Positions 1 through 64,000 of a DNA stretch of 64,000 nt are shown here, piece by piece. The notes below the pieces were generated by a model. The model made no database searches. It saw only the letters and a program-made list of their open reading frames with translations, and was not told where the DNA came from. A program made the position numbers and the translations under genes. Position 1 is the stretch's first letter. The number at the start of each line of letters is the position of its first letter. The stretch is from Branchiostoma floridae (taxonomy: Eukaryota; Chordata; Leptocardii; Amphioxiformes; Branchiostomatidae). The stretch lies in NCBI RefSeq assembly GCF_000003815.2, contig NC_049990.1, positions 11,809,549 to 11,873,548 on the forward strand, written 5' to 3'.

Positions 1-165
1 CGTTACTAATCACCAAGCCACCTTAATGCATGTATAGGATTTAAATACCTTACGTAGATGATGGTCTTTAATATTTTTGTCACAAAATAACATACTGACA
101 ACATAGCACATTAAACTACAGAACTGGCCGTGTGCATTCTAGCTCTGCCGCAAGGTGGCGCTCAC

Positions 166-1136
166 CCTCAGTGATGACCTGTGCTTGGAGAGTACGGATA
201 TTTAACGAACCAACTCCGACGTCAACCGTCTCGACAATAGGTTTGGAGACGACCGGCTTGACGACCATGGCCCTCGCGTCGTTGTGTTTCTCCCCCAGGG
301 AGAACGTCCTGGAGCGCCGCGGGGGTGCCCGCGGGTGCCCGCTGTCCCGAACGTCGACAAAGAATGGGCTCCCTAGAATGTGACAAAACAGATTTATTAT
401 ATTTACTAGAGAGATAATGTTTGCAAGCAAATAGATAATGTTTACATTCACACGGTATTGCCTAACAAGCTACTGCTCTCTTTATTTTTGCTCAAACACA
501 TTCGGTGACCAGCCACTCCAGCTCTGTCCTGCCACTTGCTACATAATGTAGTTGAACACAATAGATTGTCTCCTACACCTCCAGTAACCATGGTGAGAGG
601 GGTCGGGTCAAGGTCATTGACCTTATTTGTTTAGAGATCTACAGGAAGAAGAAGAAGAAGAAGAAAGAAAGCAAAAACAATGTTTCCCTTCCATGAACTT
701 CAAGGTAAACATAAGTACATTTTATCGGCACGTACTTTAAGTCAATTTGTTTTAGAGTAAATTTTGTTGCTACTATTCTTTTTCCCTCCAATACCAAAGC
801 GTGATTTTTACTTGATGAGTGAGATTTTGAGACTATTTCGAACTATTTATTAATATATTTGATTCGACTTGGATAGAGAATTTTTCAAGTCTGCAAAGTG
901 CAGAAATCACAACTGCGTGCATCTGTATCCCAATGAAGCTGGTTCTGAACGTGACTTACCCGGTACAGGTTCCTGGTTGAAAGTTATGGTGATTTTGTGC
1001 ACCCCCACATCCTCTGGCATGAACCCCACATTGTAGAGTCTGGGCGCTTCTCTGGAGCTCATGTAATGTGGGATCCTGTTTCCTTCACACGTCACCTCAA
1101 CGTCTACTGTACCCATACCCGCATGGCCTGTGTCAA
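166..1136 (-). CDS. FLN: Filamin cassette 6, partial (exons 24-25)
   Basis: Exons: 1136-960 (177 nt) and 372-166 (207 nt), joined CCG G|GG AGC to give P-G-S-P-F. Exon 24 starts VDTGHAGMG at the edge of a tandem array that repeats this exon start. Exon 25 is 60 nt longer than the matching exon in other cassettes. After GSPFFVDVRD it has a Pro/Arg-rich, then Val/Lys/Pro-rich insert before DVGVGSLNI. The donor is GAGG|GTGAGC. Bases 1-165 are intron; the rest of the cassette lies outside the window. Confidence 0.85.
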
Positions 1137-4100
1137 CTGGAGAAATAACAAGTTTTATGGTAACAGTTCCCATACCCTCATGGCCTGTGTCAACTGGAGA
1201 AATAACACGTTTTACGGTAACAGTCTTCATACCCGTATGGCCTGTGTCAACTGGAGAAATAACACATTTTACAGTAAAGGTGTCCATACATGACCTGTGT
1301 CAACTGTAGACATAACAACTTTTACGGTAACAGTCCCCATACCCGCATGGCCTATGTCAACTGTAGACATAACAAGTTTTACGGTAACAGTTTCCGTACT
1401 CTCATGGCCTATGCCAACTGTAGACAGTACAAATTATACTTTAACAGTCCCCATACCTGCATGGCCTGTGTCAACTGTATTGAGTTTATTGTAGACATTA
1501 CAAGTTTTACGGTAACAGTCCCCATACCCGCATGACCGTTGCATGTGTCAGCTGTAGATATAACTACTTTTATGGTAACAGTTCCAATGCCCTGTATAAA
1601 CTGAAATGAAATAGAGCACTGTTCCCATAAGGGCATGGCCAATCACTATTCGCGAGATATTGAAATCAGCACCAAGGACAGCATCTGTTCATAACTATTA
1701 CTCCGCACTGTTTTGTCTTACGTTTAATTCTAACAACTGGACCTTTTTGTGGAATATAATTGTTTCTTACCTTGAAACCTGATTTCCCTGCCCTCGTACC
1801 CCACCCCCGGAAGTTTACTGACCGTGACCTTTGACACATCATACACGTTACAGTAGAAAGGGCTGCCGCTGATTGGATGATCAGAGAAGTTCACGTCTAT
1901 CCTATGCTGACCTGGAAATGAAAGAATCCTTCTAAGACAGATGCTTTTATACTTCCGGGTCATTGTCATGTGAAAAATAGATGATATGATACAATACATA
2001 CTACATTGTTCAAGTAGTTATAAGTGACAGATAGGAAAAGGTACATTATGAAAATAATCAATATTTAATTTGGTGACCATTTGCCAAAAGTTAGGGACCT
2101 CTCTAGCAATGCAGCAATTGATATGTTAGAGCTGTTTTTGAAAAATCTTTCAAGCTACTTTTCGTTAGCGAAGTACTAAAAAGTATGCACAATAGAAATG
2201 CTACGCAATGGGTTTATCATAGAAACAATCAAGCTTATTTATTCTCAGACTAATCATCATCATCATAATATTAGACTAATAGTATGTTATGAACTCCATA
2301 TATGAACATGAGCTACATATTATATACAAAGAAAGGAAATCAAACAAAAGTCGTTCCTGATCGTACCTACTTCTGTCGGGAGGTACTGAATGGCATACGT
2401 CCCGTCATACGTCGGGGCGATGGTGCAGGGCACTCTTCTACCGCTAGGGGCTGGGACGTGGTGAAGACAAAAATGTGTCAGTACACCAGCAACTTACCAT
2501 ATTAGGTATGAAACCATAATTTACCAATATGCATCCACCATACCTCATATATGTCCATAGGCTTTCAAGGGCATGTACAACTGGGATCTAGCTAACGGTT
2601 TAGTACCATATACCACTGTAACCAAGGTACCGGTCTAGTACAATTACGTCTTAACAATTTGACAATCTGTAAGATAAAAATATATTCTTACCGTTAATTG
2701 TGGCAGTAACGGTTCCTCTATGTTCACCGTTAGGATCTACTGTGAAGTGTGCCTGTCTGTTGATGGGCACGGACTGGATTCCTGAGCCAAAGGCGGTAAC
2801 TCTCCCCGGATCAAGGACGTTAACTCGGAATGGGCTTCCTGAAGAATGACATACAGGATTTCAAAGATTTTCTACTTTCATAGAGAATTGTGTAAAAAAA
2901 AAGTGGAACGTCCATCAAGTTTTAATACATATTAAACACAAGACAATAGTATGAGAAGATGACTAGTTCCATCTCTTTAATATATATAATATGTAGGTAA
3001 AGAAGCAGTTTTAAGTATAAGGCCAATTTGGAAGGGCAAATACTTGACGAACATCTCATGCTATGGGCATGTCAGGACACGTAATTTGCGCAATATCTCG
3101 TATCTCACTAATAACTCCCGATACTTAGTGTTGTCTAAAGTGCGTTTGCGCAATCTTCTTCTTTCGGTAATGTTCAGCTGCCGAAGAATCGGAAATTACT
3201 GACATTCATGTATCGTGGCCATGCATGTATTGTATCTTTTAGTTGATATCCGCATTCCGACTACCAAGACACGCTTTATTCTCAAATATCTCCTCACCTT
3301 GTACGGGGATACCATTGAAGAGAACCTGTATATCGTGAGGACCTTGGATCTCTGGGAAGAACGTGACAGAGTAGACTCCTGTCTGTGACGGACTCCTGGC
3401 CACACTGGACGGAACCCGCCTTCCTGTAGTCGTCACATTCACGTCTATATTTCCCCTACCTGCACGGCTGGCGTCAACTATATGAGAACAGAGACGTTGG
3501 CATAAGATTCTCTTCTTTTACGGTCACATTTGCCGTTGGAAACTGAGCCCCGGCTGGGATCCGGATGTTTGCGGAATGAAAATTTAAGTATTTATCAAGG
3601 AATATACATATATTATGCTGATTATTAATTGTTATACGTTCTGCGTGTTTGTTGTCTTGTAGCCTGTAGTTTTCTATCCCCAAAACTTCCGAGGCGGGCC
3701 CCGGTTAGGAAAACTGACCCGCCGAAGCATTCGCAAGTTCCGAAAGGGCCTATGTTTTCAGTCTAATTCACAGACAAAACATACACACTTAAGCCATTAG
3801 GGTACTAGCTCTTATCTTCCAATGTCCGTTCAACCAACGGAAAGCAACACTCCCTGGCACTTTTGATCGATTGAAAGGACAGATGATTTGTTATTCGAAA
3901 GCTGTGATAAAAACAATCCAAAATCCTTTGGATTCTTTAACTCTATTGAAACACATTGTAATCATCAACAGTACACATAATAGGACAAGACACGTACCTT
4001 CAACCGTTGCTTCTTTTCCGACGACCAGACGATGCCTGTTTACGAGATGTACTTTTGTGACGTCAAACGCTTCAGATATGTACGGGCTTCCCACTGCTTC

Positions 4101-7100
4101 TGATCCGTCGTACGACACCTCTATCCGATGGGAACCTTTGGAAAGGCAAATTACGATTAAGACAACAACTGTTTTGGTGTAAACTAGGAAAATCGGTCAA
4201 AAGGAGGTGAGCTTCTTTTCTTTTTCTTAAACAAATAATTGCGCATATAACTTATAACCAACAGGTAGTCATACATACAATGCACCATTTAAAATCGATA
4301 AATAGGTTTATTTGATACACAATATCAGGAAATATTTACAATTGATTCGGTATCTTGGAATGAATAACTGATTGAAACCTTTGTACATCATTGTATTAGT
4401 CATGCCTGAAAGAAACATGCAGGCTCCACATGGTTTTGCTTACGATTGTCATCATCCCATTACCTGATCTGTGCGGTGTGTAACTACACTTGTACAGTCC
4501 CTGTTTCTCCTCCGTGACGTCACATGGTACCAGCTGGCCCTGGTCATCTACAGGTACGATAAGCGGCATTAGAAAGGCTCCTTCCCAGAGGCTTCGCCAA
4601 AAAAACAGCATTTTCAACCTTTGGTTTAGATTTCTCAGGACTTTGTTTTTACACTTACCAATAGTATTCAGGAAAAGTTGTGTAAACTGTGTACAAATCT
4701 CTGGATGCGTCTTACTCTAGATTAGAAGGCTGACTGTGTCTTACTTGAGTTTGGAATACTGAAGGTGTCTTGAATGAATGAATCATGAATGAATGTATCT
4801 TATTTAAGAATGGAGGGCCGACCGTGTCTTAGTTGAGACTGAAAGTCGATAAAGGTGTCTTGCTCTTGGAAGACTGGCTGTGTCTTCTTTTAGCTTAAAC
4901 TGTGTCTTACGAATTAAGATAGCTTATTAAGCCTAGGTCAAAACCCACCGTACGCGTGTTGTCAACGCGCGAAAAAGTAGGCAAATTTTGGGATCCGTTA
5001 CTGCTCGTACCGCCTCCGTACGAACTCCCATGGAATCCAACGGATTTGAGAGCACACAGACACACCGTAGTACCACAACGTCACAAATATATCAATTACG
5101 TCACCGATGTCAAGAGCAAATGATTGTTCCATACACAAAGGTCTATCATGAATGTCCCGTAGTGTTCTAGAACAGCATTTATATACATTGTTGTAGCGTC
5201 GCTGTGGAGCAGCAACCACAACACAACTACAAAGCTGAGATTGCCGTACGTGCAATTCCCAAGCGCCCCGTTGTGAAGCTAAACTCAACTCTCCATTTAA
5301 CAAAATGGGTGTCCGAGACAGGATCGCATCAGCATACCTGACAGTAGTGAGTGCCCTGTCAGTGCTTAGGCCTGGCGGTGGCGGTGAGGCCAAACTCAGC
5401 ATTGTTGTGCATGAGGGGAAGGTTGGACGACACAGCCAAGCCAAATATCTAGTGACAATTCGTCACGGTAAAGAGAAGAAGCACACGAAAAAGAGGAAAT
5501 CAGACGGTCTGCTCTGGGACCATGTGGCTGAATTTTCCCACTGGACGCCAAAAGACCCGCTGATACTAAAACTCCGTAAGGCGAAGCGGTGCAAGGACGC
5601 GACCATCGCTAAGCTCTCCATCGATGTGGCAGCGGCTCTAGAGTCAGTGGACGGCTTACCGAACAGGTGGTGGTACGCGATAGAGCGACTCGACAAAAGT
5701 GGACGTCAGAAGGAAGAGGTCTTCCTACAGATCACTGTTACTGTCGACGGTCGACAGATGAAGAAAGGTACTACGTGGTGTAAGGCCTTCTGTTTCTGTC
5801 TCTTAACAGTCGAGTTTGTACTATGTTCACCCTCTTGAGGCCATAGAGAAGTCGATTTAGGTTAGGTTAGGAAAAAGACATACCATACTGACGTTACTGG
5901 GCAACTATGTGTATGTATATGTATATGTGGTACTATATTTTGGTCTTGTTTGATAAAACGTTTGTATCAAACGTTAACATGACATTACTTTACAAATAGT
6001 GGCAAAGTGTGTGTCGAAATACACGATTCGACCGAACCAGTGTTCGACGCTTCAAAGCACTAAAGGTTCCGTCTTCTATAGAACGTAAACGCAAAACGGG
6101 TGCCTTCCATACTTCGTCGAGTGAACAAAAAATATACAGTATACACATAACGTTAAGTACTGTATCATTTTATTCAGACCCTGCCAAGCCTACTGAGAAA
6201 CCTGCCTCGACAGCAGCACAGACTACGCCGGAGCTGAAGGCCAGCTCACCACCGCCCGCGTCAACAACAGGCCCGGCGGCCAGCCAACCAGTTGTGGCCT
6301 CAGACGAAGCCAACAAGTCCTCTAGATCTGCCAAACGAGAGGACAAGGCAAGCCATGAGCGCCGTTCCTCAGTTTCACAGGAAGGAGAGGTTGGATCCGG
6401 CAGGTCAGACATCTCACCATCATGCGCAGCCGGCGACGTCAAGCCAGCGTCTTCAATCCCACCGTCCAGCCCACCTGCCTCATTCGACACACCGGACAAG
6501 GCTGGGACAAGTGGACATGGAGAGGGCGATGTCAAAGCGGGACCAGAGTGTCACGACTTTCGTGACAAAGACGGGGAAATCTCCGAAGTTCTAGTTCCCA
6601 CTGCTGTGGACTACACTGGCAACACCGACTCCGGACGGGGTCATCAAGGTAAGAAGTCTCAAGAAGATCTGTAAATAAACATTTTATTGACTAACCTTTT
6701 CTTACATATACTTGTAGATCCTATGAAGTTCCTCTCGGGAAAATACAAGCCATTTGTGATGGGGCAAGTACTCATCAACTTAATGAAATGAAGTGATTTA
6801 CTGCAGATTAAAACTTTTTCAAGAACAGCCAGTAGAAAGTAAACTTTCATTCTATTCAGGCCCAGCCAAGTCCGCACCCTTCAAGGAGACGGCTCTAGCG
6901 GCAGCTCCAGAGTTGCCAGTATCAGACATACATCAGGCGGGTCAGAAAGAAGCGGTGACCGTGTCTACGGACGTGGACAATGACTCCGGGCAAGGTAAGA
7001 CGCGTTTCAGCCATTATGATTTAACTTACCCTTAAAGGTAAATACAGACCTTTTCCGTTAAGGAAAGTACTCATCAAATTGGTAGTAAGATTGTAAACTT

Positions 7101-10100
7101 CAGCCATTATAATAATAAAACTTTAATTCTATTCAATCCCAGCCGAGTCCGCTACCACCAAGGAAGAACAAGAGGTGCCAAAACCTCGGATGGATCCGAA
7201 GGACGCGTTGACGGAGATGTATCTGAAGAACCTGAAACGAATCTTAGCACAACGTGACTTTCCTCAACACTTGGTCTCCCGATATGCCTGGATGATTGAA
7301 GGTTTGTCCAAAGACACCGAGATGGACCGACCTGCTAACAGCGACACGAACACAGACGGTCCTGGTGAGGTAGCCTCTTCTACACAGGGAGGAGGAGTGG
7401 CTCTTACACCAGCCAATCCACGTAACAAGAATACAGACGACCCTGAGTTCGAGAAGATGATGCACGTGTGGTCCATCGAAGATCTGTTGGATAAGTTCAC
7501 CAAGATGCGAAAGTCTGCAGATGAACTCCTCGCGTATGCCGAGTCCCTCCTAACCAAGCTCTCAGCCGCCGTGCCTCACGTTCTCGACTATCCGTTGATC
7601 AAGAACCTGCTCGCGCACGTGCCCGAGAGTACGTCTTACGATTTTCCCGATACTGAAGGTCTCAGCTTACAGGATCTCGAAGTCATTGAAGATAACCTGG
7701 CCAAGTTGTTGAAAGAAGAGAAGAATCGCGCAACGTACCTGAGAGAAAGGCTCATAGACGAACTTTGCTCCGTAGCAATGAACGAGGCTCCTCAAGTCCT
7801 GAGTAAAGAGGACTAAGTACTTACGACATTTAGAAAGGGAAGGGCTACAGCTCTGATGTATGATATGTCAACAGTTGTGACTTTATGCGTTTACCTGATG
7901 TATGATATGCCAACATTTTCTGAGTTTAGTTTTTAGAACCACTATGAACGTGTACTTTTTGTTATCAACATTTCGTTGAGGTTCGAATTGACAGATCACC
8001 CAACGAATTGAAACGAAACTTGTACTCAATGGCTATTGATTCTTGGTTAAAGAATCTTTGAATCTATCACGGCGACATGAATTTCTAAATCTACAAATCT
8101 TCCGCTACTAAGATATTATTGTTCATATTCCTCTCGTATTTCAGATGTCTTTAAGTAGAAGGGATTTAGAGAAGATTTCTTTTTTTACAACAAAAAGGGT
8201 TAATGGTTGGTAGCCATTTACATAACCGCATTGTATTAATTTACTTTACTGTACATGTATTTTGGAAAATGCTGTTTTTTCCTTTCGGCAAAGAAGAAAT
8301 TCTTCGTGGAAGTGACGCATTACAATGCCATATATCTGAAGAGTCATTGCAGATTTTTAATTTTAATTTTGACGCTAGATTTGCTTCTGACAGGGTTGAG
8401 AATTCCGATGGCTTATTTCACTGTAGTCATTTTGGTGGATCTTTAGTAGTGCAATACACCGATGCCATAGTCCCTCCCACCTTCGTCAAACATAGAAATG
8501 CAAAGTAAAACACAAAAATGCAAATAGTGGAAGGACATGCAGCCATTCTCTCATTGGTCGAACCACTAATTGGCATGCTAATATTGGCTGAGCTGCTAAT
8601 TGTGATGAACAGTGATGATCGGTCTATTGATCAGGTACACCATACTGTCGTGACAGTGAAAGAATGTATATGACCATCTTCATGTTGTTCAGGATTTGGT
8701 GACAACATTGAAAGCTGATTATATATGTTAATAAAGCTTTGAGTGTGTGTGTCAATTTCAATTTGCCTTGTCGTTACTTCACCCAGAAAGAGGAGAGAAT
8801 TGTTCTTGCATGTCTGTGTCTCTATAGCCTTGTTCACAACCCCAGGGGTGCCTAATCATGTGCACAAATCGTATGAGATTCATACGAATCTTACGAAAAA
8901 CGCACAAATCACTATGCGAAAGCATTTTTATAAAATACGCACGTACTTCAGAGATACGCACAGACGACGTACTTACACCTTGCACAACCGTGCGAGTGAT
9001 GTGCGTCAATCAGAAAGACATGGCCTTCCAAAATAACGTACTGACAAGAAAAAACACGGACGGCGAGTTTTAACCTAGGCTTTAATGTGCCTTAATCTAA
9101 GAGTGAAATACTGGTCTTTGATGCTTATGAGATGAAGGCTGGCTGTGCCTTACTGGAGAGTGGAAGGCTTGGTGTGTCTTACTTGAGATAAGATGGCTGA
9201 ATGTGTCTTACTTGATGTGTCTTATCTAAGAGTAGATGGCTGGCTGTGTCTCAGTTGAGATTGAAAGTCGATGAAGGTGTCTTGTACCTTATTTTAGCTT
9301 GAGATGGCTTAAGCCTTGTTCACAACCCGCCGTATGTGTAACTGCGTTCTCTCTACGCGCAAAAACGTGGGCAAATTTTGGGATCCGTAACTGCTAAGCT
9401 TAAGTACCGCCTCCGTACTAAATCCTACGGAATGCAACGAATTTGGAACACGCAGACACACCGTAGTACCACGACGTCACAAATATTTTGTCACAGGTGT
9501 CAAGAGTAAATGATTGTTCCATACACAAAGGTCCCTCGTGAATGTCCCGTAGTGTTCTAGAACAGCTTTACATTGTTGTAGCGTCGCTGTGGAGCAGCAA
9601 CCACAACACAACCACAAAGCTGAGGATGCCGTACGTGCAATTCTCAAGCGCCCCGTTGTGAAGCTTATTAATTCAACGCTCCATTTAACAAAATGGGTGT
9701 CCGAGACAGGATCGCATCAGCGTACATGACAGTAGTGTGGCCGTATCAGTTCTCAGGACTGGCGGTGGAGGTGAGGCCAAACTGAGCGTTTTTGTGCATG
9801 AGGGGAAGGTTGGTCGGCACAGCCAAGCCAAATATCTAGTGACAATTCGTCACGGTAAAGAGAAGAAGCAGACGAAAAAGAGAAAATCAGACGGTCTGCT
9901 CTGGGACCAAGCTGTGGAATTTCCCCACTTGTCGCCAAAAGACCCGCTGATACTAAAACTCCGTAAGGCGAAGCGGTGCAAGGACGCGGCCATCGCTAAG
10001 CTCTCCATCGATGTGGTAGCCGCTCTGGAGTCCGTGGATGGCTTACCAAACCGGTGGTGGTACGCGATAGAGCGACTCGACAAAAGTGGTCGTCAGAAGG

Positions 10101-13100
10101 AAGAGGTGTTCCTGCAGATCACGGTTACGGTCGACGGTCGGGAGGTGAAGAAAGGTACTACGTGTTGTCTGTTTCTGAACAGTGGAGTTTGTACTATGTT
10201 CCCCCTCTTGCAGTCATAGAGTAGCCGCTTTTGGTCTATCCGTTAGGAAAGAAGACATACAAAACCGACGTCTTAATGGACAACTAAAGCAACTGTATGT
10301 GTATGTGGAATCATATTTTTGTTCTTGTTTAAAAAAAACGTTTTTATCAAACGCTAAGATGACATTACTAATAGTGGCAAAGTGTGTGTCGAAATACACA
10401 GTTCGACCGAACCAGTGTTCGACGCTTCAAAGCACTAAAGGTTCCGTCTTCTATAGAACATAAACGCAAAACGGGTGCCTTCCATACTTCGTCTAGTGAA
10501 CATGAAATACTTAGTACGCAGTATACACATAACGTTACTGTATCATTTTATTCAGACCCTGCCAAGCCTGCAGAGGAGCCTGCCTCGACAGCAGCGCAAC
10601 AGAAGTCACAGACTACGCAGGAGCTGAAGGCCAACTTACCGCCGTCCGCATCAACAACAGGCCCGGCGGACAGCCAACCAGCTGCGGCTTCAACCTCAGA
10701 CACATCCGATGAGCCTACCACTAAACGAGAGGACAAGCCAAGCCATGAGCGCCGTTCCTCAGTTTCACAGGACGGAGAGGTTGGAACCGGAAGATCAAAC
10801 AGGAGAGCCATCTCACCATCATGCGCAGCAGGCGACGTCATGCGAGCGTCTTCACCCCCACCGTCCAGCCCGCCTGCCTCATTCGACACATCGGACAAGC
10901 CTGGGACAAGTGGACATGGAGAGGGCGATGTCAAGAAAGGCCCAGGGTGTCACCACTTTCGTGACAAGGATGGAGAAGTCTCCGAAGTTCACACTGCTGC
11001 GGACTGCCACACGTGCACGGGCAACATCGACCACGGACGTGGTCAAGGTAAGAACTCTCAAGTTGTTTGTACTGTAAACAAACCTTTCTTTGCACATATA
11101 TGTACGTGTACATCCTCTCAGGGGAAAATACAAACCCTTTGTGATAGGGCAAGTACTCATCAACATAATGTACTGAAATGATTTACTGCATATCAAAACA
11201 TTTTCAAGAACAGCCAGTAGAAAGTGAACTTTCATTATATTCAGACCCAGCGAAGTCCGCACCCTTCAAGGAAACGTCTACAGCGGCAGCACAAGAGGTG
11301 CCAGTATCAGGTATACATCAGAAAGAAATGGTGACTTTGTCTACGGACGTGGACAATGACTCCGAACGTCGTCAAGGTAAGACGCGTTTCAGTCAGAATG
11401 ATTTAACTTACCCCTAAACATAAGTACATGCCTTTTCTGATAAGAAAAGTACTCAGAAAATTGGTACTACTGGTAATAACATTGTAAAGATCAGCCACTA
11501 TAATAATAAAACTTTGATTCTTTCCAAACCCAGCCAAGTCCACCTCCCCCAAGAAGACGATGGAGCAAGAGATGCCAGAAACTCTGGTGGATCCGAAGGA
11601 CGCGTTGACTGAGATGTATCTAAAGAACCTGAAACGAATCTTAGCACAACGTGACTTTCCTCAATACTTGGTCCCCCGATATGCCTGGATGATTGAAGGT
11701 ATGTCCAAGGACACCGAATCAGAGCGACCTGCTACCAGCGACACGGACACAGACGGTCCCGGCGAGTCAGCATCTTCTACACAGGGAGGAGGAGTGTCTC
11801 TTACACCAGACAACACACATCCCCGTAACAAAGGCACAGACGACCCAGAGTTCGAAAAGATGATGCACGCGTGGTCAATCGAAGATCTGTGGGATAAGTT
11901 CACCAAGATGCGAAAGTCTGCGGATGAACTCCTCGCGTACGCTGAGTCCCTCCGGTCCAAGCTCTCAGCCGCCGTGCCTCACGTGCTCGCCTACCCGGTG
12001 ATCAAGAAACTGCTCGCGCACGTGCCCGAGCGTACGTCCTACGATTTACCCGATACTGAAGGCCTCAGCTTACAGGATCTCGAAGCCATTGAAGATAACC
12101 TGGCCAAATCATTGAAAGAAGAGAAGAGTCGCGCAACGTACCTGAGAGAAAGGCTCATAGACGAACTTTGCTCCGTAGCAATGAACGAGGCTCCTCAAGT
12201 CCTGAGTAAAGAGGACTAAGTACTTACGACATTTAAAATTAAAAGGGAAGGGCTACAGCTCTGATGTATGATATGTCAACAGTTGTGACTTTATGCGTTT
12301 ACCTGATTTGATGGTTTCATTTTCTGAGTTTAGTTTTTAGAACCACTATGAACACGTGTTGTTTTTGTTGTCAACATTTCTTAAGGCGCGAACTGACCGA
12401 TCACCCACTAAATTGAAACGAAACTTGTACTTCTTGCTCGGCTGTTGAATCCTTAACGGCTACATGACTTTCTAAAAGTACAAATCTTCCTCTACTAGGA
12501 AGCTACTGTTCATATTCCTCCTCTATTTCAGTTGTACATTAAGTATTGCCGATTTAGAGAAAATGTCTTTTTCTACAACAAAAAGGATTAGTGGTTGGTA
12601 GCCAGTTACATATTAGCCGCATTGACTATATTTTGGAAAATGTTGGTGTTTTCCCTCGCGTCTAAGAAGACCTTGATAGAGGCGAAGCATTATTATGCCA
12701 CATATCACGAGTAATGACATTTTTTTTTTCATTTTCAATTTGAAGTTAGTTTTGCATCTTACAAGTTTGAGTGTTCTAGTAGCTTCCTCTACTGCAGTCA
12801 TTTGGGTGGATCTCTACGAGCAGTGCAATAGACTGATATGCCATAGTCCCTCACACATTTGTCAAACGTAGAAATGCAAAGAAAACACAAAAATGCAAAT
12901 AGTTGACGGACATGCAGCCATTCTGTCATTGGTCGAACTTCTAATTGTCATGCTATCATTGGCTGAGCTGCCAATTGTGATAGACAGTGATGATCGGTCT
13001 ATTGATCAGGCACACTATACTGTACGTGGCAGTGAAATAATGTATGGCCTTGTAAATATATGCTGTTTGGGATTTGGTGACAACATTGAAAGCTGATAAT

Positions 13101-16100
13101 ATATGTTAATAAAGCTTTGTGTGTCTGCCAATTTCGACTTGCCTTGTGATTACTTCGAGAAAGAGGCTAGGGAAGAATTGTTGTTTGATTGTCTGTAGCC
13201 TTGGGTCACAACCCCAGTGGTACCTAAGCATGTGGACGAAGCTTATAAGACTCGTATGAATTTCATGAAAAACGCACGAATCACTATGCGAAAACGTACG
13301 AATCTTATTTGATACGCACGTACTGTATACGCACGGACCACGTACTTACACCTTTCGCAACCGTCCGAGTGACGTGCGTCAATCAGGACGTGCCCTTCCA
13401 AAAAAGTACTGACAAGAAAAAACGAGTTGTGACCTAGGCTTTAATGCGCCTTACTTTAAGAGTGAAACACTTGTCTTTAATACTTATGAGATGAAGGCTG
13501 GATGTGTCTTACTTGAGAGTGGGAGGCTTGATGCGTCTTACTTGAGATAAGATGGCTGAATGTGTCTTACTTGATATTTTGACATCCACCCCTCCCCTGC
13601 CGAGCCCTGCCCGAGCCGTGTCCACGCTGAAGTTGGTGACATGACCGACAGGAACGATCCCCAGCCCCGCCCCGGACACCGCGACACTGGTGGGGTCCGA
13701 CACGTCGATCTTAAACGGACTCCCTGTGGAAAACATGACAGGCTCACTTAATGTATTAGATTGAATATACTTACGTATAATTGCACGACAGTTGTACACG
13801 GTACAATGTATGGCAACTGTGTATATATGATAAAGCCATAAGTACAACTGTTACAATAAAGGTCAAGTCTATTCCAAGGTCTATGACTACAGGAATATGG
13901 ATATGAATGGTATATTGACACAATGTAAATAAGTTTCAGTTAAATTCGTATTGGCCTAGGTACGAAGTACCAGTGGGCCTATTTTCTTGAAGAAAATCAA
14001 AATGTCTGTTTAGAACGTGTTAACGGCTTAGTACATTTTGCCAATTCCTACCATTGATATATATTTAATGTTTATAATACATGGCTTTATCAAAGCGTGC
14101 TTGCCTACCATTAGTTCATAAATAGGCCCATCACTTTACGACGTACATTCAAGATACAAGTACATGTAGTGCGTTTAAATGTTTTATTTGACCATACCTT
14201 TTAGTGGCGTCTCGTTGAACTTGACAAAGATGAAGTGTTTGACAGCAATTTTGGGCGTGAAGGCGATGGTGTAGTGGGACACGTCGTCTTTCTCAACGCT
14301 ACAGGGCACGTCCGTGTTCTCTGCTTCTACACGGGCCTGTAGTGAGCCGTCCCCGGCCGTACCAGTGTCAACTGTGGAGGGAAATAAAGGCTATGGTATG
14401 GTGGACAAGTCGTCTTTCTCTACACTACGTATATACAGGGCATGTCTGTGTTCTTTGCCTCTACACGGGCCTGTATTGACAACCGTCTCCTGCCGTCTCA
14501 TTAGTATCAACTATGGTGGGAAATATACATTACTACGTCGATAAAAGTGATAGCGTAGCGTAGAGGGACACGTTAACTTTTTTCTACACTTCAGGGTACG
14601 TTTGGTTTCTAGGCCTATGCACAGGCCAAGTGTCGACTATGGTGGGAAATAAACATTGACTCGTTAGTGATGGCGGTGGCGCAGTATGGTGGGGTAGGTT
14701 TCTTTTCTATACGTCGCAGAAGTCGACTTTATTGTTGTTGTTTTTTTTACAACTACAACTACATTGAGTCCCTCACCTTGCATCCTCGCAGGTTGCCCGA
14801 GTTTGGCCTGATATGTCGTATTCCGTACATTGATTCTTTCGACGTCATAGGCGGAAATACCGAAAGGACTTCCGGCCACCTCGTTCCCTTCAAACAGAAC
14901 TTTTATCTGGTATTCACCTAAAAAGAACAAATGGAAGGTTTATATTCCATAGTCGAAACAAACACCCAAGCTAACTAGCATAGCAGGCAGACAAATCTGC
15001 AGTATATCATGGTACCGGTTGACACGATAGTACTAGCAGTACATTCAAGTTTTCTTGCAATCGCTGAAAACGCCAGCTTCATATTCTTAAAACATTAATT
15101 TTAGGTTGAAGGTACCTACCTATGGCATCAGGTACAAACTCTCCGATAAAGTCACCTCCATGTTTGTCTTCCAGCTTACAAGATACAGGGACGTGTCCTG
15201 GTCCTAATAAGGCACAACGGTAACAAAAAAGGTAAACGTTGTGCCATTCTTTCTTTCGTCATCCTTACAAAAGGAATTACATAACGCTTCAACGTTCAAG
15301 CAAAGGCAAAACTTCATCTACAACTACAAGGTTCGCCCTATGGTACAACTCCTTTCGAACGAATCCTATGTTTAGTATAGCAAATACTAGTACAGCGTTT
15401 TGCACTCACGTGACTATGACGTAGGCATTGTCCGCCATTTGGGATGGTTAAACCTTGAAGTGAACTTGTGGATGTACTTTTTAATGTGTAATTGCATTTG
15501 TCTATGTGCTACATACCACAATGCATATTGATAGATCTGACTCCTTCATATCCAATCAATCAGCATATCCACAGTGACGTCACGTGAGAACACCTTATAA
15601 GGCATATTTTACTAGTACGTACCCGTGACGGCACACTGCACCGTGCCCTTCCCCCCGCCCTGCGTGTGCACGAAGAACCGGTAGGGGGTGTTGAGCTGAA
15701 CTCTTTTCCTCCCATCTCCGGTCACGGACACTCGGTCAGGGTTCAAGATGTTGCAGGCAAACGGAGTCCCTTTCAGAGGGAAACAAATACAGTTACCATT
15801 TTCACTTACAAGTGTTCTCATATGAGATATCATCTATGATAAATGAGTGTTTTATGATCATGATATGTAGATTATTAGAATGCATTCTTCAGGCGTTGTT
15901 ATCTGTATACTTAAATTGGCTAGCGTCTAATTTTTCAAAATGATAATTACTAAGGAAGCTACTGTTAACAGTTTTGTATTGCACCGAAAAATACAGCTAA
16001 ATATCCGATATCCATTGATATTGCATTACAAAGTCAAATTTTACCATATCATAACCGTTATATGTATATATATATATATACGTATATATATTATGTATGA

Positions 16101-19100
16101 TATGTTCATCTCTTACCTGGAATGTCCACTCCGTTGTAAGTAACCCTAACGTCGTGTTCGCCGACCGATTCGGGTCTGAATGTCACGGCGTACCGTTCAG
16201 CTGCCATTTTCCGGACAGTGCTCTTCACATGTGATGCTCCCCCATCTGTGGTCACGTGACATTTCAGGTCACCTTCTCCCGCTCCTTCCGTATTTACTAC
16301 ATGACAAACGAGACATCAAAACCGGAAGGTCGGTTCAGTACCGTCAAAATTTGATAGGAGGCCCATTAACAAAATTGCCCTTTGTTTTGCCTACCCTTAT
16401 CCACCGACAGTATCATAAAGATAGATCCACAGCTTCTTGAGTCATCCACAAAGATACACACAGACACACAAACATAATTGAAAGCATCACATTGGTATTA
16501 AAAACGTACACAAAGTAACAGCCATTATAACAACGACGATAATGCATGATTGTTCCAATATCTATATTTGTTTGTGTTCTTTTCAAATTTTATCTTTTAC
16601 GTCGAATATAGAGTTAATCAAGATAAATTTGCATTTTAATGCTTGCCAAATTCCATATCTCTCCAATGAATGATATTGGAATAATTCGTCTCTTAAGATT
16701 TGCAGAGACAAATCTCGAAACCTGAAAAAACAGTAGTTACTAAGCATGCTAAGGCGCTAATTAAACACTACATAATGATTATGCAAAAGAAAAGATTATG
16801 GTGACAATAAGACTAATTGTCATATATTAGCCATAATAAAAGTGATGCGGTAACCGTAATGTCATATCACCAGAAATAATCGTGCAGTAGTCCCAATATA
16901 GAGCGGACCAACATGACCCAAGCATTCACCCCAATAACTCTCTATTCTTCCTGCGCTCCTTTTTGGTTATGTATATTTTAGTCGCTATTCATTATTTATA
17001 CGGTTATACCGATTCATAAAGGGAGGACGCTTGCGGGCATCTCTGAATGAGTGATAATGCACGCAGATTAATCATGTGTAAAATGTGGGGATGTCTTCAC
17101 CGAGCGGAGGAGCGTGTGCTAAATAGTCAACCTGAAGGTGATAATTGGTGCGCACCTGTCGATAGAAAGCTTGGTGGGGGCGCACAATTTGTGCACACCT
17201 GTCAATGGAAAGCTAGGTGGGGGTACACAATGTGTGCACCTATCAATAGAAAGCTAGGTGGGGGTACGCAATGTGTGCACCTGTCAATTGAAAGCTAGGT
17301 GGAGGTGCACAATGTGTGCACCTATCAATAGAAAGCTAGGTGGGGTGCACAATGTGTGCACCTGTCAATAGAAAGCTAGGTGGGGTGCACAATGTGGAAG
17401 TTACAGATCGGCATATCTGATAAAACACATTTCATTGGAAAATCGCAGGTAGTGCTGTCGACATGACTCGGATAGAATTTTAAAACGCCAATGAACGTTG
17501 AATATTCCACCAAACCAGACAGAATCCTTTGTAGCGACATAGAACATTGTTTTGAGGATCGCCCATTTACAAGTTTTTACAGATTAATGTTCAGGATCAA
17601 GTCCGGACCTGCATGAACCTTATCCTCTAAAGCTGAACCGGACCTGTACCTGAATTTTCTGTACCGTCACCCATCCCTAAGATACAGATAGATAAATCTA
17701 TACATACATGCATACACACATACATACATACATACATACATACATACATACATACAAACATACATACGTATATACATCATGATTATGTATTTGGAGATGA
17801 TAAATGATAACTTATACGTACCAGTGAACTCCAACATTTCACCTGGTCTACCAGTCGTCTCCAGATCCTCAATCGAAATCTTACTGGAGTCATACGATTG
17901 GACCACGAAGGGGCTACCGGGAACCTCCACACCTCCAAACAGTACCTGAACATGGTGCCTCCCTACGAACAGACGTTTTTATAGTGTCAACCATCATGAA
18001 CTCAAATTGTCAAAACTTGAAGTAAAAAGCAAAGAATGTACATGGGTCCCCGCTTTGCATCACAAAGGACAATAACTTTTCCCATGGTATTATTGTCTTA
18101 ACATATAGAACTATAACATGATTTACATTTGAGTGACATTTGCATAGAAGTCGATCCTTAGGAGATCTTAGGAGTTAGTAAAATGACATGTTCAACCATT
18201 ATTTTCTAGTTAGCTGTACTTGTGTTGAATTGTTCTGCCAGGACATTCTAGCGACGCTTAAAAAGAGTGATGGATGTCACTCGAAACGTCCGGAAATGAA
18301 TTTCCGTTTTTTATCTAGTGGTAGGGATTGAATTGTATTTGAATATTGTTTACCTGGATGGGTAAGCTTCATTAACTGATCAATAATATCTAATTTGTTG
18401 ATATCGTAGGACAAGAAAAGCATGTACTGTAAGTGTAACCATATTCTTATACTACAGCATAAGTCGTTACGTTAAAAAATATACAATTGGAAAAGTGTTA
18501 CAAGAAACTAAACAGTATGGTACTCTGTTGTTTACAGTTTGCTAATGACCTTCAGAGTTTTACTATCTTAATTAACATTCATAGTGGTGCATTTTGTCTA
18601 TGTTGTCTGTGATTTTCCACATCCAAATAATGAATTATAACCCTATATATGAACCCTTCCAATAACGTATTCCAAAAATAAGGTACAGGTATTTAAAAGC
18701 ATAAAACTGCACAATGGAAGCAGACAATGAAAATGAGCACGCCTGAAGAAATGTATTCTAGATTATGACAAATTTATGGATGCCTTTTTGTTTGTGACCA
18801 GTGTGTGGACAAATTGCAGGAAGCCCTAAATAAAAAATGTAGCTCAAAGGGATTGTCCAAAATGACCCCTGGGATGATTAATTGACAATCAATACTATTA
18901 AAAAAGAATAAGAGAAATTCCATTACACATACCAGCTCTTCTTGACAATGTCATAAATCTAGGTGATTCCCACTAACAATAATATGTAACAAGTTGTGTT
19001 TACTCAAGAACGTTAGTAGTCATTTTTTAAAACCTTTTTTTTTTATTTAGTCTCCCACGATATTTGTTCACTATATGTCTTTATTGAGTAACGTCATTTT

Positions 19101-22100
19101 GAATCAACTCTGTAGTTTAATTCTTTCGGTTAACTTTACATTTTCCATTACCTTAAACTAGATAAAGTCAAATCTTGGAAACTAACTGGATGTATATTTC
19201 AAATGTAGTGCACTGTAAAAACTAGTTCCTGATATCAGTATATTTATCATATCTATCATTTTCATGTGGAATTTATCACCTTCGACTATGTGCTAGCGAC
19301 AAACTTGTTGCAAAATCATCTCTTAACATAGCTGCCTCATATATTATTATAAACGAATGCACAGATACTGTTAAATTTTATCAAGGTTCGAATTTGCATT
19401 GGTGTTAGTTTCTTTTTTGCCTTATCAGCTAGTTATACATGCATTTGATGAGACCAATACTAATTTCAAATTTTAATTGGCTCTACTTAGTACTTACCGA
19501 CATCTGACGGTGTCCAGTGTGCCCTAACTTCATGCCGTTCGTTCTCCACTCGGCACGGTATCACACTTCCGAACGGGTCTGATATAAGATAGTTGAAAAG
19601 TAAACATTTTCTCATAACTTTAAACGGTGCAATTTAAAATATTACATAGTGTAAAGGCGTCAGCTACATCATGAAATATTATGGGAACCAATATCAAAAT
19701 GTCACGTAGTTCACACTTCCATGGACAGCACAAATATGCTTTTGGACCAATCATCCATCATCTAGTTGGGGGACGGGATAGACTTCCGATAACCTTTGAC
19801 CCATTAAGAAGTCACGTGTTCTAGATGTGACTTCTGTCAGCTGAAGAAGGTTGCAGTACTGTAGAATAGCAATAGCTGGAGGCAAACGTTTACATTAAAC
19901 TTTTGTTTTGAATCGAGTAAATGCAATTTAGAATCCATCTTCCAGCTTATGTTTAGATAAGCTTCTGTTATACAAAACTATAAAATGATGAAATTTGCGA
20001 AATTGTTTTTTCTGACCTGTGATGATGAAGGTGGTGTTGCCCTCCCCCGCGTCACGTGTGGTGACCGTGAAGTTGGTCAGGCGGCCTGCCGTGGCCACGC
20101 GGGGCTGGTGCTTGATGGGCGTCACACGGCTCGGGTCGATCACATTGCAGCGGAACGGACATCCTAGGAGGAGAGAGGGGAACTGTTGTCATTATCACCT
20201 ATCTCGCTATATCATACTTGAATTCATTTATCATGACAAATACTAGTATACAATACATAATTTTCAACGTCATCACATTTAAACTTGTATTCACTGTAAC
20301 CATCAGTATCAGTACTCTTATTTATGACCGACATTTATGATCTGCAACGTCATCATTGTCATTATCAGCATAAACTATTATCTATCTTATCATCATTATC
20401 AGTCCCTTACCCATGTCATATCAAATATGTCAACATAGGCATTTTTGTTATCGTCGTTATTACTAGTTTCGCCATCACCACGATGGCCGTGGCAAACATT
20501 GCTGTTGCTGCCACTGCCACTCTTGATCATCGTCATATTATCAACAATGTCAGGATCGTCATTGTAAACACATAGATAAATTTATCGTCATCATCTTATT
20601 TTGGTTTGGCTATGAGAACCATATAGGCAAAGATTCCCAACTATAGCTAGAGGCGAAATCATCATAATCATCATCATCGAAAGTGTCATCCGATCTCCAT
20701 TAAGATCGTTATCTTGAACATCATCAACAGAGACCATTCTTTGGCTGTCACATTTTGGTCACTTAAACATTCACGTCTTAACTATCAGTGAATTGTCACA
20801 ACAAAGGGAACCCTCTTAAGGTACTGACCCAAAAAATTATATAGCTTCATGAAAAATACATGAAAAGTGTCTGGACATTAATATCCTTCTCTGATCAAAA
20901 TGGACAAGGGCGTCGAAACAAAAAAAAGCGCTAAGTAAACTACCATGAACTGACAACAACGTCGTTAGAGGCGTGGACCACCCATACAATCGTTTACTAA
21001 GTGATATTTCAGCAACAGATTGCAAACTGTATCTGTTATTGTCAATGGTATCAATTTTCAAACATACACAAACGAGTATGTAATCAAGTTCTCATGTTGC
21101 ATGAAGTCACGGCGGGGTTCTTGACCTTGGCGTGATGCGTGTTCCATGATTTATCACCTGTTATCACGTAGACACAAAACAGACCGCATAGTTTCTTTGT
21201 AATTTTAGGTGCTCGGACAGTTATAAAGTGGCCAGCAGTCATCACAACGTCTTGGCTGGATATAATAGTAATCATAATGTAATGTTTAAGAGATTTTTCA
21301 TACGTCAAACTGTACTGTATCTGTTGAGTCATACTATCATTACTGCCAAAGAGACGCATAATAAAAGCTACTACCGATATTTTGAAGTCAATGAGAGAAA
21401 ATACTCAGGAATCGGGTAAATTCCATTCAAAATGTACATTTTGTACGATGAAATTAAAGGTTAAGCTTATTTGGAATTTCGCAAAATAGTCGAGGAAATA
21501 TCCCACGTGCGAGTGCATAGATGTGAATTAATATTCAAAAAACAGATTTCCGTGATATGAACTAATGAAGACACTTAACACCCCACGAGCGTAATTACTC
21601 AAGGTTTATTAATGTATATGAAAACCTAAAGAATTCATATTTTAGCTGGGATGGATTGCATTACATAGATTTCAACAGGAATTGATATATGTTTAGCCCA
21701 ACCACCGACATTAACAAATACCACAGACTTACGTCAAGATACGCACCAGCGAATGGCAACAGGCTCCAAACTGTAATAGCCATCTGTATTGTGAGTCGTA
21801 ATTACAAATGACTCTAATTATGCCACTAGGCAAAGAAGAGGTGTTGTTTGGCTATCAATCAAATTTGTAGTCACCTACCTAGATGAACTAAAAGCACCCG
21901 TCTCAGCATGAGTCGTCCGTTCTCTCTGCCTCACCAACATAACGATGAAAAACCAACCCTACGTTGTTCGCGGACGTCACAATGTACTCTAACCCACACG
22001 GAATTCTCTCCCAAGGGGGAGGGGGGCAAAGTGACTTTCCCTGTACCATGCCACGGAATCCAGCCACATCATAATGGTATAAATTCTGAGGTCAGAAGGA

Positions 22101-25100
22101 TTTTGATTGAGGATCTAGAACCTAAAGTAAGGTCATGTGCTCAGTGAATAACCTGCCGTATAGTTATTAATAAACCATAACAGTTTCATTTGATCGGAGC
22201 ATTACTGTAAATCTAATGTAACTAATGCATTCATACATGGTTTATTATTTCTTCACAGCATATAGAATGCCATTGTATTGTTGAACCTTTCGTAGCTATG
22301 TGACAATAAAAAGTTTAAAGCTGAAGTTTAAGAGATCTGATGCCATTAAATCATATGTTAGCAATAATTGCATACCGTATTCAGCAAGCATCCAAACTCT
22401 AGTGCAGATATTATACAGCTGAATTGTGGCACTCTCTGAAGTTTTTTTTTCTGTCTGAGAATAAAACATTCAGGACTTTGTGGGCACTGTGGCTTTTATA
22501 AAGGTTGTTTATTTGCCTTTGGTTATTTTGTACATAACTAGTAAATACAATAACCGAATATGGTAATGATAATAACAACTGTGCAAGGCAAGCTTGAAAT
22601 CTCATATGTTGGTCACCCAACGAACTAATGTTGCAGCAGAAATCAAATAAACCGAATTAAGTATATTGTATTCAGAAACATATTACATAGGGAAAATATC
22701 AGGTCAGATAGTGAAACCAAACATACATAAGTGAACTCATGATAGATATAATGGTTGTAACAAAAGTTAAGTATCACGAAAAAAAAACGTAACACAAAAT
22801 GACAGTAAACCATATTTGTTAAATTTACAAAACAACATGGTTATGATTAAAAATTATGAAAAACTACACATTACTTTATAAAAAAATTGATATGAGATAT
22901 AAAATGCGCATGCAACGTAGTCACACTAGAATTAAAACTAGTGCGTAAAACAACTAAGTTTACAGAAAAATTGTTAAGCAAGGAAACGAAAACAGTTCTA
23001 ATTCTAAACGTTATGAGTAATAACCCCCTCCCAAAGATTGTCATAATATATTATGTAATGGTCCAAAGCTCACCTGGGACAGTGTCATTTTCGAAAGTGA
23101 CTGTGACGTCATGAGGCCCCGCCCTCTCCGGGATGAATGACACGTTGAGCTTGTTGGGTTCAATGGAGGACAGTTTCCATTTGACCGGGCGGCCATGGTT
23201 CAGGATCTTAATCTGTACATCACCTGCTCCGGCCTGGGACACATCAACTGCAACAACAATACATTTAAACTTTTCGTATAATTTCCTAGACTATTCGTAT
23301 AATTTCAACAATACAGTGTAACGTTTGCAGATGATCTGACTTTTGACAAACTCGGGCATCTACAAAAGTGGCAACTTAACAGGTTTATCCTCTTTCTCCA
23401 ACGTATTGTGTGTAAAATCATTGAAGAAAAAAAAACAGATATATTTTTGTTGTTATAGTTAGGTTTTCAAAATCCATTTTATCAGTGTGACAAAGAAGGC
23501 AGACTTAACCCCTTCTTGTACACAAAAACGTAAAGAGATAGAGGTAGTAGATAGATGTTGAGAAAGAAATGGAGAAAAATGGGACAATACTTAACTCCCT
23601 TGGGGTGAAGCTACATATCGTTTTAAATTTATTTTAGCTTTAGTGATACATTTAATTACTACTATGATTCGTACAATACATGACGCACATTATAACATGT
23701 AAATCATGCAAATATGATTCTTTTACCTCTTCAGAAAAGTTTACATGATGAGAAATTTATCATCTTCGTAACTTGGTGACAGACAGGCAATAAAAAAAAT
23801 TACATACTCTGGAAAAGACATTGCTGCCCGACCACCCCATCGTCCACACCGTGAATTACCACAGCTCTGGGATCATACACCTGGATGGTAGCTGGGCAGC
23901 CCTCTATCGACTCTCCGTTGTACTGCACATCAACTTCATGGTCACCTGGAGTTTGAAAGAAAAGTCAACCAAATGTAAAAGCTCCTAGTAGTAGCATTTT
24001 AGAAGCGGACACAATTCTCGTTTATTTTTCTTTATGAATGGGGTCTAAGTCGTATCATTGGTAATGGCAATGGCAAAGGCAATGGCAATGGCAACGGCAA
24101 TGGCAGGGAAAACAAACCTTAAAATTTGCAAATGCACGAAAAATTACAGGAGCTTTTAGATGCTTTATGTACGTAAGAGCACGTATTTCTTATTTCTAGA
24201 TGTTTAGAAGGCTTAAGAACGGCACGTTACCTGCTTCAAATGGTGTGAACTCGCAGACGTAGTTTCCTCCGGACACGTTAGTGATGTTGGGCACGGTGGC
24301 TCCACTGGGACCTTCGTACAAAATTAGACATGACAAACGTTAGGACTATTTTGACCAATCATTCAGTCATCAGTACATGTGCAGGTGAGGCTATCAAACT
24401 GTATCCGTTATTAGCCTACGGGCATGAACTTGCAAATAAACTTTCTCTCATATTTACGTTTTCCCAACGGAGAAAACATATTGTTTTCGCTGACATGTTC
24501 TTTCTCCCCCATAAAGGTTGGGAAAGGCTGGGCTGTACACAAGGCCTTGCCACTAAGCTTCTTCGTTCTTCAGCCAATCAGAAATTGTGTGCAAGTAGCT
24601 TGACACAAGGCCAGAGGGAAAACACTCTGGGTTTTTTTCAAATAGGTAAGAGGACTTTACCTGTTATCGTAACCTTGATGTCACCGCCACTGCAGCCTTT
24701 GATCTTGAAGGTTGACCTTGACCCTGCACGACATCTCTGTAAGCCCTTCCCGTGGGCAGATATGGCACTGGTGTTCCCCACTTCGATTTGAAACGGGGAC
24801 TCTGAAGGACAACAATATCAAATTTAGATTCTTTACTGAACAAGAATATCTGATACCTCCATAATTTTGGATATTCCTAGAAAACAAACGCTATCAGTTC
24901 CATTTCACTCGTACGCTCCAATTTTGGCACATCCCTTTCTTTGGGTTGCTGACTTCTCAAACTCAACCTTTGCATCCTACCAGTCCCCTGTTACAAATCA
25001 GCCTGGAAACAAACTTGGACCCGGGCCATTGGAAACGAACGTGAACACACATTACGCAGGCAAACAAGCTGCAGAAGAAATTCAAATGCTGCAACCTTTG

Positions 25101-28100
25101 TATTCTGCCAGTCACCGGTTACAACTCAGCCTGTGAACAAACTTGGACCCGAGCCATTGGGAACAAACGTGAACACACTTCACGCAAGCAAAAAGACAAA
25201 AATTGAAGGTTTTAAAGGTCTTTAAAGAGCAATAAAATCTTCCAAAATCACCTGCAATCTCATCTCCGTTGTAGTTGACAAAAACTTTGTGCATCCCAAC
25301 GACTTCCGGTGAGAAGCTCACGCGATATTTGCCGAGACCTTCGTTGCGCACGCGACTTGCGATCCGCCCCTTGGGAGAGATCACCACCACGGAGAGGTCA
25401 CCCTCCCCTGCCTCCCGTGTGTTGACTGCAAAACAAACATCATGTCTGGTCACTCTGGTCACGTTTCTTCTGTCATTAATGTTTTACACATACACAGTTT
25501 GTTTCTATATTTGCCTTATACATAGTATACAGTGCACATCATAATAATTTCATATCTATGATACTCTTAACAATCAATATTGCAATTTTTAAGAAGTTCA
25601 TTGAAACAGTTATCTTATTTTCACAATTCGGAAACTGTACTTGGTCAGTTTAATGATATGTCGACAACATTACTACATGTATATGGGCATAGTAAAAAAA
25701 CAATAAGCCGTTTACAACTAATACTATATGTATATGTATCGTATTCATGTTGACTAATATGAGATTTAAGGGAGTACGTAGCATTTAGCCGAAAACCCGT
25801 TGTCTCTTAGAAACTATCATAAGCAACAATCAATTACAGATAACTTGAAATCACGAAAAGTAAGAACACAGAATGAATGAAATACATTTTGTGATGCTTG
25901 TGAGTATGAAAGTCTTTTGTTGACATTTAGGCAAATGATCGCTACCAGTGATTATAGCTCAGCATTAAAGGAAACTATCGTGAAAACGTGCAAAGTTAAC
26001 GAAAATTTCTTTCTGCATACAGAATCCGATTGGTTGAACTACAACGTACAGTCAGTGAAAATCATTACAGAAATATCTACTTGTCTTATATAGTGAGATA
26101 TAGTAGTGTACGTCTTGCGCTGTGGCTAAAAGTAGTACAAAGCCGACATAATAGATATAGCGATACATAAATCAAAACTGAAGTACTAGACAATGAGGAA
26201 TGGTGTATGCAACGTACACCTGAAATTTGTAGACAAGTTGCAGCCTTAAAATGAAATATTCTTAGCGTTTCTGCAAACGAAAAAATTGCAGACGACATTT
26301 CGCTCAAAGGATGACGCGTAGCCAAGGGTAACGGCTCTTACCTTCATAATTTCACCATAAAATCACGCCCAAATATCCGCCGTGATATTTATAGAGCTCT
26401 CTCGGGATTCCAACTTACTTTCAGCCGAGTGAAAACGAAACGGCTACCGACATGTCTCACGTTCGTACGAGGAGCTGAAGCAACGTCCGTTTGCAGCGAG
26501 GAAGACATCGAAATGTTAGGAAAATGCGGAGCACCAGGGTTTTCTGACAACCTTTCATGAAAGGGTTTCCCCGTCAATATGACACGGGAGTGACAAACGA
26601 GACCGCTGACCTTTAAGTGTAAACAATGGTTTTGTTTAGCGGAAAATATCGGTAAACCGAGCAGACAATAGACCGTGATTCATAGTGGGTGGAGCTACCC
26701 TGCTATTCTTGGATACGACGTCTATATTAGGATCATAATTGACAGGTACCGGGTGATCAGATTAAAGATGTGTTTTACGTTCATTGTGTATGTCTTAAAG
26801 TAGGACGGAAGATATTAATAAATGCCTGTATAGCACATGCGCATTGAATTAATACAAGATAGTCCGCACATGTATACACATACGTGTATGTCAATTGCTT
26901 TCGAGTTTAAACTGAGAGGGAATTGTGTAACGTTAATTTCAAAATATAACGGTTATAACGGCATGCTGCAATTCAAAATTGGTACGTGCTATCCCCCCTA
27001 GCGAATCAACTCTGGTTTGCTACTAAGGGTGTGTACAGCTCAACGTATCGTCTTGGTAGGACTGTATGGCAAAGGTCGTTGCTATGGTAACGGCTTGTAG
27101 GATACTCATTTGTTTGTAACTGCATACCTTCCTAGAAACCGCAAGAGGCGAAGAGATAGTAATATACATTTATCGCTCTGTATATCAAATGAACAATATT
27201 TTGGGAAAAATGATTAGATGAAATGGAAGTATATAATATCATATTGTCAGTGACTGGTCGCGCGAGGAAAAGCATAACGCTATGCACAATATGCAATTTT
27301 GTGGCATATTTAAGATTTAATACAGTCTATATGCACGTGTACAGTCTAGTTAGTGCGTTAGGTACATCGTTAGGTACGAATTGTACGGGGGGGGGGGGAA
27401 TTGTACGGGGGGGGGGGGGGGTCTTACCGTTTTTGGTCGTTTTAATGTGAATATCCGTTATTCTCACCAAATAGATGATTTTATCGTATGATATTCCAGT
27501 AGTGCCGCTGAGATGTCAAAAATTTTCTTTCATTCTCTTTTTTTTGCAAGTGTGCTGATGTTTGTCTTAATCTGAACTATGAACCCTACAAATGCCATGT
27601 GTAGCTAAAGCCAGAAGAGCCGCATGAATTAGCAAAGTGATCTAATTTGACCTGACACATTTGGAGTTCAACACTTGGCTGCGGCCCTCACCTCCAAAGG
27701 TACACAACCTTCCCAGAATTCCCGGCTGGGTGTCGAACACCTTCACCTTGCGGGGATCGTACACATTGCAGGTGAACTTCTTTCCCGGAACCGCGTTTCC
27801 GTCGATCCGGATTGATACAAGCCAGCTTCCTGGAAAATAGTTTTCGTACATAAGAGGTATTCCAGTATTGCACATTTGCACTCACGTGACTATGACGTAA
27901 GTATTGTCCGCCATGTTGGATGATTAAACCTCGAAAGTGTCAAGTAAATTTGATTTGTACATTTCATCTGCGTCACGTGATTCAATTGTGACATCAGTGT
28001 ATGTAACTTTATATATGCTATCTTTCTGTCCTAAACAAACCAGCAGGGTAGTTGTCAGGTCACGTAAAAAATCTTATACATTTTCTTGAAATGGATGGTA

Positions 28101-29223
28101 TATGTAAGTAGCCAGTGTACCATCCGGATAGTAGTTCGCTCCAATGTTCGCTTCTGAACAGCAGAGAAGCGACTGTTCATAGTTTATAATAAATGTCAAA
28201 GCTAGAAGCGACTGTATTTAGTATAGTATAAACTGTATAAACGTCGGAGCGAACTACTTTCCGGATGGTATCCGCAGGCTTATATGTATGTGCTTGTCAT
28301 AACAACAATAAAGTAGAGAGGTTGTCATTCTTTTTAGGTAACGTTACAACTGTATATTGCCATTTCTTTGCTACGGTTTTCTGTAGAACCATATTAACGG
28401 TGTTTGCTCACCTACAATGGTTGGTGTATAAGTCCCATGATAATGGCCTGGTTTCTGTTTGACCAGGGTGCAGTGCGCCTTGTTGCCGTAAGGACCGACC
28501 GCTACCACGGTTATGGCGCCAGTCACGACACCTAGCGGCGTCACCTGTATCACAACATACAGCACAAGTTTATGAAATCCAGGTACAGAAAACGTAAATA
28601 AAGTTTTGCGGTTACCAAGCGTAAAAATGCGATTCAATACAATATTTGCCATTACTAGTACTACGCACTGGCAGTATTTTTGCGCAAGAAACTAGTAACA
28701 CAGTATAACGTTATAAAATGTTATTTCTTTTAATTTTTAAAGAATGTCTGTCTAATACCTGAAAGCCACGCCGTCTTTTCCTTACATATCCTACATCTCT
28801 ACAGCTTATCATTAGTTGCTCCGTGGTTATTTTGTTACATGAGTACATGAATCATTATCTTTGACTTTGACTTTATTTGGATCCACATTTAGCTTAACAA
28901 TTATCATCGCAGGTTACGTAACAGTCACTATAATGTCTATATCATTTAGTATCATGTGTGAAAATATCAACGATAATGTATTTGGGAAAGGCAGAAATCC
29001 CCACCCTAACATCTGCAGGCATGTGAACCCTGGCTACGTTCACACCGTTTCCCGCCACCAGAACGGTGATGTCAGGATCGTCTTTGTCTCGTCTGACTCT
29101 GGTTGCCGTGGCGATAATCTTTGACCTCGCCGTGGCGTCCAGGGTGGAGGCATTGTGATAAGCGCTATTGTAGTTGGCATGGTTTCCATCATACATACAG
29201 TCCATCCTCTGCTAAGATTCTTC
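166..29223 (-). CDS. FLN: Filamin-type protein, 12+ Ig-filamin repeats, no CH domains (3' end off the window)
   Basis: Filamins are elongated scaffold and actin cross-linking proteins built of about 95-residue Ig-like repeats. I joined 25 exons on the minus strand. Coding starts at ATG 29205 and runs 3586 nt (1195 codons plus one base) to the left edge. Repeats show the family signatures: G-S-P-F near the repeat end, D-P-x-x-V at the next start, and a central A-G-x-G motif before the second sheet. Every junction after exon 2 is phase 1, and split codons rebuild conserved residues. There are 12 complete repeats and part of a 13th. The first repeat starts near residue 44, after a non-repeat leader. 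Vertebrate filamins begin with two CH domains; none is coded between this ATG and the BAP18 gene upstream. The exon set is listed under the block entries below. I am confident of the family and the exons, less so of the 5' end. Confidence 0.9.
656..670. repeat. GAA/GAAA simple repeat
   Basis: Short run of GAA triplets in a filamin intron (373-959). Nothing else of note is visible in that intron. Confidence 0.8.
1093..1600. repeat. 57-bp tandem array copying a filamin acceptor site and exon start
   Basis: About eight copies of a 57-bp unit (one step is shortened, one lengthened). On the minus strand each unit reads TTATTTCTCCAG or TGTCTACAG followed by TTGACACAGGCCATG. The AG dinucleotides end at 1137, 1194, 1251, 1304, 1361, 1418, 1475 and 1552. 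The lowest one is the acceptor of filamin exon 24. The three units nearest the exon are free of stops in the exon frame. Confidence 0.9.
1771..3477 (-). CDS. FLN: Filamin cassette 5 (exons 20-23)
   Basis: Exons: 3477-3298 (180 nt), 2838-2692 (147), 2450-2367 (84), 1911-1771 (141). Introns are phase 1, GT-AG. The donor of exon 22 is GTAG|GTACGA, not the earlier GAA|GTAGGT: only the former keeps frame and gives T-E-V-G-Q-H-R-I-D-V. Exon 23 ends with the repeat start V-S-K-V and F-Q-G. Confidence 0.92.
3998..14371 (-). CDS. FLN: Filamin cassette 4 (exons 16-19), split by the 9.0-kb intron with nested genes
   Basis: Exons: 14371-14198 (174 nt), 13723-13571 (153), 4547-4464 (84), 4135-3998 (138). 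The junction across the long intron (13570-4548) is ATA TCA A|AT GAC CAG. It rebuilds K-I-S-N-D-Q-G-Q-L-V-P-C, a normal filamin strand sequence, so the two nested plus-strand genes truly lie inside this intron. The donor is CAA|GTAAGA and the acceptor is CTGTAG. Exon 17 is 6 nt longer than its counterparts (147 nt), which fits a slightly shifted donor. Confidence 0.9.
5163..5172 (+). promoter_or_regulatory. Heat-shock-element-like palindrome upstream of copy 1
   Basis: GTTCTAGAAC contains the inverted TTCnnGAA pentamer pair recognised by HSF. It lies 133 bp before the ATG in a stretch (about 5030-5280) strongly conserved with copy 2. Only two pentamers are clear, so function is uncertain. Confidence 0.3.
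5305..7816 (+). CDS. Nested gene, copy 1: unrecognised 580-aa protein with possible C2-like N-terminal domain
   Basis: Exons 5305-5767, 6178-6648, 6860-6994 and 7143-7816 join in phase 1 (1743 nt, 580 aa). ATG context is AAAATGG. Residues 29-150 look like a beta-sandwich of C2 type: an alternating hydrophobic start (AKLSIVVHEGK), a Lys-rich loop (KEKKHTKKRK, 56-65), then W-D and D-P-L-I-L-K-L strands, and a closing FLQITVTVDG. The acidic calcium-binding loops of classical C2 domains are not evident. Residues 155-356 are Ser/Pro/Ala/Thr/Glu-rich and probably disordered. The C-terminal part (373-580) starts MDPKDALTEMYLKNLKRIL; residues from about 455 look helical (FTKMRKSADELLAYAESL). I do not recognise the family. 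The C2 call is inference from pattern only. It lies antisense within a filamin intron. Confidence 0.75.
8730..8735 (+). terminator. Poly(A) signal candidate, nested gene copy 1
   Basis: AATAAA about 0.9 kb after the stop codon, followed by a GT-rich stretch (GTGTGTGTGTC). It is conserved in copy 2, which supports a long 3' UTR (7817-8750). Confidence 0.55.
9553..9562 (+). promoter_or_regulatory. Heat-shock-element-like palindrome upstream of copy 2
   Basis: Same GTTCTAGAAC palindrome at the same relative place as in copy 1, 131 bp before the ATG. Conservation may simply reflect recent duplication. Confidence 0.3.
9693..12219 (+). CDS. Nested gene, copy 2: paralogue with a one-base deletion in exon 1
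   Basis: Exons 9693-10154, 10556-11047, 11245-11376 and 11534-12219, with splice sites matching copy 1. Compared with copy 1, one base is missing after GTAGTG near 9736, so the ATG at 9693 runs into a stop about 20 codons later (TGA near 9783). The rest of exon 1 (from about 9738) and exons 2-4 stay open in the original frame, with many conservative changes. There is no in-frame ATG before the C2-like region. Without the deletion the product would have been 590 aa, similar in plan to copy 1. Either this is a young pseudogene, an assembly error, or translation starts elsewhere. The intact remaining frame favours recent loss or a sequence error. Confidence 0.65.
13108..13113 (+). terminator. 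Poly(A) signal candidate, nested gene copy 2
   Basis: AATAAA at the position matching the copy 1 signal, followed by TTTGTGTGTC. Confidence 0.55.
13440..13573. repeat. Short tandem units carrying donor-like sequence next to filamin exon 17
   Basis: Degenerate units of about 29 bp. On the minus strand the three best (ending near 13574, 13545 and 13516) read CAAGTAAGACRCAT, the splice donor of filamin exon 17 being the first. Related units occur at 4730-4910 and 9095-9290 at the other unit edges. Confidence 0.75.
14290..14660. repeat. Decayed partial copies of filamin exon 16 edge
   Basis: The acceptor half of exon 16 and its upstream flank (about 14290-14400) recur twice upstream in degraded form at about 14405-14540 and 14560-14660. 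Shared marks are CTACACGGGCCTG, GTATCAACT or GTGTCGACT, and TGGTGGGAAATA. Only the lowest copy is coding. Confidence 0.75.
14777..16296 (-). CDS. FLN: Filamin cassette 3 (exons 12-15)
   Basis: Exons: 16296-16117 (180 nt), 15769-15623 (147), 15203-15120 (84), 14917-14777 (141). Introns are phase 1, GT-AG. Exon 12 begins VNTEGAGEGDL and ends NGVDIP. Exon 13 begins GTPFACNI, followed by the Pro-Asp-Arg-Val start of the next repeat. Exon 15 carries EVAGSPFGI. This is the most compact cassette (1.5 kb). Confidence 0.92.
15405..15588. mobile_element. Small inverted-repeat element (CTCACGTGAC ends)
   Basis: Bounded by CTCACGTGAC and its complement GTCACGTGAG. A related sequence (CACTCACGTGACTATGACGTA, then TTGTCCGCCAT) occurs at 27882-28075 in another filamin intron, so the family is dispersed. 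Non-coding. Confidence 0.55.
17130..17396. repeat. About 42-bp minisatellite, six units
   Basis: Units of the form CACCTRTCAATAGAAAGCTAGGTGGGGG plus TGCACAATGTGTG, head to tail in the filamin intron 16297... side between exons 11 and 12. Slight unit drift, no coding sense. Confidence 0.85.
17701..17766. repeat. CATA microsatellite
   Basis: Tetranucleotide CATA run of about 60 bp in the intron just below filamin exon 11. Confidence 0.95.
17822..23247 (-). CDS. FLN: Filamin cassette 2 (exons 8-11)
   Basis: Exons: 23247-23074 (174 nt), 20163-20017 (147), 19578-19498 (81), 17962-17822 (141). Introns are phase 1, GT-AG. Exon 9 starts GCPFRCNV instead of the usual GSPF. Exon 10 gives D-P-F-G-S-V-I-P-C and exon 11 gives HVQVLFGGVEVPGSPF. 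The three introns are long (2.9 kb, 0.4 kb, 1.5 kb); a CATA microsatellite lies just below the last donor at 17701-17766. Confidence 0.9.
20164..23073. other. Filamin intron, 2.9 kb, no further features seen
   Basis: Between filamin exons 8 and 9. AT-rich with scattered CAT-rich stretches near 20340-20700. Open frames here are short and lack coding character or splice context. I see nothing to annotate. Confidence 0.6.
23808..25425 (-). CDS. FLN: Filamin cassette 1 (exons 4-7)
   Basis: Exons: 25425-25252 (174 nt), 24801-24661 (141), 24311-24231 (81), 23945-23808 (138). All introns are phase 1 with GT-AG ends. Exon 4 begins with the VNTREAGEG motif and ends G-D-E-I-A before ESPF of exon 5, the usual filamin inter-sheet and repeat-end signatures. 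The last donor is CCAGA|GTATGT; the split codon A|TT gives Ile before DVSQAGAG of the next cassette. The cassette completes repeat 2, covers repeat 3 and starts repeat 4. Confidence 0.9.
24061..24107. repeat. Hexanucleotide (AATGGC) repeat
   Basis: About eight imperfect copies of AATGGC in the short intron between filamin exons 6 and 7. Confidence 0.85.
24964..25190. repeat. Two-copy tandem repeat of about 120 bp
   Basis: The stretch with CAGCCTGGAAACAAACTTGG and GTGAACACACATTACGCA is repeated with small changes starting near 25085. It lies in the intron between filamin exons 4 and 5. Confidence 0.75.
25426..27691. other. Filamin intron, 2.3 kb, mostly featureless
   Basis: Between filamin exons 3 and 4. 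Apart from the G-runs at 27387-27421 I see no gene or repeat. A CpG-bearing stretch at 26390-26580 has a minus-strand open frame but no splice phase that fits the filamin. Confidence 0.6.
27387..27421. repeat. Paired poly-G runs (12 and 15 G)
   Basis: TTGTAC followed by 12 G, then AATTGTAC followed by 15 G: a duplicated unit with homopolymer expansion. Length may be unreliable in the assembly. Could form a G-quadruplex. Confidence 0.85.
27692..29223 (-). CDS. FLN: Filamin N-terminal block: exons 1-3 (leader, repeat 1, start of repeat 2)
   Basis: Coding exon 1 is 29205-29005 (exon start about 29223), exon 2 is 28544-28412 and exon 3 is 27829-27692. Exon 1 carries ATG at 29205 in a strong context (A at -3, G at +4). 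An in-frame TAG lies two codons upstream (29214-29212), so the coding frame cannot extend further in this exon. The leader of about 43 residues (MDCMYDGNHA...) is polar and matches no domain I know. Repeat 1 follows, ending in exon 3. The exon 1/2 junction is phase 0 and sits inside repeat 1, unlike all later junctions (phase 1). Donor 1 reads AGG|GTGGGG, the weakest in the gene, so this junction is the least certain. Exon 3 ends in the H-x-x-V type exon that closes each later cassette. Confidence 0.72.
28118..28270. mobile_element. MITE with TA target site duplication
   Basis: Ends CCATCCGGATAGTAGTTCGC and the complement GCGAACTACTTTCCGGATGG, each flanked by TA, as for Tc1/mariner-type elements. 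About 150 bp, no coding capacity, in the intron between filamin exons 2 and 3. Confidence 0.8.
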
Positions 29224-31274
29224 CTGTAGTTTCTGTTAAAGAAAATATTATTCTTACAAAATAGGTATTTCTGGCGCTACGTATAAAACATCGCGTACGC
29301 TCGCAAATGATAAGAGTTATACTGACAGGGAGCCCCAACATACATTCAACGGGAAAATGACCTTAGATATGCAAATTGATCTTTGAACTTCCACTGACGT
29401 CATAATTGCTCTTCCCGTGTGGGGAAGGTCATGATCATCAAATTTCAAATTCATTGTAACATACATACACTTCTTATGCTGATGCTATATTTATAGCGGG
29501 TAAAGTTTTGACTTCAAAACTAATGCGACCAACCCTCATTTCACAGTGCAACAATATCGTAACATTCGAACTTTTGGAAGTAGAAAGGTTTGATAGCAAC
29601 AATATTGTTGAACAATATACATTCCTTACAGGGTAGAAAAAAAAATTGAAATCGGTAAAGTCTTAGCATGCAAGAAAGTAGAGAAGTTGAAATCACTTCC
29701 TGTTACACGCATCGACCGCGAGCATATCATAGTTGACTGAAGAATAAATAGTTTCGTCGGAGGAGCTATCAATTCTACCTTGTACGTCCACTGCAGACAA
29801 TTCTATAAACGTTTTAGACACTAAGATGTTTTTTTAACCTTTATTTAACCTTGGTACATCATCGGCCTAAGCAGTTTTTCAAGATTTCAAGGGTGGAGGA
29901 GGTCAGAGGTCTAAATACCTTCTAAATACAATGTAGTACATAAAAGATACAATTCAACATTCCATAGACATTTTCGTATTCAACATAATATCAGTCCATC
30001 TCATAGTCCATAGCTACATAATTTCTCGTCGAGCCAAGTTCCTAAACGAAAGACTGAAGGTGCCTGCCTCAAGTTATCCCTCAGACTATTCCACATGATG
30101 ATGATGTGTATGCGTGATTTTAGACACTAGATATGTAGAATAACGAATAAATGTCATTCCTAACCAAAATATTAGTTGAAATTGTTATCCGAAATTAAAT
30201 ACTGGGGCTTTTATACATGCACATATCAATATGAAACTACTTATTTGCTATAAAGTATTTACCCGTACAGTCTGACTCGCGGCATACCTCCCTCTTTCCC
30301 CTGAAACGTTTTGTCACACAAGCGTTCCCAAAACAACAAAACGACCCCACCAGTATAGTAAGAGTCACATTCCAAGCCACGGCCGCTTTGTTCGACAGCT
30401 CTTTAGAATTCCACGCAGTCGGCTTGTGGTCTGGACGCTAAATATGTTGACAACCATCGTATTTCTAATTTGCTCAGCAATCTTGAATACTACAATTCGA
30501 AGAAAGAGTATTCTTGCAGGAAGAAAATTTAGGCGAAAATACAAGAAAAAGAGCAGTTTTCTTATCTTTCTTTGGTGAAGAAGATGTTTCTGAAACATTT
30601 TCACACGCAGGCATTTTATAGAAATAGAAGCAAAACTTTCTTGTTTTACCTTAAAATGTACTTGCTGACACATTGACAGAAATATACATGTGGTTGTCGG
30701 TATATGACACTGAAAATATCAAAATATGGTATTTTGTTTGAAGTTTCACCTATAAATCTAGTCACCCTGACATAATATATTGCACTCAGTACAGACAGTA
30801 GGTCAACTGGTAACCTTACATTTCAGACAAGGTCAAATAGTCAGACCAGGATTCAGCTAATGCCAGATTTCTAAATTCTCGACCTAAAAGTGAGAGAAAA
30901 AATGTTTGATGTATCTGTATTACGAACACATGGAATATTGTAACAGTAACGTTACATGGTACGAACATATTTCTTTTGCAATCACTGTTTTGAGATTCGA
31001 TTAACGGAGCATTATTGCCGCCATACATTAAAAAAGATCCTAAAAGTCTTTTAAGTATCACCCATCATGTTGAGATCCTCTCAGTCTAACTATGCTGTAT
31101 TCAAAGTTTCCGTGCACAAAAATACACGTTATAAGGTGTAAGTTCTACGATTTAGTGATAATCTATCTACCATTATCTAATGTCCGCGTAAAGACGTATT
31201 GTCTCTAATTACTAAATGACTGTCATGTTATAAACAGATGGTATCAATGTTAACAAAGCAATGATCATTTACCT

Positions 31275-32253
31275 CTCTTTATGAAGGACCCGTTTGGGGA
31301 CACGCAAATGTTGTGGCTGCCTACATTAGAGACGTCATGTGGAGGTGGAATTCTTTCCGTCGTGCTGCGAGACTCCTGGATACGGGCAAACTGCGTCCTC
31401 AAAAAACGTGGCCAAAGTCAATCTCATTGGCTATCAATACAGCAAAACCGCTTCAAACCAGAATCCTTCCACAGGATTAAGATGTTGTGAAGAAAATACG
31501 ACACAAAAAAGGACAGTAATTGTGCAGAATCGGTGAGGTTCAGTGCCCTGGGAAAATGAGACAAATGGCGACTCCTTTTAAAACGTAATCTGTGCTCCGT
31601 CGACAGAGGCTGCCAGGACCTCCTGGGTGGATTCTCCTCAGCTAGCTTGTTGACAACAGTCTAGTGCACAGCTCTTTAACTTTGCAGCACACTTCGATAA
31701 ACATGGTTAATCCTATCAGCTAGGGTACACGTACGACTTGGCAATCATTCAGAAAGTTTTGGTCTACTATCAAAATCAGAATAAGCTGCACTCCAACGAC
31801 AAAGGGGGTTGGTAGACTTAGCGCAAGATCCCGCAAAATGCATCGAAGTAGAAATCAAAGAAGTGTTCCAAGAAAGCGTTGCTTTCATCGAAGACGTCTC
31901 GTTGCGTGTTAAGTAGAAGTCTTGACACTGAAGCTTGAGTCGGTAGGAGCTATAGATTCTCCAACCGAAGAGTCGACGCTAGCTGAGATGTCCTTTAACT
32001 CGACCCCTCCCTCGGAGGTAAACCAAGCATGTTGTAAATACGGGGGTGTCGTTTTGACTCTCTTTGAACTCACGCTCTCTTCCGTTCAAGATTAACAACT
32101 TGGAATCACCCAAAACGTGATCGCAATGAACAAAAAAACTCTCATAAACACCCTCAGAGTGCCTTGATGAAAAAGGGTACAGATGGTATAGTCGCAATTA
32201 TACTACTAGCTGCTTTCCAGAGGCTCTGTTTGTACGTGAGCAGACTTTAAATA
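31275..32253 (-). promoter_or_regulatory. Possible filamin promoter and 5' leader exon
   Basis: On the minus strand a TATTTAAA box lies at 32253-32246 and a donor AGAGAG|GTAAATG at about 31275. An open stretch ends S-H-N-I-C-V-S-P-N-G-S-F-I-K-R at that donor. Splicing to the acceptor at 29224 (ACTACAG) would put a stop ahead of ATG 29205, so this would be untranslated leader. No transcript evidence; this is inference. Confidence 0.3.
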
Positions 32254-32556
32254 CCATCGGTCGTGACTTTAGGGCGTGAGTTTAAAGGAGACAAGAAGAA
32301 TGGGTTGTTATTGGAATGGTTGCCAATAGTGATGAATAGCGTACCGTTAGAAGGAATTCGGAAGGAAAGAGGAGTGTAGTAAGTCTGAATAGTACTTACT
32401 GGTAAATATGAATAGAACAGAGGGAAAATGTCTCAAAAATCTTGTGCAAAGCCAAGGAATTTTAAAGCATAATCTGGAGACATTTTCAAATATGAATTTT
32501 TACCTATATGAATTTTAATCTGTGGCATTTTCTTTGTAAAAGACACTACATGCTAA

Positions 32557-32704
32557 TCTCCAAGCAGATCTTGCCGTGGCATTAGATAGTATCATAAGAT
32601 GGGAAAGTTTAGCCGGCAGAGGATAGAACTAAACCCCTCTGCCGGCTAAACTCCTTCACCAGCATATGATACTATCTTATGCCCCGGCAAGATCTGCTTG
32701 GAGA
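32557..32704. mobile_element. Foldback MITE (TCTCCAAGCAGA family)
   Basis: Near-perfect palindrome with arms of about 68 bp. Left end TCTCCAAGCAGATCTTGCCG has an exact complement at the right end. The centre includes TAGCCGGCAGAGG and its complement. Probable TA target duplication (GCTA/ATAC). Shares its terminal motif with the element at 59258. Confidence 0.85.
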
Positions 32705-33962
32705 ATACTAGTAGCGTGTATCAACTTTAGAATGGGAACTTCGTTCAAGTATCAAATTTCAATATGTTGACTGTTTATATGAGTTTTGCACATCTCTTTA
32801 TAACTTCACAAGTTACTCTTGAAATTTTCACAATGGTTTCATTTTTGTGGTGATCCTTCATAGAAAACTCCATAAAAATACCAAACTCAAAAGGCATTTA
32901 CTGTAGGTTTAGGTGGGCATCTATCTGTTGATATCATTTTTATCGTTCTTATATCTACTGCCACATATATTATACAGGGCCACAAGTCCCTTAGCTGTTT
33001 TCAGAGTAGGATTTTGGAAGGTAAAGGTGAGGGCTTGTCAGCCCTTTACCGAACCATCAAAAGTTTAAATGTAATTCTGAGTTTAGAAAGATAAAATTTG
33101 ATCAGAGCACACAGGCTACTTCCAGTTTAGAATGGCTTTAACCTATTCCAGACTTTGAGTCTAGGAATCAACCCTCTAAACTCTAGCCTGATTAAATATT
33201 GCTTATAGCAGCCCACCCAACATCCACCCAGCCTCTGTGGGGAGGGGCCAGTTACAGCCCAGGAAGGCAGAGTTTGTTTTATACAAAGACTATGTAAATT
33301 CTACCTGTACAGGTCAACAGAATGTGGCTCGAGCTCACATGGCAATGGGCAGGGTTACTTAGTAGATCTCTTACCTATTAGAGTTACACATTAGAATATC
33401 AAGATTTCAACAATACTATTCTGCTCAGCTAAGGTCACAAGTCTCATATTCCTAAGTAATTTACTAAAGTAATATCAATGTTAAAGTGCTGGAAAGAACT
33501 ACAAAAAAGATAGCCCAAAGTGGAATGTTGTTGTTTATATTAAACTGATATTGAAGGTACCTGTTCACTTAAGTCACATCAAAAGAGACTTGTGCTTTGC
33601 TTCTAGATGTATAGTACCATTCTCTACACCCTAGCATTAAAGTCAAATGCTAGTCCTTGTTGAACATTAACTACATGTACATTTGCATGGATTCCATGCA
33701 TCTTAGATTAGTGGTATCAATATTTCTATAGTGACTGTCATAAAAATAAAAATAAAAGGCAAACCAAAAGCCACTAACAACATTCTTAGCTCTTCTTACA
33801 GTTAACTGGATCTTTTAAATCCAATACCTTTGCATATTTCTACAAAACACTACCTTCATATTTTGTAAAAGTCCATCATACAAATACATATAATTTTATA
33901 GATACAAAATACAGTAACTAAAGCTATGTTGTAAGTAGTATAAAATGTGAATAAAGGTTTCC

Positions 33963-36900
33963 TTATGAGAGGGGTACACTGTGTGACATCATCAGTCCTG
34001 AGTCCAGACTCAACTGATCTGCAGGAGAAAAGACAAAAAAATATCATGTATTTAGGAAGATTCCATTTTAACCTATAGAGGGGGATTGAATCATCTTAAT
34101 CAATATATAGACTAGAAAATAAAAGATGAGGAATAGTGGCTTATAGGAGGATAAAATAAGGAATGAACATAAAATGGGGTAAGATGTGCAAAGATTGAGT
34201 CATAGCAATACTGTACACACATAACCCAATACCGGGGTATAGCTCTTTATTTTCAAGATATCCATACAAGTGAAAGTATGTGAATGTAGCAAAATCTTGG
34301 GCAAGTATAAAATACTTGAAGGATTCTAGAGTGAACTCAAGATTTGAGTATATTTTCCATTGCCTGTCAGGTTGAAATTCAGTAAATCAAATACTAGTAT
34401 GTGTATATTATATATTGTTGCCATACATTAATCAATCATCAATCAATCAAGAATTTATTAGCGTAGCAGATTTCACGTACATAGAGACACGATCTGAATA
34501 AGTTGCTAACTCACAATGTTTAAAATCGAAGGTGTTAAAATCATAACGGAGGAGAGAAATTGACATCTGGAACATGCTTAAACTACGTACATATAAAATA
34601 CAAAATACAAACACATGTAGTCATTCATTTTTAAAAGAAGTACTGTGTACAACTGTCGAAGAATAAAGTTTATGAATACTATGAAGGACATACAAAATTT
34701 ACAATGTCTGCCCTTACCTTGTTCTGACTGTGCTACTCCTAAGTTGATGTCATGTTTAATGGGTGACTCTGAAGATGTTCCCTCCAGACCCTCTATGTCC
34801 ACCAGGGTGTCGTTATTGTCTGACTCATGGTACTGTTGGTATGGAACATCTGGAAAGACAGTTGTTATTGCAGATGATTATGTCAAATTCTAGCTGTGAG
34901 TGTAAGTGCATGAGATTATTTGTTTAAAATTTGTAAAATGCAGTTGCAAAATGAGCAAATACACGCCATAGATTAAGAATATATATATATATATTGGAAA
35001 ACATATACTACTATTATAAATTGCCAATGTAAATGCCATGGTCAAAGAAGACATAAAAAATAACAAAAGTAAAGAATCCATTGTTCCATACTCTGCATGT
35101 TTCATTGTTTCGTCATTTGTTGAACTTTCCTGGCCACTTAGATTTCATAGTGAAGACATTCTTTGGGGAGCCAAACTTTTTTTATTCGCACGGTCTCATC
35201 CGCAGTACCCAGAGGATGTCATCCATATAATCAAATCAATGTGGCCTAAAACTGAGATAAGAAAGATTTTTTTTTTAATTATTAATTCAATTATGCTTTG
35301 TTCAAACAAAATGTTATTTATATCTTTACACATATTAACATAGTACTTCATTGTTCATACCCGTTCTTTGTCTCTTAGCTGGAGGCTCTGATCGTGAGGG
35401 GGTAGTGGTAGCTGTTGGACCGGCGGCTATTGCAGCAGTCTGCAAACCCCCTCCTTTCTTGGGAGACTTCTGTTCCACAGGAGGCTTGTAAGGAACACCA
35501 CTTTCTTCAAACGTCTTCTTTTTTAAAGCCTGTTTAATCTGTGCCCTGAAACATTTGTGACAGCTGTCAATCATTTTGACAATATGTAATTTAATCTATG
35601 GATCTAACATTTAGAGATGAGAATGATTTCTAGATTAGGAATCTGGAAGGGTCAAAGGCAGTGTTCTAGCCAGCCTGATTTTTCCCCATCCACTGGATTT
35701 TGAATGGAAATCCTGTCGAGCACTGAAGGTGCAATGATCTTTGGGGTCTTGAAATCTAGACCCTCTGAAACACTATTTGCTGCATTTTTGAGGCAATATT
35801 TGTTACTAAAGTAGGCTCAGCTTAATTCAGAGGTATCCGTGCTAAATTTCTGGAGATCTTGGCAAAATTTCATTTTCTTATCATCACATGTTGATTTTGT
35901 CCATCACAGAGGACAGAATGGGCAAAATTTTTGTCTGTCCTAGGAAAAAATCCGTCAAAGGACAAAAGGATGGGTGCTGGCTAGAACCCTGGTCAAAGGA
36001 CAGAATCAATGTGTTGGGCGCTCGCTTACACTGTTCTTGTCTTGATATGTTCGCTGATCTTGTTCAGGTCCTCTCCAAACCTTGCCACTGAGGTCCTCAG
36101 CATCTCTATCTCTTCATCCGTCCACTTGGTGCTCCCACTGATGGATTTAAGAAAACACAAGATGACAAAGTCTTTAAATGTACACTTATAACAATGTCTC
36201 AATACTGTGTCTGTTGCATAGAACCATTAGTTCTAATTCCAGCTACGAACTAGCATATGTTACAATATAGCATTCTGTACCTACATATAAACTATCTATT
36301 TTCAGTTTTTCAAATTGACAAATCTTCCACAGATTCTGACATAAGCTGATGGTATTTTCCATGTTGTCTTATATTTACCTTTAAGTTAACAGATCTGTTG
36401 AGTAAAAATACATCTAAAAACATACTTCTAGTAAGTTCTACACTCTGTATTATTGAAATAAAAATTTCCTCACTATATTACTTAGCTCCCTTCCATTGAA
36501 CATTTGGTTATACTAGGTTAAAAGGGAAAAGGTAACCCCATAGGCTGTATGAGCAGTGGGTTGTTATCCACTGTATTTAGGCCACAGTTACACAGTCACA
36601 GTATTGGAAGGCAGAGCACATCTCTCCTTCCATAAACATGTAAAATGTCTTTCCAAAGGACACAGTATCCAGCCAGGAGTGCCAGGAATCGACCGTTACA
36701 TCTAGTGTCCACTAGCCCACAAGTAGCCACTTAAACACCACATTGTACTAGGAAATATGCTATAGTTTGTTTTGTACCCACCTGGAAGGTGATGCCTCTG
36801 CTGCTGCAGGGTGGAGCTGCATACACATCTCACCCAGCTTAGAGAAGGCCTGGCCTGCTGCCATAAATATCTCACTCACCTGAGGGGACAAAAAAAAGCA

Positions 36901-37462
36901 AAGTGATCTTGATCCAGTTTTAGCATACTGAAGAACTAGTCCTCCACTGGTAGTGACAGAGACTATGTACAGTATTTACACCGAGGTTCATTGTACCGGG
37001 GAAATTTCCCTAGCTCTTTCCGACACGCACAGTTAACAGTGGACAATAGCTTAACGTTTCTTTCTAAGGACTGTAACATTTTCTGGCACAAATGGCTGGT
37101 GTACCAAATAAATTGAGCAGGTCTTCCAGTGTGTGAATTGTTCGTATCAAGTTATAATTTGTCTTGTTGAATACACGTTACTAAGTATTTGCATTGCAGT
37201 AATTAATGAAATATTGAAAATTTTGATGGATTTTCAAATAGATACAATGCGAATTCAAGTCTCCTAAACCTTAAACTATTTGGTATTGTTTGATCCAGTA
37301 TGATATTTAGTCGGATGTCGGTATGCGGTAGCAAGTATATAGTATACTGTGGGGGAGGGGGGCAACAAAGAAAACATTTCACATGGATGTCAATATCAAA
37401 GAGCTACAGGAGCGACTGAACAATGAAACTCTCACCTTAACATTCGTTGATGCAGGATTCAT
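33963..37462 (-). CDS. BAP18: BAP18, chromatin complex subunit with SANT domain
   Basis: BAP18 (human C17orf49) is a nuclear subunit of MLL1/WDR5 and NURF-type complexes that reads H3K4me3-marked chromatin. Exons: 37462-37436, 36879-36782, 36137-36030, 35545-35361, 34849-34718 and 34018-33963, total 606 nt, 201 aa (human about 172). The N-terminus (MNPASTNVK, then EIFMAAGQAFSKLGEMCMQL) and the SANT region (about 44-88: KWTDEEIEMLR, RFGEDLNKIS, TVAQIK) match the family. A basic patch KRQR (135-138) may be a nuclear signal. The conserved acidic tail motif VDIEGL lies at 155-160. The last exon adds a short tail (DQLSLDSGL...). Start context is good. Intron 3 carries a hAT-type MITE. The gene is head to head with MFSD1. 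Confidence 0.93.
35659..35991. mobile_element. hAT-type MITE with 8-bp target duplication
   Basis: Ends CAGTGTTCTAGCCAGC and the complement of CAGGGTTCTAGCCAGC, flanked on both sides by GTCAAAGG (35651-35658 and 35992-35999). CAG-start ends with an 8-bp duplication fit hAT elements. 333 bp, non-coding, in BAP18 intron 3. Confidence 0.9.
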
Positions 37463-38026
37463 ATTGTGAATGCTTTCTGTTGCAAAGAACGAGGAAAAAC
37501 GAGTTTTACTCCGAATGTTTTCCCAAAAATCACACAAAAACACTTTCGCGCCTCAAATTGACCCCATTGACCCTGTTGGGCTAGTCGACTTTGACAAAGG
37601 AGGTAAAAATAATTTTATGGTTTTTACAGTACCAAAGACAATACTCACAGAGCGAATAGTTAAGCAGTTACATTATTTCTTTATATGTTCAAATAAGTTT
37701 TCAAATTCTACTGTGTGTGGCTAAGGAAGTTTAAAGACATGTATCTTGTAATCTCTTCACAAGTTGACCGCTAGTGACCTATATGGGCGAGTTAACTTTG
37801 ATATAGGGGCTTCTATAATAATAATTCTATATATAAAGATTTATGACTGAAAATATGGTACAAATAACAAAATTGATTATTGTAAAAATAAATTTGCTTT
37901 CTTTGATATAAAACTTTGTTTTCATTAGAAGAATTGTTGAAAGTAAAAAATTCACATGAATCTAAGATCATGTTAGTGCTGACTAATGGAATCGGCCCAG
38001 TGGCGCGTGACCCAAAACTTACCAAA
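37463..38026. promoter_or_regulatory. Shared intergenic promoter region of BAP18 and MFSD1
   Basis: The two start codons are 564 bp apart on opposite strands. The MFSD1 side has GGCGCGTGAC near 38001. I see no TATA box at either gene. A bidirectional promoter is inferred from position only. Confidence 0.5.
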
Positions 38027-41000
38027 ATGGCGGAACCTGATGAGAAATCTCCGCTTGTAAAAAGAAGAAACTCGTCTGAAGACGAGGAAGAGTTAACAGG
38101 ATGCGGCGCCAGTGCAGCCTGTGATCCAAGGAGAGCCCTGCACCGTTTCCTGGTGCTTTGGCTCATATGTTTCCTCAGTTTCGGTGAGTTTGTTCTACTC
38201 GCAGATATCAATGAAGGGGAGGGGGTAAATTTTACTGTACTACTAGTACTAGTACTCTCACCTCTCAAATAGAAGTACCCCCTGGAATAAAAGTACCCCC
38301 CGGAAAAATCTTCAAAATCTAATAAAAGTACCCCCTGGAATAAAAGTACCCCCCGGAAAAATACCAAATTGACATGTAAACTGTGTCCATACTACTTCTG
38401 TCCAAGAGAAGATGATCAGGTAGGTTCTTTTTACTTATTTATGCCTGAGTACCAATGGTTTTTGGTGTATTTTGGGCAACTTGTCAGCTCATATCTTAGC
38501 TCATAGCTCAAGATTTACCTTTACATCTTAAAAATTTGTAGTAAGTAAATAATAAACTAATTGGACATTGTAAAAACACTTATGGCAAAAATTATTTTTG
38601 GCAAACATGACTATGCATGACTACATGTACATGTTTATAAAATAAATAACCCCCAGTTCAGAAAGAAAGCTGGACAGCTCTTACAGCCTTCCAGAGCAAT
38701 CCCCAGTGTAATTCCTACAAGTTGGAGCTCTTTCATTCATGCCATTCATTGTACTTCATCTATTATCTAGGGGAACAGTTCACTTGAATGCAGGGAAAGA
38801 ACACATTTCAAGTTAGAAAAAGATTCCATATTTATAGAAATACAAAAGGGTATTTTGTAATATTGTATTTCAAAATACTGAGTGGAAACTTAGAGACAAT
38901 AGTAAATTGTTATTTGGCCATGTTTATCTTTAGAAAAGGTTATGGAGTAGTAACCAAAATAAACACAACTTCCCCAAATGTTTCGATCATAGACTCAGCA
39001 CTGTAGCCACTCCCCCAAAAGTGTTACATGCATGAGAGACCTGAGAACTCTGTTGGAGCAAGGATAATCTTTTAGTTTTACAACTTCACAAGCAGCATAA
39101 ACTAGAATTTTTTCTCTATCCACAACTTTACCTGCAAGTTGGTAAAAAGAAATACATTTTAGTGTAGAAGTTACCAGGGAAAGATCGACATATTGCTGAG
39201 AATGCGACATCTAACAGAAATGTTGTGATGGTTCCCATGCCAACGGCACACCCCTAGTAGACTTCCCGGCTCCATGATCACAGGCGGCACCGGCTCACAA
39301 AGCTTGAGTTATTAGAACTCCGCCCCCTTGGAGGCGTGTTCCATTAGGAACACGCCTCCATACCTACATGGGCTGGCATCACTGCCGGCCTCAAACAATG
39401 TAAACAGAGCTAAAATACATCGGAAATTCGAAGAGAACACACTTGAAACCTTTCCATATCTTTATTGGATTTTTTTTTACTTGTCCAAGATTAGTTGCAC
39501 ACTTCTAAATTTACTTGCTGGTTAATGTGAAATCAAGCTAGTGGGTAATTTGAGACTTTTGCCGGAAAAGCTCTCAAGCTGCTTCTCTCAAGAAAACTCC
39601 GCCCTTCGGGGGGCGTTGGTCTCTGAGCAGGCCCCTGCACGCGACACTACTGACTGTCGGCAACTTTCAACAATGTAAACAACAGATTTACGTAAGGAAA
39701 ATGATACTTTTTAGATAGATTTAGTGAATTTTGAGCAAAAATACTGCGGAAATATGGGCAGAAAATTCCAACTTTCAATATTTGTGAGTTCCCTGGTTAG
39801 TCAAAAAAGCCCAAATTTGAAAAAAAAATAAACGTACCGTCTAAAATAAGGACGTACCGGGTGGATTCTGAGGCGGAAAAAAATAAACGTACCGGTACGT
39901 TTATTTGAGAGGTGAGAGTAGTAGTTTTCCTATGGCCAAAACAATTGTCCTTACGTCCTTGGAACAGAGACAGCATTTTTAACGTAACGTAGATCATGAT
40001 AAATTGTCCCTTTACCAAAGACAAGAAAATGTGATTTGTAAATACAGGAACGGTTAGACTCTAGAGAAAAGTTAGATCTAAGTTTATCCACAATATTGAA
40101 TATGAAAGTTTCCAGATAATATAATACATATGGTAACATATTGATTACTGTATGTTTTCAGGAAGTTATTTTTGCTATGACAACCCAGCAGCCCTCCAGT
40201 CCCAGATCAAGAAGGCAAGTATACAGTATACCCTGCCATGTTGTACATGTGGATGTCGGACGTGACGCTAAAAATGATTCAGACCAGCTCGGCACAACAC
40301 CTATGTCAGCAACTCAGCCCAACGCCCCAACTCAAACCCAAACCATAACCTTGGCCGGGTTGACCAACTGGTGGTGGGCTGATTTGGTAAAGGACCAAAT
40401 TGTCCTGATCTCATGTTGTTAGCCACCAAGACAGTAGATTAATCTTTATATATATATATAATTATAAATTGTTGCTGTATGCTCATATTTCCTTCATTGA
40501 AAACACAGACAATGAGGATTTGTTCATACAGCTAGAACAATGGTTTTGGTTTGAAGCAGGCCACTGCTTTTCTCACAGTGAACTGCTTTGCTACAAAACT
40601 ACAATCTGCAATATAACCAGCCTTGTCCTTCAAGTTCAACTAATGAATATTGAGCAGAGTATGACTATGTTGAAGTTCAGAATATAGAGTAATAAGAATT
40701 GAATCCTCCTGTTCTTACCTTTTTTGCAAGTAAGATGGCCTTTGTAACATTCAATGGGATGTATCTGCATTGCTTGGTTAAAATAATTTCAATAAATGTA
40801 AAAATGAAGGAAAGAATGAAAAAGAAGTGAGGTACTAGTAGCAAAATGAGATGACTTTGTTTTGACAAGCTAACACAGTTTATTTTTGCAGGACATGCAT
40901 GTGAACACAGGAACTTTCATGACCCTGTATTCCTGGTACTCCTGGCCAAATGTCATCCTCTGCTTCTTTGGGGGATTTCTGCTGGACAGAGTCTTTGGTA

Positions 41001-44000
41001 TCAGGTAATGACAATTGTTGTATTCACATCAGTGTATAATGGATTTCTCTGATGGTTTTGATCGAGCTTGTTTAAGAGATTTATTAAGTTAAGAGATTTA
41101 TTGACTGAAAACTTTGTTCATTTAAGTCCATTAAGAAAATAAGATTTTAAGGCAATCAATGATAAAAGGACAAGTTAACAACAATAATCAATGTGCTTAC
41201 TTGATAACCGATGTTAGGCAAACTTAAATTAAACCTTTCTATTTCTGTATGAAAAAAACATGATTTCTTTTTCAAAGTTATTTGTACATATGGATGTAGT
41301 TCAGCAAGCATGCATCAGTATTCATCCTTATGAAAGATTGACATGTACATGTAATTTGATGTTGTTTTTTTCCAGACTAGGAACTATCATCTTCAGTTTG
41401 TTTGTCCTGGCTGGGCAGGTAAGAACACCATACATACCATTTTTTTCTCATTTGTACTCAAGTCATTTTACACTCAAACTGCATGATGGTTTTTATTTGA
41501 TGCTGTATGCTCATATTCCCCTCACTGGAAACACTGACAATGAGGATTTTGTTGATACAGCTAGAACAATGGTTTTGGTTTGAAGCAGGCCGCTGCGTTC
41601 TCACAGTGAACTGCTTTGCTACAAAACTACAGTTTGCTGTACATCTTTTTCCATTGAACATTTACAGAAAACCTATGAATGTGTAGAAACAATATATCGT
41701 TGGTGCATATTTTCCAGTGTGTCTTTGCTCTTGGGGCCCAACTGAACCTGTTCTGGCTTATGGAAGCTGGTAGATTTATCTTTGGGTGAGTAAATGCCAA
41801 AAACTGCTTTGCACATCAAATACGACCTCAATGTAAAGTTGTCTCAACCTTATTGGTGCCTAAGTATACAGTATGCATAGCAGATACATTTCTGCCTTAG
41901 ATTTAGAATGCTGTTTTTGTTTCGAAGTTACATAGCCTTCAAAAGTCGTCAGAAAGTCATGCCATGTTTTAGCATTGCCTAAAAGCAGTTTTACTGAATA
42001 ACGTAACATTTGACCCGTCTTGCAAAGTGTCTGGAGGTAAATGTTGTGCTTTTAAAGCTTGTATTGATGTGTTTTAGGTATTCAATGCTTGTCTCATGTC
42101 TTGAATACCACAATATTTTTATGTCAGTGGGTATAAATGAGCATGAAGTTATAGACCAATTACAACTATAAAAAAAATGATGTAGCAAGTATTTAAACTT
42201 CCACTGGTATACAGGTAATATCGTAAAAGCATTAGTATGAAGAATGGATGGATCAAAGGTTTTTTAAACTTATTCTGCATTTCTAGCCTTGGAAGTGACT
42301 CTTTGGCTATAGCCCAGAACAACTATGCTGTCCTCTGGTTTAAGAATAAAGAACTAAACATGGCCTGTGGTCTTCAAGTTAGCATTTCCAGAGTGGTAAG
42401 CCATGGACTGGACTAGATTTTGGCAGCAATTCAAAGTTAGTGTGAAATGTGTTCCCCTATTTTTCAACTTTGAATGCCAGAAATCACAAATGTTGAGCAC
42501 ATTGAGCACAGAATTGTGTAATTTTTTCGACCTGTTTTTCTCTTATTTAGACATGTTACAGCTGTGGTCTTTGAACTGCTGCTAAAAAGGATTATTTATC
42601 CTTCCATAACTTATGTGGTGGCAGCCTCTTGTTCATAATTAACTCCCTGCATGTTTCTTCTGCACATACTAAACCTGTCCCTTTCCCCTCTGCTTCCAGG
42701 ATTGGTGGTGAATCACTCGCTGTTGCACAAAACACGTACGCTGTAACCTGGTTCCGAGGGAAAGAGTTAAACATGGTGTTTGGACTCCAGCTCAGTTTCT
42801 CTCGAGTTGTGAGTATTTTCAGCAAAATCTGCCTATTGAGTCGATGAGGAGCCTTGCGCTTCCCAGCTACTTTCATCTTTAATTTGTCCATACATTTGGA
42901 AATATACATGTACTTTTGAATGTGTTTGTGGTTGGAGTAATTTCCAATGTAGATGTAAATGGAGCTCAAGGTACAATACAATTTAAAAAAACTGACAGTG
43001 AATCTATCAAAGTAACAAACCAGGTTTGCAACATGTTATAAATGGTGCAACAGCTTGTTAATGTTATGATGAAAATTGTCAACAATCTTTGCCCACTAAA
43101 CTTCTGCATGTGGGTGCATGTGGTGCTGCAGTATCTATTGTAAGTTTTATTGCTTATTTTAGTTGAATGTAGGGCTGTCTCTGGGACCCGTCCCTCTGTC
43201 CCTGGACAGAAGTTTTCTTGATGTAACAGCAATTTCACCCCGTCCAGAAAATCTTAATGACATGAAATCAATGAAAAATACATGTATATTTTTGTAAGAT
43301 TGAAATTTAACACATTTAACAATGAAAAATTAAAAACATTGGTTCAAAAACAGTGAATAAAGAAAATAAAAGAGCTGGAGGCAACCCTAATTGACTAAAA
43401 GTTTTAAATACAAAGATATTTTGATGTAACCATGTCCTTTATTTTCCGTTCCAGGGTAGCACAGTGAACATGAATGTGATGAGCCCTGTGTACAAGTGGA
43501 TATCTGGTTATGTAGGGGAAGGGTACATCACCCTGGGGTATGCTCTGTGGGTAGGTGCGGGGACCTGTGTGCTATCACTGTTGTGTGGCCTGCTGCTGGG
43601 GTACTACGACAAGAGGGCTGCACGGATACTCAAGAGAGATGCCGGCAAAACTGGTTAGTACTTCATTCAATCATTCCATTCATCCCATCCATCTGTCCTT
43701 CGATCCATCCATCCGTCCATCCATCCATCCATCCATCCAACCATCCATCCATTTGTTGTCTTATAAAGAGTTATCTTATCACAGACAATAACTTCTCACC
43801 ACAAATGAGTGATACATGTTTAACTTAATTCTTGTGTGTGTTTGTATCTGTCTTTGTGTGTTCCACAATTTGCAATATACTAAATGCAGCATTGCCATAG
43901 ACATTTACATGTTATAGTGTTCTTATTGTTTGTCAGTGGGACTTAATTGTCACAAACAGTGAATATAAGGGACGGAAGTCTAAAACATTTTTTTCTGTCC

Positions 44001-47000
44001 GTAGGTGAAGTGATTCGGATAACTGATGTGAAGGATTTCCCGGCCACATTCTGGCTGATTACAGTCATCTGTGTGGCATACTACGTGGCTGTGTTCCCCT
44101 TCATCGGACTGGGGCTGTGAGTTCAGCACACTACATTATGTTAACGTTGTGCTTCTTAAATGCCTCTTAAACATGATTTATTGGCTACAATTGCAATGCT
44201 ATACTGTGAAATGTGATAGATTTCACAGTTCTCCTTCTTCTTCTTCTTCTTTCGTACTGCCATGCCTCAAGGATGATGTTCTTGTATATTCACTTCAATA
44301 TTTATCCTTTACTTGACAGTGTTTTCTTTGAAGAGAAGTTTGACCTGAATCCAACTTCAGCCAATGCTGTGAACAGGTTAGTGAAGATATATTCATTGAA
44401 TGTTTTTGTATATGTCTGGTGCATCCCTTTTTATGTGTGTTTGTCAGTTCCGCACAAACCATTCTTACTACCAGTCTTGGACTCTAGGTACAAACTGCAT
44501 AAGACCAAAATGATAGGTTTGATCAACTCACACTGGGATGGAACCTTATTCTTTTTCGGTTGGAGCTAAATACATGATACCTTAATGCTTGTTTTCCAGT
44601 TTGGTATACATTATCTCGGCTGGTGCGTCCCCTGTCCTGGGGTTCCTGGTAGACAAGACAGGGAAGAACGTGTTCTGGGTCATCCTGGCCATCCTGGTGA
44701 CCCTGGCCTGTCACATGATGTTAGCCTTCACCTTCTGGAACCCATACATAGCCATGAGCATCATGGGAGTGTCATACTCACTCCTGGCATGTGCACTCTG
44801 GCCTATTGTTGGTGGGTGTTCTTTTCTTTATATGTATACATGTACATGTATATGAGTTATATGATAGAGTCGATTCCATATTACCGAGAGGGTGTTTCTT
44901 GCCTTTTGTTCTAACAATTTGGAAATCTTTGTAACAATCTAACTGTGATAAATAACTGTTTAGAACTATTTACAACATCTATGTGACGTTGTAAATGTTT
45001 CTATAGTATTCAAACATGTTAGGAACATTTCTAACATCAAATACATTATTTCTGATAGTTTCTAAACTGTTCCAACATAGATGCATCATTTGTGATCACA
45101 TGTTCGAACATGGAAACAATATGATGAAACTGGGTCAGTGGGCTGGGAAGAGGGCAATTCACACATCCCTGCCAAGTGCAGGAAATTATGTCTGTCTGCC
45201 ACCTTCTCACAAAAGACTCACTAGTGTATACTGAAGAAAATCTGCCAAACAAAGGACCAAGCTTAGCAGCTTTGTTTATGGGGTCAATAAAAGTTTTTAT
45301 GGAGGGGAAAAATGACACAAAATGTTGGAACATGTTGGAACAATAACAAAAACACATAGATGTTTGCAAATTGTTCTAAATAAAGAGATAATGATATCAT
45401 TACTTTCCCAAATGTTCCAACAAATATAAAAAGGTTCAAACATGTTTAAACTTTCATTTTGAAATGTTTGAACAATTTCGAACTTTAGTGACTGAAATGT
45501 TCTTTTACTCAAAATAGTTCAAACTTATTACAAATATTATTTCAAAACCATCTCGGTGACTTGGAATTGACTCTAGTGTAATATATATGACACAACGCAG
45601 TGTAATCCGTATCACCCAAGGTACCAGCCTGACCGTGGGAAGAATCGCCCAAAGGCTGGAGGGTGATCCGACCCGTGGGGAGTGGGGGGCTGGGCCCGAG
45701 GGTGATACGGAATACACTGCGTTGTATTTTATTTATCTATTTATTTATTTATTTATTATACCCACCAGAGAAAATGAACGTTTCAATGCAAAATGCACCA
45801 GAAGTTGAGAAAATCTGATGTCCTTGAACAAAGAAAGGTATGAACAGGAATCCCCAAGTCCAGATCTAGTATTCAAATTTTTTAGTGTGAGTCATTTTGA
45901 TTCATTCAATGGGCGCCAGTGTCATACAACAAGTAAAACCTCATGTAATATGGCAAGTTATCAATCAGTCTGTGAGTGAGTATTCTATTACATTTTTGTA
46001 TCTATCAAGCTAGTATGAATTCAAATGTTGAGGCATTTTTTTTTATTACTTAACATTTTGATGACTAAAAAATTATTAAGTCATTGTTGTTGCTGTAGAA
46101 TAAGTGAAAGTGAACTAATGAATTTCTTTTCTCCATGTAGCATTTATAATCCCAGAGAACCAGCTGGGAACAGCCTACGGCTTCATGCAGTCCATCCAGA
46201 ACCTTGGACTGGCTGTCATCTCTATTGTAGCAGGGTCTATTGTAGACCAGAAGGGGTATCTACTGCTGGAAGTGTTCTTCCTGGCCTGGCTATGTCTGGC
46301 ACTGATCGCAGGAGTAGTGCTGTACTTAGTAGATGCAGTCAGGGGTGAGTTTTACTAACAACAAGACAAAAGTATAGTTTGTAATCTTCACTTTTCATTC
46401 AGAACACCGTTTATAGTGTGTATCATACCCCAGATGGCTAACTATTGGGCAATTATACCCATTATACTATTCCGATCTTTGACCGAAAAGAATANNNNNN
46501 NNNNNNNNNNNNNNNNNNNNNNNNNNNNNNNNNNNNNNNNNNNNNNNNNNNNNNNNNNNNNNNNNNNNNNNNNNNNNNNNNNNNNNNNNNNNNNNNNNNN
46601 NNNNNNNNNNNNNNNNNNNNNNNNNNNNNNNNNNNNNNNNNNNNNNNNNNNNNNNNNNNNNNNNNNNNNNNNNNNNNNNNNNNNNNNNNNNNNNNNNNNN
46701 NNNNNNNNNNNNNNNNNNNNNNNNNNNNNNNNNNNNNNNNNNNNNNNNNNNNNNNNNNNNNNNNNNNNNNNNNNNNNNNNNNNNNNNNNNNNNNNNNNNN
46801 NNNNNNNNNNNNNNNNNNNNNNNNNNNNNNNNNNNNNNNNNNNNNNNNNNNNNNNNNNNNNNNNNNNNNNNNNNNNNNNNNNNNNNNNNNNNNNNNNNNN
46901 NNNNNNNNNNNNNNNNNNNNNNNNNNNNNNNNNNNNNNNNNNNNNNNNNNNNNNNNNNNNNNNNNNNNNNNNNNNNNNNNNNNNNNNNNNNNNNNNNNNN

Positions 47001-47991
47001 NNNTATCTAACTTTGTGTTCACCACCTTTATACATCCTCCTATGCAATGCAGGGACATCCAACAGCCAAACTGCCTGTCTGGATGTGCCCTGCTCTTTCA
47101 ACCATCACCCTTAGTTCCTGACCGCCCTGCTTATAAATATCAATGAGGTTACCCTTATACGAGACTGCATTTGAAAACGGAAAGCCTTTTCTCTGATTGG
47201 CCGACAGCTGGTTTGGGGGGGGGCGGGCGTCCACAGGAACTAAGAATGACGGTTGAAAGAGCAGGGCACATCCAGACAGGCAGTTTGGCTGTTGAATGTC
47301 CCTGCGTAGGAGTATGCCTTTATATATCAATTCATAGTTGGGGATAGAAATCTTCTGTTATCTCCTCATTGATACTGGCAAAAGATAGTAGATTCCATCT
47401 GAAATGTGTAACTGTTTCTAAACTTATTTCTGTACATCAGGAGGAGCTCTGAACATGTCTACATGGGAGAGGGATGCACAAGAGGAGGCTGAAGAGAAGG
47501 CCAAAGCCGCAGAACAGGACGAAAGAGTCAGATTTAAACCTCGCTCTGCATTTGCACTGAGGAACAGGTAAATGTTACTCTCCTTTTTATTTGTTTACTT
47601 GCAAGTGCTACAAACACTACACAGACTTGTTGTAGCAGTGTATCTGATTACCCTACAACAATTATAGGGACAACAAGTACATTGTAGATAATCAGATAAT
47701 TAATAGTTACACATATCTAAATTTTACTTTATCATTTACAGTATCTTTGTATGTTTTGTTTTTTTACAAATTCTGCAAAAGCTAAAGAAACCCTGTTTAA
47801 AAGTAGTTTATCATTTGAAGTTTAAAATCATTGCATTTCATCGAAAGTCCAGAATTTTTATGAATGTTTGCATTTGACCAAGTTTTCATGTTTGTTTCCC
47901 CTTCAGGTTCTACTCCCGTATTGGTGCCAAGCTGCCAGACCATTTCGACATCCACACCTCGAGTTTCTTCAGAAGAGGAGTTACACAGTAG
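38027..47991 (+). CDS. MFSD1: MFSD1, lysosomal major facilitator superfamily transporter
   Basis: MFSD1 is a 12-helix lysosomal carrier; in mammals it exports dipeptides and works with the GLMP subunit. Exons: 38027-38183, 40162-40214, 40892-41004, 41376-41418, 41718-41785, one of two alternative exon 6 copies, 43455-43653, 44005-44116, 44320-44376, 44600-44811, 46141-46344, 47441-47567, 47907-47991. With either exon 6 the frame is 1539 nt, 512 aa. Family motifs: [63 protein letters not shown] (321-327), SLLACALWP and [18 protein letters not shown]. An acidic dileucine-like signal (EKSPLV, 6-11) stands where vertebrates have the lysosomal sorting motif. ATG 38027 has a strong context (AAAATGG); an in-frame ATG at 37971 is less likely. 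The C-terminal tail is longer than in human. A 509-base gap lies in intron 11. Confidence 0.95.
38253..39920. mobile_element. 1.67-kb inverted-repeat element in MFSD1 intron 1
   Basis: Left end TACTCTCACCTCTCAAATA; the right end is its complement TATTTGAGAGGTGAGAGTA. Just inside lie short AAGTACCCCC (left) and ACGTACCGG (right) repeats. A perfect 14-bp-arm hairpin stands at 39329-39360 (TGGAGGCGTGTTCC, loop ATTA). No convincing coding frame, so probably a non-autonomous DNA transposon. Confidence 0.75.
40215..40220 (+). other. GC-type splice donor of MFSD1 intron 2
   Basis: Exon 2 ends AAGAAG and is followed by GCAAGT, the usual GC-AG donor form. Only this cut gives QSQIKK joined to DMHVNTGTF, the family sequence, in phase 0. 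The acceptor is TTTTTGCAG at 40891. Confidence 0.88.
40465..41645. repeat. Direct repeat pair (about 150 bp) in MFSD1 introns 2 and 4
   Basis: 40475-40620 and 41497-41640 share GCTGTATGCTCATAT, GACAATGAGGAT, ATACAGCTAGAACAATGG and CTACAAAACTACA in order. The copies flank exons 3 and 4, about 1.0 kb apart. Confidence 0.85.
42287..42395 (+). CDS. MFSD1: MFSD1 exon 6a (divergent alternative copy)
   Basis: 109 nt, residues 145-181 of the product. It codes for [16 protein letters not shown], then [10 protein letters not shown] and [11 protein letters not shown]. The acceptor (TTCTGCATTTCTAG) and donor (GTG|GTAAGC) are both sound. It aligns without gaps to exon 6b but changes the conserved GGES to GSDS. 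It is open, so not obviously decaying. Whether it is used is unknown. Confidence 0.8.
42700..42808 (+). CDS. MFSD1: MFSD1 exon 6b (canonical copy)
   Basis: 109 nt with the same phases as exon 6a. It codes for [16 protein letters not shown], then [10 protein letters not shown] and [11 protein letters not shown], close to the conserved family sequence around helix 4. Acceptor CTCTGCTTCCAG, donor GTT|GTGAGT. Confidence 0.92.
43683..43752. repeat. CCAT tetranucleotide repeat
   Basis: CATCCATC-type run just below MFSD1 exon 7. Confidence 0.95.
44867..45573. mobile_element. 707-bp inverted-repeat element, copy 1
   Basis: Ends GAGTCGATTCCA and the complement of GAGTCAATTCCA, each flanked by TA. 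The interior has many short AACATGTT/GTTCCAAC palindromic bits and no coding frame. It is in MFSD1 intron 10. A second copy starts at 63064. Confidence 0.8.
45592..45725. mobile_element. 134-bp MITE
   Basis: Ends ACAACGCAGTGTAATCCGTA and its near-exact complement. GC-rich middle, no coding capacity. It sits 18 bp after the 707-bp element in MFSD1 intron 10. Confidence 0.85.
46495..47003. other. Assembly gap (509 N)
   Basis: Unknown bases in MFSD1 intron 11. No coding exon is missing: exons 11 and 12 join in frame. Confidence 1.
47033..47316. mobile_element. 284-bp foldback MITE with 8-bp target duplication
   Basis: Long arms: CAGGGACATCCAACAGCCAA with the matching complement near the right end, and CTCTTTCAACC against GGTTGAAAGAG. 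Flanked by CCTTTATA on both sides (47025-47032, 47317-47324). hAT-like by duplication size. Non-coding; 29 bp from the gap. Confidence 0.88.
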
Positions 47992-48637
47992 TCTTACATA
48001 TACGCACAATGGAAAGCAAACTCTGAAAGAGTTTGAGGGAAGGGGGGCAGCTGTAGGATGCGTCTAAACTTCTCATCTGCAAGTGCATACATGTACATGT
48101 TCGTTTTCACATAATTTTTTTCTTCATTGAAATAGAATCTTCTTCATCATCAAATGTACCTTTAACTACATAGCACATAAAGTTCTTTTTTGTTTGATAT
48201 TACCCTGTGCATATACTTCAATATCCATTGGAATTGATTATTAACTTTGAACGTAAACTAGAGATATTGAAAAGTATTCAACTCTACATTGTCTCTTGCC
48301 ATTGCATTTCTTCAAGTGTCTAGAATGAACAGTTAACCTATGATAGGTTACATTATGTAAATTGAGAGGGTGAAAAGATATCTTTGAAAGTGTGGATATA
48401 GCTTATGGACTTTAGTCTTTATATGTTTGTTTTTTCCTTTCTGCATAGAACTCCGATTGACTTACTGAGACTGTAATCAAGTTTGCAATAAGGGAAAGCA
48501 GAAATTCATTGCAAGAAATACTGATCATGTTTTGACCTAAGCTAAGTATTGGAGGTCAACAACTGTAGCAATTGAATTGAGAGTCATGTAAAAACAAATT
48601 ATTTTGTCCAAAGTGGAACTACAATGCAAATTTTGTG

Positions 48638-48643
48638 AATAAA
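48638..48643 (+). terminator. Poly(A) signal candidate, MFSD1
   Basis: AATAAA about 650 bp after the MFSD1 stop; a second AATAAA lies at 48696-48701. The 3' UTR would fill 47992 to about 48720. Confidence 0.5.
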
Positions 48644-48788
48644 AGATGTTGCTGTAAATGACTTTTATGATTGTTTTCTAAGGTGCCTTAGCTGTAATAA
48701 AATGCAATGGTCAGTCCACCCACCTCGGTCCACCCAATCATGAACTTTACAATGATTTCTATTACCCGTGCCTGAGAAGAGGTGAATG

Positions 48789-49185
48789 GTGTTCAATACA
48801 CATTCTCGTGACAACAAATACCATTTTCTAAACCTTTTGGTGTCCAATACACATTCTCATGACAACAAATACCATTTTCTAAACCTTTTGGTGTCCAATA
48901 CACATTCTCATGACAACAAATACCATTTTCTAAACCTTTTGGTGTCCAATACACATTCTCATGACAACAAATACCATTTTCTAAACCTTTTGGTGTCCAA
49001 TACACATTCTCATGACAACAAATACCATTTTCTAAACCTTTTGGTGTTCAATACACATTCTCATGACAACAAATACCATTTTCTAAACCTTTTGGTGTTC
49101 AATACACATTCCCATGACAACAAATACCATTTCTAAACCTTTTGGTGTCCAATACACATTCTCCTAACGACAAATACCATTTTCT
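48789..49185. repeat. 51-bp minisatellite, about eight units
   Basis: Units of CAATACACATTCTCATGACA plus ACAAATACCATTTTCTAAAC and CTTTTGGTGT, near-identical except for the last two. Because 51 is a multiple of three, a spurious frame stays open through it. No spacers, so not CRISPR. Confidence 0.95.
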
Positions 49186-49199
49186 TAACATCTTTCTTG

Positions 49200-50292
49200 C
49201 AAGCAGTATTATGTAGTATTGTGTTCAAGTGATGAATCAACGAAAATAGAAATTGTGTCGAAATTTCGAGGGGAAATGATCATAGCAACAGACAAAAGAT
49301 AATAAATTCGTTTGTCGGGCGGGAAAAACATACTACATTGAGCATACTTTACAATATTTGATACAGTTGTTCTTAACATCATCATCTCCTGTAATGTCAT
49401 GACAGAATGTGTCAGCTTACATTATGCCTTCAGTCGCTAGGTGGCGTTCTTTTACTCCACGTCATGGCCACTGCAGGCTTCGAGCTTTTCTCCTTCATTG
49501 ATTAGTCGAAAAACACTTTTTTTATCAATCGAAAAAGTACAGTACAGAACAGAGAGGTGGTACACTCTAGCAATATGTTAATATTAACATCACTTCTAAA
49601 AAAATTTACAACAGAAGACAAATAAAAGAAGAATAGCATGCATTTCACCGTAAATTAGCATACCGTTAGAAAAACACATTTTCTTTGACGTAATTCTACT
49701 AATGAATACATCTTAACGTTCATACAAAATTGTGAACTGTAACCTTGACAAAAAGAATTGATTTGCAATCTTCCTAGTTTATATGATCAAGAACGCTATA
49801 TGAGATATGATCAGGCATTCACACGTTTAAGGGCTTACCGGTCGAAGAACAAGAGCGAAGTAGCGTCCAATAAGAAAAAACGGTACCCACCCCTATTCCA
49901 AGACATTACGATATTAGTATATCCCAAGACATTACGATATTAGTATATCCCAAGAGGTTTTCTTTTTCTTAGGTTACAGTAAGTACACTTTAAGTACACA
50001 GTTGCTAAATCCAAGTTCAATTACTCCACGAGCAAAGAACGATTGCGGGTCAAAGGCCAATTGAGTAAACGCGGAAGTATCAAGGTTCAAGTTCAATAGC
50101 ATCACGCTAGCCCTGTACCAATGGGAACGGCGTGTTTTCCTGACGTCTCGATCCTAGCATATTCTACAAGAGTCGGTCGACATTTTGTCTACGGCGCTGA
50201 AACAGATAACCGGCGTGGTCTAAGCAATATTGAGTACTGAAGGAAATAGCCTGTAAACTCAAGAAATCCTCAACAGGTTGAAGACAAACAAG
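49200..50292. other. Intergenic region before NT5C1, possible untranslated first exon
   Basis: No gene seen. A 26-bp direct repeat (AAGACATTACGATATTAGTA...) stands at 49898-49950. A donor-like AACAAG|GTAATG at 50292 and an acceptor CATTCACAG at 50719 suggest an untranslated exon spliced 21 bp before the NT5C1 ATG. Confidence 0.4.
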
Positions 50293-50740
50293 GTAATGCC
50301 AGTTTCGTTTCTTATCGATAGAAAATACGCTTGCTTGTATTTGTTATTACACAGTGTTTCCGGGTGACGTTCAGGAATCGGGCGGCCGGGAAGAAAGCGG
50401 AACTATATACATACACCATGTAGGGGCAGGGTTTCCATATGGACAACCTTTTCTTTGTACTTTCACTTTCATTTTCTATAGACACTTGTTTATCGTGCCA
50501 TCGTACAATGAAGAAAATCTAGCGTCATTTTCCACCTTCATAGATTTTGTGAAGATTATATATTAAGAACCATTCTGGTGAAATAATTTCTCTATAATCT
50601 CGCCCCCATTATTTGTACACATGTATATTCCTTTGGATTTTTTCAATTTTATTAGGATGATAATCCGGCAATGGCATAAATCTAAATCGATTATGTCAAT
50701 TATATCTCTTCATTCACAGCGTTGACAACGACTATCAGCA

Positions 50741-53700
50741 ATGGCAGCTTCAAGTTCCAGGGCACAACCGGTAGGTCGCAATTTTTTACTTGATATCTAA
50801 TCCAAATTAAATTTGGTAAAGATGAGATAAAACATGTAACGTTATCGTTATGTGTTTTGACAATGTTTTGGCCGGGGGTGATAACTTACAGATTATATAC
50901 AATATGAACACAGACAAGTGAATTATATTCTTAGGCCCCATGCTCAATATCATCATTGTAATGTAATGCAATGAAAATATGAGCACGAATATCAATAAGA
51001 AAGGGTAATATGCATCATTCTGATTGACATGGCGAACTACATTCCTTATGACCCTTTAAGAGCAAATGTCTGTAAGGATCAAACAATGGTGGCAAAGGTC
51101 AAAAAATAGATTTGGCTCATATTCTGCACAGTGATAGCACTTGGTCCACAACCCCTCAAAATAGCTTTCTTTTAGATCAAAACTCCTTGTTGCCATGGTA
51201 ACGGGCAAACAAAGTTTTCTTGCCATTTTCCCCAATTTTCGCATCTCAAAAACACAGAAGTTACTATAGCATATTTTACGGCACTGTCTCGGCAACACCT
51301 TTAAACCTATCATCAAAACAAAACAAGATCTAAATAAACCAACATTTTGGCTTTTTAAAAATTGTTGTGAAATTTCCAAAGTCGTACATTTTAGTTCTTG
51401 GGCAGCCTGAAAACAGTGCAATGTTTCAAGCTTAAAAAAAATGTGATTTTTGGCCCAACTTTGTAACGCTATAAGTGCCGCTCTGGTACTTTTTTTGGCT
51501 TGAAATTTGTACCATATATAGATCATTAGAATATCTATCAAATGCATTGTTGCGAAGTTTGGGGTCTTGTTTGGTTGTCACGTGACTGTCCCTAAAAGTA
51601 GACCACTTTTTGTGTTTGTCAAAAATTGTGAACTTTAGCCATGTTTAAAGTACGCTACATGACGAAGTAAAATATATTTCTAAATCAACTTCTTATCAAA
51701 TGTGGATCTATGTATTACCTATCAAATAACTGCTTGTAGAGTTTCGGGTCATGACGTTTAGTCACGTGGTTGTCCCTGAAAGTATGCCATTTTTTGCATT
51801 TGAAAAATAATTGTGAATTTTAGCCATGTTCAACGTACGCTACGTGACGAAGTAAACAAGGATTCTTATTCAACTTCTGATCAAATATACATCTATGTAT
51901 TGTCTATCATATAAATGGTTGTAGAGTTTCGGATCATAATGTAAAGTCACGTGGTTGTCCCTGAAAGTAGGCCATTTTTTTGCATTTGACGAAAATTGTG
52001 AATTTTAGCCATGTTCATCGTACGCTACGTGACGAAGTAAACAAGGATTCTTATTCAACTTCTGATCAAATATACATCTATGTATTGTCTATCATATAAA
52101 TGGTTGTAGAGTTTCGGATCATAATGTAAAGTCACGTGGTTGTCCCTGAAAGTAGGCCATTTTTTTGCATTTGACGAAAATTGTGAATTTTAGCCATGTT
52201 CATCGTACGCTACGTGACGAAGTAAACAAGGATTCTTATTCAACTTCTGATCAAATATACATCTATGTATTGTCTATCATATAAATGGTTGTAGAGTTTC
52301 GGATCATAATGTAAAGTCACGTGGTTGTCCCTGAAAGTAGGCCATTTTTTGCATTTGACAAAAATTGTGACCTTTAGCCATGTTCAACGTACGCTAGATT
52401 GCGAAGCAAAAAAAAATTCTGATTCAACTTCCTGTCAAAGGTAAATCTATGTATTGGCTATCAAATGAATACTTGTAGAAAATTAGATCATGAAGTAAAG
52501 TCACGTGGTTGTCCTTGAAAGTAGGCCACTCTTTTCATTGGACGAAAATTGTGAATTTTCAAAGTACGCTACGTGTACCCTGGTATCCATAATACAGCCG
52601 TATTATAGTTCCCGGCTCTCTTTTGTCCTCTTCGCAGATACATATTTCACTCGTTCTCATTGAAATGTAAAAAATCCAGGCCTTATTGACTACATCATTT
52701 AGGTATAAGAGGATGTCCCTAGGGACACTTAAAAAGTGGGCAGCTTTTTTAACACCAGGTCAAATAGAAAGCTTCGAACAATGGTAACGTTCGTCACAGT
52801 CATTTCTGTACAACATTTTGTAAGCAAGGTGGGATACAAATGGCAGTCAACAACCCTTCCTTGTTTCTTTAGAAAGCCAGAAAAACTGTGCAGCGTCACA
52901 AAAACGGTCATTTCTTGTCTTATACGTGGATAATATAATCATGGCAACCATCGTACTCATGGTGGTAACGTTTGTTACAGAATTTGGCAACATGAATAAC
53001 CCACCTCACACAGCCTCCAAGATCAGTGACAGTACCGATCTGGCATTATCGGGCAAAGGGCCTGATCAGCTGGTTTCATCTACCGAACAATCATTCTGGG
53101 CACTGAATTGTTGCATTTTTGGCTACTATTTCAATTCTTCGTTTGTTCTCAGACAACAACCATTTTTTTACGGGGGTGAAATTCCACCCGTGGCTTAGAT
53201 AATCTTCCAAGCCATCAACCAAAATGAATCTTTTGGAAAACATTCCAGGGATTGTGGAAAAATGAAGGAACCTGTGATTTTGTCTAAAGTTTGCTGCAAA
53301 TCAAGTCGCAAAAGCAGGCGACAGCATTTTTACATTTAAATGAGAACGAGCCATTTGCGAAGAGGACAGAGGAGACTCGGGAGATATAATATAGCTGGAT
53401 ACCAGGCGGGATACTACGTGACGAAATTAAGAAGAATTCTGATTAAACTTCTGGTCAAATGTACATCTTTGTATTCTTAATTTTCTTTCTTCGAATAAAT
53501 GCTTGTCGAGTTTCGGGTCATGACATTTAGTCACATGGTTGTCCCTGAAGCCAGGTCACTTTATGTGCTCGACAAAAATTGTGAATTTGAGCGCATTATA
53601 GAACATAGCTGAATTTAAAACGACATCTTAGTTACATTATCAAAAATTGATATTTACAATTATAACAGAGTCATCGCTTAATTCAGCTTTAATTCAACAC

Positions 53701-56700
53701 TGTAAGCCCATTATAAGTCATTGTAGTACCAATATGATATGCATTGGACATTGACAATGTTGAAAGAAAGAAACTGTTCAAGAGACATCTTCTCCAAAGT
53801 AACAGAACCTCCTAACAGCATTTAGCTAACTATCTGCCCTACTTTAGGGAGCAACTGCACCGCAAAGAAAGACGACCCCAGGCCTTACTAACACTCATTC
53901 AACAGACAATGTTAAGGGCTACACATCATCAGAGTCAGTGCCAGTAAAGTATTTCAGTTCCCCAATTCGACAGATTTAACTACAGCCCTAAATGGCGATT
54001 TCTGGCCAAAAGCAAAATTTGACCTAATTTCAGGGACAACCACGTGACTAAAAGTCATGATCTGAAACTCTGCAAGCATTCATCTGATAGACAATACCTA
54101 GATGTACATTTGACTCGAAGTTGAATAAGAATTCTTGTTCACTTTGACACCCAGCGTACTTTGATGAAAGCTAGAATTCAAAATTTTCGTCAAATGCAAA
54201 AAATGGCCTACTTTCAGGGACAACCACGTGACTGAACGTCATGATCCGAAACTTTGCAAGCATTCATTAGCTAGACAATACATAGATGTACATTTGACTG
54301 GAAGTTAAATAAGAATCCTTGTTTACTTCGTCACGTAGCGTACGTTGAACATGGCTAAAATTCAAAATTTTCGTCAAATGCAGAAAATGGCCTACTTTCA
54401 GGGACAACCACGTGACTAAACGTCATGACCCGAAACTCTACAAGCATTTATTTGATAGGAAATACATAGATCCACATTTGATAAGAAGTTGATTTAGAAA
54501 TATATTTTACTTCGTCATGTAGCGTACTTTGAACATGGCTAAAGTTCACAATTTTCGACAAACACAAAAAGTGGTCTACTTTTAGGGACAGTCACGTGAC
54601 AACCAAACAAGACCCCAAACTTCGCAACAATGCATTTGATAGATATTCTAATGATCTATATATGGTACAAATTTCAAGCCAAAAAAAGTACCAGAGCGGC
54701 ACTTATAGCGTTACAAAGTTGGGCCAAAAATCACATTTTTTTTAAGCTTGAAACATTGCACTGTTTTCAGGCTGCCCAAGAACTAAAATGTACGACTTTG
54801 GAAATTTCACAACAATTTTTAAAAAGCCAAAATGTTGGTTTATTTAGATCTTGTTTTGTTTTGATGATAGGTTTAAAGGTGTTGCCGAGACAGTGCCGTA
54901 AAATATGCTATAGTAACTTCTGTGTTTTTGAGATGCGAAAATTGGGGAAAATGGCAAGAAAACTTTGTTTGCCCGTTACCATGGCAACAAGGAGTTTTGA
55001 TCTAAAAGAAAGCTATTTTGAGGGGTTGTGGACCAAGTACTATCACTGTGCAAAATATGAGCCAAATCTATTTTTTTACCTTTGCCACCATTGTTTGATC
55101 CTTACAGACATTTGCTCTTAAAATATTTCAAACACAAATACATCTCTGCTGGTTCATTGGCTGTAAAAGTTTTATAAAAAATCTCTATATCTATAATATG
55201 TTTCTGAATGAAGACTTTTATTGTGCTTTGAATGCTTACCGGGCTAATTGCAGGTCAAAACAAAAGAATGGTTCACAATATACTACAAGCTGTTTTAATC
55301 TTCTATTCTATGTGGATTACATTATCAACATGTTGTAGGGGGAATGCGGTTATGACTTCAGAGTTCAATGTGCCATGTTCACAACTTGTAGTTTGAAAAT
55401 TGTTATTGGAGTATCTCCAACACCCCTGTCATTAATTAGTATTACCGCTTACCGGTCCCTTGACCGGGGGTGGTCGTGGGGGCACTTAGCAGCTGAGCAC
55501 ACCTCCCTCCATCTCACCCTGTCGTGGGCCAGAGCTTGAGTTTTGGCAAGGGTCTGAGCTTGAGTTTTGGCAAGGGTCATTCCCGTCCACTCTTTGATGT
55601 TATCATCCCACTTCTTTCTCTGTATGCCTCGTCTTCTTTTCCCTTTGATTGCTCCTTGCAGGATGACCTTAGAGAGGCCCATGCTTCTTGTCACGTGACC
55701 GTACCACCTTAGTTTCCTTTATTACCTCCATGAAATGCCATGGAATGGAGGTTATATTTTCTGTTATGTGTCTCTGTCTGTGTAGATGATTACTCAAGAA
55801 CGGCTGGATGGATTGATTTCATGCTTGTTGTGTTGGTGGGGTGTGAAGAAAGCTCGAATCGATGAGATTTTGGGCGCCGTATCTGTCGTTATAATCGATG
55901 TAATAATATCAGAAATCACCCCTATATCTGCGATATATTGGAACAGTCATCGTGGTTTCCCTCTTTGTTAATCACCTTATCTCCAAGCAGGTGGTGAGGT
56001 GATTTGTTTCACCAGTGATAGCCCTGAACATATGTTTTTTTGGGGGGGATCAGTTGACAACAACTGTTTGGGGGAAACGATAGCCTCGACTCAAGAACGG
56101 CTGGATGGATTGGTTTCATACTTGATGTGTTGGTGGGGTGTGATGATAGCTGAAAGTGATTAGATTTTGGGCCCCGTATCTGTCGATATAATCAATGTAA
56201 TAATATAAGAAATCACCCCTATAACTGCGATATATTGGAACAGGCATCGTGGTTTCCCTCTTTGTTAATCACCTTATCTCCAGGCAGATGGTGAGGTGAT
56301 TTGTTTCGCTAGTGATAGCCATGAACATATGTTTTTTTTGATCAGTTGACAACAACTGTTTGGGGGAAACGATAGCCTCGACTCAAGAACGGCTGGGTGG
56401 ATTGGTTTCATACTTGATGTGTTGGTGGGGTGTGATGATAGCTGAAAGTGATTAGATTTTGGGCCCCATATCTGTCGTTATAATCAATGTAATAATATCA
56501 GAAATCACCCCTATATTTGCGATATACAGTTGACATCGTAGAACATCGGTTTGGGGGAACCAGACAGTTTTGAAAGTGATAATAAGTTGTATTTATGTAC
56601 TTGTGCTTTTAGGGACATGATGTATTATATTTCTTTTGTGCTGTTAGATGTTATGTGGTCCACCTTGCGTCACGCTGAAGTTTTGTTAGTATGTACTCGG

Positions 56701-59700
56701 TTTTATTACATACATGTATCTATTATGTGGATGTGTTTGGACTTACCTTATCTGAACAGTTGACGTCATATAGCAACTGGTTAGGGTATCTGTAACAGTT
56801 GACTCCTTAGAGCAACTGTTTGCCGATCCTGGACAATTTGAATATGATAATTAACTTTGTATTTATCCACTTCTGCCTTTAGGGACCTGGTGTGTTATAC
56901 TTAGTTTGTGCTGTTAGATGTTTCGTGCTCCACGTGGCGTTACGCTGATGTTGTGTTGGTATGTACTTGGATTATTATATATCTGGCATAAGCTTGTCCC
57001 CGTAACCTATATGTGGGTATTGGTTGATGGACATTTTGTGTCTTATTGCTTGTAAGTTTGTATCCTGATGTGTCGCAGTTATTTGTTATGAATTCTGAAC
57101 ATACTCTCTACCTTGTAAGTTGCCAGTACTATCATAACGTGATAATATAAACATCATAAAGATTCCCCACACCTGCTGCATGTTACCATAGTGCCCATGT
57201 GATAACTATCCACACAACTAGTAGAAATAACACGAATATCATTACATACAAGTCATCATCAACAAACATAAAATCGACAAAAACACTCAATATTTCATGG
57301 AGGTATGAGGTCGCCGAACTCTAGTTAATTAGTATATGTTTATCAAATTAGTCTGTGTTTACACAATCTCTCGCTGGTTGGGGTTAATGACCCCTCCCGA
57401 CTGTAGGGCCGACAACTAGGAGCGCGATATTAGTTAGAATATGAATCAATTAAGTTGACAAATTAGGCCACAGCAAGTAAATTCTATGGATGACATCCTC
57501 TGCAGACTGCAAAAATAATGAGATAGGGCGAAAAAAAAACAAGATGGGTAAAAAAAACAAGATGGCTAAATTTTCAAAATAGACACCATAATGATAAACG
57601 TCGTAACAAGAGTTTAAGTGACAAAACATGGTAGCACTGACAACAAATCATTAATTCCTGTATTCAAGAAGTGAACTAGTGTTGTTTAAGTGACACTAGT
57701 GTGGTAGACTGGTATTACTTACCATGTTGCCAACTACACTCATGACTTCCATAGTGGTGCCACTTTTACAGCTGTTCAGCTGGTTTCACTTCTATAATCA
57801 CAGTAATGGCTACCACGCTAGTGTGACTTTTACAAGTACAATCATAGGCTAAAACACAACATAATTCCCCATTTTGACACTTTCTCGTCATGTTGACCAT
57901 TTCCAAAGAAGAAAATAAATCTTGTTTTTTTTTCTGAAATCAGGCGAAAATTAATGAGCGCGCGGATGTCATCCATAAAATTTACTTGCTGTGGCCTTAC
58001 TTCTATTTTTATCCTAGCCTAAAGACACCACCAAAACGCTCACTATTACCCTGTCTGCACGAGCGCTGTTCGACCTGGAAGAGGAGGACAAGTTTTTCCA
58101 CGAAAACGGTCTAGACGCGTACATTAAACTCATGGTGGAGAAGGAGAAAGAAGTCTTGGGAAAGGGACCAGCTTTTGAGTTTGTTAAAGTGAGTTACCAG
58201 TCACCGATCATGACTTACTGGTTTGATTTATTACGCGCTTAAAATGACACTTTGCTTCCATTATTATCCTTTGGACAAGGTACCTTAATTGTTTGCTTTA
58301 TTAAAAAATGTTCTGCTAACATGGGTGAATCTAAGGTTACTATCAAGATTCATGATATAGGAGTTTTTTGTCCAATGGATATTGTACAGGCCGTATAGTA
58401 CATTTTACCCTTTTTTCCAGAAATCTCTCTGATTTAAAATCTACCACTTACATGGCGCTCTTGACCATGAAATAATGGCAACATATATGATGATTGGTCA
58501 TGATGACCTACATGTACATGGCAAATATAGAAATACGTTGGTCTGGAAAGGTAACCAAATGTTCATGTATTTCTTACTCATGGCAAGAATGGGCGGGGCA
58601 AATATTCCATTTTGATCATAATGTTGAAGATCTCTCTCTCATTCTGTGGTTATTTCTTTGTGACGGTTCAGTCTGCTCTAGCTGTCAACGATCATATCCG
58701 ACAACTCGACAAAGATGACGACGAGCTGTTTGACATCGTGATCGTGAGCCGTAACCATGCACAGGCAGGGAGCCGAATTATTAACTCTATCAACCATTAT
58801 GGTAAGTCAGGGTTGGTTCTGTTAGACATAGAACAATACAACAGGCAAGTGCGATCTTAGCTTACGTAGGAAAAGAATGCGCACTTATCTTTAAATAGGT
58901 ATGAATGGGTATTAAGAAATATAACGTTATATGAACAAGCATTGGATGTGGTTATCAAGGGCAAGGCAGACAAAATAAGACAAAATAGGAGTCACCGTGA
59001 CCATATTATTCATGTGTTATGATGTGTATATGATGATTATGATCAGAATTTTTTTTTACAGATTTAGATTCCAACTTTAGAGCAATGCAGTTACGAAAAG
59101 TTTAATTTCTTTGCATATTTTGCAGGTCTCTGTCTTGAGCGATTGTCTTTAGCTGGAGGGACAGACCCTAACACATACCTGGGTGCCTGGAACACAGACC
59201 TGTTCCTGTCTCCAGATGAAAAAGATGCTAGGAGTGCCATTGAAGCAGGTAATGTTACTCTCCAAGCAGAGGTTAGGCTCCGGCTGTTTTTTTTAACGTT
59301 TTTATCGGGCTTTATATTTTTATTTTATCTTGCTGTATCAAAGGCGTACTTCAAGAAAAATGACAAAATAGAAAGCCCGATAAAAACGACTAAAAAAAAC
59401 GTTAAAAAAACAGCCGGAGCCTAACCTCTGCTTGCAGAGTAGGTACTGTGGCATTCTGGAGAAAGTACAACCTCCACAAGACTTCTTTTGCTTAATGAAA
59501 TATTGCAATCGGGTGACTTTTTACCAAAGGAGCCAGCTAGCCACAGAGTTCCGCATATTCTGCGTTGCCTCAAGTCGTGGTAATCACTATAATTTATAAA
59601 TCAATGGTTCATAAATAGACAGCTCGGGAACGTCTAGCTTAATTCTGAAATATACTGATTTCTGATACTTCTGTTGATACCTATAGACATTAGAAATGTT

Positions 59701-60704
59701 TGCAAGTATGTATTCTTTTTTTTTCGCTCCCAGGTTTCCCAGCGGCAGTGGTTTACAAGTACAATGGTGATCATAAAGACCTTCCTAAAGACCAACTCCG
59801 GATCGTGTTTGACGGAGACGCGGTTCTGTTCTCGGACGAGTCAGAGCGAGTGTTCAAGGAGAAAGGGCTTGCAGGGTTTCAGCAAAACGAAGAACAGAAA
59901 GCAGGCATTCCATTGGGCGAGGTAAGCACGAGTACATGGATGGATGGATGAATGCCGACCGAAAAGGACATATAATTTAAAGATGGGATATGCAGAAAAA
60001 TGGTTCATGACATCAGTACATTTTTTGTGATGGAACCTATAATCAAAATGGAAGTTGTATTTAATTTACTCTGCCATCTTGTTACCTGCAATTACAATAC
60101 ATTTTAGAAAAATGGGCTTCTAGCGCGATAAATAAGCGAATGAGCGAGTTTTGAACATGAGTTTCTCTCAAAAATATTCTTAAAGGATATATGTCTTGTA
60201 TTGTAATTGTGTACGAGTGCGACTTCGATATAGGTGTTTATGAGTGTGTTTTGTTTTTCAATATATCTGCAGGGTCCAATGAAAACCTTTGCCAGCAGAA
60301 TTGCACAAATCCAGGAGAAGTTTCACAAAGCAAACAAACCTAACCCTATCCGCACGTATCTTGTAACGGCCAGATCGGGGGCCAGTGCTGGTCAACGTAC
60401 GCTCATCACCCTTCGTGATTGGGGTCTGAAAATTGATGAGTGTCATTACAAATCAGGGGCCAGCAAGACAGCCATTTTGAAGGCAATCCGGCCGCATCTG
60501 TTCTTGGATGACTCCCAGTCTCACATCGATGCAGCTCTGAAAGGAGGAATCCCTGCTGCAAAGGTCCCCTATGGCATCAATTATGAAAACCAGAAGCCAG
60601 TGGGGAACAAAAAGCGCGACGGAGATCCGGTCGAAGGCGAAGATGCTAAAGGTACAATGAAGGGATACTATCATGTTACAAAAAAGGCTAAGTCTGGAAA
60701 GTGA
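50741..60704 (+). CDS. NT5C1A: Cytosolic 5'-nucleotidase 1 (NT5C1A type)
   Basis: Hydrolyses AMP to adenosine and phosphate in the cytosol, activated by ADP in vertebrates. Exons: 50741-50770, 58018-58188, 58672-58801, 59126-59248, 59734-59921, 60273-60704; 1074 nt, 357 aa (human NT5C1A 368). HAD-fold motifs are in place: motif I VFDGDAVLFSDESE with nucleophile Asp178 and Asp180, motif II TYLVTARS (242-249), the Lys of motif III (K279 or K284), and motif IV LFLDDSQ with Asp293/Asp294. Upstream family landmarks: SRNHAQAGSRIINSINHYG and LAGGTDPNTYLGAWNTDLFLS. ATG context is GCAATGG. Intron 1 is 7.2 kb and full of transposons; a MITE sits 10 bp after the exon 4 donor and another 21 bp before exon 2. 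The A versus B paralogue question may not apply outside vertebrates. Confidence 0.94.
51055..55123. mobile_element. 4.1-kb foldback element with tandem-repeat arms
   Basis: The ends TTTAAGAGCAAATGTC and GACATTTGCTCTTAAA start inverted arms that are nearly identical over the outer 500 bp (a 163-codon frame in both differs by three residues). Next come tandem units of about 185 bp (left arm starts at 51577, 51761, 51946, 52131, 52314, 52500) with the motif CACGTGGTTGTCCCTGAAAG. The right arm has fewer units (about 54035-54600). The architecture resembles Foldback/TU elements. Lies in NT5C1 intron 1. Confidence 0.88.
52576..53413. mobile_element. 838-bp inverted-repeat element nested in the foldback
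   Basis: Ends CCTGGTATCCA with the complement TGGATACCAGG; arms of about 90 bp including GTCCTCTTCGCA and CTCGTTCTCATT. Flanked by CTACGTG on both sides (52569-52575 and 53414-53420), which is itself part of the 185-bp unit it interrupts. No convincing coding frame. Confidence 0.85.
55449..55730 (-). mobile_element. Non-LTR retrotransposon fragment (C-terminal tail)
   Basis: The minus-strand frame reads KGKRRRGIQRKKWDDNIKEW, then TGMTLAKT...ALAHDRVRWREVC. This is the characteristic C-terminal end of many LINE endonuclease-reverse transcriptase proteins (RRRGRP..W.DNI..WTG..L..A..R..WR). A TLAKTQA unit is repeated. Only about 80 residues remain and no RT core is present. Confidence 0.8.
55724..57310. 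mobile_element. Repeat element with three internal 300-bp units
   Basis: Left end ACCTCCATGAAAT, right end complement ATTTCATGGAGGT. Inside are tandem units beginning CTCAAGAACGGCTGG (55792, 56089, 56382), with GATTTTGGGC, AATCACCCCTATA and CACCTTATCTCCA in order. A related shortened copy lies at 61180-62150. No coding frame. Confidence 0.75.
57466..57996. mobile_element. 531-bp inverted-repeat element ending 21 bp before NT5C1 exon 2
   Basis: Left GGCCACAGCAAGTAAATT then CTATGGATGACATCC; the right end is the complement (GGATGTCATCCATA...TTGCTGTGGCC). Terminal repeats of about 31 bp. Non-coding. The remaining 21 bp hold the polypyrimidine tract and AG of exon 2. Confidence 0.85.
59258..59439. 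mobile_element. 182-bp foldback MITE at NT5C1 intron 4 donor
   Basis: Ends CTCTCCAAGCAGAGGTTAGG and the near complement CCTAACCTCTGCTTGCAGAG, flanked by TA. Arms continue through CTCCGGCTGTTTTTTT. It starts at intron position +10. Confidence 0.9.
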
Positions 60705-63060
60705 TAGGGGATTCATGTGATTACAGTAAATGAAAGATAGTAGATGTCTAACTTAACTATGAGCTTATTGGCTCCCTATTGTTAAATGCCTTTTCAGAGT
60801 ATTGTGTTGACAGCTATATTTGAAAAGCACTGAAATTATGTTTGTTTTACTAACCATTTTATGTTTTCCATTCTACAATGCTTTCAAAGGAGTTGCAGAC
60901 TACATGTCAACTTCTAAGTCAAATTAACTATGCAATGATGCATACTAGCAACTCGCCAACATATAATGCTCACATTTTGTTCCACACACTTAAGAAATAG
61001 TCAATATATTTAGCTTTTTAAAAAAAAAGGTAGAGCGACCTTTATACTTTCGTCACATAGATGTTACAAGCATTTAAAGATATATAGACTTGATTGTCAA
61101 GAATATTACATGTTCATATCTAGTGGTGTGTACCTAAAACCCGGAGCTGGAATTGGATTAATGTAAAAACGTTTAGGGCCAAGTCCAGAGCCGTATCTGT
61201 CGTTATAATCGATGTAATAATATCAGAAATCACCCCTATATTTGAGATATATTGGTACAGGCATCGTGCTTTATGTGTTTGTTAATGGCTTAGCTCCAAG
61301 CAGATGGTGAGGTGACAGCTGTTTGGGGAACCCCGAGTTTTTTTAATATGATAATTAGTTTTATTTATGTCTGCTTAGGATATCATGGAGATGTGAAGCG
61401 TAAGTATAATTGTAAGAAGTTGAGGTACATTTAACGATAATGCTTAACAGGTATGGATGTCTCACATACTGTACTGCTGATTTGAGTGACATGGTGATTA
61501 AAATGCCATTAGGTCCTCTCATCTGGGTTGGGTGTCAGAAGTTTTATGGGCGATACAGATGTTCTGATTTTGTTACGATAAGGGACAGTTGTTAGTTGTT
61601 AGTTGTCTCTTTCGTAGCCAATGGTACTTGTTTTTTAGCAGACGGGGTTGGCGCCAAGTATTCATCTTACAGTTGGTGTAGGGCTGTCAGAGGAAAGTGT
61701 GCATCTCATTTTTGTACCGTGTGAACAGCTGATGTTATGACATATTGGTGGAAAATCAAATCACCATCTGACTAAAGTTGGCCACATCCCTTCTTCTTTC
61801 TGAGTTTCCCAACTTCCTCCCACCACACAGCTCTGAGGCACATAGTCGAACCTCAATAATGCTGACAACCTTAGACATTTTAAATGCCAAACATCAAGCT
61901 TAAGGAACACCACGCTATCATATGCCGTCGACCTCTTAAACGCGCATTACACAATTAAGTGTCACATTTTGATAATTACTAATCAGATGGACATCCTCTG
62001 TGTCATTAAATAAATACACCACTACTTTCCCATAACATTTATATCATATAACCATTACTCTCAAATACAACCGACTATAAACATACATACCATCCACAAA
62101 AAAGCAATAAATATTTCATGGAGGTATGAGGTCCCCGAACTCTAGTTACTTCATATAATTTGCATGTGTTTTTCACATTGCATGTCAATTCATGCTAACA
62201 TGTAATGTTATATGTACCACCCTCCCTCCCCCTCAATTTTTTTTCGCACACATAATATGCTATGATGGGTTCAGGTCCGGACTTACAAGTCAATGCCTAA
62301 ACCTGAACTGCTGAATCCGGACCTGAATATATGAGTTTAGGTAGTGCTATTCATGGAAGATAAATATCTTAACATGTTGATTATCGATAGCCATTAGCAT
62401 GTGCCTTGTAGGGCAGTACTCCATGTTATAGTAAGATACAAGTGTAACTGTGGTAGTTTAAGGCGGTCAAGTCGTTCTCAGTGACTTTTAGACGATTTTT
62501 AAAACTACTCTTAGCTACTTTAACTGCATGGTTTATAACGTCGGTTCACTGAATTAACGAGAAATGAAGATTGAGTTAGGTTCAGTTGTATAGTACAGTC
62601 AATTGGTTAGCTTCAGTTGTATAGTACGTGCTGTTGATATAAAATCTCCATTCCAAATTCAACCGAGTCAGCGTCTTTTATCTAAAATTTATAACGAAAG
62701 ATGAGTGAATATCATAAGCCATGTATACATAAAACTACATACATACATACATACATACATACATACATACATACATACATACATAGTTTTACATGCATCG
62801 GAGACTCAGATGACTTTAAGGTAAGTAGTAGAAGTGGAACTATATATGTATTTCTATGTCAGGTACAAGTTCTTCTACTCTACAAGCTCTATCTCTTCTC
62901 TCTTTTCTGACTCTCTCTTTGAATAGTAGTAGTTCAGAATTACATGTAGAGAATTTATGATTTAGAATCTTAGATTTAGATGCTACAGAATTTATGATTT
63001 AAAGATTGAAGTAAGATCTTCAATTTGTACGTTTTGCTGACATGTTTGCTTTATATTATG
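60705..63060. other. Downstream of NT5C1: 3' flank and repeats, no gene
   Basis: 60705 to about 61180 is probably 3' UTR and flank; I saw no clear poly(A) signal. 61180-62150 is a partial copy of the 55724 repeat, including the ATTTCATGGAGGT end near 62113. 62735-62783 is a CATA run. The rest shows nothing. Confidence 0.55.
62735..62783. repeat. CATA microsatellite
   Basis: Twelve or so CATA units, bracketed by AAAACTA and TAGTTTT. Confidence 0.95.
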
Positions 63061-63063
63061 TTA

Positions 63064-63797
63064 GAGTCCATTCCACATTTCCAAGAGGGTGTTTCTTGCC
63101 TTTTGTTCCAACATTTAGGAAATCTTTATTACATTCTAATTGTGATAAGTAATTGTTTAGAACTGGTTATAACATCATTGTGATGTTCTAAATATTTTCT
63201 ATAGTATTCAAACATGTTAGAAACATTTCTAACATCAAATTCATTATTTCTGATAGTTTCTAAACTGTTCCAACATAGATTCATCATTTGTGATCACATG
63301 TGATCCCATGTTGAAGTTCGAACATTGAAACAATATGATGAAACTGGGTCATTGGGCTGGGAGGAGGGCAATTCACACATCCCTGCCAAGTACAGGAAAT
63401 TGTGTCTGTCTGACAGCCTCTCACAAAAGAATCACCAGTGTCCACTAAAGAAAATCTAAAAATACAAGACCCAAACAAAAGACCCAACTTAGCAGCTTGG
63501 TTTATGGGGGTAATAAAAGTCTTTTATGGAAGGAAAAAATGACACAAATTTTTGAAACATGTGAGAACATGTTCCTACAATCGCAAAAGCACATAGACGT
63601 TTCTAAATTGTTAAGAAATATTTGTCATATTTGTACCATTAGGTTCCCAATGTTTCCAACATATCTAGATAGGTTCAAGCATGTCCAAACTTTTAGTTTC
63701 AATTGTTTGAACAATTTAGAACTTTAGTGACTAAAGTATTCTTTTACTTAGAATAGTTCAAACTTACTACAAATATTATTTCAAAACCCTCTCGGTA
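63064..63797. mobile_element. 707-bp inverted-repeat element family, copy 2 (right end lost)
   Basis: Begins GAGTCCATTCCA after TA and follows the element at 44867 with scattered differences to CCCTCTCGGTAT, then diverges. The terminal inverted repeat on the right is missing. Confidence 0.8.
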
Positions 63798-63904
63798 TCC
63801 TGTTCTCCAGAGAACAGCGCTCGCGGCTAAGGTTCTTTCCCGGGCCCCTAGCAACATAGCTCCGTAAATCGAATTAGCGGCCCGGGGAAAAACGCCGCCG
63901 CTAC

Positions 63905-64000
63905 GTGAAGGCGTAATTCCCTTAGCCGGCTAAGTTGTGAAGGCGTAATTCCCTTAGCCGGCTAAGTTGTGAAGGCGTAATTCCCTTAGCCGGCTAAGTT
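63905..64000. repeat. 32-bp tandem array at the window edge
   Basis: Three identical units starting GTGAAGGCGTAATTCC, each with the perfect palindrome CTTAGCCGGCTAAG. Continues past the right edge. Confidence 0.95.

Follow-up and report, generated by a model that had tools for sequence, protein, structure and literature searches.

The sixth coding exon of MFSD1 in the lancelet Branchiostoma floridae is followed by a second, similar exon, and the two copies, here called 6a and 6b, very probably go back to an old tandem duplication and are used one at a time. Read in this way from the sequence, the gene would encode a standard and a variant form of a dipeptide carrier. The interest of this case is beyond routine: both residues that clamp the substrate, in a site described only recently, lie in the swapped exon.

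MFSD1 is a lysosomal dipeptide uniporter, which exports two-amino-acid peptides and works together with GLMP; the mouse MFSD1-GLMP complex is tight. In the window, by which we mean the whole 64-kb stretch of DNA that was analysed, the MFSD1 coding region is complete and lies on the + strand from 38027 to 47991. Spliced with one copy of exon 6, either 6a or 6b, the gene has 13 coding exons that give 1539 nt, corresponding to 512 amino acids and a stop. The splice model begins with the start codon at 38027 in exon 1 (38027..38183) and continues with exon 2 (40162..40214), exon 3 (40892..41004), exon 4 (41376..41418) and exon 5 (41718..41785), the last of which ends in phase 2 with the letters GG. 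Exon 6a (42287..42395) and exon 6b (42700..42808) come next, separated by an intron of 304 nt (42396..42699), and the acceptor of exon 7 (43455..43653) is common to both. The remaining part consists of exon 8 (44005..44116), exon 9 (44320..44376), exon 10 (44600..44811), exon 11 (46141..46344), exon 12 (47441..47567) and exon 13 with the stop codon (47907..47991), all on the + strand. The intron after exon 2 looks like a GC-AG intron, with the donor GCAAGT (40214-40220), and the intron between exons 11 and 12 includes 509 N at 46495-47003, which are either a gap or a masked stretch.

Some other features of the window were also recorded. Downstream of the MFSD1 stop codon there is a tandem repeat of 51 bp, with 7.9 copies and 96% matches (48787-49189). 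Further, units of about 185 bp form two arrays, at 51577-52559 and 54007-54600; by eye, the printed parts of their consensus sequences look partly reverse complementary, as if one array were inverted. An open stretch at 60234-60701 matches the last third of the Pfam 5-nucleotidase profile (PF06189, E 7.8e-30), while the other nine of the ten long open stretches scanned in the window matched no Pfam family.

Judged by its matches, the predicted lancelet protein is a clear MFSD1. When isoform A, containing 6a, is compared with solved structures (phmmer, E <= 0.001), one distinct sequence is found, mouse MFSD1 (8r8q), with E = 1.3e-188. Isoform B, containing 6b, is identical to the same mouse protein in 286 of 432 aligned columns, and both isoforms match Pfam MFS_1. 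The genome also encodes the GLMP family (PF15065), for which six matches lie within about 4 kb of one contig (C2, best E 1.1e-21); two of the six contain an internal stop, as an exon-by-exon match that is read into an intron may.

Each of the two copies is 109 nt long, open, entered in phase 2, left in phase 0 and preceded by AG, and the donors are GTAAGC after 6a and GTGAGT after 6b. Aligned without gaps, they share 68 of 109 nucleotides (62%) and 25 of 37 residues. A first-pass annotation of this DNA had described two open 109-nt exons of equal phase, with good splice sites and a gapless alignment, and its coordinates, lengths and phases were all reproduced here.

To what extent such a resemblance could arise by chance was assessed with every open AG-109-GT stretch of the same phase on both strands of the window (n = 66, including 6a and 6b). 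Scored with BLOSUM62 against the 6b peptide, 6b itself reaches 188 and 6a 135, while the next best of the other 64 candidates has a score of only 5. The resemblance of 6a and 6b is far above chance, and the earlier claim of a tandem duplicated exon 6 in MFSD1 holds. Searches point in the same direction: tblastn with the 6b peptide as query finds 6a at E 2e-14, and when 14 MFSD1 exon peptides were searched against the window (E <= 0.01) a second place was found only for 6a and 6b. When the assembly as a whole (513,431,437 bases, 431 contigs; E <= 1) is searched, the 6a peptide has three matches: the two copies themselves and a distant MFS exon on another contig. A search with this exon would pass over any partial copies or retrocopies of the gene that lack exon 6, and such copies may exist. 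The low nucleotide identity of the copies (62%) speaks against an assembly artefact, or an allelic copy set in tandem, and we found nothing in favour of either. A blastn comparison of the two flanked stretches also speaks against it: the overlap of the stretches aside, direct duplication is confined to the aligned exons, and the strongest other match is inverted and 19 nt long (E 0.003). We give such an origin of the pair a practically negligible chance.

The two copies differ in 11 first, 6 second and 24 third codon positions. Of the 37 third positions 24 have changed, but of the 37 residues only 12. With NG86, dN is 0.23 and dS is not calculable, and by maximum likelihood (Biopython) dS is saturated, with a value of 23. 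When a pairwise codon model is fitted, divergence grows without bound and the optimal omega approaches zero, and fixing omega at 1 costs 2 delta lnL = 40.4; these rate estimates give no usable dN/dS beyond "well below 1".

Since the pairwise model is blind to which copy is constrained, we simulated the divergence with an omega of its own for 6a, starting from a 6b-like ancestor and keeping 6b at omega 0.05, at seven levels of divergence with 1500 runs each. A run was counted as a match when it had at least 24 third-position differences, at most 17 differences in first plus second positions, and no stop. With a stand-in for the ancestor and a simple mutation model, a neutral 6a (omega 1) reproduces the observed pattern in none of 10,500 runs (0/1500 at each level), while a constrained 6a matches, at the best level, in 49% (omega 0.05), 28% (0.15), 15% (0.25) and 2.9% (0.5) of the runs, so that the contrast between omegas is large. 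The dN/dS of exon 6a had been named in the first-pass annotation as a point to check; neutral evolution is rejected by the simulations as well as by the codon model, and 6a has not decayed. Purifying selection has maintained both copies, and the pair is an old one. As weak constraint (omega 0.5) matches in up to 2.9% of the runs, relaxed selection on 6a retains a small probability.

Over the 37 residues of exon 6, identity to mouse is 31 for 6b and 23 for 6a, that is 6 versus 14 differences. Where the copies differ from each other (12 sites), the mouse residue is found in 6b alone at nine, in 6a alone at one and in neither at two (9 vs 1, two-sided P = 0.02). Because of this imbalance 6a is, by comparison with mouse, the derived and faster copy, without decay. 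Its many differences from mouse would also be expected if 6a were a relic, left without function after an old duplication. However, no neutral run reproduced the data and the splice sites and the frame of 6a are intact, and we consider a relic very improbable.

Next, we consider the reading frame. When 6a and 6b are both included, translation runs into a stop within 6b, at codon 185; from there it is 97 nt downstream to the 6b-7 junction and 1008 nt to the final exon junction. When both are skipped the stop comes at codon 149. It had been claimed earlier that both copies or neither would shift the frame and that one alone gives the protein of 512 amino acids, and this agrees with what we find for either copy. 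Nonsense-mediated decay is expected for premature stops of this kind, in both-included as well as both-skipped transcripts. In the mechanism that we propose, splicing factors would choose between 6a and 6b, and transcripts with both or neither copy would be destroyed by nonsense-mediated decay. From the frame and the sequence we infer that the two exons would be mutually exclusive in transcripts.

Mutual exclusion can also be enforced sterically or by RNA pairing, which is an optional and not a defining trait, and neither was found here. The 304-nt intron leaves ample room for joining 6a to 6b, and no U12-type sites are evident by eye. Pairing between introns 5-6, 6-7 and 5-7 was no better than in shuffled sequences, as 93, 54 and 31 of 100 shuffles, respectively, were as good or better. 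In all, 18 inverted repeats are listed in the sequence. The intron between the copies has a possible branch site, TACTAAAC, at 42667, and the motif TGCATG at 42648. The same motif, the Rbfox site, recurs at 43105 and 43115, giving three occurrences within 41786-43454 where 0.63 would be expected at the rate of the window. As nine motifs were examined, this excess around the exon pair is only a possible lead to a splicing factor.

That the stop at codon 185 comes far ahead of the final junction, and that no physical obstacle to joint 6a-6b splicing was found, would also fit a regulatory (poison) exon. Joint inclusion of 6a with 6b would then lower the output of the gene through frameshift and nonsense-mediated decay, and the protein form with 6a would be unimportant. 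However, such an exon would need no constraint at the protein level, while 6a retains its frame and its residues despite saturated synonymous sites, among them Asn157, Gln176 and Arg181, and we find this explanation quite unlikely.

What would the choice between 6a and 6b change in the protein? Mapped through the alignment with 8r8q, exon 6 corresponds to mouse residues 146-182. The region had been assigned to helix 4; this stands for a part of TM4, but by the residues named in the available text of PMC11252000 the exon also covers part of TM5. The same text names 13 residues of the MFSD1 pocket, of which Glu150, Gln176 and Arg181 fall within exon 6. Glu150 and Arg181 are described there as the clamps of the dipeptide, Glu150 for its N-terminus and Arg181 for its C-terminus, and a figure legend places N157 and F173 in the cytoplasmic gate (PMC11252000, available parts). 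For two residues the printed text (Asn57, Tyr389) and the legend (N157, Y369) disagree, and we adopted N157 and Tyr389, which fit the sequence.

Isoform B has the mouse residue at all 13 pocket positions. This includes Tyr56 and Tyr59, which by alignment are encoded in exon 2, as is also Asp60 (mouse numbering). Exon 6b is the copy of ancestral type, with Glu150, Asn157, Phe173, Gln176 and Arg181 all as in mouse. Isoform A agrees with mouse at 12 of the 13 pocket positions; the exception is E150D, and in the gate Phe173 is replaced by Cys (F173C), while Asn157, Gln176 and Arg181 are kept. That a conserved motif is altered in 6a had been noted before, and indeed GGES has become GSDS, with the change falling on Glu150. 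Because the other exons are shared, the pocket residues outside exon 6 are identical in both isoforms. Among the 21 positions compared, isoform B departs from mouse only at Lys287, which is Leu with either exon 6; this residue is not among the named pocket residues and makes a contact that stabilises the outward-open form, according to the part of PMC11252000 used here.

A further comparison, made by eye, is with part of a distant MFSD1-like MFS gene elsewhere in the genome (L004 1-3090, contig C15). Its residues at the positions of Asn157, Phe173 and Arg181 are the same, but Gly stands for Glu150 and Thr for Gln176, and there is an intron in another place. Given these two residues and the different place of the intron, this exon is unlikely to be the source of 6a. 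Phe173 is preserved even in this distant exon and lost in 6a.

The effect of changing binding-site residues in mouse MFSD1 has been assayed. In the available parts of PMC11252000 most binding-site mutants are reported to lose transport (E150A, R181A and Q176K among those selected), while Y56A keeps about half. A change of E150 is reported to affect both stability and transport, and E150A is without the characteristic unfolding trace. Together with the faster change of 6a relative to mouse, this would suit a 6a form that is a full-length protein without dipeptide transport, one that still folds, possibly binds GLMP and serves as a decoy or scaffold, its transport being lost through the altered Glu150 and Phe173. 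However, Asp retains the charge at position 150, the remaining 12 pocket residues are intact, and E150D is absent among the mutants described in the available text of PMC11252000. A form without transport therefore appears rather unlikely to us, though somewhat less so than a poison exon.

In the reading that we prefer, with two carriers made by exon choice, 6b would give the standard form. The 6a form would have the Glu150 clamp shortened by one methylene (Asp), Cys in place of Phe173 in the cytoplasmic gate and the Arg181 clamp retained. By chemical reasoning, Asp would retain the charge at a shorter length, and the gate should be looser with Cys than with Phe. Most likely this variant would still transport dipeptides, but its affinity, speed or preference for side chains would differ. 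That two of the three pocket residues of exon 6 are kept in 6a is in line with such fine tuning.

In the available part of PMC10990142, a glutamate numbered 151 is proposed to favour positively charged dipeptides. If this residue is taken as Glu150, it is this preference that the 6a form would most probably have changed.

The changes in 6a are not concentrated at the key residues. Two of five key residues are affected, where 1.6 would be expected from 12 random changes in 37 (P = 0.53), and the changes do not cluster significantly on one face of the helix, neither in TM4 (P = 0.14) nor in TM5 (P = 0.48). Because two of five is at the level of chance, altered transport by the 6a isoform is what we infer and not more. 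A more specific version of the idea is that the exon swap retunes a "molecular ruler": 6a would shorten the N-terminal clamp (E150D), loosen the gate (F173C) and hold the C-terminal clamp, so that the isoforms would take peptides differing in side chain or length, or work at different speeds, depending on tissue or stage. This we put forward tentatively, as a possibility with the odds somewhat against it.

Mutually exclusive tandem exons are best compared with the human ones. In the parts of two surveys available to us (PMC5740500, PMC9741552) the exon length is not divisible by three in 377 human clusters (60%), and in a human set of mutually exclusive exons 80.6% of the ligand residues are kept. 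Transporters are among the genes concerned, as PMC5740500 names SLC25A3 and SLC39A14. The lancelet MFSD1 pair is like these human pairs, as far as described there, in that adjacent homologous exons have equal length and phase, the length is not a multiple of three and most ligand residues are unchanged. It is unlike them in belonging to another gene and lineage and in being predicted from the sequence. Further, exon 6 of lancelet MFSD1 contains the two charged residues that clamp one substrate, together with gate residues, and one of the clamp residues is altered.

With vertebrate MFSD1, the lancelet gene shares the identical columns with mouse 8r8q counted above, the complete set of pocket residues in the 6b isoform and the presence of a GLMP gene in the genome. 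It differs in that the available text of PMC11252000 describes neither a second exon 6 nor an E150D or F173C form, and in having Leu for mouse Lys287. The word "isoform" is absent from the main text of that paper.

In the open-licence PMC literature we found no mutually exclusive exon pair in MFSD1 and no paper linking MFSD1 with Branchiostoma; an annotated isoform may exist among database gene models. In one study, in the part available, an MFSD1 transcript is placed in the class of skipped exons. The passages available from another paper concern MFSD11 instead. Relatives of MFSD1 were also looked for by pattern in other contigs. In viral contigs there was no match with the pattern from isoform B, and the pattern from the two-sequence alignment gave 97 matches, none of them a relative; the same was true of the 40 pattern matches in contigs of prokaryote genomes.

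The binding model of MFSD1 rests on Glu150 and Arg181 clamping the ends of the dipeptide and has so far been tested by disruptive mutants, according to the available parts of PMC11252000. In the lancelet, selection appears to have long kept a natural and conservative variant of the clamp site, by means of swapping the exon that holds both clamps. Exons 6a and 6b are a ready-made pair for testing what determines the length and the preference of the substrate. More generally, the pair would suggest that lysosomal peptide export is tunable by splicing.
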